From contig CAJVZH010000001.1 of NCBI GenBank assembly GCA_913020715.1, forward strand, positions 124,001 to 188,000: a stretch of DNA of 64,000 nucleotides. The letters are read 5' to 3'. The translations under genes were made by a program, and so were the position numbers. The DNA comes from an uncultured Gammaproteobacteria bacterium. Its GTDB lineage: Bacteria > Pseudomonadota > Gammaproteobacteria > PS1 > Pseudothioglobaceae. The notes beneath the pieces are model-generated. The model searched no databases. It saw nothing but the letters and a program-made list of their open reading frames with translations, and had not been told where the DNA came from. This document shows, one piece after another, positions 1 through 64,000 of the stretch (within the stretch, counting starts at the first letter, position 1; the number at the start of each line of letters is the position of its first letter).

Positions 1-228
1 TGCCGTTGAATTTGGACTGGCGATGTTAGAGCTTTCAATAAGTGTCTCATCGCCTTGTTTTGAGGCGCCAAGCGCTAAGTGGATGTTTGCGCATTGCAGC
101 AGATAACCTGCTTCAGAATCGTTGTAGTCTGAGGGGTGTAGGCCGTGATAATAATGGGTCAGATTTTGCTTGTTTTGCTCATTGAGTTCAACACCTTGCT
201 TTGCAAGATCTTCAATAATCGCTATCAT
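1..228 (-). CDS. Partial CDS running off the left edge (N-terminal ~76 aa, MIAIIEDLAKQGVELNEQNKQNLTHYYHGLHPSDYN...)
   Basis: Reverse-strand reading frame open from ATG at 228 to position 1; family not assigned. Confidence 0.55.
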   Translation of the reverse strand, partial: MIAIIEDLAKQGVELNEQNKQNLTHYYHGLHPSDYNDSEAGYLLQCANIHLALGASKQGDETLIESSNIASPNSTA

Positions 229-592
229 TTCAATTGATGTGCTTAATTATAAAGGGCGGGATGATAGACTATTATAAAAGGCTTTTTAGGGTTTTTTTTC
301 CAATAAACAGCTACAAGAGAAAAATAAAGGTAAATACAAAGGTTTTTCCATTAAATTCCGTAAGTTCTACTGGAATCACTTGGGCCCAGTAAGCAAGATT
401 TAAGGACTTGCAAAGAGCGGGAGGCTGGTTTGGTGAGGGCAGCTAATATTATCTGTTTGGCGAGGCATTGCGAGCGTTCCACTTGAGGGTTTTTCATTCC
501 AACTTGAGAATAACAACAAAAAATCATACACCTGTGACTTGATTAAAATCACTAAAACGGTATAATGTTGCGTTTGTGTATGGCCAGGGTGG

Positions 593-1770
<1,178 letters not shown>

Positions 1771-1800
1771 TTTTTTAATAATTTTTACAAGTAGGAGTAA

Positions 1801-2043
<243 letters not shown>

Positions 2044-2078
2044 TTTATTTCTTTTTCACCTAAATAAGGGTATTTGCT

Positions 2079-2549
2079 ATGAATATTAACGCTACGCTAT
2101 TTGGACAACTCATCATGTTCGGCCTGTTTGTTTGGTTTTGCATGAAGTTTGTCTGGCCGCCACTTGTTGAGGCGATGGCTGCACGTAAGAAAAGCATCGA
2201 AGAAGGTCTATTGGCAGCAGAGCAAGGTAGAGCAGAGCACGCACAAGCACAGCAAAAAGCTGAAGAACTTATTGCGAGCACTAAAAACCAAGCGAAAGAG
2301 ATTATTGATAACGCTGATAAGCAAGCTAACGTAATGATTGACAACGCTAAAGGCGCTGCAGTTGAAGAGGCTGACAAGATCAAAGCACATGCTAAATCTG
2401 AGCTTGATCAAGAAGTTGTTAGAGCGCGTAACGACCTGAAAGACCAAGTTTCGACTTTGGTTATGCAGGGTGTTAACTCAGTCCTAGAGAAGGAAGTCGA
2501 CGCGAAAGCGCACAAAGACATGCTTTCTAAATTGTCTCAATCACTATAG
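2079..2549 (+). CDS. atpF: F0F1 ATP synthase subunit b
   Basis: N-terminal TM plus long charged coiled coil; operon order. Confidence 0.97.
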
Positions 2550-2558
2550 GTCTAGACG

Positions 2559-3107
2559 ATGGAATTATCAACAATTGCCAAGCCTTACGCACAAGCGATT
2601 TTTGACATTGCAGAGCAGGGCGGCTCACACTCTGAGTGGAGCAACCTACTTAGCGCTGCTAGTGCAATTATGTCTGATGACGCAACACAAGCTTTTGTGG
2701 CCTCTCCAAGTACAGGCAAGGATCAAAAGATTCAATTGATCTGTACGCTGCTTGAAAAAGCAATGGCTAAAAGCCTCAACTCGCAAGAGTCTTCGTTCAT
2801 CAACCTTATTCTTAACAACGACCGCACAGAGGCGATGAGCAGTATTGCTAACACCTTTGAAGCTGCGGTACTTGCTGCGAACCAAGGTAAGAACTTCACT
2901 GTTGTCAGTGCATATGAGTTAAGTGATGCAGAAGTTAAGGCAATCGTTGGTGACTTGTCATCTAAGCACAATACAACAGTTAATGTCGACACACTTGTAG
3001 ACGACACACTTACGGGTGGTGTTGTCATTAGAGAAGGCGACAAAGTAATCGATACATCAATTAAGGCAAAAGTAGACGCGTTGAGCGTTTGTTTGTCTGT
3101 AAATTAA
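2559..3107 (+). CDS. atpH: F0F1 ATP synthase subunit delta
   Basis: ELSTIAKPYAQAIFDIA N-terminus; operon order. Confidence 0.97.
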   Translation: MELSTIAKPYAQAIFDIAEQGGSHSEWSNLLSAASAIMSDDATQAFVASPSTGKDQKIQLICTLLEKAMAKSLNSQESSFINLILNNDRTEAMSSIANTFEAAVLAANQGKNFTVVSAYELSDAEVKAIVGDLSSKHNTTVNVDTLVDDTLTGGVVIREGDKVIDTSIKAKVDALSVCLSVN

Positions 3108-3127
3108 TTTTATAAGAGAGGTTAGTC

Positions 3128-4669
3128 ATGCAATTAAACGCTTCTGAAATCAGTGATTTAATTAAAAAACAAATAGAGGGTTTTGACTTTTCAGCAGAAG
3201 CCCGTACAGAAGGCACAGTAATTAGTGTGAGTGACGGCATCGTTCGTATTCACGGCCTAGCTGACGCCCAGTTCGGTGAAATGCTAGAATTCCCGGGAAA
3301 CACGTTCGGTATGGCGCTTAACCTTGAGCAAGATTCAGTTGGTGCAGTTGTACTAGGTGATTACCTTCATATTTCAGAAGGTGACACGGTTAAATGTACA
3401 AACCGCATCATGGAAGTGCCGGTTGGCCCTGAACTTCTTGGTCGTGTTGTTAGTCCTCTTGGACAAGCTATTGAAGGTAAAGGCGATGTTAACGCATCTT
3501 CATCACGTCCTCTAGAAGTTGTTGCACCAGGCGTTATCGAGAGAAAATCAGTTGATCAGCCAATCCAAACGGGTATTAAAGCGATCGACGCGATGGTTCC
3601 AATTGGTCGTGGTCAACGTGAGTTAATCATTGGTGACCGTCAAACGGGCAAAACTGCCGTTGCTATCGACGCGATCATTAACCAAAAAGGCACTGGTGTT
3701 AAATGTGTTTATGTTGCGATCGGTCAGAAAGCATCATCAATTGCTGCAGTTGTTCGTAAGCTTGAAGAGCATGGCGCATTAGAGCACACAATCATTGTTG
3801 CAGCGGCAGCATCCGATTCAGCGGCACTTCAATACATCGCTCCATACGCAGGTTGCGCAATGGCAGAGTATTTCCGTGATCGTGGTGAAGACGCACTTAT
3901 CGTTTATGATGACCTTACAAAACAAGCATGGGCTTACCGTGAAGTATCATTGCTATTGAAGCGCCCACCAGGACGTGAAGCTTACCCTGGCGACGTATTC
4001 TACTTACACTCACGTTTGCTAGAAAGAGCATCACGTGTGAATGCTGAATACGTAGAAATGATGACTAATGGCGAAGTTAAAGGCCAGACAGGTTCTTTGA
4101 CGGCATTGCCTATCATTGAGACGCAAGCGGGTGACGTATCTGCTTTCGTACCAACAAACGTAATTTCAATTACAGATGGTCAGATCTTCTTAGAAACTGA
4201 CTTATTTAACTCAGGCATCCGTCCAGCGATTAATGCGGGTCTATCAGTATCACGTGTAGGTGGTGCGGCACAGACTAAGATTATTAAGAAGCTCGGTGGT
4301 GGTATTCGTCTTGCACTAGCACAGTACCGTGAATTGGCAGCATTTGCTCAGTTCGCATCGGATTTGGACGCAGAAACGAAAGCGCAAATCGACCGTGGTC
4401 AGCGCATTACTGAGTTGATGAAGCAAGCACAATACGCACCATTAACAATTGCTGATATGGCAACATCTCTGTACGCTGGCAACTCTGGCGCACTTGATGA
4501 TATTGAAGTAAACCAAGTTGTGACTTTCGAAGGCGCGCTTCTTGCATACATGAATGCAAATCAAGCTGAGCTGATGGAGACGATCAACAGTGCTGGTGAC
4601 TATAACGACGAAATTGAAGCACAAATTAAGGCGGCAATTACAGACTTTAAGGCCAACCATACTTGGTAA
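3128..4669 (+). CDS. atpA: F0F1 ATP synthase subunit alpha
   Basis: 513 aa, GDRQTGKTA Walker A. Confidence 0.99.
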
Positions 4670-4713
4670 AAACAATGACAGTAAAGTGTACACAAACTAA
4701 CTGGTAGACGACG

Positions 4714-5577
4714 ATGGCGGTAGGAAAAGAAATTAAGACGCAAATCGCGAGTATTAAAAATACTCAGAAGATTACTTCAGCTATGGAAATGGTTGCTGCG
4801 TCTAAAATGAAAAAAGCACAGAACAGAATGTTGGCGTCTCGCCCATATTCTGAAAAAATTGCCAAGGTGATTGGTCATTTGGCGCATGCCAGTTCTGAGT
4901 ATAAGCATCCTTATATGACGACTCCTGAGAGTGTGAAACGTATTGGCGTTATCATGATCTCAAGTGACAGAGGCTTGTGTGGTGGTTTAAACACCAACCT
5001 GTTTAGAAGTTTTTTGAAAAATGTGCTTGCTTGGCAGGCCGAAGGTGTTGAAGTAGAACTTTGCACCATTGGCAAGAAGAGCACATCATTTTTCAAAAAT
5101 TCTGGTCTTGAAATCGTCTCGGTATTAACCGATATTGGCGATACGCCGCATTTTGACGACCTACTGGGCACGATTAAGGTGATGTTGGATCGTTACGATT
5201 CGGGCGAGCTTGATCAAATCATGGTGGCTTATAATCACTATGAAAACACGATGACGCAAGTGCCAACGGTTAAGCAAATTGTGCCGATGGAAGCGTCAGA
5301 GATGGAGGACATGGGCCATCATTGGGACTATATCTATGAGCCGGATGCAGAAGCTGCATTGGGCGCATTATTGGTTCGTTATATCGAAGCATTAGTTTAT
5401 CAAGGAATCGTTGAAAACATTGCTTGTGAACAATCGTCACGAATGATTGCGATGAAGAGCGCAACTGATAACGCTGGCGATATGATTAAAGAGTTAGAGT
5501 TAATTTACAATAAGGCAAGGCAAGCTGCAATTACTCAGGAAATTTCTGAGATTGTTAGTGGCGCCGCTGCTGTTTAG
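4714..5577 (+). CDS. atpG: F0F1 ATP synthase subunit gamma
   Basis: [27 protein letters not shown]-terminal [14 protein letters not shown]. Confidence 0.99.
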
Positions 5578-5583
5578 ATTTAG

Positions 5584-6978
<1,395 letters not shown>

Positions 6979-7395
6979 ATGTCAGTAATTCATGTTGATG
7001 TAGTTAGCGCAACTGAGGAGATTTACTCAGGCGATGCAAACTGTGTGTTTGCACCTGCCAGCATGGGTGAAATCGGTGTATATCCTATGCACGTTCCGTT
7101 AATAAGTACACTTAAGCCAGGAGAGGTAAGAGTTGAGACAGAAAATGGCGTTGAATCCATCTATGTTTCGGGCGGTATTGTTGAAGTTCAGCCACATACA
7201 GTGACGATCTTCTCTGATACAGCCATCCGCGCCCATGACTTAGATGAGTCTAAGGCGATTGAAGCTAAACAACGTGCAGAAGAGGCTATGGCCAATGCAC
7301 AGTCTGACCAAGAGGTTTCAACAACTCAAGCAGCACTTGCTGAGTCTATGGCCCAGCTTCAAATGATTAGTAAAATGCGTGGTAGGAAAGGTTAA
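6979..7395 (+). CDS. atpC: F0F1 ATP synthase subunit epsilon
   Basis: Epsilon-like sequence; last gene of atp operon. Confidence 0.97.
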   Translation: MSVIHVDVVSATEEIYSGDANCVFAPASMGEIGVYPMHVPLISTLKPGEVRVETENGVESIYVSGGIVEVQPHTVTIFSDTAIRAHDLDESKAIEAKQRAEEAMANAQSDQEVSTTQAALAESMAQLQMISKMRGRKG

Positions 7396-7697
7396 ATTGC
7401 ATTGAAGCGGACTTTTTTAAAGTCAACAACCTTGTTATCACACACTAAAACGCCTTCTTCTTGAAGGCGTTTTATTTTTACGCTAATATCATCAGCAAAA
7501 CCACCCAACTCTCCGTTTGATTTGACCACTCTATGGCAAGGCACTTCAGGCGCAAATGGATTTTTATTCATTGCACTACCCACGGCTCGATGCGCTCTTG
7601 GCCGACCTATCATCGCAGCCAGTCCGGCATAGGTAATGACCATTCCACGTGGAACTTTTTTCAGTGCCTTGTAGCATTGGGATTGAAACTCGGTCAT
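7392..7697 (-). CDS. MGMT-family (O6-alkylguanine-DNA alkyltransferase C-terminal domain) protein, 101 aa
   Basis: PCHRVV active-site motif; short ATL/MGMT-like architecture. Confidence 0.88.
   Translation of the reverse strand: MTEFQSQCYKALKKVPRGMVITYAGLAAMIGRPRAHRAVGSAMNKNPFAPEVPCHRVVKSNGELGGFADDISVKIKRLQEEGVLVCDNKVVDFKKVRFNAI
7447..7479 (+). terminator. Rho-independent terminator for the atp operon, embedded in the convergent MGMT-family CDS
   Basis: Perfect 11-bp stem AAAACGCCTTC (7447-7457) / GAAGGCGTTTT (7463-7473), 5-nt loop, then ATTTTT. Confidence 0.8.
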
Positions 7698-8227
7698 TTT
7701 AAATAGGCGGCCATTAAGTCGTCGTATTTATTCTGCGCAGTCAGCAGAAGGTCACATACCTCACGAACTGCGCCATTACCACCGCTATTCTGCGTGATTA
7801 ATACTGCGTGTTCTTTGACAAAAGGATGGGCATTGGCCACTGCAATTGGCAAGGCTACTTTAGACATCACCGGCAGATCAATAACATCATCCCCGGCATA
7901 GGCAACTTGTCTCGGCTGCAAATCCAGTTTTGTTAGCAACTCTTCATAGGCGATGACTTTGTTGGATTGTCCTTGGTAATAATGCTTTACACCCAACCCA
8001 TCCATTCGATGAGCGACGCATTTGGCGTGTCTTGCTGAAATGATGGCAACCTCAATACCAGAATCTCGCAGCATTTTTATACCATGACCATCCAGAGCAT
8101 TAAAGCGCTTGAACTCACCGCCGTTGTCGTCAAAATATAACCCGCCATCGGTGAGCGCACCATCAACATCTAATATGAGAAGTTTTATCGATTTAGCGCT
8201 GTCTGATACTTTGCTGTCAGGAATCAT
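7694..8227 (-). CDS. kdsC: HAD-family phosphatase, KdsC-like (3-deoxy-D-manno-octulosonate 8-phosphatase)
   Basis: LLILDVDGALTDGGLYFDDNGGE...FNALDGHGIKML, typical KdsC-type motifs. Confidence 0.85.
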   Translation of the reverse strand: MIPDSKVSDSAKSIKLLILDVDGALTDGGLYFDDNGGEFKRFNALDGHGIKMLRDSGIEVAIISARHAKCVAHRMDGLGVKHYYQGQSNKVIAYEELLTKLDLQPRQVAYAGDDVIDLPVMSKVALPIAVANAHPFVKEHAVLITQNSGGNGAVREVCDLLLTAQNKYDDLMAAYLK

Positions 8228-8299
8228 AAGACGAGAATTATTAAGAACGTATACTATTGCGCTTATTGTACCAAGGGTCGGTGTTGGGTGTTTTAGCTT

Positions 8300-9166
8300 T
8301 TAATTGCAAGAAACGCTATTTTTATACCTGCCTCTGAGTAGCTTTCGTTTCTGTTGGTTGCTATCGATAAACGCAGAACGGTTATGGAGCACATTGTTGC
8401 AAACTAGGCCTTCGCCTGCAGCCAATTTGTACATGTGGTGAATTTCTGTGTCACTATCAAGAAAGTCATTTAGTGCGCAAAGTGCGTCACTAATTTCACC
8501 CGAATCAAGCCAGTGAATATTTCTCTTGCGTTGAGTAAATCGCATTTTGGGTTTTTGAGATGCCTTATCAATAAAAAATACCGGCCCAATAGAAGCCTCT
8601 CTAACAATTTTATCATCCTCTCGTCGCTCAGGAATGGTTAGCGCCGCTGGTTGTGATAGAGCACAAATAATGTCAGGATTGCGCTCTCTAAAGTGGATAT
8701 AGAGCATTTCTGGGTCTATCCAGTGATTATTACCACCTTTGCTGGCACTTTCAATGCAATACAAAGAGAATGCGCCAACAAGGGCATTCATTGGGTTGTA
8801 GTAGCCGTCGGTATGCCAATTAAGAGCTTTATTGCTGTAAGGCACGTAGCCAACCTTTTTTGGGGTATTAGTGTCTTCAATGACAACAAGGCCGTCGTCT
8901 TCCACGCAGAGGTGTTGATCAAAATCAACAAGGCCCAATTGCGCATTAATAGAGTGTATCGAACCTCTTGTATCGTCATTAGGTTTGACCTTTATAAATG
9001 AGAGATTGTTGCTGCGGCAGTTATCTGCAATTGCTTTTTTTTCAGCACTTGAAAGCTGCAAAGGGTTGTTAATCTCTATAAAAAGAGACTCGGGTTTTGA
9101 GCGATAATTGGCGAGCTTTTCGTCTCGCCAAGTTTCGTATTGTTGTTGCTGGAAAGTTTCCAACAT
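8300..9166 (-). CDS. TauD/TfdA-family Fe(II)/2-oxoglutarate dioxygenase (gamma-butyrobetaine-hydroxylase-like)
   Basis: HxD motif (NWHTDGYYNP), distal His (VLHNRSAF), C-terminal Arg region; start taken at internal Met so it does not overlap yidC. Confidence 0.7.
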   Translation of the reverse strand: MLETFQQQQYETWRDEKLANYRSKPESLFIEINNPLQLSSAEKKAIADNCRSNNLSFIKVKPNDDTRGSIHSINAQLGLVDFDQHLCVEDDGLVVIEDTNTPKKVGYVPYSNKALNWHTDGYYNPMNALVGAFSLYCIESASKGGNNHWIDPEMLYIHFRERNPDIICALSQPAALTIPERREDDKIVREASIGPVFFIDKASQKPKMRFTQRKRNIHWLDSGEISDALCALNDFLDSDTEIHHMYKLAAGEGLVCNNVLHNRSAFIDSNQQKRKLLRGRYKNSVSCN

Positions 9167-9176
9167 CGATTGCTCT

Positions 9177-10826
9177 TTAGGCTTCTTTCTTCTCTCCATA
9201 GCGCTTGTTGATAAACATTTGCTGGGCGATAGAAAGTAGGTTGTTGGTTACCCAGTAAAGCACCAAGCCTGCCGGGAAGAACAAGAAGAACACAGTAAAT
9301 ACTATCGGCAGCATCATCATAATTTTTGCTTGCATCGGGTCCGCTGGTGGCGGATTCAGACGCTGCTGGTACCACATTGATGCGCCCATAATTAGCGGCA
9401 TGATGAAGTACGGGTCTTTTGCTGAGAGATCTGGCAAGTAGAAGAATGACATGTGTCTTAATTCAACCATTTCTTGCAATACCCAGTACATCGAGATGAA
9501 GACTGGGATCTGCACAAGGATTGGTAAACAACCTGCTGCTGGGTTGACCTTTTCTTTCTTGTAAAGCTCCATGGTCTTTTTGCCAATTTTTTGTTTGTCG
9601 TCACCATAAGTCTCTTTAATCTTGGCCAAACGTGGCGCCAGTTTTCTCATGCCAGCCATCGAGCGGTAAGATTTTTCGGAGAGCTTGTAGAAGGCCAACT
9701 TAATCGTTAGGGTGACCGCAATAATAGCGAAACCCCAGCTAGCAATAAAGCTATAAATCCAATGAAGGTACGTTGATAATGGCTTGGCAAAAATGTAAAG
9801 GAAGCTGTAGTCAACAGTTCTGTCCAGGCCTTCGGCTAAATTTTCTAGTCGAATGTGCTCCTTAGGGCCAATATAGAGCTCACTGCTTGCCAATACCGCT
9901 TGCGCTCCTGGCGCAATGAAGACGCGCGGATTGATGGTTGTCAAGATGAATTTTCCTTGCTCGGTTTTAGCAGTGTAGGTGCTGGAAACGTTGGCATCCG
10001 GTATCCATGCAGCAAAGAAGTAGTGCTGAATCATGGCAGCCCAGCCGCCCGTAGAGGTGGTTTCTGGCTGTTCATCAAACTCGTCAAAGTCAAACTTTTC
10101 AAAGACGCCATCATCTTCGGCATTTTTAATATAAATAGCGCCACCAGCAAAGTTTTGCATCATTAGGCTTGAGCCGCTTTCGACGGCACTGCGTGATAGG
10201 CGAGTATAAGTGCCAGCCTCTTGCTGAGAGTCGCTGTTGTTGGTAACAACGTAGTCTAGCCCGATTGTGTAGCTATCCGGCTTAAAGTGATAGTTTTTGG
10301 TGATAGTAACGCCATTTTCACCCTGCCAAGTTAGAGGGACAATGAGTTCGCTATTGCTTCCTAAGAAGTAGTTTTGTTTCGCTGAGCTGAATTCTGCGTG
10401 TTCGTCCGGTAAATGCTCGGTTGGGTACAGGCCGCTTTGTGCGTGGAAGGTGTTGCCATCAAGGTTACTTAGTAGTTGGAATTTTGCATCTGAGTTGAAC
10501 TCGTTATCATAATCGTTCAGATAGGCGCTCTGAATAGTGCCGCCTCTGTGTGAAATTTCAACCGTTAAAAGGTCTGTAGTAATCGTTGTATAAGCGCTCT
10601 GACTTGTCGCTGCAGTGGTACTGGTCGGCACATCTGATGCAGGGGCTGAGCTAAGCGCAGTACTAGGGATGTCGCTTGATTCGCTAGATGTGTCAAGCGC
10701 AGTAATACTGGTTTGGGTGACAGTATTGCCATTGGCGTCTGTTGTCTGCTTGATCTCCCACTGATCCCATAACAGAAACACAGTTAATCCGATAGCGATA
10801 ACAAGAAATAATTTTTGATTGTCCAT
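9177..10826 (-). CDS. yidC: Membrane protein insertase YidC
   Basis: 549 aa, MDNQKLFLVIAIGLTVFLLWDQW N-terminus and 60KD IMP C-terminus. Confidence 0.98.
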   Translation of the reverse strand: MDNQKLFLVIAIGLTVFLLWDQWEIKQTTDANGNTVTQTSITALDTSSESSDIPSTALSSAPASDVPTSTTAATSQSAYTTITTDLLTVEISHRGGTIQSAYLNDYDNEFNSDAKFQLLSNLDGNTFHAQSGLYPTEHLPDEHAEFSSAKQNYFLGSNSELIVPLTWQGENGVTITKNYHFKPDSYTIGLDYVVTNNSDSQQEAGTYTRLSRSAVESGSSLMMQNFAGGAIYIKNAEDDGVFEKFDFDEFDEQPETTSTGGWAAMIQHYFFAAWIPDANVSSTYTAKTEQGKFILTTINPRVFIAPGAQAVLASSELYIGPKEHIRLENLAEGLDRTVDYSFLYIFAKPLSTYLHWIYSFIASWGFAIIAVTLTIKLAFYKLSEKSYRSMAGMRKLAPRLAKIKETYGDDKQKIGKKTMELYKKEKVNPAAGCLPILVQIPVFISMYWVLQEMVELRHMSFFYLPDLSAKDPYFIMPLIMGASMWYQQRLNPPPADPMQAKIMMMLPIVFTVFFLFFPAGLVLYWVTNNLLSIAQQMFINKRYGEKKEA

Positions 10827-10844
10827 AATAATTCTGGGTTTTAA

Positions 10845-11069
10845 TTAATGAGAGAGTTTTTTTGGCACCGGGTCAAATGTGGCTTCGGACCAAGGATGGC
10901 ATTTGCTAATGCGTTTTACCCCTAAGCCGATGCCCCTTATTGCGCCGTGCTCCTGAATGGCTTCTGAAGTGTATTCAGAGCAACTCGGGATGTGGCGACA
11001 ATTATTGCCCAGTAATGGGCTAATCAGCCACTGGTAAAGCTTAATTGGGATGAGGAGTAGTGCGCGCAT
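10845..11069 (-). CDS. yidD: Membrane protein insertion efficiency factor YidD
   Basis: [31 protein letters not shown] motif; start from internal Met. Confidence 0.93.
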
Positions 11070-11073
11070 ACGT

Positions 11074-11415
11074 CTATGCCTCAGAAGCCTTTCTGAACAA
11101 GTTCGATAAATCAGCCACCAAGCTTTTATTGTCAACTTGATGAGATTTTTTGGCCATGACGACCACGTCAAAATTGCTCAACTGTGTTTGCTGCAGTCTA
11201 AATGTTTCTCGCGCTAAGCGTTTACGAAGGTTGCGATCCACAGCCTTTTTATACACTTTTTTTGAGATTGCTAATCCGAGTCTTGGTGTTGACTCATTCG
11301 AGGAGACGGCAACAAGTTGCCAAAATTTCCCTTGGGTACGTTTGCCCTTCTGGAAAATGTGTGCGTAGTCACTAGCTTTAGTTATGCGCACACCTCGAGT
11401 GAGCGAGCAAATCAT
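11074..11415 (-). CDS. rnpA: Ribonuclease P protein component
   Basis: [13 protein letters not shown] RNase P signature; rpmH upstream. Confidence 0.95.
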
Positions 11416-11419
11416 TTGA

Positions 11420-11554
11420 TTATGCTGCTAGGCGCTTACGACCTTTTTTTCTGCGTGCATTGATGACAGCGCGACCAGAGCGTGTTTTCATTCTGGCTCT
11501 GAAGCCATGAGTACGTTTACGTTTTAATACGCTAGGTTGGAAAGTTCTTTTCAT
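11420..11554 (-). CDS. rpmH: 50S ribosomal protein L34
   Basis: Manual translation: [44 protein letters not shown] (44 aa); not in the supplied ORF list. Confidence 0.97.
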
Positions 11555-11663
11555 AATGAATATCTGTCAGCAAAATCTTGCAATTTTACCATAGTTGTTT
11601 CAGGGATACATCTTTGTTAAGCTTAGCTTTCACTGTCATAATAGAAGAAAAAAGTTTAATCTA

Positions 11664-12749
11664 ATGGACTTAATATATTGGCTTTGGTTGTTGAAGGCGC
11701 CTCGAATTGGGGTTAAGACTTTTTACGATACATTGAAAGTCTTTGAGGCGCCAAAAGATGTTTTTGATGCAGAGCTCATCACTCTTAGGCAAAGTGGGCT
11801 TTTTAGCAAGGCCACCCTAGCGTATCTTGCACTTAAGGATTTAAGTGTTGCTGATAAAGATCTGGCTTGGGGGCAAGGGGATAAATGCCACATAATTAGC
11901 ATTATCGACGCCACTTATCCAAAATTATTGGCGCAAATATCAGACCCGCCACCGTTGCTCTATGTATTGGGCAATGTGGATGTGTTGAATAAGCCTCAAT
12001 TGGGCATAGTGGGCAGCAGAAATCCAACAGCGGGCGGCAAGCGGATCACCAAAGAGTTGTCGACAAGCGTGAGCTTGAGTGGTCTTGTGATTACCAGTGG
12101 CATGGCTACTGGTATTGATGGCGAGGCGCATATTGCCGCGCTTGAGACGACTGGTGAGACGATTGCTGTTTGTGGTACGGGTTTGGACAGAATATATCCA
12201 GCAAAGCACAGAGCCTTGGCGCACCAGATTAGTGCGCAAGGCGCATTGGTCTCCGAATTTTCAATCGGTACGACGCCCATGGCGCAAAATTTTCCTCGAA
12301 GAAACCGCTTGATTAGCGGCATGAGCCTGGGTGTTTTGGTGGTTGAGGCAAGCATTAAAAGTGGCTCAATGATCACTGCACGTTTAGCTCTTGAACAAGG
12401 CCGTGAGGTTTTTGCCGTGCCGGGATCGATCCATTCGCCGTTATCAACGGGGCCGCATGAATTATTAAAGCAAGGCGGTGTTTTAACGAGAAATGCTGAG
12501 GACATACTGAATGAGCTGTCATTTGAGTCTGAGCCTTGCATTCCCCTGATTAAGCAGTACAATGGCGACAAAGATGTGGATAATGAAATCAGCGAACTAT
12601 TAAAATTCCTGTCATATGAAGCAATATCGGTGGATGAGCTAGTTGAAAAAAGCAAACTGAGTCCCCAAGTAGTAAGCCAGACGTTACTAATGCTTGAGCT
12701 TTCTAATAGGGTGAGTAAGGTGGGTGTAGCAACTTTTGTATTAATTTGA
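11664..12749 (+). CDS. dprA: DNA processing protein DprA/Smf
   Basis: Rossmann GSR/GMATGIDGEAH motifs, PRRNRLISGMS; start at MDLIYW. Confidence 0.95.
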   Translation: MDLIYWLWLLKAPRIGVKTFYDTLKVFEAPKDVFDAELITLRQSGLFSKATLAYLALKDLSVADKDLAWGQGDKCHIISIIDATYPKLLAQISDPPPLLYVLGNVDVLNKPQLGIVGSRNPTAGGKRITKELSTSVSLSGLVITSGMATGIDGEAHIAALETTGETIAVCGTGLDRIYPAKHRALAHQISAQGALVSEFSIGTTPMAQNFPRRNRLISGMSLGVLVVEASIKSGSMITARLALEQGREVFAVPGSIHSPLSTGPHELLKQGGVLTRNAEDILNELSFESEPCIPLIKQYNGDKDVDNEISELLKFLSYEAISVDELVEKSKLSPQVVSQTLLMLELSNRVSKVGVATFVLI

Positions 12750-12758
12750 TGAGGTTTT

Positions 12759-13247
12759 ATGACAAATAATATTCTTGATGTCTTGACTTTTATGTTCGAC
12801 TTCTTATTTGAATCCTCTGAACAGGATTCCGCGCACGAACTTGACGATGACCTTTTAAAGGCGCATTTGTCAGAGGCGGGATTTGATGATGGGCGCATTG
12901 ATAAAGCCCTTAATTGGTTAGAAAATATCGCCGCCTTGCAAGAAGGCAAGCTTGATACTTTTGTCACAACCCATAATTCCGTACGAATATACTCTGAAGC
13001 AGAACAAGGCAAGCTCAGCGCCAAAGCCCGTGGTTTTATTATGTTTATGGAAAACATGGGTCAGCTCAGCGCCGCTCAGCGTGAAATGGTAATTGAGCAG
13101 GTAATGACACTGGAAGATTCAACGCTGTCAATGGATGACCTTAAATGGGTTGTGATGATGGTGATTGGTAACAGCGAAGAAACCGCCATGCCAACTCAAT
13201 GGTTGGAGTCCATCGTTTTTTATGATGACAATCCTTCCTTACACTAG
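12759..13247 (+). CDS. smg: Smg/DUF494 family protein
   Basis: NILDVLTFMFDFLFE N-terminus; dprA-smg-topA order. Confidence 0.92.
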   Translation: MTNNILDVLTFMFDFLFESSEQDSAHELDDDLLKAHLSEAGFDDGRIDKALNWLENIAALQEGKLDTFVTTHNSVRIYSEAEQGKLSAKARGFIMFMENMGQLSAAQREMVIEQVMTLEDSTLSMDDLKWVVMMVIGNSEETAMPTQWLESIVFYDDNPSLH

Positions 13248-13255
13248 ACCACAGT

Positions 13256-15628
13256 ATGTCTAGAAATCTGGTTATCGTCGAGTCACCGGCAAAAGCAAAA
13301 ACAATTGAAAATTTTCTTGGCAAAGATTACGTTGTCAAGTCGAGTATTGGTCATATTCGTGATATGCCTAAAAAAGACATGGGTATTGACCTTGAGAACA
13401 ACTTTCAACCTACTTATGCTATTAGCAGCGACAAGAAAAAAGTCGTTGCCGACCTGAAGAAATCCGTTAAAGTGGCCGAGAAAGTTTATCTCGCAACGGA
13501 CGAGGACCGCGAAGGAGAGGCCATTGCTTGGCATTTAAAAGAGGCTTTATCATTGGCCGATGATACGCCGCGAATCGTTTTTCACGAGATCACCAAGGGC
13601 GCTATTACCAAAGCGATTGCCAGCCCGAGAACGATCGACTACCATCTTGTTGACGCACAACAAGCAAGACGAGTTATTGATCGTCTAGTAGGTTTTGAAA
13701 TTTCCCCTGTTTTATGGCGCAAAATATCTGGCGCACGTTCGGCCGGACGAGTGCAATCACCTGTTGTTCGATTGGTGGTAGAAAGAGAGCGTGAAATTGC
13801 AGCACACGTGGCTAGTCGCAACTTCAAGGCCAAAGCGACATTGCTGGATAGTGCGAACGAGTTGATTGAGGTCAAACTTAAGCAAGACTTCGGCTCAAAA
13901 GATGAGGCGATGGCATTTGCCCAAAGCCTTCTCGAGGCGAAATTGAGTGTTGCTTCTGTTGAGACGCGACCTTCAAAGCGCTCGCCAAAGCCGCCTTTTA
14001 TTACCTCAACCTTGCAACAAGAGGCGTCTCAAAAACTGGGCTTTTCAGTCAAGCAAACCATGACTATTGCGCAGAATCTATATCGTGAGGGCTCAATCAC
14101 TTATATGCGTACCGATTCGGTTAATCTTTCGGATACGGCAATTACAGCTGCCAAAGAAGTTATCGAAACCAATCTTGGTGCGGAATATTACCAAGAGCGT
14201 CGCTACAAAACAAAATCGGCGGGTGCGCAAGAGGCGCATGAGGCCATTAGGCCGACAGACCTTACCAAGCCAGGTATTCTAGGCTTAGACGATCAGGCGG
14301 CTAGGCTGTATTCTTTGATTTATAAGCGCACGCTGGCTTCGCAAATGAGCGATGCTCAATTGCAAAAATCCAGAATTACGGTGGACGTATCAAACAGAGA
14401 CGAGAGCTTTGTTGCTGATGGCGAGGTGTTGTCATTTGCTGGATTCTTAGAAGTTTATGATTACATGGCTGCTGAGGATAAATTATTGCCACAGCTCGAC
14501 AAGGGCGACCCCTTATCCCTTCTGGATTTCAATGCCAGAGAGTCTTTTTCTCGAGCCAAACCAAGGTATACCGAAGCCTCTCTTGTTAAAGAAATTGAGC
14601 AAATGGGTATTGGTCGACCGTCAACTTTCGCAACTATGGTTACCACGGTTCAGGACAGGAATTATGTCACCAAAGAGACGCGTGACGGCGTCCAGAGGGA
14701 GTTTCAGCTAATTGAAATTGCTAACGGTATCGTATCCGATTGCACTCAATTCGAAATTACCGGTGCAGAGAAAAACAAATTGTTTCCAACCAATGTTGCC
14801 TACTTGTTGGTTGACTTTCTGGTGAAAAACTTTAGCAATATTATTGGTTACGAATTCACTGTCAACCTTGAAAATAATTTTGACAAGATTGCTCAAGAGG
14901 ACAGCCCTTGGCAAGATGTTGTTCGTGATTTTTACGAGCCTTTTCATGCTCAAATTGAGCTAGCGAAAGACATCTCCAGAGATGAAACGCACGGCAAAAG
15001 AGATTTGGGCGAAGACCCAGTCAGCGGCAAGCCAGTCAGTGTGCGCTTTGGGCGATATGGCGCTTATGCACAAATTGGTCATCAGGACGACGAGGAAAAA
15101 CCAACTTTTGCCTCCTTAAGAGCGGGCAATGATATTGAAACCATCACCCTAGATCAGGCGATTGAGCTTTTCAAAATGCCAAGAACGGTCGGCGAGACAG
15201 CTGATGGTGAAACGATTAAAGCGAATTATGGCCGCTTCGGCCCATATATTCAGTATGGTAAAAAGTACGTATCTTTAAAAGAGGTCAGTCCTGAAGAGGT
15301 AAGCCTTGAAACCGCATTGGAGCTGATTGCTGCCAAAGAAAAAGCAGACGCCGAGCGCCTAATTAAGGCTTTTGAAGGTTCCGATATACAAATTCTGAAC
15401 GGCCGTTTTGGCCCATACGTTTGGAACGGAAAAAAACGCGGAAAAGGCCAAAAGAACGTTACTATTGCAAAAGTCTTTGGCGATAAAGCCCCTGTCGATC
15501 TGACTCTAGAAGAGTGTGAGAAGGCCATTGCGGGTAAGGCAAAAGCAAAAGTCAAGGCCAAAGCTAAGGCAAAACCAAAAGCAAAGAAAAGCAAAAAGAA
15601 AGCAGCCCCAAAAAAAGCCAACCCCTGA
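13256..15628 (+). CDS. topA: DNA topoisomerase I
   Basis: SRNLVIVESPAKAKTIE...; DEDREGEAIAWHL; lacks CxxC zinc fingers and has FGRYGAY/FGPYIQYG C-terminal repeats plus a Lys/Ala tail. Confidence 0.98.
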   Translation: MSRNLVIVESPAKAKTIENFLGKDYVVKSSIGHIRDMPKKDMGIDLENNFQPTYAISSDKKKVVADLKKSVKVAEKVYLATDEDREGEAIAWHLKEALSLADDTPRIVFHEITKGAITKAIASPRTIDYHLVDAQQARRVIDRLVGFEISPVLWRKISGARSAGRVQSPVVRLVVEREREIAAHVASRNFKAKATLLDSANELIEVKLKQDFGSKDEAMAFAQSLLEAKLSVASVETRPSKRSPKPPFITSTLQQEASQKLGFSVKQTMTIAQNLYREGSITYMRTDSVNLSDTAITAAKEVIETNLGAEYYQERRYKTKSAGAQEAHEAIRPTDLTKPGILGLDDQAARLYSLIYKRTLASQMSDAQLQKSRITVDVSNRDESFVADGEVLSFAGFLEVYDYMAAEDKLLPQLDKGDPLSLLDFNARESFSRAKPRYTEASLVKEIEQMGIGRPSTFATMVTTVQDRNYVTKETRDGVQREFQLIEIANGIVSDCTQFEITGAEKNKLFPTNVAYLLVDFLVKNFSNIIGYEFTVNLENNFDKIAQEDSPWQDVVRDFYEPFHAQIELAKDISRDETHGKRDLGEDPVSGKPVSVRFGRYGAYAQIGHQDDEEKPTFASLRAGNDIETITLDQAIELFKMPRTVGETADGETIKANYGRFGPYIQYGKKYVSLKEVSPEEVSLETALELIAAKEKADAERLIKAFEGSDIQILNGRFGPYVWNGKKRGKGQKNVTIAKVFGDKAPVDLTLEECEKAIAGKAKAKVKAKAKAKPKAKKSKKKAAPKKANP

Positions 15629-15718
15629 TCGGGCATGCGAGAGTGTCGCCTGATTATTGCTGACATCTGAGAAGGCTCCTTAAGTCTCAGTACCTGTACT
15701 ATTTAGTATAATTAACAC

Positions 15719-16330
15719 ATGACGAAAATAAAAATCTGCGGATTTACCAATGCAGAAGTTGCTAAAGCGGCAGTATTTGCTGGTGCTGATGCTATTGGCT
15801 TGGTTTTTTACGGGCCATCACCGCGAAATGTAAGTATCGATATTGCCCGTGAAATCGTGGCCGCATTGCCGCCCTTTGTTAATCGCGTGGGCTTGTTTGT
15901 TAATGCCAATCCAAGTCAAATCGACGAAGTGTTGTGCGAAGTGCCACTTGATACCCTGCAATTCCATGGCGACGAGACGCCGCTAGACTGCGCTCAGTAC
16001 CACATGCCCTTTTATAAATCCGTTCGCGTTACTGAGACAACCGATATTCAACAAGTTGCCGCTGACTTCTCTGAGGCGAGTGCTTTGTTATTGGATGCGT
16101 ATAATTCTAACGCTTATGGCGGCACGGGTGAGTCTTTTGACTGGTCGCTGGCCAAGATAGAAATTGATTTGCCGATTATTTTGGCAGGGGGTCTTACAGC
16201 TGATAATGTGGAAAATGCCATTGCTCAAGTCCAACCCTATGCAGTCGACACATCAAGTGGTGTGGAAAGTGCAAAAGGTGTTAAAGATATTGATAAAATA
16301 AGGAACTTTATTAACAAGGTTCGCCCGTGA
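15719..16330 (+). CDS. trpF: Phosphoribosylanthranilate isomerase
   Basis: KICGFTN motif; AGGLTADNV; adjacent to trpB. Confidence 0.96.
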
Positions 16331-17529
16331 GTTACAATCTACCCGACGACAAAGGCCATTTCGCCCAGTATGGTGGTGTTTTTATTGCTGAAACGCTAAT
16401 GACAGCTGTCACCGAACTTAAAGAGGCGTACGAAAAATACAAAGACGATGCTGATTTTTTGGCAGAGTATCACGCGGATTTAAAAAACTATGTTGGTCGT
16501 GAAAGTCCGCTTTATCACGCAAAAAATCTAAGCGCCAAATTGGGCGGTGCGCAAATCTATTTAAAGCGTGAAGATTTAAACCATACCGGCGCTCATAAAG
16601 TTAACAACACCATTGGTCAAGCGCTTTTAGCTAGCCGTATGGGGAAAACACGAATTATTGCTGAAACAGGCGCAGGTCAGCACGGTGTAGCTACGGCAAC
16701 AGTTGCTGCGAGACTGGGCTTGGAGTGCGTGGTTTACATGGGTGAAGTGGATGTTGCCCGGCAAGCGCTGAATGTCTATCGAATGAAATTATTAGGCGCC
16801 ACTGTGATTCCGGTGACTTCAGGCTCTAAGACACTTAAGGATGCACTTAATGAAGCGATGCGTGATTGGGTAACCAACATTGACGACACTTTTTATATTA
16901 TTGGCACGGTTGCGGGCCCGCACCCATACCCGATGATGGTTAGAGACTTTCAAACGGTAATCGGTAAAGAGGCCAAAAGGCAATTTGCTGATCAAAAAGG
17001 CGGTTTGCCAGATGCTTTGATTGCCTGTGTTGGCGGCGGCTCTAACGCTATTGGTCTCTTCCACCCGTTTATTGACGATGAATCCGTTGAGATTTACGGC
17101 GTTGAGGCGGCGGGTCACGGTATTGAAAATGGCCCTACGGCGCACGCGGCACCGCTATGTGCAGGCAGCGTTGGCGTACTTCACGGCAATAGAACCTACC
17201 TTATGGAAGATGAGGATGGGCAGATTATCGAGGGACACTCCGTTTCTGCAGGCCTGGATTATCCAGGTGTTGGTCCAGAGCACGCCTACTTAAAGGATAC
17301 AGGTAGAGCGCAATATGTCTCAATCACTGATAAAGAAGCTTTAGCAGCGTTCCATACGCTTACTGAAGTGGAGGGAATTCTACCGGCGCTTGAGTCTTCG
17401 CATGCTGTGGCTTATGGGATTAAGTTGGCGCAACAGTGGTCTAGCGATAAATCTATTATTATTAACCTTTCTGGGCGAGGTGATAAAGATATTCATACTA
17501 TCGCTGAAATCGAAGGCATTGAGTTCTAG
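16327..17529 (+). CDS. trpB: Tryptophan synthase beta subunit
   Basis: 400 aa, [17 protein letters not shown] motif. Confidence 0.98.
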
Positions 17530-17866
17530 AGACTACTTATTACCAACATTTTTGTTGCCGCAGTTTAACAAAGCCATCACTTATAAGTATAAACCCCTAC
17601 TCTTGCTAAGCTCCTTGCGCCTCAATTTTGGCTAATAATGAGCGCCCTAGAATAGCTTAAGAATTTGCTGAATTACTGCATCAGTCGCCGTACTCAAGGC
17701 CTAATGTGTTAATAGCAAACTTCGACTTTTGCGAACACCCTCTCTCTGCGTCAAACGTAGACTGACACTATAAAAAGGTGGGCTTATTTCATTGGTTTGG
17801 ATTAGCACTTTTTGCCGATTGGATTGTGTCATAATGGACGCATTTTACTTAGTGCTGTAATGGCCA

Positions 17867-19231
17867 ATGGAGATGAAAATGGAGAATAAATCATTTCAAT
17901 TGAGTGAAAGAGCTGGTGTCTTTGCTCTTTACTTGGTGATACTGTTTGTTAATGCTACTGTTGATCTTGGACATAAGACGGTCATTATTAGTACCATCTA
18001 CGAACTCAGTGGCCCTGGCGGCCTCTTTAACGAAACCGAGCAGTTGCTATTAACGGCACTGGTCAGTGGTTTAATCCTCCTGCCATTTGTGATGTTGTTT
18101 ACGGTCTCTGGCCACCTAGCCGATAAATTTGCAAAGCCTAACATTATGCGCTGGAGTGCTTTTGCCGCAGTGCTAATAACCCTTGGAATTGCTTACTCTT
18201 ATCACCAGGGCGAATATTACATGGCGTTCGGCTTTACCTTTCTTCTAGCAACACAAAGTGCAATTTACTCCCCGGCTAAGTATGGTTACATTAAAGAATG
18301 TTTGGGCGAAAAAGGCCTTAGTGTAGGTAATGCATACTTAATGGCCACAACGCTTACCTCTATTTTGTTAGGTACAGTGTTCTTTGCCGGCTTATTTGAG
18401 TCCTACCTTGGCGACTCAAATCCTGAAACGCCGGGAGAATTATTGCAACTCGTTGCTAATGTTGCCTGGCTACTAGTGGGCTTGTCCATACTTGAGTTTC
18501 TTTGTACATTTGGCTTGAAATATTATGCCACTAAGTATTCGAAGGTTAAACTGACAATGGGCAAGTGGCTTGCTTGTGGTTATTTGATGGACAATGTGCG
18601 TGTAATGAGGGCTAACCAGGTTACTTGGTATGCCATTCTAGGTACGGTTGTTTTTTGGAGTATTTCTCAAAATTTACTTGTTGTTTTTCAGGCGCACGCA
18701 AAGGTTAATTTGCATATTGACAGTCCTTTTTTGGTGCAAATTATGCTGGCACTTTCGGTTATTGGTATTATCTCTGGCTCATTTATCTCTGGCAGAGACG
18801 CCCAGAAGGCAATCAAGGTTGACAACGTTTGGTATGGCGCGGTTCTGATTGTTGCTTGCTCGATTGCAATGCCTGCATTTTCTGTGCCAGCATTCCTTAC
18901 TGAAACCATGCTGGGGCCAGTGATTTTGGGCACCGAGGTGTCTTTGGGCCTGGCGTTAACAGCGGTTTCAATTTTTGTTTTTGGTCTTGGAGCAGGAATG
19001 ATGATCGTACCACTTAACGCTCTGATTCAAAGCAGCGCCGCACCTGACAACCTAGGTAGTGTGATTGCTGGCAAGAACTGGGTACAAAATATTGCGATGA
19101 TAGGTTTGTTGTGTGTAACTTCAGGAGCTTCGTATCTCTCTATCAGCAGTGAATACATTTTGTATCTGAACGCAATTATTGCACTGGTCGGTTTTAGCGT
19201 TGTACTGAAAAAGCTAAAGTCAATCTACTAA
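17867..19231 (+). CDS. MFS transporter, lysophospholipid transporter (LplT)-like
   Basis: ~12 TM helices; neighbouring acyltransferase. Confidence 0.75.
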   Translation: MEMKMENKSFQLSERAGVFALYLVILFVNATVDLGHKTVIISTIYELSGPGGLFNETEQLLLTALVSGLILLPFVMLFTVSGHLADKFAKPNIMRWSAFAAVLITLGIAYSYHQGEYYMAFGFTFLLATQSAIYSPAKYGYIKECLGEKGLSVGNAYLMATTLTSILLGTVFFAGLFESYLGDSNPETPGELLQLVANVAWLLVGLSILEFLCTFGLKYYATKYSKVKLTMGKWLACGYLMDNVRVMRANQVTWYAILGTVVFWSISQNLLVVFQAHAKVNLHIDSPFLVQIMLALSVIGIISGSFISGRDAQKAIKVDNVWYGAVLIVACSIAMPAFSVPAFLTETMLGPVILGTEVSLGLALTAVSIFVFGLGAGMMIVPLNALIQSSAAPDNLGSVIAGKNWVQNIAMIGLLCVTSGASYLSISSEYILYLNAIIALVGFSVVLKKLKSIY

Positions 19232-19235
19232 AACT

Positions 19236-19817
19236 GTGAGAAGGGTTTTAGCAAGGCTTGTCTTTGGCTGGCGCTATCGTTTGACTATAACGGGCGCAGA
19301 ACAAGTACCAAAGAACGGCCCTGTTTTGTTGCTGGGCAATCACATATCCTGGATCGACTTTATCTTTCTCCAGTGGGCGCTGCGCAGAACTATTTGCTTT
19401 GTTATGCATGCGGAATATTACGATTGGCCAGTGCTCAGAACTGTTCTTAAGTGGTTCAGTGTCATTAGTATTCAGCCAACGAGCAGTAGGGGTGCTATAA
19501 GAAATATTGTCACTGCTTTAGAAAGCAACAAGGCGATCGGTCTGTTTCCAGAGGGGCATATTTCCACGGATGGTGAGTTTGCGCCCTTAATGCGTGGCTT
19601 TGAAAAAATCTTAAAAGAGACGGGCGCAGAGGTGGTTGTGGTGCCTTTTGCAATAAACAATATGTGGGGCGACTTATTATCATTAGCACCAAGAAGCATT
19701 AGAAAGCAACAAAAATTTACTCTCAGAAGGCCAGTAGAAATTCACTTTGGCACCAGCATGGATTCAAGCGCAGGTCGCGTTGAAGTTGCCAAGGCTATTT
19801 CTCAAATGCTCAAATAA
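19236..19817 (+). CDS. 1-acyl-sn-glycerol-3-phosphate acyltransferase family protein
   Basis: NHISWIDF (NHxxxxD) and FPEGHIS motifs; GTG start. Confidence 0.9.
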   Translation: MRRVLARLVFGWRYRLTITGAEQVPKNGPVLLLGNHISWIDFIFLQWALRRTICFVMHAEYYDWPVLRTVLKWFSVISIQPTSSRGAIRNIVTALESNKAIGLFPEGHISTDGEFAPLMRGFEKILKETGAEVVVVPFAINNMWGDLLSLAPRSIRKQQKFTLRRPVEIHFGTSMDSSAGRVEVAKAISQMLK

Positions 19818-19828
19818 ATACCCTAAGA

Positions 19829-19865
19829 CTTATCGAGTTAGTCGATAAGCTTATTGATTTTTTTC
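19829..19865 (+). terminator. Putative hairpin terminator after the acyltransferase gene
   Basis: CTTATCGA (19829-19836) / TCGATAAG (19842-19849) with 5-nt loop, then CTTATTGATTTTTTT. Confidence 0.5.
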
Positions 19866-19943
19866 GCTTGAGCTGGCAATACCGCAGTGGTATCATCCGA
19901 TTTTTTGTCCTTGTTAACACGCTAGACAGTCTTCCTATTTCTT

Positions 19944-21485
19944 ATGCCCGATACCAATAAAACAAAGAGGCGTGGTGGCCGTGCTGCGAGAATAGCACAC
20001 AGACAGGCTGCAGATAAAATTCAGGCGCCAAGATTTATGTCGCGCAACATTCCTTGCTACGATCTTCTGCGAGAGGAAGAGCTTGTGCGTATTGAAGACC
20101 ATGCCGACTGGATTCTGCAAGAAGTCGGCATTGAGTTTTGGGGTGATGATGAAGCGGTAGCGTTATTCAAGGGCGCCGGCGCATGTGTTGATGGAAGGCG
20201 GGTACGTTTTGATAAGGGTCTTGCAAAGTCATTATGCGTAACAGCGCCGAAAGAGTTTGACATGTTGGCACGCAATCCCGAGAGATCAACCACTTTTGGC
20301 GGTAATCGGCTAATTTTTGCACCGGCTTACGGCCCACCCTTTGTCTATGACTTAAAAGGCGGTAGGCGCCAAGGCTCTATTCAAGATTTTCAGAACTTTG
20401 TCAAACTCACTTATATGACACCTTGGCTTCATCACCAGAGTGGCACCATTTGCGAGCCGACCGATGTTGCTGTTAACAAGCGCCATTTGGATATGGTGTA
20501 TGCCCATATTAAATATTCTGATAAGCCCTTTATGGGCTCAGTCACTGCGCTCAATCGTGCCGAAGATTCGATTGCCATGGCTAAGATTGTTTTTGGCGAA
20601 AAGATCATGGAGAGTAATTGCGTGATTCAGGGAAATATTAATGTTAACTCACCGCTGGTTTATGACGATGTTATGTCTGGCGCCCTTAAGGCTTACGCTA
20701 GAGCCAATCAAGGCAACGTGATTTCACCCTTTATTTTGGGTGGTGCGATGTCGCCAGTCACCATGCCTGGAGCGATCGCTCAGGCACACGCCGAGACCTT
20801 GGTCGGCATTGCATTGACGCAATTGGTTAGGCCTGGATCCCCCGTTGTTTATGGCAATTTTTTGACGACGATGGACCTTAAATCTGGTGCACCGACCTTT
20901 GGCACGCCAGAGTCAACATTGGCCGGTATGGCTGTTGGCCAATTGGCACGCAGGTTGGGCTTGCCGTTTCGATGTGGTGGTCATTACACAGCCTCTAAGG
21001 TAACAGATGCACAAGCTATGCAAGAGTCAGCAGATTCTATGCTTTCAGGGTTTTTAGCGGGCGCCAACTTTATCCACCAGTCTGCTGGCTGGCTGGAAGG
21101 TGGCCTGGTTATTGGTTACGAAAAGTTTATTCTTGACTCGGATCGTTTGGGGGTGTTGCACCGTACAGCTAAGGGAATGACGATAAATGACAACACGTTG
21201 GCAAAAAGCGCCTTTATTGAGAATGAGCCAGGGCAGAATTTTTTAGGTACAGAACATACAGGGAAAAACTTTGAAACAGCAAATTTTCGTTCTGAAATGC
21301 CTGACAATAATTCCTTTGAGCAATGGTCGGAAGACGGCTCTAAAGACGCCGAACAGCGCGCTTACGAACGCTGGAATAAAATGCTGGACGAGTACCAACC
21401 GCCAGTGCTTGATCTTGCAATCGATGAAGCGTTACTTGACTTTGTTCGAGCCAAAAAAGACAGCATGGAAGACGAGTGGTACTAG
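19944..21485 (+). CDS. Trimethylamine methyltransferase (MttB) superfamily protein, non-pyrrolysine (paralog 1)
   Basis: 513 aa without in-frame amber; MttB-family sequence (LIFAPAYGPPF, GTICEPTDVAVNKRHLDMVYAHIKYSDKPFMGSVT); convergent with carnitine dehydrogenase gene. Confidence 0.88.
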   Translation: MPDTNKTKRRGGRAARIAHRQAADKIQAPRFMSRNIPCYDLLREEELVRIEDHADWILQEVGIEFWGDDEAVALFKGAGACVDGRRVRFDKGLAKSLCVTAPKEFDMLARNPERSTTFGGNRLIFAPAYGPPFVYDLKGGRRQGSIQDFQNFVKLTYMTPWLHHQSGTICEPTDVAVNKRHLDMVYAHIKYSDKPFMGSVTALNRAEDSIAMAKIVFGEKIMESNCVIQGNINVNSPLVYDDVMSGALKAYARANQGNVISPFILGGAMSPVTMPGAIAQAHAETLVGIALTQLVRPGSPVVYGNFLTTMDLKSGAPTFGTPESTLAGMAVGQLARRLGLPFRCGGHYTASKVTDAQAMQESADSMLSGFLAGANFIHQSAGWLEGGLVIGYEKFILDSDRLGVLHRTAKGMTINDNTLAKSAFIENEPGQNFLGTEHTGKNFETANFRSEMPDNNSFEQWSEDGSKDAEQRAYERWNKMLDEYQPPVLDLAIDEALLDFVRAKKDSMEDEWY

Positions 21486-21489
21486 GTCT

Positions 21490-22968
21490 TTAAAGTTTTT
21501 GTGCGACAGCACGCCCAACTCCATCCGGTGCAACTAGATTTTGGTGTGCCGAGCTGACAGCGGCAATTCTGTCAATAACCAATTCATTTGGATTGCACGC
21601 CGCCCTTGACTCAAGGTTTACATGGATCAGCATTTGCTCACCAGTCGCCAGTAGTCGGCCATCTTGGTGATATAAGAAATGGAAAACCTGGAGTTTTTTG
21701 CCACCACCAGATATCACCTGAGTTGAGACCCTCACACCTTCGCCGACAAGCACTTCGTCCAGGTGTCTGATGTGTGTTTCTACGGTAAAGAAAGAGTTTC
21801 CTTTGGCGATATACTTCTTATCCACGCCCACAATGGCCATGATTTTATCGGCCGCATTGGAAAAACATTCCAGATAATGTGTTTCATTCATGTGGCCGTT
21901 ATAGTCGGCCCATTTTTGCGGGACAATCGTTGTGTAGGTTTCAATTGGCTGATTAAGGTCTAGGGCTTCAAAATTGATTTCTGCCGTATTCTCTGTCAAT
22001 CGCTCTTCGAACGTTTGCAGTGTATTGCCAGCACCCCAGCGGTTATCTTTTAACACTTTTAAAATGTCGACTAAATTATCGTCTCGCTTTTGTTCTAAAG
22101 CGCGAATCGAGTGTGCACCCGATTGCTCGTCTGATTGATTCGAAACTTTGTCAACAAGCTCTTCAGTAAACTCTGGCACATCCATTAGGTGCGTCCATGG
22201 CCACTCAAGACAGGGGCCGAATTGCGAGATGAAGTGACGCATGCCGGCTTCGCCACCCGCCAAACGGTAAGTTTCGAAAAGGCCCATCTGCGCCCATCTT
22301 AGCCCAAAACCGTAGCGGATTGCATCATCTATTTCTTCAGTTGTCGCAATACCATCGTTGACCAGCCATAGCGCTTCACGCCAAACCGATTCAAGAAGCC
22401 GATCGGCAATAAAGGCGGGAATTTCTTTTTTAATATGCAAAGGAAACATACCGATTGACTCGAGCATGTCGCTGGCTTTTTCGATGGCAGCCGCGCTTGT
22501 TTTTTCACCGCCAACCATTTCAGCCAGTGGCAATAAGTAAACCGGGTTGAATGGGTGGGCAACCATCATCCTTTCGGGGTGTTCTAGCTCTACCTGTAAT
22601 TCAGTTGGTAGAATGCCAGATGTCGACGAAGCAATAATTGCCTCAGTTGAGGCGCTGGACTCTATTTCCAGGTAGACCGATTGCTTTATATCGAGGCGCT
22701 CAGGAACGGCCTCGATGATAATATCGGCATTGGCAGATGCTTCGGCAACTGAGCTTTTAAAGCTCAGTTGGCCCTTGTGAGGTAGCGCCACGCTGAGCAG
22801 GTTTGCATAGGCTCTCTCAGCATTACTGATGACCTTGGCTGCGTGTTTTGGCGCCTCTGGCGAAGGGTCGAATACGTTGACGTTTACGCCGTTTAAAAGC
22901 AAACGCGCAATCCAGCCATTGCCGATTACGCCGGCACCAATAACTGCTGCTGTTTGGATTGTGCTCAT
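21490..22968 (-). CDS. Carnitine 3-dehydrogenase fused to hot-dog (betainyl-CoA) thioesterase
   Basis: N-terminal 3-hydroxyacyl-CoA dehydrogenase-like Rossmann domain (AAVIGAGVIGNGWIARLLLNG), C-terminal 4HBT domain (KWADYNGHMNETHYLECFSNA). Confidence 0.88.
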   Translation of the reverse strand: MSTIQTAAVIGAGVIGNGWIARLLLNGVNVNVFDPSPEAPKHAAKVISNAERAYANLLSVALPHKGQLSFKSSVAEASANADIIIEAVPERLDIKQSVYLEIESSASTEAIIASSTSGILPTELQVELEHPERMMVAHPFNPVYLLPLAEMVGGEKTSAAAIEKASDMLESIGMFPLHIKKEIPAFIADRLLESVWREALWLVNDGIATTEEIDDAIRYGFGLRWAQMGLFETYRLAGGEAGMRHFISQFGPCLEWPWTHLMDVPEFTEELVDKVSNQSDEQSGAHSIRALEQKRDDNLVDILKVLKDNRWGAGNTLQTFEERLTENTAEINFEALDLNQPIETYTTIVPQKWADYNGHMNETHYLECFSNAADKIMAIVGVDKKYIAKGNSFFTVETHIRHLDEVLVGEGVRVSTQVISGGGKKLQVFHFLYHQDGRLLATGEQMLIHVNLESRAACNPNELVIDRIAAVSSAHQNLVAPDGVGRAVAQKL

Positions 22969-22970
22969 GG

Positions 22971-23882
22971 CTATCCCCAGCGTTTTTGCAATTGCATTTT
23001 CTCGCGAACCTCTTCAGGCCCCATTATTCGTACACCCATACCTGTGGCAGTTTGCACAGCCCTCTCAACGAGTTGCTCGTTGGTGGCCAACACGCCACGA
23101 TCCAGGTAAATATTGTCTTCAAGGCCAACACGAATATTGCCACCTGCTAGAACAGCCAATGCTGCGTAAGGCAGCTGGTTTCTGCCAATTGAGAAGGCTG
23201 AGAAAGTCCAGTCACTTGGTATATTGGCAACCATGGCCATCATTGTGTGCAGATCATCAGGCGCACCCCAAGGAATACCCATGCACAGTTGAATCATCAC
23301 AGGATCGTCAATCCAACCATTTTCTTTAAGCCACATTGCGAGCTGCAAATGGCCAGTGTCGAAGCACTCGATTTCTGGACGCACGCCTAAGGTTTGCACC
23401 TGCTTAGCCATTTCACGCAAAACTGCTGGCGTGTTGGTCATAACGTAATCGCCTTCACCAAAATTCATGGTGCCGCAATCAATAGTGCATATTTCTGGCA
23501 GTAAGTTTCTGACGTGTTCAAGGCGCTCTGTGGCTCCCACCATATCTGTGCCATCGTCGCTTAATGGCAGTGGTGCCTCAGCTGAACCAAATACCATGTC
23601 GCCACCCATGCCCGCGGTAAAGTTAAGCACCATGTCAACCTTTGACTCACGAATGATGTTCAGCACTTCTTCATAAAGTTTCGGGTTACGCGCTGCGGCA
23701 CCGGTCTTGGGATCGCGCACATGGATATGAACAACCGCAGCACCAGCCTTTGCAGACGCTATACATGAATCTGCAATTTCCTGCGGCGTAACCGGTATTT
23801 TGTCAGACTTATCTGTTGTGTTTCCCGCGCCAGTGACGGCACATGTGATGAATACTTCTCTAGAAGGTTGTAGTTTGGTCAT
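22971..23882 (-). CDS. BKACE-family 3-keto acid cleavage enzyme (probable dehydrocarnitine cleavage)
   Basis: EVFITCAVTGAGNTTDKSDKIPVTPQEIADS; AAVVHIHVRDP motif; adjacent to carnitine dehydrogenase. Confidence 0.88.
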   Translation of the reverse strand: MTKLQPSREVFITCAVTGAGNTTDKSDKIPVTPQEIADSCIASAKAGAAVVHIHVRDPKTGAAARNPKLYEEVLNIIRESKVDMVLNFTAGMGGDMVFGSAEAPLPLSDDGTDMVGATERLEHVRNLLPEICTIDCGTMNFGEGDYVMTNTPAVLREMAKQVQTLGVRPEIECFDTGHLQLAMWLKENGWIDDPVMIQLCMGIPWGAPDDLHTMMAMVANIPSDWTFSAFSIGRNQLPYAALAVLAGGNIRVGLEDNIYLDRGVLATNEQLVERAVQTATGMGVRIMGPEEVREKMQLQKRWG

Positions 23883-24016
23883 GATAGCTTCTCCAGTTTA
23901 TTGGCTTTTGGTTGCAATTATTTTTTGAATAAATTCATGGTAATATGGGCGGGTATATTACTGCTAGCCATTTATTCTGCTATACTTTTTACGCAACAAA
24001 TTCTACATTTTACGAA

Positions 24017-24991
24017 ATGAGTATTTACTCACCCACGGAAGAGACACTCAGCGTAACGGTGCTTTTATTGCCAGAATCATCAATGATGGTGCTAGCCTCT
24101 GTGATTGATCCCATGCGTGCAGCCAACCGCTTATCAGAGCGGCAATGTTTTACCTGGCGTATTGTGACCACACACGGTAAGCCAGTCGACTGCACCTGCG
24201 GTATCCAAATCACACCTGATGGCGTGCTGGATATCGATACTGCGGGCGACGTTTTGTTTGTTGTTTCTGGTTTTAATCAATACAGCTATATTAGCGCCGA
24301 TGATATGTCACTGATTCGACGAATTGCACCACGCTTTGACGCTGTTGGGGGCGTAGAGTCAGCTGCATGGATACTGGCTAAGGCCGGATTGCTTGACGGT
24401 AAGAATGCAACAACGCACTGGGAAGATTTGGAAGATTTTGCTAGCAGTTTTCGCAAATCCAATGTGCAACCAGATCGTTTTGTTATCGACCAATCAGTCT
24501 TTACAATTGGTGGCGCTTCTCCCACGTTTGATTTTATGTTGCATCTCATTCGTTCGCGTTTGGGCTATCCGCTCGCTTTGGAGGTGGCTAGTGTCTTTGT
24601 TTATGATGAAACGCACTTCTCTACCGACGCACAGCCGCTCGTTTCGTTGGGACTGCTGAACGACTTTGAGCCAAGAGTAACCAAGGCCATTCGCATTATG
24701 GAGGCACATATCGATGAGCCGATGTCGATTGTCAGTGTGGCTGAACAATTGGCGATGTCGAGTAGACGGCTGGAAAAGTTGTTTCAACAGCATTTGCAGT
24801 GCTCGCCTGGCGTTTTCTACTTACGTTTAAGGCTCCAACGCGCTCGAAAATACGTGACTGATACGTTATTGTCGATGCAGGAAATCGCCATTAGAACAGG
24901 TTTTAATAGTCTTTCTGCTTTCTCTAGGTCTTATAAAAAGCACTATCAAAGTGCGCCGAGTGATTATCGTCAAAATCCGCCTAAACCCTAA
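24017..24991 (+). CDS. GlxA/AraC-family transcriptional regulator (CdhR-like)
   Basis: DJ-1/PfpI-like N-terminus and AraC HTH C-terminus; divergent from the BKACE gene. Confidence 0.88.
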   Translation: MSIYSPTEETLSVTVLLLPESSMMVLASVIDPMRAANRLSERQCFTWRIVTTHGKPVDCTCGIQITPDGVLDIDTAGDVLFVVSGFNQYSYISADDMSLIRRIAPRFDAVGGVESAAWILAKAGLLDGKNATTHWEDLEDFASSFRKSNVQPDRFVIDQSVFTIGGASPTFDFMLHLIRSRLGYPLALEVASVFVYDETHFSTDAQPLVSLGLLNDFEPRVTKAIRIMEAHIDEPMSIVSVAEQLAMSSRRLEKLFQQHLQCSPGVFYLRLRLQRARKYVTDTLLSMQEIAIRTGFNSLSAFSRSYKKHYQSAPSDYRQNPPKP

Positions 24992-25260
24992 CTTGAAAAG
25001 TTTGAACGCTTTGTTGGCGGTCATTTAGACCAGGAACAATCGAGTCAGATCAGTCAAATATCCGCTTCCCAGGAAACATTTGAGAACACAAGTGTTGATG
25101 AGATGATGGCGCTATTGTCCACGCATTGAGCTCCAGACAGTCCAGAATAGCTTAGAGAGTTTTGTTCGTTTTTTGTTAAATAGGAAACGAATAAAGTTAA
25201 GCAACAGCGAGGTCTGTTGGTAACATAATTCGCTATATTGACACAACATTTATAATTCCA

Positions 25261-27213
25261 ATGGAAAGAACAAACGGGTTGCTTTGGCAGCCATCTGAAT
25301 CTCTGATTAAGGCCTCTCAAATGGCTGACTTTATGTCGTATGTCAATACAGCGAGCGATCAGAAACTTGAAAATTATCATCAGCTTTATCGGTATTCAGT
25401 GACAAATGTTGCTGAGTTTTGGTCTCATCTCTGGAGCTATTGCAATGTGCAGGCGAGCAAGAAGGGCGAGTTAGCGCTTGACAACGCTGAGGACATGCTT
25501 CGTTCACAATTTTTCCCAGATGCAAGACTAAATTTTGCCCAAAACTTACTAGCCAAAGGCGAAGATAACGATGAAGCTATTGCTTTTATCAATGAAGATG
25601 AAAAAACGATTCGCCTCAGCTACAGAGAGCTTAAAGGTCAAGTGGCAGCCCTTGCGTGCTACTTAAAAAGCCAAGGGGTTGTTAAGGGTGATCGTATAGC
25701 GGCATATTTGCCAAACACTGAAAAAACCATTATTGCCATGTTGGCGACAACCAGCTTGGGCGCCGTATGGTCTTCGTGCTCGCCTGATTTTGGTGTGCCT
25801 GGTGTTGTTGATCGCTTATCGCAAGTTAAACCGAAAGTGTTGTTTGTTACTGATGGCTATTTGCACAAAGGCAAAGTCTTTGAAATGTCAGAGAAAAATC
25901 AAGCTGTGTTGAGCGCTTTGGGTAGTGTTGGTGTTGCCATTATGACACCGCTACTGGACAATGGCACGAGTCATATGTACGCTGCTGTTGGTTTTGCGGA
26001 CATTCAGCGAGATTATGAAGGCGCTGATTTGGTTTTTGAACAGATTGGCTTTAACGAGCCTCTTTATATTCTTTTTTCATCGGGCACCACTGGTGTGCCA
26101 AAGTGCATTGTTCACGGTGTCGGTGGCACATTGTTGCAGCATCTAAAAGAGCATCGTCTGCACCTTGATTTAAAACCGCGTGAGCGTTTTTTCTATGCCA
26201 CAACCTGTGGCTGGATGATGTGGAACTGGATGGTCTCTGCGCTTGCCAGTGGCGCAACCTTAATTCTTTATGAGGGCGCCCCTCTTTATCCAAAACGGCG
26301 TCGATTCTTTGATTTGATTGAAGCTGAAAAAGTGAATATTTTGGGTGTGTCGGCCAAATACATTGATGTGCTTCGTAAGGCCAAAGTGTCAAGCGAGGGC
26401 TATGATTTATCTTCATTAAGGGCGCTACTTTCAACCGGCTCGCCATTGGTGCCAGAGGCCTTTGATTATGTTTATGAGAGTATAAAACAAGACATCTGCC
26501 TGTCTTCGATTTCCGGCGGCACAGACATTGTTTCCTGTTTTGTGCTGGGTGCCAATGTATTGCCAGTATATAAAGGGGAAATCCAGTGCCGAGGCCTGGC
26601 TATGGCGGTCGAGTCATGGGATGATGCGGGCAAGCGTCAAATTGGTGAAAAAGGTGAGTTGGTTTGCACAAAACCCTTCCCCTCAATGCCAATTGGTTTC
26701 TTGAACGACCCAACGGGTGAACGTTACCGTTCTGCATATTTTGATCGTTTTGAAAACACATGGTGCCATGGTGATTTCCTTGAAATTAATCAACGAGGGG
26801 GTGTGGTCATCCATGGGCGCTCCGATACAACGCTAAATCCTGGTGGCATTCGTATTGGTACGGCAGAAATATACCGCCAAGTGGAAGTTGTAGACGAGGT
26901 TAACGAGGCATTGGTTATTGGGCAGAAATACCGGGACGATGTGCGTATTGTGCTATTTGTGACTTTGCTTGAAGGGGAGAAGCTCGATGATCAATTAAAG
27001 CGGAAGATACGCACTCAAATACGCCAAAATACCACACCACATCACAACCCAAAAGTGATTATTGCCGTGCCAGAAATTCCTAGAACGCTTAGCGGAAAAA
27101 TTGTTGAGCTGGCTGTGAAGGCAGTGGTTGAAGGCAAAGAAATTGACAATAAAGAAGCCTTGTTAAATCCAGACGCGCTGGACTTTTTCACCAATTTGAA
27201 AGAACTTCAATAG
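25261..27213 (+). CDS. Acetoacetate-CoA ligase
   Basis: 650 aa, AMP-binding motif LFSSGTTGVPKCIVH, LLWQPSESLIKAS N-terminus typical of acetoacetyl-CoA synthetase. Confidence 0.92.
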   Translation: MERTNGLLWQPSESLIKASQMADFMSYVNTASDQKLENYHQLYRYSVTNVAEFWSHLWSYCNVQASKKGELALDNAEDMLRSQFFPDARLNFAQNLLAKGEDNDEAIAFINEDEKTIRLSYRELKGQVAALACYLKSQGVVKGDRIAAYLPNTEKTIIAMLATTSLGAVWSSCSPDFGVPGVVDRLSQVKPKVLFVTDGYLHKGKVFEMSEKNQAVLSALGSVGVAIMTPLLDNGTSHMYAAVGFADIQRDYEGADLVFEQIGFNEPLYILFSSGTTGVPKCIVHGVGGTLLQHLKEHRLHLDLKPRERFFYATTCGWMMWNWMVSALASGATLILYEGAPLYPKRRRFFDLIEAEKVNILGVSAKYIDVLRKAKVSSEGYDLSSLRALLSTGSPLVPEAFDYVYESIKQDICLSSISGGTDIVSCFVLGANVLPVYKGEIQCRGLAMAVESWDDAGKRQIGEKGELVCTKPFPSMPIGFLNDPTGERYRSAYFDRFENTWCHGDFLEINQRGGVVIHGRSDTTLNPGGIRIGTAEIYRQVEVVDEVNEALVIGQKYRDDVRIVLFVTLLEGEKLDDQLKRKIRTQIRQNTTPHHNPKVIIAVPEIPRTLSGKIVELAVKAVVEGKEIDNKEALLNPDALDFFTNLKELQ

Positions 27214-27485
27214 CACTCTTTTTTGCTCATTTTTATGCCCTGGGATGACATTATTAAGTGATTTATGTTGTGAATTATTGGAATTAAAGGATCACTTCAA
27301 TAATTTTGGATATTTTGATCGTTCTGCCATTATACTATTTTTAAGTTTTTGTTTCAAAGCGCTATTGCTTGCTGCGCCACTGGCGATTAAACCCTTAAGG
27401 AGCACACAGAGGGTTGGTGTTGCTTTGGCATGGGGTCAAAAGGCTGTAGAAAGCGTTATTGAGGGGTTAATGGGGCTTGAGGCCG

Positions 27486-27581
27486 ATGCAAGAATGCATT
27501 CGTGAGGCGACAGATAAAGATATCGCTGGCCTTATCATCGGCTTTATAGAAACAAATCATAATGGGCAGAACCGGCACTAA
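27486..27581 (+). pseudogene. Possible truncated GNAT N-terminal fragment
   Basis: MQECIREATDKDIAGLIIGFIETNHNGQNRH* resembles GNAT N-termini; no downstream domain. Confidence 0.3.
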
Positions 27582-27595
27582 AAGGAGGGATTAAA

Positions 27596-28597
27596 GTGGA
27601 TAAAAAAACAAGGGATAACGCCGCAATGATGCAGGGTTTGTATTGGTGGGGTATTCCAACTCTATTTCGTTGCCCGCACAATCCTGATCCAGTTGGTTGT
27701 GATATTGCACTTGTTGGCGTTCCGCACAGTACAGGCAATGGCACTACTCAGCGAGACCAACACCTTGGGCCGAGAGCGGTGCGCAACATCTCTGCTCAGG
27801 GCAGAAGGGGCCATCTTAAGTTTGGGATTTCGCCTTGGGAGATGTGCGACATTCGGGATTTAGGTGATGTACCTCTGCCAGAGGCCAACAATAATGAACT
27901 GTGCATAGAGCGAATAACTGAGTTTTATGAACATATTGCCAGTGCAGGTGCGAAGCCACTGTCCATTGGCGGTGACCACTCAATAACTGGCGGCATTCTG
28001 CAGGCAATTGCAGGCCCTAAGTCGAAGTTGACGAATGGCGAAAAGGCTGTTCTTGTTCACTTTGACGCACACACGGACGCTTTTCATCAGTTAGACCATT
28101 TTTTAGGCGCTATAAAATCTGCCGCTCACTGGGCCAGTTATTTGGTGCGCGACGGTTTTGTTGATGCCGAAAAAAGCGTCCAGGTCGGCATTCGTGGCAA
28201 TACGAGGACGTTAGACTGGCTGGATTCAAGCTACGAGTTAGGCTATGAAATTATTACCAAGGATCGCTACGATGAGCTTGGTGTGGAAAAATGTATCGAC
28301 ATTATCAGGCAACGCGTCGGCGACGCGCCGGTCTACATTACTTTCGACTTGGATTGTTTGGATGTAACTATTGCACCTGGTGTTTCCAACCTTGAGCCAG
28401 CAATTGAAGGTTTTAAGATGCCCGATGTTTTACAGTTGCTCCAAGGTTTACGCGGAAAAAATATTATCGGCGGAGACGTAGTTTGCCTTATGCCGACCGT
28501 TGATTCGCCAAATCAAATTACCTCTCATGTTGCCAATGCAGTTCTGTTTGAAATGGTTTGCTTAATCGCCGACAATGTTGGCAAGTCGGACCAATAG
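27596..28597 (+). CDS. Ureohydrolase (agmatinase/arginase) family protein
   Basis: GGDHSIT, FDAHTDAF, FDLDCLD metal-binding motifs. Confidence 0.9.
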   Translation: MDKKTRDNAAMMQGLYWWGIPTLFRCPHNPDPVGCDIALVGVPHSTGNGTTQRDQHLGPRAVRNISAQGRRGHLKFGISPWEMCDIRDLGDVPLPEANNNELCIERITEFYEHIASAGAKPLSIGGDHSITGGILQAIAGPKSKLTNGEKAVLVHFDAHTDAFHQLDHFLGAIKSAAHWASYLVRDGFVDAEKSVQVGIRGNTRTLDWLDSSYELGYEIITKDRYDELGVEKCIDIIRQRVGDAPVYITFDLDCLDVTIAPGVSNLEPAIEGFKMPDVLQLLQGLRGKNIIGGDVVCLMPTVDSPNQITSHVANAVLFEMVCLIADNVGKSDQ

Positions 28598-28615
28598 CTC
28601 TCCTTCACCGACTAG

Positions 28616-28876
28616 AGTGAAAAACTTAATGAAGTATATTCAAATGTTTGCATTAAATTTTTTCATAGTGGTGCGCTTGACTTTACATTAATATTTCTTG
28701 ATTGCGGCTGCGGTTATTTTGTTGGACGCTCTTTGGCAATGACCTATTTGCCTGTTGAGTTAATTGATTCAGCTGTTGACCTTGAGGTGGAAATATTGGG
28801 TGAATTTTACAAAGCTAAAATTGTAGCCCAGCCATTGTACGATCCAAGCGGCGTAAAAATGCGCGGGTCACAATAA
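28616..28876 (+). pseudogene. Decayed C-terminus of a GcvT/dimethylglycine (sarcosine) dehydrogenase-like protein
   Basis: Open frame with no suitable start, ending ...CGYFVGRSLAMTYLPVELIDSAVDLEVEILGEFYKAKIVAQPLYDPSGVKMRGSQ*; resembles GcvT C-terminal barrel of DMGDH-like proteins. Confidence 0.65.
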
Positions 28877-28891
28877 ATATAGGAGTTAGCC

Positions 28892-30427
28892 ATGGCCAGA
28901 GAAAGACGAAGACGCAGAGGCGGCGTAGAAGAAGTAAAAGAGGTGGTGAAAGCGCCAGCCTACATTAAACGAAAAATTCCAGTGCACGACCCATTAAGTG
29001 ATGTCGATTTGCGCATTATTGAGAACAACGCCGATACTATCCTTGAAGAGATCGGCATGGTTTTTGGCGAAGATTTAGAATGCGCCGATATCATGGTTGC
29101 TGCAGGCGGTGTACGTGATGCAAAAGACCCACATCGTGTACGCTTTCCGCGCGGCATGTGCCGTGAAATCATTCAGGCCAGTGCACCGAAGCAGTTTACT
29201 CAGCACGCTCGAAATCCTGAGCGAAGTGTTGAAATTGGCGGCGACAATATCGTTCTTTCGCCTGCCTACGGCCCTCCATTCATCCGCAATTTGGACGAAG
29301 GTCGGCGTTATGCTAATATCCAAGATTTTCGTAATTTTGTCAAACTAGCGTACCTGTCCGATAACCTCCATCATTCGGGAGGCACCATTTGCGAGCCTGT
29401 AGACTTACCGGTCAACAAACGCCATTTAGACATGGTGTATAGCCATATTAAATACTCTGACAAGCCATTTATGGGCTCGGTCACTTTGGGTGAAAGGGCG
29501 CAGGACTCGGTTAATATGGCCAAAATTGTTTTTGGTGAAGAGTTTATGAAGGATAACTGTGTGTTATTGAGTCTTTGTAATACGGTCTCCCCTCTGTCTA
29601 CGGATCCGGCAATTACCGGCTCTGTGAAAGTCTATGCTCGAGCAAATCAAGGCATGATTATTACTACCTTTATTGTTGGTGGCGCAATGGCGCCAGTATC
29701 AGTGGTGGGGGTGGCGGCGCAAAGTTTGGCAGAAGTGCTGGCAATGATGGCTTTAACACAACTGATAAAACCGGGTTGTCCGGTTGTTTACGGTACATTT
29801 GTGACATCGATGTCGATGAAATCAGGCGCCCCAACTTTTGGCACTGCTGAGGCTGCGCAAGCGATGTGCATCAGTGGAGCGTTGGCTAGAAGACTGGGCG
29901 TGCCGTTTAGAAGTGGTGGCGGCTTTACCTCGTCTAAAGTTCCAGACGCGCAGGCTGGCTATGAGGCGGCCAATACCTTGCACGCAACACTGGACGCCGG
30001 CGTTAACATTTCATTGCACGTTGCGGGCTGGCTAGAAGGTGGCTTGGCAATGGGGTATGAGAAGTTTGTTATGGATGCTGATCAGGCGGGCGTACTCGCC
30101 ACTGCTGCACGTGGTATTGATATGAGTGAAAATGGTCAAGCGATGGATGCCATTCGCGAAGTTGGCCCACAGTCACACTTCTTGGCTTGCAAACACACTG
30201 AGAAAAATTATAGAGAGGCTTTTTATATGGCCGATCTCAGTGACTCTCAGAGTTTTGAACAGTGGAAGGAAAATGGCTCACAAGACATGGAAATGGCCGC
30301 AAATATAAAGTATAAGAAAATGTTGGCAGATTACGAGTTGCCGCCGCTTGATCCAGAAATTGACAAGCAATTGCTAGATTACATGAAAAAGGTTAAAGAC
30401 AGTTACCCTGACTCCAATATTGCTTAA
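28892..30427 (+). CDS. MttB superfamily methyltransferase, non-pyrrolysine (paralog 2)
   Basis: 511 aa; IVLSPAYGPPF, GTICEPVDLPVNKRHLDMVYSHIKYSDKPFMGSVT; no in-frame amber. Confidence 0.88.
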   Translation: MARERRRRRGGVEEVKEVVKAPAYIKRKIPVHDPLSDVDLRIIENNADTILEEIGMVFGEDLECADIMVAAGGVRDAKDPHRVRFPRGMCREIIQASAPKQFTQHARNPERSVEIGGDNIVLSPAYGPPFIRNLDEGRRYANIQDFRNFVKLAYLSDNLHHSGGTICEPVDLPVNKRHLDMVYSHIKYSDKPFMGSVTLGERAQDSVNMAKIVFGEEFMKDNCVLLSLCNTVSPLSTDPAITGSVKVYARANQGMIITTFIVGGAMAPVSVVGVAAQSLAEVLAMMALTQLIKPGCPVVYGTFVTSMSMKSGAPTFGTAEAAQAMCISGALARRLGVPFRSGGGFTSSKVPDAQAGYEAANTLHATLDAGVNISLHVAGWLEGGLAMGYEKFVMDADQAGVLATAARGIDMSENGQAMDAIREVGPQSHFLACKHTEKNYREAFYMADLSDSQSFEQWKENGSQDMEMAANIKYKKMLADYELPPLDPEIDKQLLDYMKKVKDSYPDSNIA

Positions 30428-30457
30428 AAATACACTAACCAACAAATAGGATAACTT

Positions 30458-31774
30458 ATGAATATGTCAAGCAATAAGCGCCATCAAGCAAAAATCAATC
30501 CGCTTACTGCGGATTCGGAAGATATTTTTAGTTTAAACATGCATGTACAAGGACCAGGTGAATTAGCCGAGGGTGAATGGCAAGCGGCCGGACTTGCTGC
30601 GCCAGACATGACAGCGATTCGTGAGTATCGTTTAAATCGCGTTAGAGCCCAACTTAAGGCATCTGATTGTGCAGGGATTTTGTTGTACGATCCGCTCAAT
30701 ATTCGCTACGCTACTGATAGCACCAATATGTCGCTTTGGACCTCTCACAATGCCACACGTTATGCGTTGGTGATGACAGAAGGCCCGGTGATTATTTTTG
30801 AATTCGATGCGTATGAGTTTCTTTCGAATCACAATCCTTTAATTACCGAAGTTCGTCCTGCCATCACCTATTTGTATTTCGCTGCTGCCGAGTTTAGTGA
30901 TAAAAAAGCCAAGCTCTGGGCTGACGAAATTTCAGATATTGTTGATGAGTTTGGCGCTGGTAATAAACGTTTAGCGCTGGATCATTGCGCCCCTGAAGGC
31001 GTTTACGAACTTCAAGCCCGCGGTTTAAAGCTCCATAATGGTGAAGAGGTGATGGAGTTGGCGCGAATCATTAAATCGGATGAAGAGATGCATGCGATGA
31101 GACGCTCTATTTTTGCTGCTGAAATATCGATGAGCGTGATGCGAGAGCACTTTCAACCAGGGGTGGCTGAAACTCGACTTTGGAGCTACCTCCATGCAGA
31201 GATGCTCTCTCGTGGCGGTGAGTGGATCGAGACACGACTATTGGCAGCGGGTCCAAGAGCCAACCCATGGTATCAAGAATGCTCCTCACGACCGATTCAA
31301 AATGGTGAGATGATGAGCTTTGATACGGACTTGGTAGGTGCCTATGGTTACTGCACGGATATTTCAAGAAGTTGGTTGTGTGGTGACCAAAAGCCCACAG
31401 ATACGCAAAAAGATATTTACAGTCGAGCTTATGAGCAAGTTCAGCATAACATTTCGATTTTACGTCCTGGCATGAGCTTTATGGAAATGACAAATGAGGC
31501 CTTGGAATATCCTGAAAATGAATATCGTCATTACTCTGTGCAATACCATGGCGTTGGTTTGTGCGATGAATATCCTGCCATACCGTTCACCTGGGAGCTC
31601 AACGAGCTAAGCTATGACGGCATTTTGCAGCCAGGCATGGTGCTCTGTGTTGAAAGTTACGTTGGCCGACGCGATGGTGGCCCTGGAGTCAAACTAGAAG
31701 AGCAAGTTCTGATAACTGAAACAGGCTATGAGGTGCTGTCTAAGTATCCTTTTGAAAAACACTTGCTCCGTTAA
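30458..31774 (+). CDS. M24 (aminopeptidase P-like) protein, DddP (DMSP lyase)-like
   Basis: GGEWIETRLLAAGPRANPWYQECSSR; metal-ligand pattern FDTD...D, YHGVGLCDEYP, CVESYVG, KLEEQVL; resembles DddP closely. Confidence 0.75.
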   Translation: MNMSSNKRHQAKINPLTADSEDIFSLNMHVQGPGELAEGEWQAAGLAAPDMTAIREYRLNRVRAQLKASDCAGILLYDPLNIRYATDSTNMSLWTSHNATRYALVMTEGPVIIFEFDAYEFLSNHNPLITEVRPAITYLYFAAAEFSDKKAKLWADEISDIVDEFGAGNKRLALDHCAPEGVYELQARGLKLHNGEEVMELARIIKSDEEMHAMRRSIFAAEISMSVMREHFQPGVAETRLWSYLHAEMLSRGGEWIETRLLAAGPRANPWYQECSSRPIQNGEMMSFDTDLVGAYGYCTDISRSWLCGDQKPTDTQKDIYSRAYEQVQHNISILRPGMSFMEMTNEALEYPENEYRHYSVQYHGVGLCDEYPAIPFTWELNELSYDGILQPGMVLCVESYVGRRDGGPGVKLEEQVLITETGYEVLSKYPFEKHLLR

Positions 31775-31796
31775 TTTACTTTTTGGAGATACAAGA

Positions 31797-32894
31797 ATGA
31801 GTCATGTACCGGTCACAATGTCAGCCGTTCTGTTAACAGGTCACGGCGGCTTTGAAAAATTAGACTATCGAAATGATATCGATGTACCAACCGTTGCAGC
31901 AAGCAAGGTACTGATCAGAGTGCTTGCAGCGGGCGTTAATAATACCGATATTAATACTCGCACCGCTTGGTACTCAAAGTCTGTCACTGGAGAAACCAGC
32001 ACTGGCGCTGCTGCAGGCTTTGAGACAGCTGATGACGATGACGGATCTTGGTCGGGCACACCCTTGACCTTCCCAAGAATTCAGGGCGCAGACTGTTGTG
32101 GTGAAATTGTTGCTGTTGGTGAGGGCGTGGATGAAAGTCGTATTGGCGAACGAGTTCTTGTGCGCACCATGCAACAAGCACCAGTTGATTATCAGCCTTT
32201 TGTTTGTTGGACTGTTGGCTCTGAATGTGACGGCGGCTTTGCACAGTATATGACCGCCTACGGCGCAGAAACGTTTAAGGTGGATTGTGATTGGTCTGAT
32301 ATTGAGCTGGCCTCTATACCGTGTGCTTATTCCACGGCAGAAAATATGTTGGAGCGTGCCAATGTTAGCGAAGGTGAAATTGTGCTGATTACCGGCGCCT
32401 CAGGCGGTGTTGGTTCGGCAGCGGTTCAGCTTGCAAAAAGACGTGGCGCCAAGGTGATCGCTCAATCTGGCGAGGCCAAGCTTAACGAGGTTAAGGCGCT
32501 AGGCGCGGATGAAGTGGTGGACCGAAATGCCAACTTGGCTGAGACTTTAGGAACTGAAGTGGTCGACGTTGTAGTGGATTTGGTTGCTGGAGAATCTTGG
32601 CCGTGTTTGCTAGAGGTTCTTAAGCGTGGTGGCCGTTACGCTACGGCTGGAGCTATAGCTGGACCGATCGTCGAGCTTGATGTTCGCACCTTGTATTTAA
32701 AAGATTTGACCTTGATTGGCTGCACCTTTCAGAGGCAAAATGTTTTTGAAAACTTGGTGGGCTACATTGAGCGCAATGAAATTAAGCCACTGGTAGCAAG
32801 GCATTACCCGCTTAAGGATATTGTTCGTGCGCAGGAGGATTTTTTGAGTAAAAAACACGTTGGTAAGCTGGTGCTAGTGCCGCCACAAGGCTAA
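31797..32894 (+). CDS. Zinc-independent MDR-family alcohol dehydrogenase / quinone oxidoreductase-like
   Basis: ITGASGGVGSAAVQLAKRRGAKVIA; start at MSHVPVT. Confidence 0.82.
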   Translation: MSHVPVTMSAVLLTGHGGFEKLDYRNDIDVPTVAASKVLIRVLAAGVNNTDINTRTAWYSKSVTGETSTGAAAGFETADDDDGSWSGTPLTFPRIQGADCCGEIVAVGEGVDESRIGERVLVRTMQQAPVDYQPFVCWTVGSECDGGFAQYMTAYGAETFKVDCDWSDIELASIPCAYSTAENMLERANVSEGEIVLITGASGGVGSAAVQLAKRRGAKVIAQSGEAKLNEVKALGADEVVDRNANLAETLGTEVVDVVVDLVAGESWPCLLEVLKRGGRYATAGAIAGPIVELDVRTLYLKDLTLIGCTFQRQNVFENLVGYIERNEIKPLVARHYPLKDIVRAQEDFLSKKHVGKLVLVPPQG

Positions 32895-32918
32895 ATGAGA
32901 ATTAAGGTAGAGCGGCAA

Positions 32919-34022
32919 ATGAAAATCACCGAAATACATATTTACCAACACGATCTTGAAATTAAGGGCAAACCTTACAAGATGTCTTTGTCTGAAGTTA
33001 AGAGTCTTGATACTACGATTGTAGAGATGGTTACTGATTCCGGCATTTCAGGTTTTGGCGAAGTTTGTCCACTCGGCCCCACTTATCAAGAGGCGCACGC
33101 ATTGGGCGCTCGTGCAGCGCTTAGTGAAATTGCCCCAAAACTGATTGGCATGAATCCTTTGCATTATGGCAAAGTGATGCATCAGTGCGATTTGGCCTTG
33201 ATGGGGCATTTATATGCCAAAGCGGCAATTGATATGGCGTTATGGGACATAATTGGCAAGCATTACAGTGCACCTATATCTTCTCTATTGGGCGGCGCCA
33301 AGCGAGCAAAAGTGCCAAGCTATTATGCCATTAGTATCGATAGTCCGGATGAAGTTGCCCGAATGACGATTGAGAAAGAGGCACAAGGCTTTACTCGTTT
33401 ACAAATAAAAGTCGGCGGACGTGATGTAGAAGAAGACATCGCAGTTGCCAGAAAAGTGTTCGAAGTGAAAAAACCAACAACAACAGTTGCACTTGATGCT
33501 AACCGGGCACTAACGACAACTCAGGTAATGCATTTGTCGCAGAGTTGTCGCGATCTGAATTTTGTCCTTGAGCAGCCCTGTGACAAATATCAAGAATTAA
33601 AAGCGATTAAAACCAGTCTTTGCCATCCACTCTATATGGATGAATCGGCAAAAGACCTGCCAAATATTACCCAATCAATTGTTGAGGGTGTGGCTGATGG
33701 ATTCGGTATTAAGGTGACGCGAGTTGGGGGTATCAGCGCGATGCGTTCAATTATTGATATTTGTCATGCGCATCAGAAACCACTCAGTTGTGATGATTCC
33801 TGGGGCGGTGATCTTGTCGCGGCAGCTTGTGTGCATTTAGGGGGTATTGTTAATCCAAGCCTGTCGCGTGGCATCTGGATTGCGGCGCCATATATCGACG
33901 AACCTTACGACACTCTTAATAGCGTGCAAATAAACGACGGCTGGATTGATGTACCCAAAGGCCCAGGTTTGGGTGTGGTCCCAGATACCAGCATGTTTAT
34001 TCTTTCACAAAGTTATTCCTAG
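32919..34022 (+). CDS. Enolase-superfamily (MR/MLE) protein, HpbD-like
   Basis: MKITEIHIYQHDLEIKGKPYKMS...; LQIKVGG (KxK-type Lys), LDANR, MDES, FGIKVTRVGG, CDDSWGGD. Confidence 0.82.
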   Translation: MKITEIHIYQHDLEIKGKPYKMSLSEVKSLDTTIVEMVTDSGISGFGEVCPLGPTYQEAHALGARAALSEIAPKLIGMNPLHYGKVMHQCDLALMGHLYAKAAIDMALWDIIGKHYSAPISSLLGGAKRAKVPSYYAISIDSPDEVARMTIEKEAQGFTRLQIKVGGRDVEEDIAVARKVFEVKKPTTTVALDANRALTTTQVMHLSQSCRDLNFVLEQPCDKYQELKAIKTSLCHPLYMDESAKDLPNITQSIVEGVADGFGIKVTRVGGISAMRSIIDICHAHQKPLSCDDSWGGDLVAAACVHLGGIVNPSLSRGIWIAAPYIDEPYDTLNSVQINDGWIDVPKGPGLGVVPDTSMFILSQSYS

Positions 34023-34032
34023 GAGTGGAGCG

Positions 34033-35139
34033 ATGAAAATTGCAAAAATTGAAGTTTTTCAAGCAAATTTGCCCTATTCAGGCGGTGTTTATCGACTGTC
34101 TGGCGGTAGGGAGTATGCTGGATTTGATGCAAGTTTTGTGTGTATTACCACAGAGTGCGGCATCGAAGGCTGGGGAGAAAGCACACCTTTTGGTGCTACT
34201 TATATTGCGGCACATGGTGCTGGCGTACGCGCAGGTATCACTGAAATAGCGCCCAGTTTGTTAGGTCAAGACCCACGCCACTTAGATAGAATTAACGAGA
34301 CAATGGATGGTGCTTTAGTAGGGCATAATCACGCAAAAACTCCGATCGATGTTGCCTGTTGGGACATTTTTGGCAAATCGGTCGATATGCCTGTATGCGA
34401 CCTTCTTGGTGGTAGAACAATTAATGCGCTGCCGCTTATTTCCTCCATTTATGCAGGTGATCCACAAGATATGCGCACTCGAGTTCGAGCGCATCGTGAA
34501 GCGGGGTATATGGGGCACTCAATTAAAATTGGTAGCGATCCCGTATTGGATGCAGAGTGCATCAAGGCTTGTCTTGCCGATCGCCAGAGTGGCGAATATT
34601 TTATTGTTGATGCCAACGGCGGCATGAGCGCTGAAAACGCGTTGAGACTACTAAGCCTATTACCCAATAATCTGGATTTTGCTTTAGAAGCGCCTTGCTC
34701 CACTTGGCGTGAGTGTTTATCGGTTAAGAGAAGTACATCGGTACCGATTATTTGGGATGAGCTGGCGCAAACCGAAGAGGACATCGTTAGCCTAATTGCT
34801 CAAGATGGCGCGGATGGCATTGGTTTGAAGATATCAAAAAATGGTGGTTTGACGCGTTGTCGTCGGCAGCGAGACATCTGTATTGCAGCGGGTTATACCA
34901 TGAGCGTTCAAGACACCACTGGCTCTGATATTGCTTTTGCCGCTATTGTTCATATGGGTCAAACCGTACCAAAGAAGTTTTTAAGATGTGTTTTGGAGTG
35001 TCGAGACATGATCTCTGTAAAAACGGCTGATGGTGATTATGTTGTTGAAAATGGTTTTATTACCGCCCCAAAAAGCCCTGGTTTGGGTATCAAACCACGA
35101 ATGGGCGTACTTGGCGAGGCTGTATTGAGTTATAGTTAA
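34033..35139 (+). CDS. Enolase-superfamily (MR/MLE) protein, HpbD-like (second copy)
   Basis: SIKIGSD, IVDANGG, IWDELA, GIGLKISKNGG, VQDTTGSDIA; adjacent to related paralog. Confidence 0.82.
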   Translation: MKIAKIEVFQANLPYSGGVYRLSGGREYAGFDASFVCITTECGIEGWGESTPFGATYIAAHGAGVRAGITEIAPSLLGQDPRHLDRINETMDGALVGHNHAKTPIDVACWDIFGKSVDMPVCDLLGGRTINALPLISSIYAGDPQDMRTRVRAHREAGYMGHSIKIGSDPVLDAECIKACLADRQSGEYFIVDANGGMSAENALRLLSLLPNNLDFALEAPCSTWRECLSVKRSTSVPIIWDELAQTEEDIVSLIAQDGADGIGLKISKNGGLTRCRRQRDICIAAGYTMSVQDTTGSDIAFAAIVHMGQTVPKKFLRCVLECRDMISVKTADGDYVVENGFITAPKSPGLGIKPRMGVLGEAVLSYS

Positions 35140-35480
35140 AGCGCCCTATTAATACCTCTCATAAAAACTAAAAGTAAGCAGCCTTTTGGTGAGGAGGATG
35201 AGTGGCAACTACCCGGTTCAAAAGTAACAAAGTCACCTTTTTTGAAGGTCGTATTATCTGAATCGATCATTTCGCCTTGCAAAACCAGAAACTCTTCAAA
35301 TCCAGTGTGCTCATGAGGAATGGATTGCGCACCAGGATCAAGCTTTAATACAAAAGTTCCGAAGCCGGTTTCGCCGTCAAAACTAATTTCATGCCAGCTC
35401 ATCTTGTCTATCGGTGCACCGTATCTATCGAAAGGTTTAAATTCAACTTTTAGTGGGTCTGTAATTTTTCTTTTTTGCAT
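35136..35480 (-). CDS. Cupin-domain protein
   Basis: IPHEHTGFEEFLVLQGEM cupin motif; start at MQKRKIT. Confidence 0.8.
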   Translation of the reverse strand: MQKRKITDPLKVEFKPFDRYGAPIDKMSWHEISFDGETGFGTFVLKLDPGAQSIPHEHTGFEEFLVLQGEMIDSDNTTFKKGDFVTFEPGSCHSSSSPKGCLLLVFMRGINRAL

Positions 35481-35496
35481 AGTTATATTATCAGTG

Positions 35497-36852
35497 TTAT
35501 TTGTCCTTGCCAGCGCACATCTCTTTCCAGTGCATATAGCCGTTTGCCCCAAGGTACATGAGCGGCTTGGGGAGTAGTTTTTTTGGCAATTCTTCCTTTT
35601 TGTAGTCTGGCACAAGGCTGGCTTGTGCAGCACTTGCTTGCTCGGCGGCAATGATGCCGATCGCCGTGCCTTTGGCTGTTCCAAGGCCGTTTTGGCAGCA
35701 AGCCGAAAACACGCCTTCTTCAACTTCACCAGTAGCAAATACATTGTTTCTACTTAGACACAAGCGCCCACCCCACGAGTATTCCGTCTCAACACTCCTC
35801 AGCATAGAAAAGCGCGCATCAAAAGCTTTCCTATGGTCTTTAGCTACCGAGGCGACTCGTTTTTCTGAAACCTCCATGTTGGGATCGTAAGTAAATCGAT
35901 TGCGCACCATAATGCGATCACCACCTGTGCCTGAGATTCGCCTAATAGACGAACCCATTGGGTCGGCAGAAGTAAACGCCCAAGTGGGTTCACCGCCAAG
36001 CTGTTTGACCTCGCTAGTCGTTAATACCCTTGTCATTGAGGCGTAAGTGAATACATGCATCAGTCGTTGTTGAAAATAACCAAATCGCTCTATCATGCCA
36101 TTGACAGCAAGAATAACTTTTGCTGCCTGTACGACTCCCTGCTTAGTTTTCGCACGCCAGAGAGTGTCTGCTGCGGAAGCGTTTTGTTTGTCGAGGTTGG
36201 TAACAGCTGAATTTTCAAATAGATGTATGTTTTTATTTTTAGTGAGGCCATCTGCAAGAGAGCTGATGTAGTTCGCGGGTTGCAAGATAGCTGTGCCCGG
36301 CGTCCACAGGCCACCTAAATAATAATCAACACCTGTCATCGATTGCATTTGTTGGGCATCGAGTAGGTGGTAGTCTTCGCCAATCCTCTCAAGGTGTTGT
36401 GCGTATTGAGTATTGCAGGCCAAGCCTTTTGCTGTAGCCGCTGCGTTGGTTTTGCCGACGCATTGCATTGCTTCAGGGGGCATTGAGTACTCGTCAAAAG
36501 CACTTTTGGCAAATGCAATTGCTGAGCGATTAATCAGCGTTTGCTGTTTATCTATCTCAGCACTACCGGCATAATCTTGTGAGGATAAGTCATGCGGTAA
36601 GTCAATCATAAATCCGGAATTACGACCAGCCGGCCCTTCGCCTACTTCGCAAGCCTCGAGAATAATAATTTTTGCGTCTGGCTCTATTTGGCTTAAGCGG
36701 CGCGCTGCTGCAAGACCCGCAAAACCTGCACCAACCACTAGATAATCGGCACAAACTGATCCATTTAGTGCTGACTGAGGCTTTCTAGTGGGTAGAATGG
36801 CCTGCCAGCCAGAAACACCTGGGTTGGCGGCAACTCTAATTTTTTTGAGCAT
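35497..36852 (-). CDS. FAD-dependent amino-acid oxidoreductase (DAO/PuuB/HypO-like)
   Basis: YLVVGAGFAGLAAARRLSQ FAD motif; SGWQAILP N-terminus. Confidence 0.85.
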   Translation of the reverse strand: MLKKIRVAANPGVSGWQAILPTRKPQSALNGSVCADYLVVGAGFAGLAAARRLSQIEPDAKIIILEACEVGEGPAGRNSGFMIDLPHDLSSQDYAGSAEIDKQQTLINRSAIAFAKSAFDEYSMPPEAMQCVGKTNAAATAKGLACNTQYAQHLERIGEDYHLLDAQQMQSMTGVDYYLGGLWTPGTAILQPANYISSLADGLTKNKNIHLFENSAVTNLDKQNASAADTLWRAKTKQGVVQAAKVILAVNGMIERFGYFQQRLMHVFTYASMTRVLTTSEVKQLGGEPTWAFTSADPMGSSIRRISGTGGDRIMVRNRFTYDPNMEVSEKRVASVAKDHRKAFDARFSMLRSVETEYSWGGRLCLSRNNVFATGEVEEGVFSACCQNGLGTAKGTAIGIIAAEQASAAQASLVPDYKKEELPKKLLPKPLMYLGANGYMHWKEMCAGKDK

Positions 36853-36869
36853 GTCGATTTTAATAGGGT

Positions 36870-38372
36870 TTAGTCCAGAGACTCTTCCGGCGCTCTATCG
36901 GACAAGTCTATCCAGATAGTTTTAATCTCTGTGTACTGATCGTGTGCATGGATCGAGTTATCTCTACCACCAAAGCCAGACTGCTTGTAGCCACCGAACG
37001 GTGTGCTCATATCGCCTTCTCCATAGCAGTTAATTGTAACAGTGCCGGCCTTGATAGCTCGTGCCGCTCTAATCGCTTTTTTGCCATTGGCAGTGAAGAT
37101 ACTGGCAGTGAGACCGTAGTCGGTATTATTGGCGGCAGCTATCGCTTCGTCGAACGAGTTCACCGTGATAACAGAAAGTATTGGCCCAAAAATTTCTTCT
37201 TGGGCTAGCTTTGAGTTTTGCTCAACTTGGTCAACAATGGTTGGCATGACGTAACAAGGCTGCTCTGTTGTTCCGCCGGCGATAATATTGTTGTTATCCA
37301 GATAAGCACAAACTTTTTCAAAGTGCTCCTTATCAATTAAAGAGCCGAGATAATTGGAAGGGTTCAGTGGATCGCCAGTTTTCCAGTCGCGCAGATGCGC
37401 CAACATTTTATCGAGTAGCTCTTTTTTGATGTTTTCTTGAACGATCAATCGAGAAGCTGCAGAACAGTTCTGACCCATATTCCAAAATGCTGCGTTAACC
37501 AAGTGCTCTGCAACTAAATCCAACTCTTCGGCGTCATCAAGGACGATGGCTGGGTTTTTGCCACCACACTCTAGCACGATTTTTTTGAGGTTGGAGTCTG
37601 CTGAGTAGCGCAAAAAGCGTCTTCCAGTTTCTGTCGAGCCGGTAAATGACACCATGTCAACGTCGTCGTGAAGACCAAGCGGCTCACCTACGTCAGGCCC
37701 AAGTCCAGTAACCACATTGAGGACTCCTCGGGGTATGCCCGCATCTATAGCCAGTTCTGCAATTTTTAATGTCGTTAGGCTGGTTTGCTCTGCCGGCTTG
37801 ACAATAACTGAATTGCCAGCAGCGAGTGCTGGCGCTATTTTCCAAGCAAGCATCATTAGAGGGAAGTTCCAAGGCAGTACACAACCAACAACACCAACTG
37901 CTTCACGTACAATAACCGCTAGCGCATCTTCTCCAGTAGGAGCGCTTTGATCATAAATCTTGTCAATAGCCTCGGCATGCCAAATAATTGTTTGAATGGT
38001 TTCTGGAAGGTCCACTGTGGCGCAATCCCGAATCGGCTTGCCCGAATCAATGCTTTCTAAAACCGCCAATTCATGGGTATTTTTTTTAATCAACTTTGCT
38101 AATTTTATTAACGCTTCTTTACGTTCACTTGGGTGTAATTTTGACCAGTGACCCTGGTCAAATGCCTCTCGGGCTTTAGTAACTGCATGATCGACATCGT
38201 CAGCATTGCAAGCGGCAATATGGGCAATTAACTGTCCTGTTGCAGGGTTAATAGTTGCAAATGTGTCGCCAGATTTAGCGCTTTGAAACTGGCCGTTGAC
38301 AAAGGCATTGGTTGGATAATCTATCGATTTTTCAATCGCTTGGTATTCTTCATGAGTTAGTAGATTTGACAT
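36870..38372 (-). CDS. Aldehyde dehydrogenase (PuuC/betaine-aldehyde-like)
   Basis: VLECGGKNPAIVLDDA; NMGQNCSAASRLIV active-site Cys. Confidence 0.9.
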   Translation of the reverse strand: MSNLLTHEEYQAIEKSIDYPTNAFVNGQFQSAKSGDTFATINPATGQLIAHIAACNADDVDHAVTKAREAFDQGHWSKLHPSERKEALIKLAKLIKKNTHELAVLESIDSGKPIRDCATVDLPETIQTIIWHAEAIDKIYDQSAPTGEDALAVIVREAVGVVGCVLPWNFPLMMLAWKIAPALAAGNSVIVKPAEQTSLTTLKIAELAIDAGIPRGVLNVVTGLGPDVGEPLGLHDDVDMVSFTGSTETGRRFLRYSADSNLKKIVLECGGKNPAIVLDDAEELDLVAEHLVNAAFWNMGQNCSAASRLIVQENIKKELLDKMLAHLRDWKTGDPLNPSNYLGSLIDKEHFEKVCAYLDNNNIIAGGTTEQPCYVMPTIVDQVEQNSKLAQEEIFGPILSVITVNSFDEAIAAANNTDYGLTASIFTANGKKAIRAARAIKAGTVTINCYGEGDMSTPFGGYKQSGFGGRDNSIHAHDQYTEIKTIWIDLSDRAPEESLD

Positions 38373-39281
38373 TTAGTTACCCTCTTCGGTGATTAGTTTG
38401 AGTGTGTGATTCATCACACGGATGACTTGCTCCAATTGGCGCTTGTCATCTTTGTTCAGTGATTGTAGGGGTTTTCTTGGTGGGCCAGCCGGCAGGCCCC
38501 TCATTGTAGCGCCGTGCTTAATGCATTGAATAAATTTTCCACCTTGTTCAAGAACGCGCATCAGCGGCATCATTGCCGACATAATGCGTCGCCCCTTGTC
38601 AAAATCCCCCTCAACCCGGCAAGCTTGATAAAGAGCAACATGGGCTTCTGGGGAGAAGTTTGAGCCTGCACAGACCCAGCAACTGGCGCCCCAGGCAAAA
38701 AACTCCAACGCTTGATCATCCATGCCACAGCCAAGCTGAATATGTGGATAGTCACGCGCTAATAAGTGTAGGCGATTAATGTCACCGCTGCTTTCTTTGA
38801 TGGCGCAAAAATTGGATGATCTGGCTACTCTATCAAGATATTCTTCGCCCATCATTACGCCCATACGCCCTGGGTAGTTATAAAGCATGATTGGGAGGTT
38901 GGCTGCTCGATCGATAGTTAACGCGTGCAAGGCGTTCTCTCTTTCAGTTGGCACAGCATAAGGCGGTGTTGCCACCAAAATAGCATCAGCGCCAATTTTT
39001 GCGGCTGCTTCTGCGTAAGAAACAGATTCTTCGGTGCGTATCGCACCAGTACCAGCAATTAGTGGCAACCTGTCGTTGATTGCGTCTTTGCAAATGCGCA
39101 TTAACTGCAAACGCTCTTCTTGGCTTTGGGCGTAGTATTCTCCTGTTGTGCCGGCAACGATAATGCCATGAACGCCAGAGGCAACTAGATCCTCAATGAT
39201 GGGCCCTATGCCATCATAATTAATACTGTAATCCTCGTTGTATGGTGTTACAAGAGGGGTGTAGATTCCTTCAAATTTCAC
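38373..39281 (-). CDS. DapA-family lyase/deaminase
   Basis: GIYTPLVTPYNEDYSIN, GTTGEYYAQSQEER, AIKESSGD Schiff-base Lys. Confidence 0.88.
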   Translation of the reverse strand: MKFEGIYTPLVTPYNEDYSINYDGIGPIIEDLVASGVHGIIVAGTTGEYYAQSQEERLQLMRICKDAINDRLPLIAGTGAIRTEESVSYAEAAAKIGADAILVATPPYAVPTERENALHALTIDRAANLPIMLYNYPGRMGVMMGEEYLDRVARSSNFCAIKESSGDINRLHLLARDYPHIQLGCGMDDQALEFFAWGASCWVCAGSNFSPEAHVALYQACRVEGDFDKGRRIMSAMMPLMRVLEQGGKFIQCIKHGATMRGLPAGPPRKPLQSLNKDDKRQLEQVIRVMNHTLKLITEEGN

Positions 39282-39290
39282 TACTTTCTC

Positions 39291-40037
39291 CTATGAATTT
39301 GGTAGACTTATTTTGGCAAGTCGACCGCCATCGATTGTGTAGACTTGGCCTGTGACAAAGCTGGATTCTGATGATGAGAGCCAAGCGACAAGCGAGGCCA
39401 CTTCAGAGGTTTTCCCTGTTCTATCGAGTGGATGAATTTTGCCAATATTTTTTCTAAAATACGCCGGGTCGGGCGTTGAGTTAATAAAATCCTCGTTAAG
39501 TTCTGTGTCTATCCAGCCTGGCGCAACAGCATTGCAACGTATGCCGTCCTTGCCATGATCAATTGCAATCGCACGAGTAAGTCCGTGTAAACCAGCCTTA
39601 CTGGCGCAATACGCAGCGTGTTTTGGGTTGGCCCCTAGTCCTTCAATCGAACCAACATTAACTATAACTCCTTGTGATTGCTTTAAATGCGGCATTGCAA
39701 ATTTGATTAATAAGAATGGCGCAGTTAAGTTAAGGGCGATGGTTTTGTTCCAGCTGTCTAGACTTGTATTTTCGATAGTGGATTCCTCCATCATGCCCGC
39801 GTTGTTGACCAATACGTCAATTGGACCATGATCTACAGCAATGGCCGCAATGCACTGTTCGCAACCATCCTCAGTCCCTAAGTCGAAGCTATAGCTGTGA
39901 AATTTTTCTACTGGGGATCTCTGTACAATGCAAACTGTAGCACCTTCTGCATGAAAGCGCTCAGCGCAGGCAAGACCAATACCTTGTGAGCCACCAGTGA
40001 CAACAATAACTTTGTTAGTAAACCGCTTTGCCACCAT
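39291..40037 (-). CDS. Short-chain dehydrogenase/reductase
   Basis: VIVVTGGSQGIGLACAERF; YCASK active site. Confidence 0.88.
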   Translation of the reverse strand: MVAKRFTNKVIVVTGGSQGIGLACAERFHAEGATVCIVQRSPVEKFHSYSFDLGTEDGCEQCIAAIAVDHGPIDVLVNNAGMMEESTIENTSLDSWNKTIALNLTAPFLLIKFAMPHLKQSQGVIVNVGSIEGLGANPKHAAYCASKAGLHGLTRAIAIDHGKDGIRCNAVAPGWIDTELNEDFINSTPDPAYFRKNIGKIHPLDRTGKTSEVASLVAWLSSSESSFVTGQVYTIDGGRLAKISLPNS

Positions 40038-40782
40038 TGACCTCCACAAGTGATCCGCAAATATAATGGGCCTCATCAGATGTCAAAAAAGCAACCACAT
40101 CGGCAATTTCCTCGGGTTCGGCAATATGACCAATCGGCACCGAATCGTTGAGTGTTTTAATTGCATCATCGGCATCTAAACCACGTATTTCAAAACCTGT
40201 CCTAAGCATCGGCGTGTTGACTTCGTTGGGGCATACGGCATTGATGCGAATATTTTGATGCGCATGATCGCGACCCAGGCATTTTGTCATTGCCGCAAGC
40301 GCTGCCTTAGTGGTGCAGTAAATTAAGTGGTTAGGGCCTGGATGAACACCCCAACAAGAGGCGATATTCACAATTGCACCACCATCAATTTTTTCCATTA
40401 GGGGTATAGTGGCTCTAATCAGTCTGAATGGCGCCTCAACATTGACCGCCATCGATAAGGCAAAGTCTTCGTCGCTTGCTTCAGTTATGGCGCCTCTTCT
40501 CATTAAGCCAGCATTGTTTACCAGTACATCAATTCTGCCCAATTGTTGTTCAACCTTAAGCGGTAAACTATCACAATAATCCTGATCTGTTAAATCACCT
40601 GAAAATGCGACGGCCGTACCGCCACCGTCATTAATTTGGATCGCTAAATGATTAACTTTACTTTCTGACAGATCGGCAATTGCCACCGTCATTCCGTGTG
40701 CCGCGTATTTGTGCGCCAAGGCCTTACCAATACCGCCGCAAGCACCGGTTACCAACACCACTTTTTTTATTTGTTGACTCAT
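40015..40782 (-). CDS. Short-chain dehydrogenase/reductase
   Basis: VVLVTGACGGIGKALAHKYA; YCTTK active site. Confidence 0.88.
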   Translation of the reverse strand: MSQQIKKVVLVTGACGGIGKALAHKYAAHGMTVAIADLSESKVNHLAIQINDGGGTAVAFSGDLTDQDYCDSLPLKVEQQLGRIDVLVNNAGLMRRGAITEASDEDFALSMAVNVEAPFRLIRATIPLMEKIDGGAIVNIASCWGVHPGPNHLIYCTTKAALAAMTKCLGRDHAHQNIRINAVCPNEVNTPMLRTGFEIRGLDADDAIKTLNDSVPIGHIAEPEEIADVVAFLTSDEAHYICGSLVEVNGGKAVY

Positions 40783-41459
40783 AGGTTGTGCGCGATATTG
40801 TCTATTGGAAGTGGATCTGGATACACGTAGCGCTCCATATGGGCCCTGGAAAGATCCCAGTGAGCTTGGGTTAAGGCCACCATGCGTTCAGCGTCACCTA
40901 TAGCAATGTATTCAATCATAGCCTCGTGGTGATCCACGGCTTCTTCAAGGTCTTTGATCATCTCATCATCTGAAGGCCTGTAGAACGTTTGGCTGATTCT
41001 AGTATGGTCGATTAACAAGCGCTCATAGCTCGGTTGCAAGTATGGGTTGTTTGCTATTCCGCCGATCAACCGATGAAAGCGATCATTATAAAACACCATT
41101 CCTTCAATGTGTTTTTGCTCGACAGCCTCACGAAAACTATCTTGGGCTTCTTGTAATTCACTTAGCTGTCCCCTTGATGCGTTTACGGTTGCTAAGCGGC
41201 CAATAGACGCGTAAACCATCGGTGCGGTGAGAAAGAAATTTCGCACTGTTTTATAATCCATTGAAGATACCATTGCCCCACGGTTATTAATTATCTCAAT
41301 ATAGCCTTCTCCAGCAAGTCGTTGAAAAATTTCTCTCAGAGGTGTGCGGGAAATCTCGTATTCCTTAGACAGGCTAACTTCATCTAGACTGGAACCAGGT
41401 GCAAGTTTCAAGGTGAGAATTTGACGTTTGAGATCTTGGTAAAAATGTTCTTTTTTCAT
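40779..41459 (-). CDS. GntR-family transcriptional regulator (FadR/FCD type)
   Basis: N-terminal wHTH (LDEVSLSKEYEISRTPLREIFQRLAGEGYIE), FCD-like helical C-terminus; start at MKKEHF. Confidence 0.9.
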   Translation of the reverse strand: MKKEHFYQDLKRQILTLKLAPGSSLDEVSLSKEYEISRTPLREIFQRLAGEGYIEIINNRGAMVSSMDYKTVRNFFLTAPMVYASIGRLATVNASRGQLSELQEAQDSFREAVEQKHIEGMVFYNDRFHRLIGGIANNPYLQPSYERLLIDHTRISQTFYRPSDDEMIKDLEEAVDHHEAMIEYIAIGDAERMVALTQAHWDLSRAHMERYVYPDPLPIDNIAHNL

Positions 41460-41463
41460 TGTC

Positions 41464-43005
41464 TTAGTACTCTTGATTGAGTGCATCCATGGCTGGAATG
41501 GTTGCCTCTCGACGGCCAATATAGTCTAACAACTCATCGTTTATTGCTTCATCAAGTTTAGGTTCTTGGTAATCATTGAGCGTTTTTCTGGCGTATTCAA
41601 GCCCCCTTTGGATGGTGTCTTTACTGCCATCAGCCTCCCATTGCTCAATGGAATTATTGTCAAATAATTTAGGCATAAAGAAAGCCCTCTCAAAATTCGC
41701 CATGGTATGTTCATGGCCAAGGTAATGACCCGCTGGGCCTACGTCTCGAACAGCTTCCATCGCCTCATCAAAGTCATCCCAACGAATGCCTTCAGCCATC
41801 CGATAGCCCATTTCGCATTGTTCAGAGTCGACGACAAATTTTGCCATAGAGCAGTGCATGCCTGCCTCATTCCAGCCAGCCGAGTGCCAGATATAGTTTG
41901 CTCCAGCCATCAATACTGACATAAGTGTCGTGGCACTTTCGTAGCCTGATTGAGCGTCGAACAATTTTGAGCCGCCTAGGGTGTTGGATGTGCGCCAAGG
42001 TATCTTGTAATAACGAGCCATCTGCCCAATCATAAAGTTCATCAACGAGATTTCTGGTGTGCCCGCCATTGGCGAGCCAGATTGCATAGATACTGTTGCC
42101 AGATAATGCCCGTAAATCGCCGGCGCACCCTTACGAATAACCTGGGTGTAGGCCAAGGCCGAAAGCGCTTCTGCATTAAGTTGGGCAACGGTTGGCGCCA
42201 CACTTGCCGGTGTGTTTGCACCGCCAAGTACAAACGGTGAACAGAGTACAGGTTGGTTATGTGCTGAAAATACACGTAATGCAGAGAGCATTGTTTCATC
42301 CCAAACTAACGGCGAGTTGCCGTTTATGTTGCCGGTGACCACTGGATGAGATTCTAAATACTCTTTGCCGTAAAGAATTTTGCACATATCCATCACGTCT
42401 TCGGCATTTTTTCCACTACTTGTCATTCCCATAAAGGTCTTGTCAGAGTGCTTCATGGATGAGTAAGTGATATGTAAGTGACGGTGGGAGATTGGCAAGT
42501 CCATTGGCTCGACAATATGGTGAGCCGATGAATGCAGTGCTGGCATCATGTGCGCAAGTTTATGAAAGTCATTTAAATCTTTGATTGTGGGCCAGCGGCG
42601 CTTGTTTTCAAGGTCGCAGACGAACGGTGCACCAGTCATTGGTACAAAAATTGAATGTTTGCCGCCAATTTCAACCGTATTTACAGGGTTGCGGGCGTGC
42701 ATGGTAAATGTTTCGGGGATTGTTGAGATCAACTCCTTGATTAGGTTGCGATCTAGATAGACACGCTCGCCTTTGACTGTTGCGCCCACTTTTTTCCAGT
42801 GTTCAAGTGCGATAGCGTCGTGAAATTCAACACCCACCTCTTCAAGAATTGACAGTGAAGCGTTGTCAATCTGGCGAATCTGCCCTTCACTCATTGGCTC
42901 GGTAAGGGGGATGCCACGCTTTAGAGTGGGCAGCATTTCAATTTTGACTTCAAGGCGATTCGACCGTCTGGCTTCACGGCCACGGCGCGCTGATTTACTG
43001 GTCAT
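41464..43005 (-). CDS. MttB superfamily methyltransferase, non-pyrrolysine (paralog 3)
   Basis: 513 aa; HHIVEPMDLPISHRHLHITYSSMKHSDKTFMG; more divergent than paralogs 1 and 2; no in-frame amber. Confidence 0.85.
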   Translation of the reverse strand: MTSKSARRGREARRSNRLEVKIEMLPTLKRGIPLTEPMSEGQIRQIDNASLSILEEVGVEFHDAIALEHWKKVGATVKGERVYLDRNLIKELISTIPETFTMHARNPVNTVEIGGKHSIFVPMTGAPFVCDLENKRRWPTIKDLNDFHKLAHMMPALHSSAHHIVEPMDLPISHRHLHITYSSMKHSDKTFMGMTSSGKNAEDVMDMCKILYGKEYLESHPVVTGNINGNSPLVWDETMLSALRVFSAHNQPVLCSPFVLGGANTPASVAPTVAQLNAEALSALAYTQVIRKGAPAIYGHYLATVSMQSGSPMAGTPEISLMNFMIGQMARYYKIPWRTSNTLGGSKLFDAQSGYESATTLMSVLMAGANYIWHSAGWNEAGMHCSMAKFVVDSEQCEMGYRMAEGIRWDDFDEAMEAVRDVGPAGHYLGHEHTMANFERAFFMPKLFDNNSIEQWEADGSKDTIQRGLEYARKTLNDYQEPKLDEAINDELLDYIGRREATIPAMDALNQEY

Positions 43006-43022
43006 GGGTTGCCTTCATAAAA

Positions 43023-43032
43023 TTGTATACAA
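43023..43032. promoter_or_regulatory. Putative FCD-GntR operator TTGTATACAA
   Basis: Perfect 10-bp palindrome just downstream of the -10 box of the MttB-3/GntR operon promoter. Confidence 0.6.
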
Positions 43033-43039
43033 ATTGTGT

Positions 43040-43067
43040 ATTATAGCTATAGATTTATTATAGTCAA
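43040..43067 (-). promoter_or_regulatory. Sigma70-like promoter for the MttB-3 operon
   Basis: Minus strand TTGACT (43067-43062), 16-bp spacer, TATAAT (43045-43040). Confidence 0.65.
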
Positions 43068-43204
43068 GCACCTTGACAGGTGGTTATAATTGGCCGCCTC
43101 AGGGGGGAAGTAGGGGTATGATTAAAAAGCCATACACTTATTTAATCACTTGATATGCCTTAACAAAGGCGAAAAACTTATTTTTTGTTCACTACTAACT
43201 TACT

Positions 43205-44653
43205 ATGTCAAATTTATCAAATAATTACATCGCCGGCGACTGGGTTGAAGGCGTTAGTTCAATCGCAAATATTAACCCTTCTGATACCAATGATGTTATC
43301 GGTCAATTTGCTCAAGCAAGTTCGACGCAATTAGAAGATGCACTGAATTCTGCACAAATCGCACAAAGACAATGGGCGGCTACGGGGCTTGAGCAGCGCC
43401 AAGCTGTATTGATGAAAATTGGCGAAGAAATGATGGCTCGCAGCGCTGAACTTGGTGAGCTACTCTCAAGAGAAGAAGGCAAGCCAGTAGCAGAAGGCAA
43501 AGGTGAGGTCTACCGCGCCGGTCAATTCTTTACTTATTACGCGGCTGAAGTTTTACGCCAAAGTGGCGATACAGCGGATTCTGTGCGCCCTAACATTGAG
43601 GTGGATGTGCGCCGTGAGCCAATGGGTACAGTGGCGATTATTTCACCTTGGAATTTTCCAACAGCAACAGCGAGCTGGAAAATTGCACCAGCGCTAGCAT
43701 TCGGTAACGCGGTTATTTGGAAACCAGCCAATTTAACACCGGCCAGTGCAGTTGCCCTAGCTGAGATCATTTCAAGACAAGATATCCCTAAAGGACTGTT
43801 TAACCTAGTGATGGGCTCTGGTGGCTCAATTGGTCAGGCATTGGTTGAAAGTCCTAAAGTGCACGCAATCAGCTTTACCGGATCCTACGACGTCGGTCGT
43901 CAAATTGCCGGTGCAGCAGCGCAAAATTTAACTAAATTTCAATTAGAACTTGGCTCAAAAAATCCACTGGTGGTGATGGATGACGCCGATATCGATGTTG
44001 CTGTTGCTGCGGCAACAGGTGGCGCTTTTGGCTCTACTGGGCAAAAATGCACGGCATCATCGCGTTTGGTGGTTCATCAGTCTATTCATGACGAGTTTGT
44101 CGAGAGAATGACAGCCTCTACTTCAGCTCTTAAAGTGGGTCACGCACTGGAAGACGGTACGCAAATTGGCCCTGCAGCAAGTGCAGAGCAATTAGCCTCT
44201 AACCTAGATTACATGCAACTCGCACGTGAAGAGGGTTGTGAAGTGGTTTGTGGTGGTGATGCACTTGAGCTTGCAACACCGGGTCATTACATGCAGCCTG
44301 CCTTATTGATTGGTGGTGACAATGCTATGCGATTAAATCGTGAAGAGTTGTTTGCGCCAATGGCTTGCGTCATTAAAGTTGCTGATTACGACGAGGCATT
44401 GTCGGTGGCTAACGACACCGATTTTGGTTTGGTTTCTGGCATTATTACTCAGTCATTATCAAAAGCAAGCCATTTCCGTAGAAACGCAGAAAGCGGCTGT
44501 GTAATGGTTAACTTGCCAACAGCAGGTACAGATTACCACGTACCGTTTGGCGGCAGAAAGAACTCAAGCTTTGGTCCAAGAGAGCAGGGTCAATACGCGA
44601 AAGAGCTTTACACTCAAGTGAAAACATCTTACATTTCATCAGGTAATCCATAA
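43205..44653 (+). CDS. Aldehyde dehydrogenase, ketoglutarate-semialdehyde-dehydrogenase-like
   Basis: FQLELGSKNPLVVMDDADID; GQKCTASSRLVV; FGGRKNSSFGPREQG. Confidence 0.85.
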   Translation: MSNLSNNYIAGDWVEGVSSIANINPSDTNDVIGQFAQASSTQLEDALNSAQIAQRQWAATGLEQRQAVLMKIGEEMMARSAELGELLSREEGKPVAEGKGEVYRAGQFFTYYAAEVLRQSGDTADSVRPNIEVDVRREPMGTVAIISPWNFPTATASWKIAPALAFGNAVIWKPANLTPASAVALAEIISRQDIPKGLFNLVMGSGGSIGQALVESPKVHAISFTGSYDVGRQIAGAAAQNLTKFQLELGSKNPLVVMDDADIDVAVAAATGGAFGSTGQKCTASSRLVVHQSIHDEFVERMTASTSALKVGHALEDGTQIGPAASAEQLASNLDYMQLAREEGCEVVCGGDALELATPGHYMQPALLIGGDNAMRLNREELFAPMACVIKVADYDEALSVANDTDFGLVSGIITQSLSKASHFRRNAESGCVMVNLPTAGTDYHVPFGGRKNSSFGPREQGQYAKELYTQVKTSYISSGNP

Positions 44654-45645
44654 TGGCACACCCCTCTCTTTATGTTGATGCACTCCAATACAATAATTGG
44701 AGTGAGGAAGTCTTCAAACAAATTAACGCTGGCGGCCTTAGTGCTATTCACGTCACTATTTGTTATCACGAAGATTTTCAAGAGATGGTGCAAAACGTCA
44801 TCGTTTGGAATCGTCGATTTGAAGATTACGCTGATTTAATTTTCTTAGGAAAAACAGCGGATGATGTTCGTAGAGCAAAAGCCGAAGGCCGTACTGCTAT
44901 TTTCTTCGGCTATCAAAACTGCTCTCCAATTGAGGACAATATTGGTCTTGTAGAAATATGCCATCAACTCGGCGCGCGCTTTATGCAGTTGACGTATAAC
45001 AACCAGAGCTTATTGGGTACGGGTTGCTATGAGGCGAACGATCCTGGCATTACTCGCATGGGTAAGCAAGTCATTAAAGAAATGAATCGAGTTGGTCTGG
45101 TGGTGGACATGAGTCATTCTGCGGAGCGTTCAACAATGGAGGCGATTGAAATTTCTGAGCGCCCTATTGCCATTACTCATGCGAATCCAGTCTTCTGGCA
45201 TGCGGCACTTAGAAATAAGTCAAATGAGGTTTTAAAAGCCCTGGGTGAGAGTGGTGGTATGCTTGGTTTTTCCATGTACCCACATCATTTAAAAGGCAAG
45301 TCAGATTGTACGTTAGAGAGTTTTTGTACGATGATTGCCGATACCGCTGAAGTTATGGGTATTGATAATATTGGCATTGGTAGTGACCTTTGTCAAAATC
45401 AACCGGATAGCGTGGTTGAGTGGATGCGCAATGGTACCTGGACTCGAGATCGCGATTTTGGTGAGGGCTCAGCAAGTGCTGCGGGCTTCCCTGCGCAACC
45501 GGATTGGTTTAAGGACAATCGCGATTTTTCAAATCTTGAGGGCGGCTTAAGATCAGTTGGCATGTCAGAAAAAGACGTGGCGGCCGTGATGGGTGAGAAT
45601 TGGCTAAGATTTTTTGAATCCTCATTTGGGCCGACCAGCACATAA
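44653..45645 (+). CDS. Membrane dipeptidase family (M19) protein
   Basis: LVVDMSHSAERSTMEAIEIS, ITHANPVFW, IGIGSDLCQN; TAATG overlap with upstream ALDH. Confidence 0.85.
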   Translation: MAHPSLYVDALQYNNWSEEVFKQINAGGLSAIHVTICYHEDFQEMVQNVIVWNRRFEDYADLIFLGKTADDVRRAKAEGRTAIFFGYQNCSPIEDNIGLVEICHQLGARFMQLTYNNQSLLGTGCYEANDPGITRMGKQVIKEMNRVGLVVDMSHSAERSTMEAIEISERPIAITHANPVFWHAALRNKSNEVLKALGESGGMLGFSMYPHHLKGKSDCTLESFCTMIADTAEVMGIDNIGIGSDLCQNQPDSVVEWMRNGTWTRDRDFGEGSASAAGFPAQPDWFKDNRDFSNLEGGLRSVGMSEKDVAAVMGENWLRFFESSFGPTST

Positions 45646-45648
45646 ACA

Positions 45649-47346
45649 ATGCCGTCTAGTGCCACACTTGATGAAGCGATGATGCGGCGACCCGAACAGG
45701 TGATGCGTCTTGATAGAATGGGCTCATCATTCCCGACACGATTGAGTTTTATGCGCGGACTAATTCGTCGCATGTCAAAAGAGCAGTGGAAGTTTGAGAA
45801 GTTGCGTCAAGACATTGACGAAAACGGCTATGGTGTCAGCGTTTATGCGGCGCATACACCAAAACGTACATATTCCTTAGTTGCTTTCACTCAGGACATT
45901 CCTGCCGATATGCGTACCGATCGAGTAATCGCTGAAGTTTGGGATGCAACATTTAATTTATTTGATGGTGTGCCGACGCAGGACGATATCGATTATTTGG
46001 CAAAAAATACACCCAAACAAGAGGGCGGGCGCTTTCGACCAAGCGAGCTTAGCTTGGCACGGGCCAATAAAAGCTTAAGACTGTTTGAGCACATAGTTTC
46101 GTCGCTTTCCGAAGGCAAGCAGCCGGACGTTGATTTAGTGGCTTCGGTTGGCTATATCATGCGCACAACTGCGGTCTACGGTAGCGGTAAATTTGGTTGC
46201 GCTGATCGCGCCAAGATTGCCGAGCGTGAAGAGTGCAAGGTGTCGTTCCACATGGAACTGTTGGCGGTTTATTTAATTCGCTGGTTTACCATTGACGTGG
46301 TAGAAACCATTGCAAAACAACGAGGTGGTGATAGAGCGGTTAGCCTAGAGCCCCATATTCGTCAATTTATTGGTGTTGGCAACTCTACCGGTCTTGGTAT
46401 GGCGCCATTTTTACTAAAACACCCTGTATTAATACATAACTGGGTTAGTGCAAAAGAAACCGCACTCGCTAGAGTTCGCAGTCTGGAGACGCCAATTAAA
46501 GGCTCTCTCGAGGCGTTTACACACAGCGTTCGACAAGTGGCACAACATTTGAAAGAGTGGCGTGTTGCAGACGAGATTCAAAGTGCTCGCATTGAGCAGC
46601 TGGAGGGCGAGGTTGCTGAGCTATCCAGTTGGTGTGATGATGAGAGTAATCTTGTCAAGCCATACCCTTGGAATGGTATTTATCAGTTTGCTGAGAATAG
46701 TTTTTCTCTAGAATGTCAAGAGATGGTGGTCTCACTTGTTATTGAGCCGCATGGTGCCTTGGTGGATGATTTGGCCGATACCATGTTTTCAACAACTGCA
46801 CCACAATTCGAAGCCAGTATGTCGCTTACAAGATTGAAGACGATTGTTAAAGATTATTACGCATGGGCCACCAGCATTGATTTTTCGCTCGGTGAGTCAC
46901 AGCATCATTTTTGGTATTATTCGGAAGATAAGCTGGAGCCGCGTTTTGGCTCAAAAGGTGTGGATGATGGAGTAGATCAGGAAATGCCCTTGGCTATTAG
47001 CAGAGATGCAAATGATCTGAATGAGCAGTTAAAAACAGCATCGGATGACATTACAGTGGGCGAGTTTGCGTTGCAATACCCACAATTTAGACACATTATT
47101 CGCCGTATCCAAAACACCGCACTGAGGCCTTATGCGGAAGTTCAAGATAATTTATTGGGCGAAACGATGAGGCCGCTTGACTTGCTGCGTTTTAAATTGG
47201 CATTTTTTGGCGCCTCTAAATTTGACCCAAAATCCGATTTATGGACAAGAATCTCCATGTATCAAGGCGCACCAATGCCTGACCAACTCTCAGATTCTAG
47301 TCACGATGATTGGACTTTTCCAATTCGACCACAAAGCGCACTTTAA
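45649..47346 (+). CDS. Uncharacterised 565-aa protein
   Basis: Long ORF, 3-nt gap from the dipeptidase gene and TAATG overlap with the next gene; family/function not recognised. Confidence 0.8.
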   Translation: MPSSATLDEAMMRRPEQVMRLDRMGSSFPTRLSFMRGLIRRMSKEQWKFEKLRQDIDENGYGVSVYAAHTPKRTYSLVAFTQDIPADMRTDRVIAEVWDATFNLFDGVPTQDDIDYLAKNTPKQEGGRFRPSELSLARANKSLRLFEHIVSSLSEGKQPDVDLVASVGYIMRTTAVYGSGKFGCADRAKIAEREECKVSFHMELLAVYLIRWFTIDVVETIAKQRGGDRAVSLEPHIRQFIGVGNSTGLGMAPFLLKHPVLIHNWVSAKETALARVRSLETPIKGSLEAFTHSVRQVAQHLKEWRVADEIQSARIEQLEGEVAELSSWCDDESNLVKPYPWNGIYQFAENSFSLECQEMVVSLVIEPHGALVDDLADTMFSTTAPQFEASMSLTRLKTIVKDYYAWATSIDFSLGESQHHFWYYSEDKLEPRFGSKGVDDGVDQEMPLAISRDANDLNEQLKTASDDITVGEFALQYPQFRHIIRRIQNTALRPYAEVQDNLLGETMRPLDLLRFKLAFFGASKFDPKSDLWTRISMYQGAPMPDQLSDSSHDDWTFPIRPQSAL

Positions 47347-48056
47347 TGCCAGATCAACTAACAATTTCACTAAACGAAATTCTATTTATCTTCACTAGGG
47401 CGGGTTTTGGCGTCAATGCGCCAATCGGTATTTCTGAAGATTTTGCGCGCAGCAATATGTGGCTAGCGGAGAATGGCTTTGACCCCTCTTTGTGTAGTGT
47501 TTCTGCACTTGATAGTCTTGATGAGGGCAAGAGCTCTTTGGTTATAGAACAGACGGAGGATGGTTTTAGTGGGTCGAACTCTCAGTATTTGTCTGCCTTG
47601 CAAGCCTCTGTTAGCGTGCTTGATAGAGTGAAAGGCAAACAAAGTGTCGAGTTGACCATTGCCAATGTTGATTCACCGCTATTGGTGGTTGCTGCTCTGG
47701 GGGCCAATCAAGTTGAGGGCTGGAAGGTGTGCTGGTGCGATGAAGTGGGCGCAAATTTTCAAGTGAATTTTATGGCCAATGGTCAATGGCACATCATCAG
47801 TGATGGTTTAGGGGTAATTGAACTTAGTAAGGGTGCAACAATGCAAGTGAGCTTGCTAGGCGATACAGATGTCGCTCTAGAAGGCAATATACAAAGGCTT
47901 GACAGCAAGGTCGAAAAAACAAAAATTTTACAAACAGGCATTGCAGTGCACGAGCATTGGAATGCGATTTATGCCTATTTTTCTCGCTGCTTGGTGAAGT
48001 CAACGGCGGAGTCCCGCGCTTCAGGTGCAGGCGCGGGTTTGGTAGATACGGATTAA
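47346..48056 (+). CDS. Uncharacterised protein, probably DUF3726 family
   Basis: SLNEILFIFTRAGFGVNAPIGISEDFARSNMWLAENGFD; stop/start overlap with the upstream 565-aa ORF. Confidence 0.65.
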   Translation: MPDQLTISLNEILFIFTRAGFGVNAPIGISEDFARSNMWLAENGFDPSLCSVSALDSLDEGKSSLVIEQTEDGFSGSNSQYLSALQASVSVLDRVKGKQSVELTIANVDSPLLVVAALGANQVEGWKVCWCDEVGANFQVNFMANGQWHIISDGLGVIELSKGATMQVSLLGDTDVALEGNIQRLDSKVEKTKILQTGIAVHEHWNAIYAYFSRCLVKSTAESRASGAGAGLVDTD

Positions 48057-48073
48057 ACATTAAGGAGTTACAC

Positions 48074-49075
48074 ATGAGTACAACGTTTTTAAATAGAGAA
48101 GAAATTGAGACAGTGGCAATTAAAGCGCTGATGAATTCAGGCGCCAGTGAAACTGCTGCAAGCGCTCTTGCAAAAGGCGTGGCCGCCGCTGAAATGGATG
48201 GCATTGCCAGCCATGGTTTGGTTTATGTGCCAATTTATTGCGAACATTTGACCTGCGGTAAGGTGAACCCAAACGCTAAGGTTGTGGTTGATCATGCAGC
48301 CTCTAGTGCAATTGTGGTTGACGCAGACAGTGGTTTTGCTCATCCAGCGATTGACGCAGGCTTTGATCTGTTGATTGAAAGCGCTAAGAAAAATGGTTGT
48401 GCTGCGATGTCGATAAGAAATTCTTATAATTGTGGTGTGCTTGGTTTTCATTCAGAGCGTATTGCACAAGCAGGCATGACCGGCCTAGGGTTTACCAATG
48501 CACCGGCATCGATAATGCCAGTTGGTGGCAACAAGTCAATTATTGGCACCAATCCTTTTTCTGTCGCCGTGCCGGATGGTAAGGGCGGTGTTGCTTTTGT
48601 TCTTGACCAGTCTGCCAGTGTGGTTGCTAAGAGTGAAATTAAGATGCATGCACAGGCTGGAAAATCGATCCCTGAGGGTTGGGCGTACGATGCAGATGGC
48701 AATCCAACTACCGATGCCGATGCCGCTATGAAGGGCTCTATGGCACCAGTTGGCGGCTACAAAGGCTTTGGCGCAGGCTTGCTGGTTGAGATTTTTGCGG
48801 CAGTTATGTCTGGTGCTACGCTTTCGCAGGATGCCAGCCCTTTTGCAGGCACAGCAGGCGGACCACCTAGAACAGGCCAATTCTTTTTCGCCGCTTCACC
48901 AGACGTTTTTTCACCGGATGTATTTGGCGATCGAATTCAGACACTAACCAGCTCAATTGTCGCCCAAGAAGGCGCACACTTATCAGGCTCTGAGCGTGTT
49001 GTAGCAAGAACGGCACACGAAGCAAATGGTGTTGAGGTAAGCGTTGCTTTGTTGGAGAAAATCCAAGCGATTTAA
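48074..49075 (+). CDS. Malate/L-lactate dehydrogenase (Ldh2) family oxidoreductase
   Basis: MDGIASHGL..., NPFSVAVP, GGYKGFGAGLLVEI motifs; delta1-pyrroline-2-carboxylate reductase-like family. Confidence 0.88.
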   Translation: MSTTFLNREEIETVAIKALMNSGASETAASALAKGVAAAEMDGIASHGLVYVPIYCEHLTCGKVNPNAKVVVDHAASSAIVVDADSGFAHPAIDAGFDLLIESAKKNGCAAMSIRNSYNCGVLGFHSERIAQAGMTGLGFTNAPASIMPVGGNKSIIGTNPFSVAVPDGKGGVAFVLDQSASVVAKSEIKMHAQAGKSIPEGWAYDADGNPTTDADAAMKGSMAPVGGYKGFGAGLLVEIFAAVMSGATLSQDASPFAGTAGGPPRTGQFFFAASPDVFSPDVFGDRIQTLTSSIVAQEGAHLSGSERVVARTAHEANGVEVSVALLEKIQAI

Positions 49076-49107
49076 TTCACCAGAGAGTTCAGTCAATTAT
49101 TAGCTTC

Positions 49108-50379
49108 TTAGCTTGATTGGCTGGACTCCTCTGAAAAGTCATCGCGGTGTTTGCCTATTTTTATTCGACGAGTAGTGCCCACAAGCTCTTGTTGATAGTC
49201 GCTCTCATTGATGCACTTCTTGAGGCTATCCGTCCTTAAATCAAGCGTTGAAAGACCCATTTGTCCAGCAGCCCTCATGCCGGCGTACCTCGCGTCTGCG
49301 GCGGTCTTCTTTCTAACTAGGTGCGGTTGCCAGTAGTCCAAGTCCTTGGGTTCGGCATCGCCCTCTATATTTAAGTAGTTAGCTTTTAGGGCGCCATTAA
49401 TAATTTCTGCACCTCTAGAGGTGCGGCCAATCACAACATTGGTGCCTAGGTCGTTTTCCATCATCTCTAAGGTTGGCTCACAATTCGGCCACGTGTCTCC
49501 AGAAACAATATCTGCAGCTTCACCCGAGCCGTCTGGACAAATGCGGCAGCGCCAAGGCATGTACCATTGTGAAGAATCTGTACCCCAGAAGTCCAGATAG
49601 GTTTTTGTGATCGTTTCTCCGTTTTTGAAACGAACAATGGTTGGCCCCGGGCAGCCCTCACCACGATAGCTCACGCTTTGGACGTCATCTTCGTCGGCGC
49701 CAACAGATTTGAGGAAATTATCCATCGCAAATGGCGGGAAAAAACCGCCGCAAACGGGTGTTAATAGTGCTTTAATTTGTCGGTCAATCCTTGGATCCTT
49801 TTTGCCGAGCAAGCGCACTGCTGAAATGTCACATGGCTTGGCAACAAGAGCAATATTAATGCCAGTATCGAGTGTTTTGAGTAAGTTTTCTAGTGGTGCG
49901 GTTGAGGCGTAGATGGAGCCACTGCCCTTTATAACATCGTCACTGGTTTGGCTTAATTGTGAGTGACCAAAATACGCTTTTAGGCCACCACCAGCAACCT
50001 GTAAAATACCATCAACTTGCCCGCTCTCCAGTAAGTATTGACTGATTGCGGTAAGGGCGCCCCCAGTAGCCGCTTTATGCCTGATTTTTGCATCACCCGA
50101 ATGCGCCTTCACTATTGTTTCTATCGCCCCCCATGTCGGGTCGATATTTTCTGGGTTTAAGACTTTGTCACTTGGCATACCCGATTGCACAACGCCAGGG
50201 CAAAAGCTTTGTAAATGGGTGTTTTGTCCTGAGTTTAATGCCGTGCTTTCTGAGGGCCTCAGATGACCGGAAGGTGAGAGTTGCATTTGAACTTGACTAG
50301 GAAAAACGCTAGCACAGAGGCCGCAACCGATGCACAAGCCCTCTTCGATAATTTGTTCAATACTGTTATTTGTGGGCAT
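49108..50379 (-). CDS. Coenzyme F420 hydrogenase/dehydrogenase beta-subunit (FrhB/FdhB)-family Fe-S protein
   Basis: CIGCGLC ferredoxin-like motif; KAATGGALTAISQYLLE, KPCDISAVR, YRGEGCPG, SGDTWPN. Confidence 0.82.
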   Translation of the reverse strand: MPTNNSIEQIIEEGLCIGCGLCASVFPSQVQMQLSPSGHLRPSESTALNSGQNTHLQSFCPGVVQSGMPSDKVLNPENIDPTWGAIETIVKAHSGDAKIRHKAATGGALTAISQYLLESGQVDGILQVAGGGLKAYFGHSQLSQTSDDVIKGSGSIYASTAPLENLLKTLDTGINIALVAKPCDISAVRLLGKKDPRIDRQIKALLTPVCGGFFPPFAMDNFLKSVGADEDDVQSVSYRGEGCPGPTIVRFKNGETITKTYLDFWGTDSSQWYMPWRCRICPDGSGEAADIVSGDTWPNCEPTLEMMENDLGTNVVIGRTSRGAEIINGALKANYLNIEGDAEPKDLDYWQPHLVRKKTAADARYAGMRAAGQMGLSTLDLRTDSLKKCINESDYQQELVGTTRRIKIGKHRDDFSEESSQSS

Positions 50380-50390
50380 ATTCAGAGTTA

Positions 50391-51473
50391 TTAAATCAGA
50401 AATTTTTCAATTGCGCTATTATCAAAGGTGAAGCCGATTCCTGGGCGTTCTGGAATTTCAATGCATCCATCGATAATAGATATTTTTTCATTGAACAGAG
50501 GTGCGTACCAAGGCATGTGTTCAATTGAAATACAATTTTCGACAGAGCCCGCTATGCACAAGCTTTGCTCAGTGAAAATATGGGTAGAAATCGGCAGATT
50601 GTAAGCTTCGGCCAGATGCGCCACTTTGCGCATCTCGCTTAGGCCGCCGATTCGCTGTAAATCTGGCATAAGAATGTCACAAGCTTTAGACTCAATCATG
50701 GCACGCATGCCGTAACGGGTGTATTCTGTCTCACCCGATGCAATTGGCATGTCCAGCGCTTGACGCACTTCACCGTGGCCAGTTAAGTCGTAAGCTGGTA
50801 CCGGCTCTTCCAGCCAAAGAAGATCGAATTCTTGCAATTCTTTGCCCAGTTTTATCGCTTTTTTAGGAGTTAGGGCTTGGTTGAGGTCCGCCATGAGTTC
50901 GATGTCCGGCCCAATTGCGTCCCGAAGCTGTTTGACTCGCTCTACGTCGTCTTTGTAGTTTTTGGATCCAAGCCTAAGTTTCATTGATCTGTGACCTTGT
51001 TGAAGAAAAACATGTGCTTCTTCAATGAGTTCGTCAATACCTTGTGCGAGCCACAAACCCCCACTGGCGTAGGTTTGTATTGTGGTTCGACAGGCACCAA
51101 ACATTCTGTGTAGTGGTAAATTCGCCGCCTTGCCGACAATATCCCAAAGGGCTGTATCAATAGTGGAGAGCGCAGAAATGGTAATACCTTTGTGGCCAGT
51201 AGGGTTTATCTCTCTCCAAATATCCTGCCAAATGGCTTCGATAAAGTGCGGGTCTTTGCCGATTAGATGCGAGGAAAAACCTTTTATCATTTCATCAAAA
51301 GCTTTAATTCGAACAGCATTTAATGCAAATAAATAGGACTCACCGGTAACTCCTTCGTCGGTTTCAATGGTGAGTAATACGCAGCCCACTGAGCGCATAT
51401 CGTGAATTGCTGTTTTAATTGGCTTTTCGAAAGGAAGCTCGACAAGCCTAGTAGTTAGCCCGCTAATGATCAT
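50391..51473 (-). CDS. Mandelate racemase/muconate lactonizing enzyme family protein (third enolase-superfamily member)
   Basis: MKLRLGS, MADLNQAL, LEEPV, GETEYTRYG, STHIFTEQS. Confidence 0.85.
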   Translation of the reverse strand: MIISGLTTRLVELPFEKPIKTAIHDMRSVGCVLLTIETDEGVTGESYLFALNAVRIKAFDEMIKGFSSHLIGKDPHFIEAIWQDIWREINPTGHKGITISALSTIDTALWDIVGKAANLPLHRMFGACRTTIQTYASGGLWLAQGIDELIEEAHVFLQQGHRSMKLRLGSKNYKDDVERVKQLRDAIGPDIELMADLNQALTPKKAIKLGKELQEFDLLWLEEPVPAYDLTGHGEVRQALDMPIASGETEYTRYGMRAMIESKACDILMPDLQRIGGLSEMRKVAHLAEAYNLPISTHIFTEQSLCIAGSVENCISIEHMPWYAPLFNEKISIIDGCIEIPERPGIGFTFDNSAIEKFLI

Positions 51474-51554
51474 TTATCGACACGACTTCTATCTAAAAAT
51501 AAATAATATACCGGTTTGAGACAAAAAGAACTGCAATAAAAAACTATAACACCT

Positions 51555-51569
51555 ATCGAAAAAAATGAT
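51555..51569. promoter_or_regulatory. Candidate LysR-type box upstream of the MR-family gene
   Basis: ATC-N9-GAT (T-N11-A): ATCGAAAAAAATGAT. Confidence 0.3.
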
Positions 51570-51597
51570 TTCAATGGAAAACTGCAGTCTGAAAAAG

Positions 51598-52443
51598 TTA
51601 GTTAATGATTTTTCTTAATGCACGAATGGCTGCTTTGTGTAATCTTGAATCGATAGCGGTTGTGGGATAGCCCAAGTAAGTTGGGCGGTGAAAAGTTGGG
51701 GAGTTTCCAACCAAAAACAACGTTTCATCTTCAAGAAAGTGCTTGATGAATCCCTCTATAAAATAACCTGAGCCACCATTTTTTAGGATGTGGTTGAGGG
51801 CAATGGTTGCTGCACCAAACGATATTTTAGGGATGTAGGCTTTCGGAAACGCAAGGTTGTGTTGGGCGCGAAACTCATCGCCCCAGTCCACAAACACATA
51901 ACCATCAACCCTGCCCATTTCAAGAGTGCGTGGCTCTGTAGATACAAGAATTAGTTTGTCGTCCAGTAGTTGCTCTATGTGGATATTGGGCTGGTGAATT
52001 GGACGGTAGAGAATAGCCATATCAATATGACCATCTCGTAGCTGGACCATCAATGGATCCGAATAATCACTAATTACCCTAGTTGCAATACTGGGCTCGG
52101 TTTTCCACATGATATCCAGCCATTTGGGGGCGATATAATCCCAATGATTCATTTGAATGCCAAAACTAAAGACGCCGGTCATATCGTCTGGCAAAGCAAT
52201 TTCTTGACGGGCTCTTTCCCATGCCTGAACGGCAGCAACGGCATGCTTGTGGAAAAGTCTGCCAGCAGTTGTTAGTTCACAACCATTGCGTTTTCTAATA
52301 ATAAGTGCTTGGTTGAGTTGCTCTTCTAGCGCTTTGATTCTAGCGCTGACAGTAGATTGTGTAACGTGTAATTTTTCGGCGGACGCTTGAAAGCTACCAG
52401 AAGAACTGACCTCTAAAAAAGTCCGCATATGCTCAATATTCAC
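51598..52443 (-). CDS. LysR-family transcriptional regulator
   Basis: MNIEHMRTFLEVSSSGSFQASAEKLHVTQSTVSARIKALEEQL. Confidence 0.95.
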   Translation of the reverse strand: MNIEHMRTFLEVSSSGSFQASAEKLHVTQSTVSARIKALEEQLNQALIIRKRNGCELTTAGRLFHKHAVAAVQAWERARQEIALPDDMTGVFSFGIQMNHWDYIAPKWLDIMWKTEPSIATRVISDYSDPLMVQLRDGHIDMAILYRPIHQPNIHIEQLLDDKLILVSTEPRTLEMGRVDGYVFVDWGDEFRAQHNLAFPKAYIPKISFGAATIALNHILKNGGSGYFIEGFIKHFLEDETLFLVGNSPTFHRPTYLGYPTTAIDSRLHKAAIRALRKIIN

Positions 52444-52512
52444 TTAGCCCCCCGCTAATAAACAAAGTTATCTATTGGATACTATGATTATACAAAATAT
52501 GAGGAATGGATG

Positions 52513-52529
52513 TATCGCTATTTTCGATA
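52513..52529. promoter_or_regulatory. Candidate LysR-type operator in the lysR/aldolase divergent region
   Basis: TATCG-CTATTTT-CGATA, containing ATC-N9-GAT (T-N11-A). Confidence 0.5.
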
Positions 52530-52604
52530 GGCGTTAACGTTTTTTATCAACACACCCTTGGCGCCAAGCGGTATATTTATTTGATTTAGCTGATAGTAAT
52601 AGCC

Positions 52605-53342
52605 ATGAACACAGGACAATTAACCCTCGAGCAAGAGATGGAAAAAGTTAGGATCGACCTGGCTGCTATGTTTCGCTTAACGGTAATGCACGGCTGGGAT
52701 GATACCGTTTGGAACCATATTACTGCTAGAGTGCCTGGCTCCGACCACCATTTTTACATGCATCGATTTGGCCTGACTTATGAAGAAGTTTGCGCTTCTA
52801 ACTTAATAAAAGTGGATGAAGAGGGCAATGTACTGGAGGGCCCGAGTGATGTGAATACTGCCGGATTTATCATTCACAGTGCAATCCATTTAAACCACCC
52901 AGGGCATAAATTTGTTTTTCATGCGCACCCAGCTAGTGCAATTGCGGCAACGGCGTTTAAAGAAATCCCTTTCTTGGTCCAGGATTCTTCGATGCTTTAT
53001 GGAAAAGTGGGTTATCACGACTGGGAGGGTCTTTCGGTTGACCCGGATGAGCGCCACCGAATTGCTGAAAATATGGGCGAAGGCGGCTTGCTAGTTATGC
53101 GTAATCATGGTTTTTTAACGGCCGGCGCCACAGCGGGCGAATGTTTTATGAAAATGTATTATTTGGTGCGAATGTGTGAAGTTGCGCTGTCAATTACAGG
53201 CTCCAATCTAGAAGTAGACTCTGGGCCTGGGCATTTATGGCCGATCGCCTCTAAGCAGTACGAAGCATTCGCCCCTGGTACTTATGAGTGGCCAGGCTTA
53301 TTGCGTCGTTGTGATCGCCTAGACCCTTCATACAGACACTAA
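52605..53342 (+). CDS. Class II aldolase/adducin family protein
   Basis: GWDDTVWNHITARVPG, VFHAHPASAIAATA, MRNHGFLTAG. Confidence 0.9.
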   Translation: MNTGQLTLEQEMEKVRIDLAAMFRLTVMHGWDDTVWNHITARVPGSDHHFYMHRFGLTYEEVCASNLIKVDEEGNVLEGPSDVNTAGFIIHSAIHLNHPGHKFVFHAHPASAIAATAFKEIPFLVQDSSMLYGKVGYHDWEGLSVDPDERHRIAENMGEGGLLVMRNHGFLTAGATAGECFMKMYYLVRMCEVALSITGSNLEVDSGPGHLWPIASKQYEAFAPGTYEWPGLLRRCDRLDPSYRH

Positions 53343-53353
53343 GAGGCAGGAGG

Positions 53354-54244
53354 ATGAGCGAAGTATTTATGCCATCTGCTTTTGCCGCGGCAGAGATTCA
53401 TATTGAAGAGTTTTTAAATCTTGATGAGTTCCCTATTCATGATCTTACCAATCCTAGAAGGGCTGAGCTGGTTGCGCATTGCCGATCGGGCTTGGATAAA
53501 TGGGGCTGTTCGCATGTGCCAGATTTCATTTTGCCATCAGCAATTGAGGCCATGCATCAAGAGGCATTAAGACTAATAGATAAAGGCTGTGCGCGTGAGG
53601 CGCACGCTTGGGTGAATCCTTATTTAACCAAAGATGATGAGGGCCTTGAGAAGACTCATCCAAAACGCTTTTTTGAAGAAAGGACTTCTTCCTTTATTAA
53701 TTCGGATTTGCTCGAGTCGCGCTCACTTTTAAGAATGATTTATGACAGCGATGTGATGGTGCATTTTGTGGCCGAGTGCCTCAATGTCGGGCCGATTTAT
53801 CGCTGGGCAGAGCCTTTGGGTAGAAACCCATACAGTGTCATGGAGGACGATGATTATTTTCCTTGGCATTTTGATGGAAATGATTTTACTGTCAGTATTT
53901 TGGTCAATGAAGCCGAAGAAGGTGGCGACTTTGAGTACGTTCCGGACGTTCGAACACCTAATAATGAATGCTTTGATGAGGTGGGTGCTGTACTGCACGG
54001 ACAAAGAGACAGAGTGCGTGTTTTGAGTTTAAAAACAGGAGATTTACAGATATTCAAAGGCAGATATTCGATGCACAGAGTGACCAAAACTAAAGGCAGA
54101 GAGCCGAGAATTATTGCCTTGCCGACTTATGTTACCAACCCGTATTTGGTCAATAGACCGCACCACGCTGAAGCTTTTTATGGTCGCGCAATGGATATTC
54201 ACCACGAGCGTAACCTTGAACGACTAGACAAGTTAACGGATTAA
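53354..54244 (+). CDS. Fe(II)/2-oxoglutarate oxygenase, HalD/ArpA-type
   Basis: WHFDGNDFTVSILVN (HxD), GDLQIFKGRYSMHRVTKTKGREPRIIALPTY. Confidence 0.75.
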   Translation: MSEVFMPSAFAAAEIHIEEFLNLDEFPIHDLTNPRRAELVAHCRSGLDKWGCSHVPDFILPSAIEAMHQEALRLIDKGCAREAHAWVNPYLTKDDEGLEKTHPKRFFEERTSSFINSDLLESRSLLRMIYDSDVMVHFVAECLNVGPIYRWAEPLGRNPYSVMEDDDYFPWHFDGNDFTVSILVNEAEEGGDFEYVPDVRTPNNECFDEVGAVLHGQRDRVRVLSLKTGDLQIFKGRYSMHRVTKTKGREPRIIALPTYVTNPYLVNRPHHAEAFYGRAMDIHHERNLERLDKLTD

Positions 54245-54252
54245 GGGCGTAT

Positions 54253-55146
54253 ATGAATATTGGATTTATTGGTCTTGGGAATATGGGGTATGGCATGGCA
54301 CTCAATTTGCTTGAGCGCTGCCAAGATTCTGGCGATACTTTGATTGTGCTGGATATTAAGCCGAATGTTGTCGATGAACTTGTGGCAAGAGGTGCAGAGA
54401 ATGGCCTGAGCATTGCCAAAATGTGCCCTCGGTGTGATGTGCTTTTTACTTCGCTACCAAGCTCCAAAGAAGTCAATCTTTTGGCTTTTGGCGATGACGG
54501 TATTCTCGTCAACCTTAAAGAAGGGGCGACCTGGTTTGAAACCAGTACCAATGAGCTGTCAGAGTGGCAAAAAGTGCAAAACGAAGCACCCGAGCACCTG
54601 ACTTTAGTGGATGCGCCAGTGAGTGGGGGTGCCGAAGGTGCTTTGGCGGGAACATTGGCTACTTTTTTAGGAATTGATGAAGATGTTTTGGTTAAATTTG
54701 AATCCCTGCTTGGTGCTTTTGCAGTGCGCATTGTAAGAATGGGTCCTTCTGGCGCCGGTTACGTCACCAAATTAGCGCAGCTGCATCTCAATTATTTAGT
54801 AGCTCAGGGCATTGGTGAAACGCTAATGTTAGGCGCTAAAGCCAACTTAGATCTAAGTGTGTTACACTCTGTTTTAATGAGTAGTTGTGCGAGAAGCTAT
54901 GTGGTTGAAAGCTATATTCCAAAAGTCCTTGATGGTAGCTACGATGCGTCGTTTGCACTTGGTCTTGCGGAAAAAGACATGCGCTTAATTACTGAATTAG
55001 GCCAACACCTTGAGGTGCGGATGCCGCTTGGCGACAAAGTCTACAGCACTTACCAAGAGGCAACGAAAGTCTATGGGGCAACTGCTCCACATCTTAGTAT
55101 TGTTCGACTAATGGAAGAGCAACATGATCAAATTTTGCGCAGTTAG
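54253..55146 (+). CDS. NAD(P)-dependent 3-hydroxyisobutyrate dehydrogenase-family protein
   Basis: MNIGFIGLGNMGYGMALNLL, DAPVSGGAEGA. Confidence 0.93.
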   Translation: MNIGFIGLGNMGYGMALNLLERCQDSGDTLIVLDIKPNVVDELVARGAENGLSIAKMCPRCDVLFTSLPSSKEVNLLAFGDDGILVNLKEGATWFETSTNELSEWQKVQNEAPEHLTLVDAPVSGGAEGALAGTLATFLGIDEDVLVKFESLLGAFAVRIVRMGPSGAGYVTKLAQLHLNYLVAQGIGETLMLGAKANLDLSVLHSVLMSSCARSYVVESYIPKVLDGSYDASFALGLAEKDMRLITELGQHLEVRMPLGDKVYSTYQEATKVYGATAPHLSIVRLMEEQHDQILRS

Positions 55147-55159
55147 GATGCATTGAATT

Positions 55160-56092
55160 ATGGCATTACTCGTCAGCCTTACCGATACAGACATTCGACC
55201 CTGGGTTGATGTGTTTGAGGCTGGATTGAGTGGTATGGACATCAGAATTTACCCTGATGTGGTCGACCCAAGCGAGATTGAATATGTTGCTGCTTGGCAC
55301 CACCCGTTCGGTGAATATAAGAAATACACTAATTTAAAAGCTATTTTATCGCTCGGCGCTGGTGTGGATCATATTATCAATGACCCTGAGCTGCCTCAAA
55401 ATGTGCCCATTGTTCGCATGGCAGATGAGGCGCTGATTCATGACATGTGTTTGTATGCCTTGCATTGGGTATTGCATTACCATAGTAATTATTATCGCTA
55501 CGTTAAGCAGCAACAAGAAAAGCAGTGGTTGGAGCACAAGTTTGTTGCACCAAAAAAACGTTCTGTTGGCATTATGGGTCTTGGCACCATCGGTAAGCGG
55601 GTTGGTGAAATATTAAGCGATCAAGGTTTTAGCGTTGTCGGCTGGGGGGCCAGTGATAAGTATTTAACTGGTCGAATTGAGTATTTTTACGGCAAAGATC
55701 AAATGACAGGTTTTTTAAATAAATCAGAAATTCTTATTAATATATTGCCACTCACTGAATCAACCAACAATCTAATTAAGGCGAACGAATTGCATCAATT
55801 GCCCGAAGGGGCTCTTGTTATCAATATTGGAAGGGGTTTTATTATCAACCAGAGCGACCTTTTAACAGCGCTCGAGAGTGGCCATATTGGCGCAGCTGTA
55901 CTGGATGTATTTGATGTGGAGCCTTTGCCTTTAGACAATCCGCTTTGGTCTCATCCAAACGTTACCATCACCCCGCATATTGCTGGTCAAAGCGATGGTG
56001 AGACAGGGGCAGTGTCAATGGTAGAAAATATTCGTAGAATTGAGTCTGGAGAGGCACCTTTTCCACTTTATGACCCAGTACAGGGTTATTGA
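55160..56092 (+). CDS. D-isomer-specific 2-hydroxyacid dehydrogenase (glyoxylate/hydroxypyruvate reductase A-like)
   Basis: GIMGLGTIGKRVGEIL, NIGRGFIINQSDLL, TPHIAGQS. Confidence 0.92.
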   Translation: MALLVSLTDTDIRPWVDVFEAGLSGMDIRIYPDVVDPSEIEYVAAWHHPFGEYKKYTNLKAILSLGAGVDHIINDPELPQNVPIVRMADEALIHDMCLYALHWVLHYHSNYYRYVKQQQEKQWLEHKFVAPKKRSVGIMGLGTIGKRVGEILSDQGFSVVGWGASDKYLTGRIEYFYGKDQMTGFLNKSEILINILPLTESTNNLIKANELHQLPEGALVINIGRGFIINQSDLLTALESGHIGAAVLDVFDVEPLPLDNPLWSHPNVTITPHIAGQSDGETGAVSMVENIRRIESGEAPFPLYDPVQGY

Positions 56093-56117
56093 TGAATAAA
56101 TACCAAAGAGCAACACA

Positions 56118-57320
56118 GTGACAGATTTATTACCAAGTCCTCGGTTTTCTGACAGCACGTGGAAACACATGTGTGATTATCGTTTAGCAAGATTACGCCG
56201 AATCATGGCAGAGAAAAATGTTGATTTATGCATATTGGCAAATCCGATTAGCTTGCGATACGCTATTGACTTTGATGAATACCAAGTCTTTCAGGCGCAT
56301 ATCCCCACCTGTTATTTGTTTGTACCGTTAGAGGGTCCGCTTGTCATGCACGGCGCCACTAGTCAAGAATGTCCGAATGTTACAAGCTATCAGCGCCCCC
56401 GTTTTGTCAGTCCTTTTGATGGCGGTTTTGATTTAAGTGAAAAAACCCGGCTTTTTGCCGACGACGTCAAATCGTTTCTTGGCGCTGGCCATCACAATTC
56501 TGCGCCCATTAGGATTGCGCTCGAACGATTTACGCCGTTTGCAACTCAAGAATTAGAGGCTCTGGGCTTTGAAGTGCTCGATGCAGATTGTATTGTTGAG
56601 CAAGCCAAGATCATTAAGTCTGATGCAGAGATTGAGTGCATTAAACACGCGATTGCAGTGGCAGAGTACGGCATGAAATTAATGCAAGAAAACACCAAGG
56701 CGGGCATCACTGAGCGTCAGCTCTGGTCAATCCTTCACCAAGTGAATGTTGCTAATAATGGCTGTTGGATGGAGGGCCACATGCTCTCATCCGGGCCGCG
56801 CACCAACCCTTGGTTGCAAGAGGCAACGGGGCGCGTTATTGAGCAGGGCGACATGATTGCCTTTGATACCGACCTCATTGGCCCAAGAGGCTATATGGCA
56901 GATATATCCAGATCTTGGATATGCGGCGGCGGTCTCGGAACGCAAGCGCAAAGAGACGCCTATCAGCATGCTTTTGATGAAGTAAATTTCAATATTGACA
57001 TTATTAAGCCGGGTATGGGTTTTTCTGAACTGGCTGAAAAAGCTTTTCAACGCAAAAAAATATATCAGCATAATCACTACGTTTGTGTTTATCACGGCGC
57101 AGGCCTTTCTGATGAGTATCCCAAAATATACTATCAAGACGACTGGGCTAGAGATGGTTATGACGGCATTGTAGAGCCTAATACAGTTTTATGTGTTGAA
57201 AGCTATTCAGGCGAAAAAGGCGGCACTGTCGGTGTCAAGCTTGAGCAAATGGTGTTGGTGAACGAAACCGGCACCGAGGTGTTAACGCATTATCCATTCG
57301 AAGATAGTTTAATTCAATAG
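56118..57320 (+). CDS. M24-family protein, DddP-like (second copy)
   Basis: MLSSGPRTNPWLQEA, FDTDLIGPRGYMADISRSW, YHGAGLSDEYP, CVESYSG, KLEQMVL. Confidence 0.75.
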   Translation: MTDLLPSPRFSDSTWKHMCDYRLARLRRIMAEKNVDLCILANPISLRYAIDFDEYQVFQAHIPTCYLFVPLEGPLVMHGATSQECPNVTSYQRPRFVSPFDGGFDLSEKTRLFADDVKSFLGAGHHNSAPIRIALERFTPFATQELEALGFEVLDADCIVEQAKIIKSDAEIECIKHAIAVAEYGMKLMQENTKAGITERQLWSILHQVNVANNGCWMEGHMLSSGPRTNPWLQEATGRVIEQGDMIAFDTDLIGPRGYMADISRSWICGGGLGTQAQRDAYQHAFDEVNFNIDIIKPGMGFSELAEKAFQRKKIYQHNHYVCVYHGAGLSDEYPKIYYQDDWARDGYDGIVEPNTVLCVESYSGEKGGTVGVKLEQMVLVNETGTEVLTHYPFEDSLIQ

Positions 57321-57467
57321 TAAGTGAACTGAACTAAAAATACCCCCTACTTTAATTCAATTAAGTCTATAATTTGTATAGATTGAATATAACTAAACAC
57401 GTCTGTGGTTTATTTTATCAGTTAATACTAGGTAAATAACCGCTGCTATAGTAATATTAACAAGATA

Positions 57468-58619
57468 TTGAAGAGTAATAAAATGGGTCTTGCGATGACA
57501 GAAACTATAAATGAATTCACTACAGTATTTTATCAAATGCATATTGATGCTGGCGCAAAAATGATGTCTTTTGCGGGCTATGACATGCCCGTTAGCTATC
57601 CACTGGGTGTAAAAAAAGAACATTTGCACACTCGCGAAAAAGCCGGCCTTTTTGATGTCTCGCACATGGGGCAAGTCAAGTTGATTGGAGAAAATGCAAA
57701 AAAAGCATTGGAGTCTTTAGTGCCGGTCGATATTATTGATTTGCCATTAATGAAGCAGCGTTACGCGATGTTTACGAACGACAAGGGTGGTGTTCTTGAC
57801 GACTTAATGGTAACTAATATTGGCAACGACAGCCTGCTGTTGGTGGTTAATGCCGGTTGCAAGCAGGCGGATTTTGCTTATTTGCAGAACGCTATTGGCA
57901 ATGAGTGTGAAGTGAAAGTGCTGGAGGATTATGCGCTACTTGCTTTGCAAGGTCCGCAAGCCGGAGATGTATTAGCAGCATTGGCGCCAGAATCCAGCGA
58001 GATGACCTTTATGACAGCTAAAACTTTGATTATTGATGGAATTGAGTATCTAGCGACGCGATCGGGCTACAGTGGCGAAGACGGCTTTGAGATTTCGGTT
58101 CATAACGACCAAGCACAACAACTAGCAAAACGTCTTTTAGCGCATGAGGCTGTTGAATGGATTGGCCTTGGAGCTAGGGATTCGCTACGTTTAGAAGCGG
58201 GCTTGTCTCTATACGGTCACGAGCTGGATACAGAGCACACACCAGTGGAGTCTTCGCTTGTTTGGGCGTTGTCAAAAGCAAGAAGATCGGACGGCTCTCG
58301 TACCGGCGGATATCCTGGTGCGATGTCTATCATGAGTCATATTGACAACGGTGTCGCACAAAAAATTGTTGGCCTTCAGCCAGAGGGCAGAGCGCCTGTT
58401 CGTGATGGTGTAGTAATCGTTGATGGTGAGGATAATGTTGTTGGCAAGGTCACCAGTGGTGGCTTCGGACCGACGACTGGCAAGCCCATTGCTATCGCTA
58501 GAGTTGAATCTGCAGTGAGTGATGGCACAAAAAAACTCTTCGCTATGGTGCGTGAGAAAAAACTTGCAGTTGAGGTGGTCAAACTGCCATTTGTAAAACC
58601 CAATTATTACCGTGGCTAA
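57468..58619 (+). CDS. gcvT: Aminomethyltransferase, glycine cleavage T protein (start may be 57483 or 57495)
   Basis: GLFDVSHMGQV, YSGEDGFEI; upstream of gcvH and gcvP. Confidence 0.95.
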   Translation: MKSNKMGLAMTETINEFTTVFYQMHIDAGAKMMSFAGYDMPVSYPLGVKKEHLHTREKAGLFDVSHMGQVKLIGENAKKALESLVPVDIIDLPLMKQRYAMFTNDKGGVLDDLMVTNIGNDSLLLVVNAGCKQADFAYLQNAIGNECEVKVLEDYALLALQGPQAGDVLAALAPESSEMTFMTAKTLIIDGIEYLATRSGYSGEDGFEISVHNDQAQQLAKRLLAHEAVEWIGLGARDSLRLEAGLSLYGHELDTEHTPVESSLVWALSKARRSDGSRTGGYPGAMSIMSHIDNGVAQKIVGLQPEGRAPVRDGVVIVDGEDNVVGKVTSGGFGPTTGKPIAIARVESAVSDGTKKLFAMVREKKLAVEVVKLPFVKPNYYRG

Positions 58620-58639
58620 GTGCCACACAAGGAGATGTT

Positions 58640-59011
58640 ATGACAATTAAATATTCAGAAGATCACGAGTGGGTCGAGCTTTCGAAAGATGGAGTGGTGA
58701 CTGTTGGTATCACAGAGTTTGCCCAAGAGCAACTCGGTGATTTGGTTTTTATTGAATTGCCAGACGTGAGTGATGAAGTCAGCCAAGGCGACAACATTTG
58801 TGTCATTGAGTCTGTGAAAGCAGCTTCAGACTTGATTGCGCCTGTTTCTGGCGAGCTTATAGAGGTCAACGATCGTCTTAATGATGAGCCGGAATTGGCT
58901 TCTGAAGATCCATTAGCAGAGGGCTGGTTTGTCAAAATACAACTTTCCGACACCTCTGAGTTTGACGCCCTAATGGATGGGGCGGCTTACCAAGAATTTA
59001 TTGAAGAATAA
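58640..59011 (+). CDS. gcvH: Glycine cleavage system H protein
   Basis: SEDHEWVEL..., ESVKAASDLIAPVSGE lipoyl-Lys motif. Confidence 0.98.
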   Translation: MTIKYSEDHEWVELSKDGVVTVGITEFAQEQLGDLVFIELPDVSDEVSQGDNICVIESVKAASDLIAPVSGELIEVNDRLNDEPELASEDPLAEGWFVKIQLSDTSEFDALMDGAAYQEFIEE

Positions 59012-59023
59012 AGAGAGAAAAAC

Positions 59024-61876
59024 ATGAGTGAAAAGATTGAAGCCCTATTAAATAACGACGTTTTTGCTGATAGACATATTGGCTCTTCAGCGGTCCAAAA
59101 GCAGCAGATGCTTGATTATTTGGGTGTGGACGATATGGAGTGCTTATTAGAGCAAGTTGTCCCTGGTAATATTCGCCGAAAATCGGAAATGAATATTGAC
59201 GAAGGGCTTTCAGAGCTTACAGCACTCAAAAAATTGAGAAATTTGGCAAGAGAAAACAAGCGCCTTAAATCTTTTATCGGCCAAGGCTATTACAATACCA
59301 TCACGCCACCGGTTATCCAGCGCAATATTTTAGAAAATCCTGCATGGTATACGGCTTATACGCCTTATCAGGCTGAAATTTCTCAAGGCCGTATGGAGGC
59401 AATGATCAATTTTCAGACGATGGTTGCAGACCTGACTGGTTTGCCACTTGCTAACGCCTCGATGCTTGATGAGGCGACTGCCTGTGCTGAGGCAATGAGC
59501 CTCTGCAAAAGGGTAAGTAAGTCTAAAAGCAACACATTTTTTGTTGCCAGTGATTGTCACCCAGGAAATATTGAGTTAGTTCAAACCCGAGCCAAGCCAC
59601 TGAATATTGAGATTGTTATTGGCAACCCGTTAAACGACCTTGAGTCGCTCGATGTATTTGGTGTTCTGCTGCAGTACCCAAACACCTATGGTGGCTATTA
59701 CGATTATTCAAACATCATTGAAACCGCTCACAACAACAAGGCGCTGGTTGCAGTGAGTGCCGATTTATTGGCTTTGACACTGTTAAAGCCACCAGGAGAA
59801 ATGGGCGCCGATATTGCTATTGGCAACACTCAAAGATTTGGCGTGCCGTTGGGTTATGGTGGCCCACATGCGGCCTACATGTCCACTCGAGACGAGCATA
59901 AGAGAGCTTTGCCAGGCCGTATTATTGGCCTTTCTATTGATAGCAATGGAAATCCAGCTTATCGTTTGGCTTTGCAAACACGCGAGCAACACATTCGTCG
60001 TGAAAAAGCGACGAGTAATATTTGTACTGCACAGGCGTTGTTGGCTATTATGGCGGGCATGTACGCCGTTTATAACGGCGCTGACGGCCTAATTAAAGTG
60101 GCACAAAGGGTGTTCCGCTATACGGCTGTATTTGCAGACGGCATTAAGCAGTTGGACCTTGAGGTTACTAACGAGACATTTTTCGATACCATTGCTATCA
60201 ATGTTGACGACTCGAGCGAGATCATTAAGCGGGCCGAAGCTGCTGGCTATAATATTAACCCTGTTTCCGCCACGATGGTGTCGGTAGCGTTTGACGAGCT
60301 ATCCACGCCTGAAGATATTGAAGCTTTATGGGGCGTCTTTAGTAAAAATTCTGATCTTAGTGCGCAAAGTGTTTTTGAAAAAAATACCAGTGAGATCAGT
60401 GAAGCACTGGCGAGAACATCACGATTCTTAACAAACGAGGTTTTCTCTTCTCATCATTCTGAAACACAAATGATGCGCTATCTGCGCCATTTGGCGGATA
60501 AGGATTTAGCACTTGATCGTGCGATGATTCCGTTGGGTTCGTGCACAATGAAACTCAATGCAGCCGCTGAACTAATTCCAATTTCTTGGCCGGAATTCTC
60601 CCAGATTCACCCTTATGTGCCTCTTGATCAAGTTCCGGGCTATCATCAAATGATTGACGAGTTAGAGCGGATGCTATGCGAGGCAACGGGCTACGATGCT
60701 ATTTCATTGCAACCGAATTCTGGCGCTCAAGGTGAATATGCAGGTCTTTTGGCTATCAGTGCTTACCACCATTCTCGTGGCGATGATCAGCGCAATATTT
60801 GCCTCATACCAGCCTCTGCCCATGGCACCAACCCAGCTTCTGCACAAATGGCAGGAATGAAGGTGGTGGTCGTAAAAACAGCAGATAACGGCAATATTGA
60901 CTTAATTGACTTGGCGAGCAAGTGCGAGAAGCATCAAGAAAGTTTAGCCGCGATTATGATTACCTATCCGTCGACACACGGTATTTTTGAAGAAGATGTC
61001 AGGGAGGTGTGTGAGATGATTCACCAAGCTGGCGGCCAAGTTTATATTGATGGTGCCAACATGAATGCTATGGTTGGCGTTGCTGCGCCTGGAGAGTTTG
61101 GTGGTGATGTTTCACATCTTAATTTACACAAAACCTTTGCTATACCGCATGGTGGCGGTGGTCCGGGTGTGGGGCCGATTGGTGTTAAGCAGCATTTGGT
61201 TGAGTTTTTACCAACAACGCCTATTAAAGAGACAACAGCGGGCAGTGTTTCAGGTGCGCCATGGGGTTCGGCAAGCATTCTACCAGTCAGCTGGATGTAT
61301 ATTTCAATGCTGGGAAAAGAGGGTTTGTACCAAGCAACAGCCAATGCTATATTAAATGCCAACTATATGGCAACACGTTTGGCCGAATATTACCCACTCC
61401 TTTATACGGGTAAGAACGGTCGAGTGGCCCACGAATGTATTGTTGATTTGCGCCCAATTAAAGATGAGGTAGGCATTAGTGTTGATGACGTTGCGAAGCG
61501 TTTAATTGACTATGGGTTTCATGCACCAACCATGTCTTTTCCTGTACCGGGCACGCTCATGATTGAGCCAACAGAATCTGAATCATTGGAGGAGTTGGAT
61601 CGTTTTTGCGATGCGATGATTCGCATCAGACAGGAGATAAAACGTATTGAAGTGGGCGAGTGGCCTGTGGACGATAATCCGCTAATCAACGCTCCCCATA
61701 CGATAGAACTGGTAACATCTTCCTCATGGAATTGTTCTTACTCGAGAGAAGACGCCGCCTATCCGGTAAGGAGCTTGCAAAAGGGCAAGTACTGGCCGCC
61801 TGTTGCTCGAGTTGACAATGTTTATGGAGATAAGAATTTAATTTGCTCATGTCCAAGTTTGGATACGTATACATGA
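59024..61876 (+). CDS. gcvP: Glycine dehydrogenase (decarboxylating), P protein
   Basis: 950 aa single-chain P protein; [27 protein letters not shown] motif. Confidence 0.98.
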
Positions 61877-61902
61877 GTTAGATTCGCAACAACAGGGTTA
61901 GC

Positions 61903-62418
61903 ATGAAGTCGATTGTTATAAGTGTATTGGGTAATGATAAGCCAGGTTTGATAGACGGCCTATCGAGTATCGTTGATTTGCATCAAGGTGACTGGGTAGA
62001 AAGCAGGATGTCGAAGATTGAAGGTAAGTTTGCCGGCATTCTCAGAATTAATGTGCCTGACAAGAATTTACAATCTCTTGTGGAGGGCTTGGCTGGTGCT
62101 GATCTTGGTTTGTCTATTGCTTGTGAAGAAGTGCAACCCCCTGCCAAACTTTCTAGATTCAAGAGTTACAATATTGAGTTGATCGGCAATAATCACAGCG
62201 GCATTATTAGGCAGTTGTCACACGTCTTGGCTAACCTGGGTGCCAATCTAGAAGAGATGCAAACCGAAGTCATTGATGGCTCCATGTCTGGCGAAAAGCT
62301 TTTCAAGGCAGCGATTCATCTGGAACTTCCTATTGGCGTGAATGAAGACTTCGTTAGAGCCAAGTTGGAACAAATTGCTAATGAGATGATGGTCGAAATC
62401 TACAGTTACGAAGACTAA
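61903..62418 (+). CDS. gcvR: Glycine cleavage system transcriptional repressor-like protein (tandem ACT domains)
   Basis: ACT-type repeats (SVLGNDKPGLIDGLSSIV; LIGNNHSGIIRQLSHVLANLGANLEEMQTE); next to gcvP. Confidence 0.82.
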   Translation: MKSIVISVLGNDKPGLIDGLSSIVDLHQGDWVESRMSKIEGKFAGILRINVPDKNLQSLVEGLAGADLGLSIACEEVQPPAKLSRFKSYNIELIGNNHSGIIRQLSHVLANLGANLEEMQTEVIDGSMSGEKLFKAAIHLELPIGVNEDFVRAKLEQIANEMMVEIYSYED

Positions 62419-62454
62419 AGACCTTACAGCTTCAGCAAAAACAATCCAATAATA

Positions 62455-63354
62455 TTAATGCACTATTGGCGCGTGTTTTTTGCGCGTAGCCAAGCCTTGC
62501 ATAGTAATAGCACCAAGCATTATCAAGCCGCCAATTAGGGTGTTCAAATCAGGCACTTCGTTTATGCCGATAATCGGCAACCAAGCCCAAAAAATACCCA
62601 CTACCACTTCTAGTAATGAGAGCAAAACAAGCTCTGCAGCCGGTAAATATTTTGCACCCAGGCCGTAAAGAACCAAGCCAGCGCCAACAATCACACCGTG
62701 AGCCACACTTAATTTAATATTTATTTCCGGCATGACAAAGGTTAGGTCATCACTTGCCAAAACCAATGCGCAAGTCACCACAATCCCCATAAGGCCAGAA
62801 AGGGCTGGGGTTAATAATTTTGGGGTTTCTGGATTATGTCGGATAGTAATTGTGTACATGGCAAAACAGAATGCGGTAAACATTCCGTATAGGGCGCCAA
62901 TAATTGTATTGGAGCTCTCCACGTTCCAAACCATAACAACCACACCAAAAATAACGATAAACATGTTGACAACGGTGGTTCGACTGAGTTTTTCTGAAAG
63001 CAGCAAATAACCAAATACTGCAGAAAAAAGAGGCGCAAGAGCAAGCATGAGTAAAGTGATTGCTACGGTTGTAATGGTTAGCGAATAGATAAAGCCAAAC
63101 ATGGCCATCATGAGTAATATGGCGCCAGAAATGGCCCAGCGATCAATGCGTTTAAAATTGGCTAAAAATTCCTGTCTATCACGCAATAATATATAAAGCA
63201 TGATTGTTGCAAAAATGGCAAAACCTCGATAAAAAAGATAAAGGAGTTTGTAGTTCTCTGCATTCTCCATATGACGCACAATGGGGGCGCCGAAACTCCA
63301 GACAATGCCTGATAGGCACACGAGTATAAAGCCTAGTAAGTATTTGTTCTGCAT
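62455..63354 (-). CDS. EamA/DMT-family transporter
   Basis: ~10 TM helices, DMT-type sequence. Confidence 0.9.
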   Translation of the reverse strand: MQNKYLLGFILVCLSGIVWSFGAPIVRHMENAENYKLLYLFYRGFAIFATIMLYILLRDRQEFLANFKRIDRWAISGAILLMMAMFGFIYSLTITTVAITLLMLALAPLFSAVFGYLLLSEKLSRTTVVNMFIVIFGVVVMVWNVESSNTIIGALYGMFTAFCFAMYTITIRHNPETPKLLTPALSGLMGIVVTCALVLASDDLTFVMPEINIKLSVAHGVIVGAGLVLYGLGAKYLPAAELVLLSLLEVVVGIFWAWLPIIGINEVPDLNTLIGGLIMLGAITMQGLATRKKHAPIVH

Positions 63355-63595
63355 TTAACTCTCCGTTTAGACATCAGAGCAGATGTCGTTGATTCGGGCA
63401 TTTTGTTCCTAATGGGGTAAACTGTCCAATGAAATTTTTTGACAACAGTTATCGGGTTTTTCGATTTTAAAGTGCTTATTTTGACTTTGGCTGGTCTTGA
63501 GTGGGACTTGTGGTTTAATGGGGCGATAAACAAGCAATAAAGCACTGGCGCGTAGGTTTTGAAATATACTATCCGTGTTAAATAAAACAAGTTGT

Positions 63596-64000
63596 ATGAA
63601 TTCACACACTCCATCAAAAGATAATCGCTGGCAATTTTGGGTTGATCGCGGCGGCACTTTTACCGATATTATCGGTCGCAAGCCAGGCGGCGAGCTTTTA
63701 ACGCATAAGTTGCTCTCTGAAAATCCTGCGCAATATCCGGACGCTGCTATTCAAGGCATTCGCGATCTGCTGAATTTAACTCAAGAGCAGGCCATCCCAA
63801 TGGCTGACATTGGCGCCATAAAAATGGGCACCACGGTTGCTACCAATGCCCTACTTGAGCGTCAAGGAGAGAAGACTTTATTGGCTATTAGTAAGGGCTT
63901 TAAAGATATTTTGCGTATTGGTTATCAGAATCGACCGAAACTCTTTGCACTGGATATTGAGCTTGCCGAAATGCTGTATACCGATGTTATTGAAATTGAT
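63596..64000 (+). CDS. Hydantoinase/oxoprolinase A (HyuA)-family protein, truncated by window end
   Basis: Manual translation MNSHTPSKDNRWQFWVDRGGTFTDIIGRKPGGELLTHKLLSENPAQYPDAA...MGTTVATNALLERQGEKT, running off the right edge. Confidence 0.93.
   Translation, partial: MNSHTPSKDNRWQFWVDRGGTFTDIIGRKPGGELLTHKLLSENPAQYPDAAIQGIRDLLNLTQEQAIPMADIGAIKMGTTVATNALLERQGEKTLLAISKGFKDILRIGYQNRPKLFALDIELAEMLYTDVIEID

Follow-up and report, generated by a model that had tools for sequence, protein, structure and literature searches.

The question addressed here is what lies between the ureohydrolase and MttB-2 genes of this uncultured gammaproteobacterium, where the plus strand is open throughout from 28616 to 28876 (positions in the window, i.e. 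the whole stretch of 64,000 nucleotides that was analysed). The C-terminal end of this frame reads GYFVGRSLAMTYLPVELIDSAVDLEVEILGEFYKAKIVAQPLYDPSGVKMRGSQ*, and its first in-frame start is a TTG at 28733, with no ATG, GTG or TTG upstream of it, in agreement with an earlier sequence-only reading, which had described a frame without a usable start. We report that the locus is very probably the scar of one internal deletion of ~2.3 kb in a gene resembling that for dimethylglycine dehydrogenase (DMGDH), and it is confirmed as an ordinary deletion pseudogene in a bacterium of the Thioglobus/SUP05 group. Literature searches found no paper on this locus.

The last 54 residues of the frame match the Pfam domain GCV_T_C with 33.9 bits (E 3.1e-8), above the curated cut-off of 25.9 bits, and the match is partial, covering profile positions 37-80 of 80. 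The PDB matches of the fragment with E <0.001 are to dimethylglycine dehydrogenases only (best E 5.3e-5). Independently of these matches, the fragment shares, over 55 residues, 85% amino acid identity with codons 753-807 of an intact 807-aa gene in a sister genome (G001, see below). Hence the resemblance to the GcvT C-terminal barrel of DMGDH, proposed earlier for the end of the frame, is borne out by domain and structure matches alike. The N-terminal FAD domain (DAO) and the folate-binding domain (GCV_T) are absent from the window and present both in the G001 gene and in an intact paralog elsewhere in the genome under study (G000). As judged by alignment, the gene-derived coding part of the frame is about 28712-28876 only; the part from 28616 to about 28711 has its homologue in the non-coding leader that precedes the intact gene, and is open by accident. 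The view of the entire open frame as a DMGDH fossil thus stands for its downstream part, and not for the upstream third, a leader that never coded.

An intact gene at the syntenic position is present in G001, a metagenome-assembled genome of the same genus ('Candidatus Thioglobus sp. isolate UWMA-0322'), on a 20,878-bp contig (DUCF01000049.1, G001:C49). There the order is acetoacetyl-CoA synthetase, ureohydrolase, the 807-aa gene, MttB-2 and an M24 enzyme, and the flanking proteins are nearly identical to those of the window (Table 1; 95% amino acid identity for the M24 enzyme). The DMGDH-like gene (L047:14978-17401, 807 codons) lies between the same ureohydrolase and MttB-2 as in the window, its product has the domains DAO, FAO_M, GCV_T and GCV_T_C, and it aligns over its full length with human DMGDH (E 1.4e-181). 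This is what was expected if an oxidative demethylase gene was once encoded here, as had been suggested. The WHAAG motif of the DMGDH family, in which the histidine carries FAD, is present in the G001 ortholog and in the intact G000 paralog. Both also have the same four-domain order as known family members (human/rat DMGDH, PDB 5l46 and 4p9s; Arthrobacter dimethylglycine oxidase, 1pj5), whereas the window keeps the last 54 of ~807 codons and no catalytic domain.

Aligned to the G001 locus with blastn, window positions 28551-28950 fall into two collinear arms, 28551-28719 (L047 14776-14943) and 28711-28950 (L047 17236-17472), which meet at 28711-28719. At the corresponding places G001 has an 8-bp imperfect repeat (7/8), one copy of which, GGACATTT, lies in the leader and the other, GGTCATTT, at codons 754-756, with a spacing of 2,301 bp. 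Relative to G001, the window therefore lacks codons 1-753 as well as the final 34 nt of the leader. These breakpoints are read against a relative that is ~11% diverged in this region and not against the strain's own pre-deletion sequence, and the junction is seen in one genome, a 26-contig draft, from the assembly alone.

Table 1. Coordinates of the features at the locus (window positions).
Feature	Position	Strand	Evidence or remark
Ureohydrolase (arginase/agmatinase family), intact upstream flank	27596..28597	+	Pfam Arginase E 3e-60; 97.6% amino acid identity to G001
Probable orphan leader of deleted DMGDH gene, non-coding	28598 to about 28711	+	79% nt identity to L047:14776-14943
Element TTTTCA-N-TTAATATTT	28660-28696	+	Inside orphan leader
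Probable deletion junction, 2,301 bp missing relative to G001	28711..28719	+	blastn arms; repeats GGACATTT/GGTCATTT
Remnant, last 54 codons and stop of DMGDH-like gene (end of GCV_T_C barrel)	about 28712-28876	+	Pfam, G001 identity, tail tree
MttB-2, MTTB-family methyltransferase, intact downstream flank, no in-frame stops	28892..30427	+	Pfam MTTB E 1.5e-203; 98.2% amino acid identity to G001:C49

The ancestor would have had the order ureohydrolase, leader, DMGDH-like gene (FAD oxidoreductase and GcvT domains, ~807 codons) and MttB-2, as G001 still does. The deletion of ~2.3 kb, probably by replication slippage or illegitimate recombination between GGACATTT and GGTCATTT, would have removed the start together with the FAD and folate-binding domains and the greater part of the C-terminal barrel, and thereby have put the old DMGDH leader beside MttB-2, which it may now serve. 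The 54 leftover codons lack their own start, and most likely they fill space in the MttB-2 leader without being translated. In these respects the locus resembles bacterial truncated pseudogenes that arose by deletion, with a large internal deletion between short repeats, a lost start, a functional copy elsewhere and a remnant in the space upstream of the next gene; nothing notable differs, and the case, seen in an uncultured marine lineage, is typical.

The sequence-only reading had called the fragment decayed; what we find is one clean internal deletion with a nearly unaltered tail, and not gradual decay. Compared with G001, 15 of the 54 remnant codons differ, seven of them non-synonymously (nucleotide identity 89%), and dS is the same for the remnant as for MttB-2 (0.36 for both), with dN being 0.062 vs 0.008. 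The intact tails of the DMGDH gene likewise vary more than MttB-2; the data, comprising only seven non-synonymous codons and set against tails that are also variable, at most suggest relaxed selection on the remnant. Its dN/dS of 0.17 against G001, in a tail that is still open, is compatible with weak constraint and with a recent deletion alike. Polarising the 15 changes placed six on the remnant branch (three non-synonymous and three synonymous), one on the G001 branch and eight on neither, too few for decay to be read from them; one of the changes on the remnant branch is an H to Y beside the junction, where four other copies compared have H.

The leader of the window is 81% identical over 67 nt to a DMGDH leader on contig C37 of another genome (G026). 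It is identified as the leader of the lost gene in that the G026 contig runs from acetoacetyl-CoA synthetase through this same leader into a DMGDH start. The element within it (Table 1) also occurs 24 nt upstream of the intact G000 paralog (G000:C1:66697-66733), and the pattern TTTTCA-N-TTAAYATTT has four occurrences in the genome, two of which immediately precede the two DMGDH loci, a count that is partly circular in that the pattern was derived from those leaders. It is possibly a shared operator or promoter, which we regard as putative. Scanning 28500-28950 for sigma-70 promoters and terminators gave none scoring above shuffled sequence.

The earlier suggestion that the oxidative demethylase has been lost does not hold for the organism. 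A genome search revealed an intact DMGDH paralog on the same contig, ~84 kb away (G000:C1:66757-69171), whose product shares 92% identity with the G001 protein across 805 aa. Elsewhere in the genome there are four further full-length relatives, which are more distant (33-39% identity). The deleted copy was probably redundant, and the near-identical intact gene on the same contig would be the likeliest reason why its loss was tolerated. The organism accordingly retains genes for oxidative demethylation, with one of two similar genes having been trimmed, and a possible misreading of the locus is corrected. Counting the remnant, the 1.55 Mb draft has 12 GCV_T_C domains; together with several MTTB-family paralogs these indicate that demethylation enzymes have expanded greatly in G000. 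Outside the window, at G000:C1:66757-70019 (L051:6757-10019), the intact paralog is followed within ~12 nt by a threonine synthase sequence; this has no N-terminus, and its 278 residues show 95% identity to a frame of 362 aa from contig C8. Here a duplication or insertion seems to have put the DMGDH paralog against a broken second copy of thrC.

Phylogenies of the DMGDH copies differ between body and tail. For the tail, the tree groups the remnant with the syntenic G001 copy, adjoining the other two MttB-2-linked copies (support 92-94); for the body, the partner of the G001 copy is the G000 paralog. The nucleotide identity between the G001 copy and this paralog is 83% for codons 1-745 vs 65% for the last 51, with the drop near codon 755, and tails and bodies of very different divergence are seen in other genome pairs too. 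Recombination between DMGDH copies in the genus is therefore likely, as judged from these trees and identities. We considered whether the gene body had been relocated from this site to that of the paralog, given that the paralog is closest to the syntenic G001 copy in its body and not in its tail; the same conflict in other genome pairs makes a specific relocation unnecessary, and none could be demonstrated. A second MttB-2-linked DMGDH of G001 (contig C78; L050:446-470) is frameshifted by a 19-nt insertion, for which a draft-assembly error is possible. Together with the remnant this makes two broken copies among the four known to be MttB-2-linked, and their lesions differ. This frameshift, and the signs of recombination, are the reasons why turnover of the DMGDH gene seems to be common.

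An extension of these observations, which we consider doubtful, is that DMGDH genes in this lineage are repeated exchange points where recombination swaps bodies and tails and joins separate methylamine islands, linking carnitine/acetoacetate genes to the MttB-2 operon. One product of such shuffling would then be the scar, having placed MttB-2 under a former DMGDH leader. It is improbable that this lineage never had a complete gene here and that the leader of one DMGDH locus was fused directly, by recombination or translocation, to the tail of another, MttB-2-linked copy. The mosaic-like DMGDH copies would fit such a history, as would G026, where the leader and the MttB-2-linked DMGDH are on separate contigs, but in G001 the complete gene stands within this same order, between flanks of 97-98% amino acid identity, which makes deletion the simpler account. 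Moreover, the 3' end of the leader, which the window lacks, remains similar in G001 to that of G026; with the remaining leader shared with G026, this suggests that the window represents the derived state.

It is highly improbable that the assembler skipped an intact DMGDH present at this place in the real chromosome. The genome is a multi-contig draft, and DMGDH copies in the genus do share stretches long enough for contigs to break in them (the end of G026:C37 falls within a stretch that C91 has too); however, the G001 leader and the final 300 nt of its gene have no exact word in common longer than 7 nt, which is too short for a k-mer mis-join, and the missing segment is on no other contig of the genome, its sole close copy being the 92% paralog in another context. 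A false join is thus unlikely, judged from the assembly alone and not from reads. It is likewise highly improbable that the remnant yields a functional short protein, or a translated leader peptide with control over MttB-2. The frame is open, with TTG 28733 or ATG 28739 giving 45-47 aa and ending 15 nt before the MttB-2 start, and it does not clearly exceed intact tails of comparable divergence in non-synonymous changes, but no Shine-Dalgarno-like sequence was seen by eye before either start, half a barrel domain would be unlikely to fold, and a search of the other 28 genomes of the genus gave no support to a conserved short protein, no short frame having been found at an equivalent site (clear only in G001, with the full gene).

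We also looked at ureohydrolase neighbourhoods in other SUP05/Thioglobus and in SAR11 genomes. The ureohydrolases of other Thioglobus (88-90%) were of no help in dating the loss because they are not adjacent to DMGDH or MttB-2. In SAR11 AH-324-C16 (L083:3588-6975) a DMGDH homologue (63%) lies directly before a ureohydrolase (66%), i.e. the two families are in the opposite order to that in the window.

The mtgC gene of the betaine-demethylating MtgBCD system occurs in marine Gammaproteobacteria, Ca. Thioglobus among them (PMC12478193). Presence/absence surveys of betaine-degradation genes in Thioglobus/SUP05 should expect duplicated, mosaic and broken DMGDH copies beside MttB-family genes. For the M24 enzyme that follows MttB-2 (30458-31774) the best model is the DMSP lyase DddP, with 470 bits and thus below the 600-bit cut-off, and we regard it as a putative DddP-like relative in a betaine/carnitine island.

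Follow-up and report, generated by a model that had tools for sequence, protein, structure and literature searches.

Here, we show that the operon built around an uncharacterised 565-aa protein and its DUF3726 partner has a core that is conserved within the genus and across Proteobacteria. We put at about 50% the probability that this operon is a catabolic unit yielding N-methylglutamate from an N-methylated zwitterion, for which homarine (N-methylpicolinate) is the likeliest candidate, a reading in which we infer both the substrate and the mechanism. The operon lies on a stretch of 64,000 nucleotides, hereafter the window, and has the following features:

41464-43005, minus strand: MttB-family corrinoid methyltransferase, divergent neighbour of the operon
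43205-44653, plus strand: aldehyde dehydrogenase (ALDH), first gene of the operon (Pfam Aldedh, 520.8 bits)
44653-45645, plus strand: M19-like amidohydrolase ("membrane dipeptidase"; Peptidase_M19)
44683-44691, plus strand: codons of L11-Q12-Y13 of the M19-like protein, in the slot of the canonical M19 metal-binding HxD (a correspondence taken from position, since the Pfam match begins at model position 31)
45649-47346, plus strand: 565-aa protein, with no known family or solved fold
46372-46410, plus strand: block with the highest conservation in the 565-aa family, GVGNSTGLGMAPF (residues 242-254)
47346-48056, plus strand: DUF3726 protein, predicted to be a reduced Ldh2-fold protein and partner of the 565-aa protein
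47976-48053, plus strand: codons of the last 26 residues of the DUF3726 protein, a conserved C-terminal tail ending ESRASGAGAGLVDTD
48074-49075, plus strand: Ldh2-family NAD(P)H-dependent dehydrogenase (Pfam Ldh_2, 308.5 bits)

The gene order given in a sequence-only reading of this DNA was reproduced exactly when we recomputed coordinates and junctions: ALDH and the M19-like gene overlap by 1 nt in a TAATG at 44653, a 3-nt gap precedes the 565-aa gene, which overlaps the DUF3726 gene in a TAATG at 47346, and 17 nt separate the latter from Ldh2. That reading had taken this tight coupling to imply one process, which our comparisons support, co-occurrence in other genomes being strong for the operon core. 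Thus, every one of the 21 Thioglobaceae loci that we compared carries the ALDH, M19-like and 565-aa genes together, so that their grouping is more than chance, and DUF3726 is present in 19 of these (that of L041 fell under the clustering cut-off, and L049 stops within the 565-aa gene). In Thioglobaceae operons, Ldh2 is an accessory gene: it is present in three of the 21 loci (the window, L040 and L042), and also in the fragmentary loci L024 and L029, outside this set.

The 565-aa protein had been described as matching no recognised family, and indeed neither Pfam nor NCBIfam gave a match above noise, and no unrelated established function was found when we looked for one. A PDB sequence search with the protein and its profile gave no meaningful match, and a Foldseek search of its confident AlphaFold model (pLDDT 91.8) against the PDB and viral models returned none; no solved fold resembles the model. 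Pfam matches to CHASE3 and ATG16 were weak and were discarded as coiled-coil noise, and the segment AVYGSGKF was rejected as a Walker-A motif, having neither a Ser/Thr nor the right kind of helix. The alignment of 62 diverse family members contains 64 invariant columns, which form compact blocks with many charged or polar residues (R, D, E, K, N, W). At least 582 stretches in the GTDB collection encode the family, which spans hundreds of bacterial species and occurs in about half of the Rhodobacteraceae sampled. Class B relatives (28-30% identity) lack ALDH and are located near gabT and acetolactate synthase genes, which suggests that the family may serve several substrates.

The DUF3726 gene lies directly downstream of the 565-aa gene in 96 of 109 loci and is fused to it in another three, which makes its product a near-obligate partner, as well as the fast-evolving member of the pair. 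A fused protein is known from Mesorhizobium (WP_199201047.1). Although the window protein itself scores 19.7 bits against PF12525, under the curated gathering cut-off of 22.1, its earlier designation as a probable DUF3726 protein appears right, since orthologues in the same slot reach 91-103 bits. Our search of a library of 5.39 million papers found none on DUF3726. All 13 Foldseek matches of the DUF3726 model with E <= 0.001 belong to the Ldh2 family (probability 1.00, TM 0.49-0.61), and the two families are also related at the profile level (hhalign P 3.9e-4). A haloarchaeal partner protein is intermediate between them, with an E-value of 4.8e-9 against Pfam Ldh_2 (36.2 bits versus a cut-off of 38.8) and a P of 1.2e-4 against the DUF3726 profile. 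Judged from these model and profile comparisons, DUF3726 is a reduced Ldh2-fold protein, a relationship that is new here. Compared with the Ldh2 family, it has the same fold and is about 100 residues shorter; the catalytic SHG and the NAD-site (NSYNCG-type) motifs, present in the Ldh2 alignment, are absent from the DUF3726 alignment, and a new conserved C-terminal tail, modelled with low confidence in the isolated protein, has been gained.

The M19-like protein clearly passes Peptidase_M19 (241.7 bits versus a cut-off of 26), its closest solved structure being 2i5g. Like the M19 (renal/membrane) dipeptidases of the same Pfam family, it retains the second-site residues H155, H176 and D245, which are invariant among its relatives. 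However, L11/Y13 replace HxD in nearly all of the 52 relatives, class B likewise being without HxD, and the position of the bridging Glu, a Glu in GliJ (5lx0), is occupied by Q88 in all aligned relatives. With HxD and the bridging Glu changed, the protein is unlikely to assemble the canonical two-metal site, and the loss of three canonical metal-ligand positions makes peptide cleavage unlikely. The widespread annotation of such proteins as membrane dipeptidases is therefore probably wrong.

The ALDH keeps its catalytic Cys (GQKCTASS) and Glu (LELGSKN), and its closest NCBIfam equivalogs are 2-oxoglutarate-semialdehyde dehydrogenases (477.6 bits versus a cut-off of 770). The window Ldh2 is a full member of the Ldh2 / type 2 malate-lactate dehydrogenase family (1wtj, YiaK, AllD), with an invariant SHG motif (S46-H47-G48); its best PDB sequence match is the delta1-piperideine-2-carboxylate reductase 1wtj (158.5 bits).

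BCCT or ProX-type betaine transporters adjoin the operons of relatives, and BCCT genes lie within or beside the operon in a sister genus, in roseobacters and in Pseudomonas MPC6. In Phaeobacter, Ruegeria TM1040 and Shinella, the genes of N-methylglutamate dehydrogenase (MgdABCD) are located directly beside the operon together with an AraC/GlxA-type regulator, and linkage to Mgd was also seen in two other Rhodobacteraceae (G162 and G178). The operon-adjacent MgdA proteins (Phaeobacter, Shinella, Methylocapsa L122, L108) share 71-79% identity with gmaS-/dmm-linked MgdA, that of Shinella being 85% identical to R. etli MgdA, versus 49-52% with a separate soxBDAG set (L143). The P. inhibens protein is 82% identical to the product of an R. 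pomeroyi gene at 1.68 Mb, which we take to be the place of mgdABCD (SPO1585-1588). The 565-aa gene and Mgd lie within about 15 kb of each other in four of the 29 genomes having both (0.2 expected), and across whole genomes the two show a modest association (odds ratio 2.7, p 0.007, uncorrected for phylogeny and with groups defined by identity). Physical linkage to Mgd is confined to a minority of the loci, others having DMGDH-like genes or MttB. The betaine transporters and Mgd, together with the altered M19 site, support a role in the metabolism of methylated amines, as proposed earlier, or of betaines, and speak against peptide cleavage.

It should be noted that Mgd serves methylamine use too, and that GmaS and a homologue of MgsC are also encoded in the window genome; the presence of Mgd in this genome is thus not diagnostic, and we dropped it as unique evidence. 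SABATH methyltransferase, Mo-hydroxylase and luciferase-type monooxygenase genes are neighbours in one to three loci each, which we do not count as evidence. MttB is near the operon in 17 of the 21 Thioglobaceae loci and in only nine of 80 wider-locus neighbourhoods, making it a local companion outside the conserved core. The sequence-only reading is supported for methylated-amine metabolism, the 565-aa protein and DUF3726, but its link to MttB is not supported as proposed.

In our proposed pathway, BCCT or ProX-type transporters would bring in the N-methylated zwitterion, and the 565-aa and DUF3726 proteins, acting as one enzyme whose active site may be completed by the DUF3726 tail, would make the first attack on the ring. 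The M19-like protein would then open or hydrolyse a C-N bond, ALDH would oxidise the semialdehyde so formed, and Ldh2, where present, may reduce a cyclic imine or ene 2-carboxylate, since its relative delta1-piperideine-2-carboxylate reductase does the same to an identically shaped ring. N-methylglutamate would be the end product of the operon, one carbon being lost on the way, and MgdABCD, encoded elsewhere in the genome, would convert it, yielding glutamate together with a C1 unit bound to folate. It is possible, though less likely than not, that the 565-aa and DUF3726 proteins represent a new two-subunit enzyme class. Its catalytic subunit, of unseen fold, would dearomatise or open an N-methylpyridinium ring, and a degenerate Ldh2 subunit would complete it with its C-terminal tail.

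Homarine is favoured by the operon-adjacent MgdA, the BCCT genes, the Ldh2 match to 1wtj, the participation of Mgd in homarine catabolism according to a 2026 paper (PMC13390433), and the whole operon of Ruegeria pomeroyi DSS-3 (G460; LysR/ALDH-M19-565-DUF3726-Ldh2-BCCT), a strain that depletes homarine within hours (PMC12817926). In this operon the 565-aa gene is expected to be SPO3189, and the BCCT neighbour, SPO3186, imports DMSP (PMC10130141). On the other hand, the reading is weakened by the annotation of SPO3187, the R. pomeroyi Ldh2, as the sulfolactate dehydrogenase comC (PMC4334477), by the modest association with Mgd and the few Mgd-linked loci, and by the class B relatives.

That same annotation, and L-sulfolactate dehydrogenase being the best NCBIfam match of Ldh2, could mean that the operon handles a sulfonate. 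We consider this very improbable: the match reaches 179 bits versus a cut-off of 500, the sulfolactate enzyme 2x06 (137.3 bits) is matched less well than 1wtj, sulfonate lyase and sulfite exporter genes were not seen among the recurrent neighbours, and most Thioglobaceae operons are without Ldh2. A role in glycine betaine or choline breakdown, with a betaine-aldehyde type ALDH and the other proteins processing methyl groups together with MttB, sarcosine oxidase and glycine cleavage enzymes, would agree with the presence of these genes nearby in the window genome, and with the M19 homologue in the dimethylglycine locus of P. aeruginosa. It is nevertheless quite improbable, because the ALDH is far under the betaine-aldehyde dehydrogenase cut-off (400.9 versus 668.6 bits), and proteomics of R. 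pomeroyi on glycine betaine found MtgBCD, the operon genes being unnamed in the main text (PMC12478193).

Another N-methylated compound, such as proline betaine or N-methylproline, may be degraded by a route to N-methylglutamate or N-methyl amino acids, ring oxidation yielding N-methylglutamate semialdehyde as the substrate of ALDH. The linkage to Mgd and BCCT/ProX fits this route equally, the ALDH belongs to a semialdehyde-oxidising type, and betaine-demethylating DMGDH-like, Rieske and MttB genes adjoin several operons. However, the need for a fold-less 565-aa enzyme and an Ldh2-derived partner would be unexplained, and no proline-betaine gene accompanies the operon consistently, and we regard this route as unlikely. 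Finally, the 565-aa protein might be no enzyme at all, serving instead as a scaffold or regulator that keeps DUF3726 and the other enzymes together, as its lack of a recognisable cofactor or metal motif and its near-obligate partner would allow. Yet its compact invariant blocks resemble an active site, and it is DUF3726, not the 565-aa protein, that evolves fast, which makes a scaffold decidedly unlikely. If, as in the homarine reading, the substrate of the 565-aa family is homarine or a methylated zwitterion like it, this would put a name to the missing enzyme that starts a step of the marine nitrogen cycle. Although the family is widespread, neither Pfam nor NCBIfam has a model for it, and DUF3726, a domain of unknown function, is on these comparisons a repurposed dehydrogenase.

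Among known systems, trigonelline (N-methylnicotinate) degradation by tgnABCDE also involves an N-methylpyridinium carboxylate, a semialdehyde dehydrogenase, amide hydrolysis and a LysR regulator. It is not known to include a 565-aa or DUF3726 protein, and the operon described here lacks the two-component flavin monooxygenase, such a gene being a neighbour only in L122. MgdABCD with TmaR, a further related system, lies outside the window, on another contig of this genome. The homarine catabolic pathway of Ferrer-Gonzalez et al. (Nat Microbiol, 2026) is cited in PMC13390433; its operon, homABCDER, reportedly comprises five structural genes and one regulator. Our literature search on homABCDER and SPO3188-3192 yielded nothing informative. 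By count alone, the set is equal to LysR plus ALDH, M19, 565, DUF3726 and Ldh2, although adjacent Ldh2 is missing from most Thioglobaceae operons. Marine proteobacteria, an N-methylated zwitterion and Mgd, located beside the operon in several genomes, are common to both, and it is possible that the operon encodes the very homarine pathway of that 2026 publication.

We put at about 0.65 the probability that the operon at 43205-49075 serves to break down a betaine-like N-methyl compound toward N-methylglutamate. Upon rechecking, the gene order, coordinates and junctions proposed in the sequence-only reading all proved exact, and the genes are as follows.

43205-44653, ALDH (Pfam Aldedh, well above cut-off)
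44653-45645, M19-like protein (Pfam Peptidase_M19, well above cut-off)
45649-47346, 565-aa protein (no Pfam or NCBIfam match)
47346-48056, DUF3726 protein (Pfam, 19.7 bits for the window protein versus a cut-off of 22.1)
48074-49075, Ldh2 (Pfam Ldh_2, well above cut-off)

TAATG overlaps join ALDH to the M19-like gene (44653) and the 565-aa gene to the DUF3726 gene (47346). The 565-aa gene is preceded by a 3-nt gap and Ldh2 by a 17-nt gap. The window also contains two distinct MttB-family (non-pyrrolysine) corrinoid methyltransferase genes (28892-30427 and 41464-43005), and, at 49108-50379, a gene for an FrhB/FdhB-like iron-sulfur protein (coenzyme F420 hydrogenase beta family), unusual for a marine gammaproteobacterium, which adjoins a mandelate-racemase-type enzyme.

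The AlphaFold2 model of the 565-aa protein (62 input sequences) has a pLDDT of 91.8 and a pTM of 0.92. Searched with Foldseek against viral models and the April 2026 PDB copy, it resembled no viral model and no solved structure (for the PDB, best E 0.77 and highest probability 0.10); "no known fold" here refers to that PDB copy only. Sixty-four columns are invariant in an alignment of 62 diverse sequences, and the invariant blocks, including GxGNxTGLGMAPF, TxAxYxxxKxG and WxxSxxKxEPR, look like an enzyme active site.

The DUF3726 gene lies directly 3' of the 565-aa gene in 96 of 109 loci, which are not independent, usually with a 4-nt overlap, and three fusions of the two were found (Mesorhizobium, 814 aa; loci L084 and L099). 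For the DUF3726 model (pLDDT 92.4), all 13 Foldseek matches at E <= 0.001 were Ldh2-family enzymes (probability 1.00, TM 0.49-0.61). The DUF3726 profile agrees weakly with Ldh2 in sequence (P 3.9e-4, N-terminal helices); the tie is firmer through a 317-aa haloarchaeal partner, which reaches E 4.8e-9 against Pfam Ldh_2, 2.6 bits under the cut-off, and P 1.2e-4 against the DUF3726 profile. This Ldh2/DUF3726 intermediate is encoded on a Natrinema plasmid (L133, 10668-11621), where its neighbours are a BCCT betaine transporter gene and a homologue of the 565-aa protein (32%). Comparison of the two alignments showed that the SHG and NAD-site motifs of Ldh2 are absent from DUF3726. Its core is variable, and conservation lies in the N-terminal helices and the C-terminal tail AP.TE.SR..GAGAG..D.D (mean top frequency 0.68 in the last 16 residues versus 0.35 overall). 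This tail, of low confidence in the isolated model, may dock into the 565-aa protein.

The window genome is 1.55 Mb, and its relatives in the named collection are SUP05/Candidatus Thioglobus. ALDH, M19-like and 565-aa genes occur together in all 21 Thioglobaceae loci compared, DUF3726 in 19 and Ldh2 in three; MttB is a neighbour in 17, and in the window this frequent neighbour (41464-43005) is divergent from ALDH. In a sister genus, a BCCT gene sits between the M19 and 565-aa genes, followed by a diverged DUF3726 (Pfam E 0.005). In the GTDB collection, at least 582 stretches encode a member of the 565-aa family, chiefly from alpha- and gammaproteobacteria; members occur in 22/299 Pseudomonadota and 71/150 Rhodobacteraceae-family genomes, on 168 plasmids and in a haloarchaeon. 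The recurring order is LysR / ALDH - M19 - [BCCT] - 565 - DUF3726 - [RidA] - [Ldh2]. A second class, class B (28-30% identity; Variovorax, Neorhizobium, Alloyangia, S. meliloti) has the order 565 - partner - M19 without ALDH, often with RidA, and with ABC (PotABCD-type) or tricarboxylate transporters; it probably acts on another substrate. Four class B loci (L132, L135, L137, L138) have a DUF3726-like gene with the variant tail APDS..SRRHAG.

The M19-like protein keeps H155, H176 and D245, its bridging-Glu position is Gln in all aligned relatives, and L-Q-Y replaces the N-terminal HxD in nearly all; judged by these residues, a canonical dipeptidase is unlikely. Its closest solved structure, 2i5g, is labelled 'amidohydrolase' and is presumably a P. 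aeruginosa protein, which agrees with the sequence-only reading's mention of M19 homologues in a Pseudomonas dimethylglycine locus. ALDH is nearest to 2-oxoglutarate-semialdehyde dehydrogenases, under every NCBIfam equivalog cut-off. Ldh2 has its catalytic motif, and the PDB sequence it matches best is that of delta1-piperideine-2-carboxylate reductase, whose substrate, a six-membered N-ring with a 2-carboxylate, has the shape of reduced picolinate. We infer the mechanism of each operon enzyme.

Four 'sarcosine oxidase' genes and an AraC-type regulator precede the operon in Phaeobacter inhibens and Ruegeria TM1040, and are divergent from it in Shinella. On sequence, these four genes are those of N-methylglutamate dehydrogenase (Mgd), because the beta subunit is far closer to MgdA of gmaS-linked (R. 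etli, Aminobacter) and dmm-linked (Paracoccus aminovorans) clusters (71-79% identity; 85% between Shinella and R. etli) than to a separate sox set (about 50%). The linkage recurs in Methylocapsa (L122), at L108 and in two further Rhodobacteraceae. In the Rhodobacteraceae sample, 29 genomes hold both 565 and Mgd, and in four of these the two lie within about 15 kb, versus 0.2 expected (P 7e-5, or 1e-3 counting the two Phaeobacter-like genomes once); across whole genomes, the two are only modestly associated (odds ratio 2.7). The linked MgdA form two lineages, Shinella with R. etli and Phaeobacter with Paracoccus, so the linkage probably arose more than once. In the window genome itself, mgdABCD (L158, G000 C12:6000-25000) cluster with a ProXVW betaine transporter, ALDH, a Rieske oxygenase, LysR and a DAO-type FAD enzyme, an arrangement largely kept in genome G006 (L160). 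On a Pseudosulfitobacter plasmid (L141, 3851-13047), mgd genes adjoin a hutG-like N-formylglutamate deformylase and a formimidoylglutamate deiminase.

We see about an even chance that homarine (N-methylpicolinate) is the main substrate, with the 565-aa and DUF3726 proteins as the first enzyme. Mgd takes part in homarine catabolism, according to a 2026 paper (PMC13390433) that cites a Nature Microbiology study, and Ruegeria pomeroyi DSS-3 clears homarine from the medium within hours (PMC12817926). This strain, which is genome G460 as judged by its megaplasmid (100% match), has the order LysR / ALDH - M19 - 565 - DUF3726 - Ldh2 - BCCT, and its MgdA orthologue (82%) lies at 1.68 Mb, the expected place of SPO1585-1588 mgdABCD. 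Since SPO3186 is a BCCT for DMSP import (PMC10130141) and SPO3187 is annotated comC (PMC4334477), the 565-aa gene should, by gene order, be SPO3189. Near the operon in Methylocapsa (L122, 1374-5451) are a SABATH-type methyltransferase and the pair of a luciferase-type monooxygenase with a flavin reductase that trigonelline degradation also uses; in two other genomes, molybdenum-hydroxylase gene sets (CoxLMS type) lie near the 565-aa gene (L069, 2731-6484; L095, 3711-7424).

Should these genes be among those in the homarine paper, the pathway as such has already been described. What would still be new in that case is the derivation of DUF3726 from Ldh2, a 565-aa family with no known fold, the fusions of the two proteins, and a degenerate site in the M19-like protein. 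The published homarine operon, homABCDER, reportedly comprises five structural genes and one regulator, the same count as in the operon described here, which we regard as a lead rather than a test.
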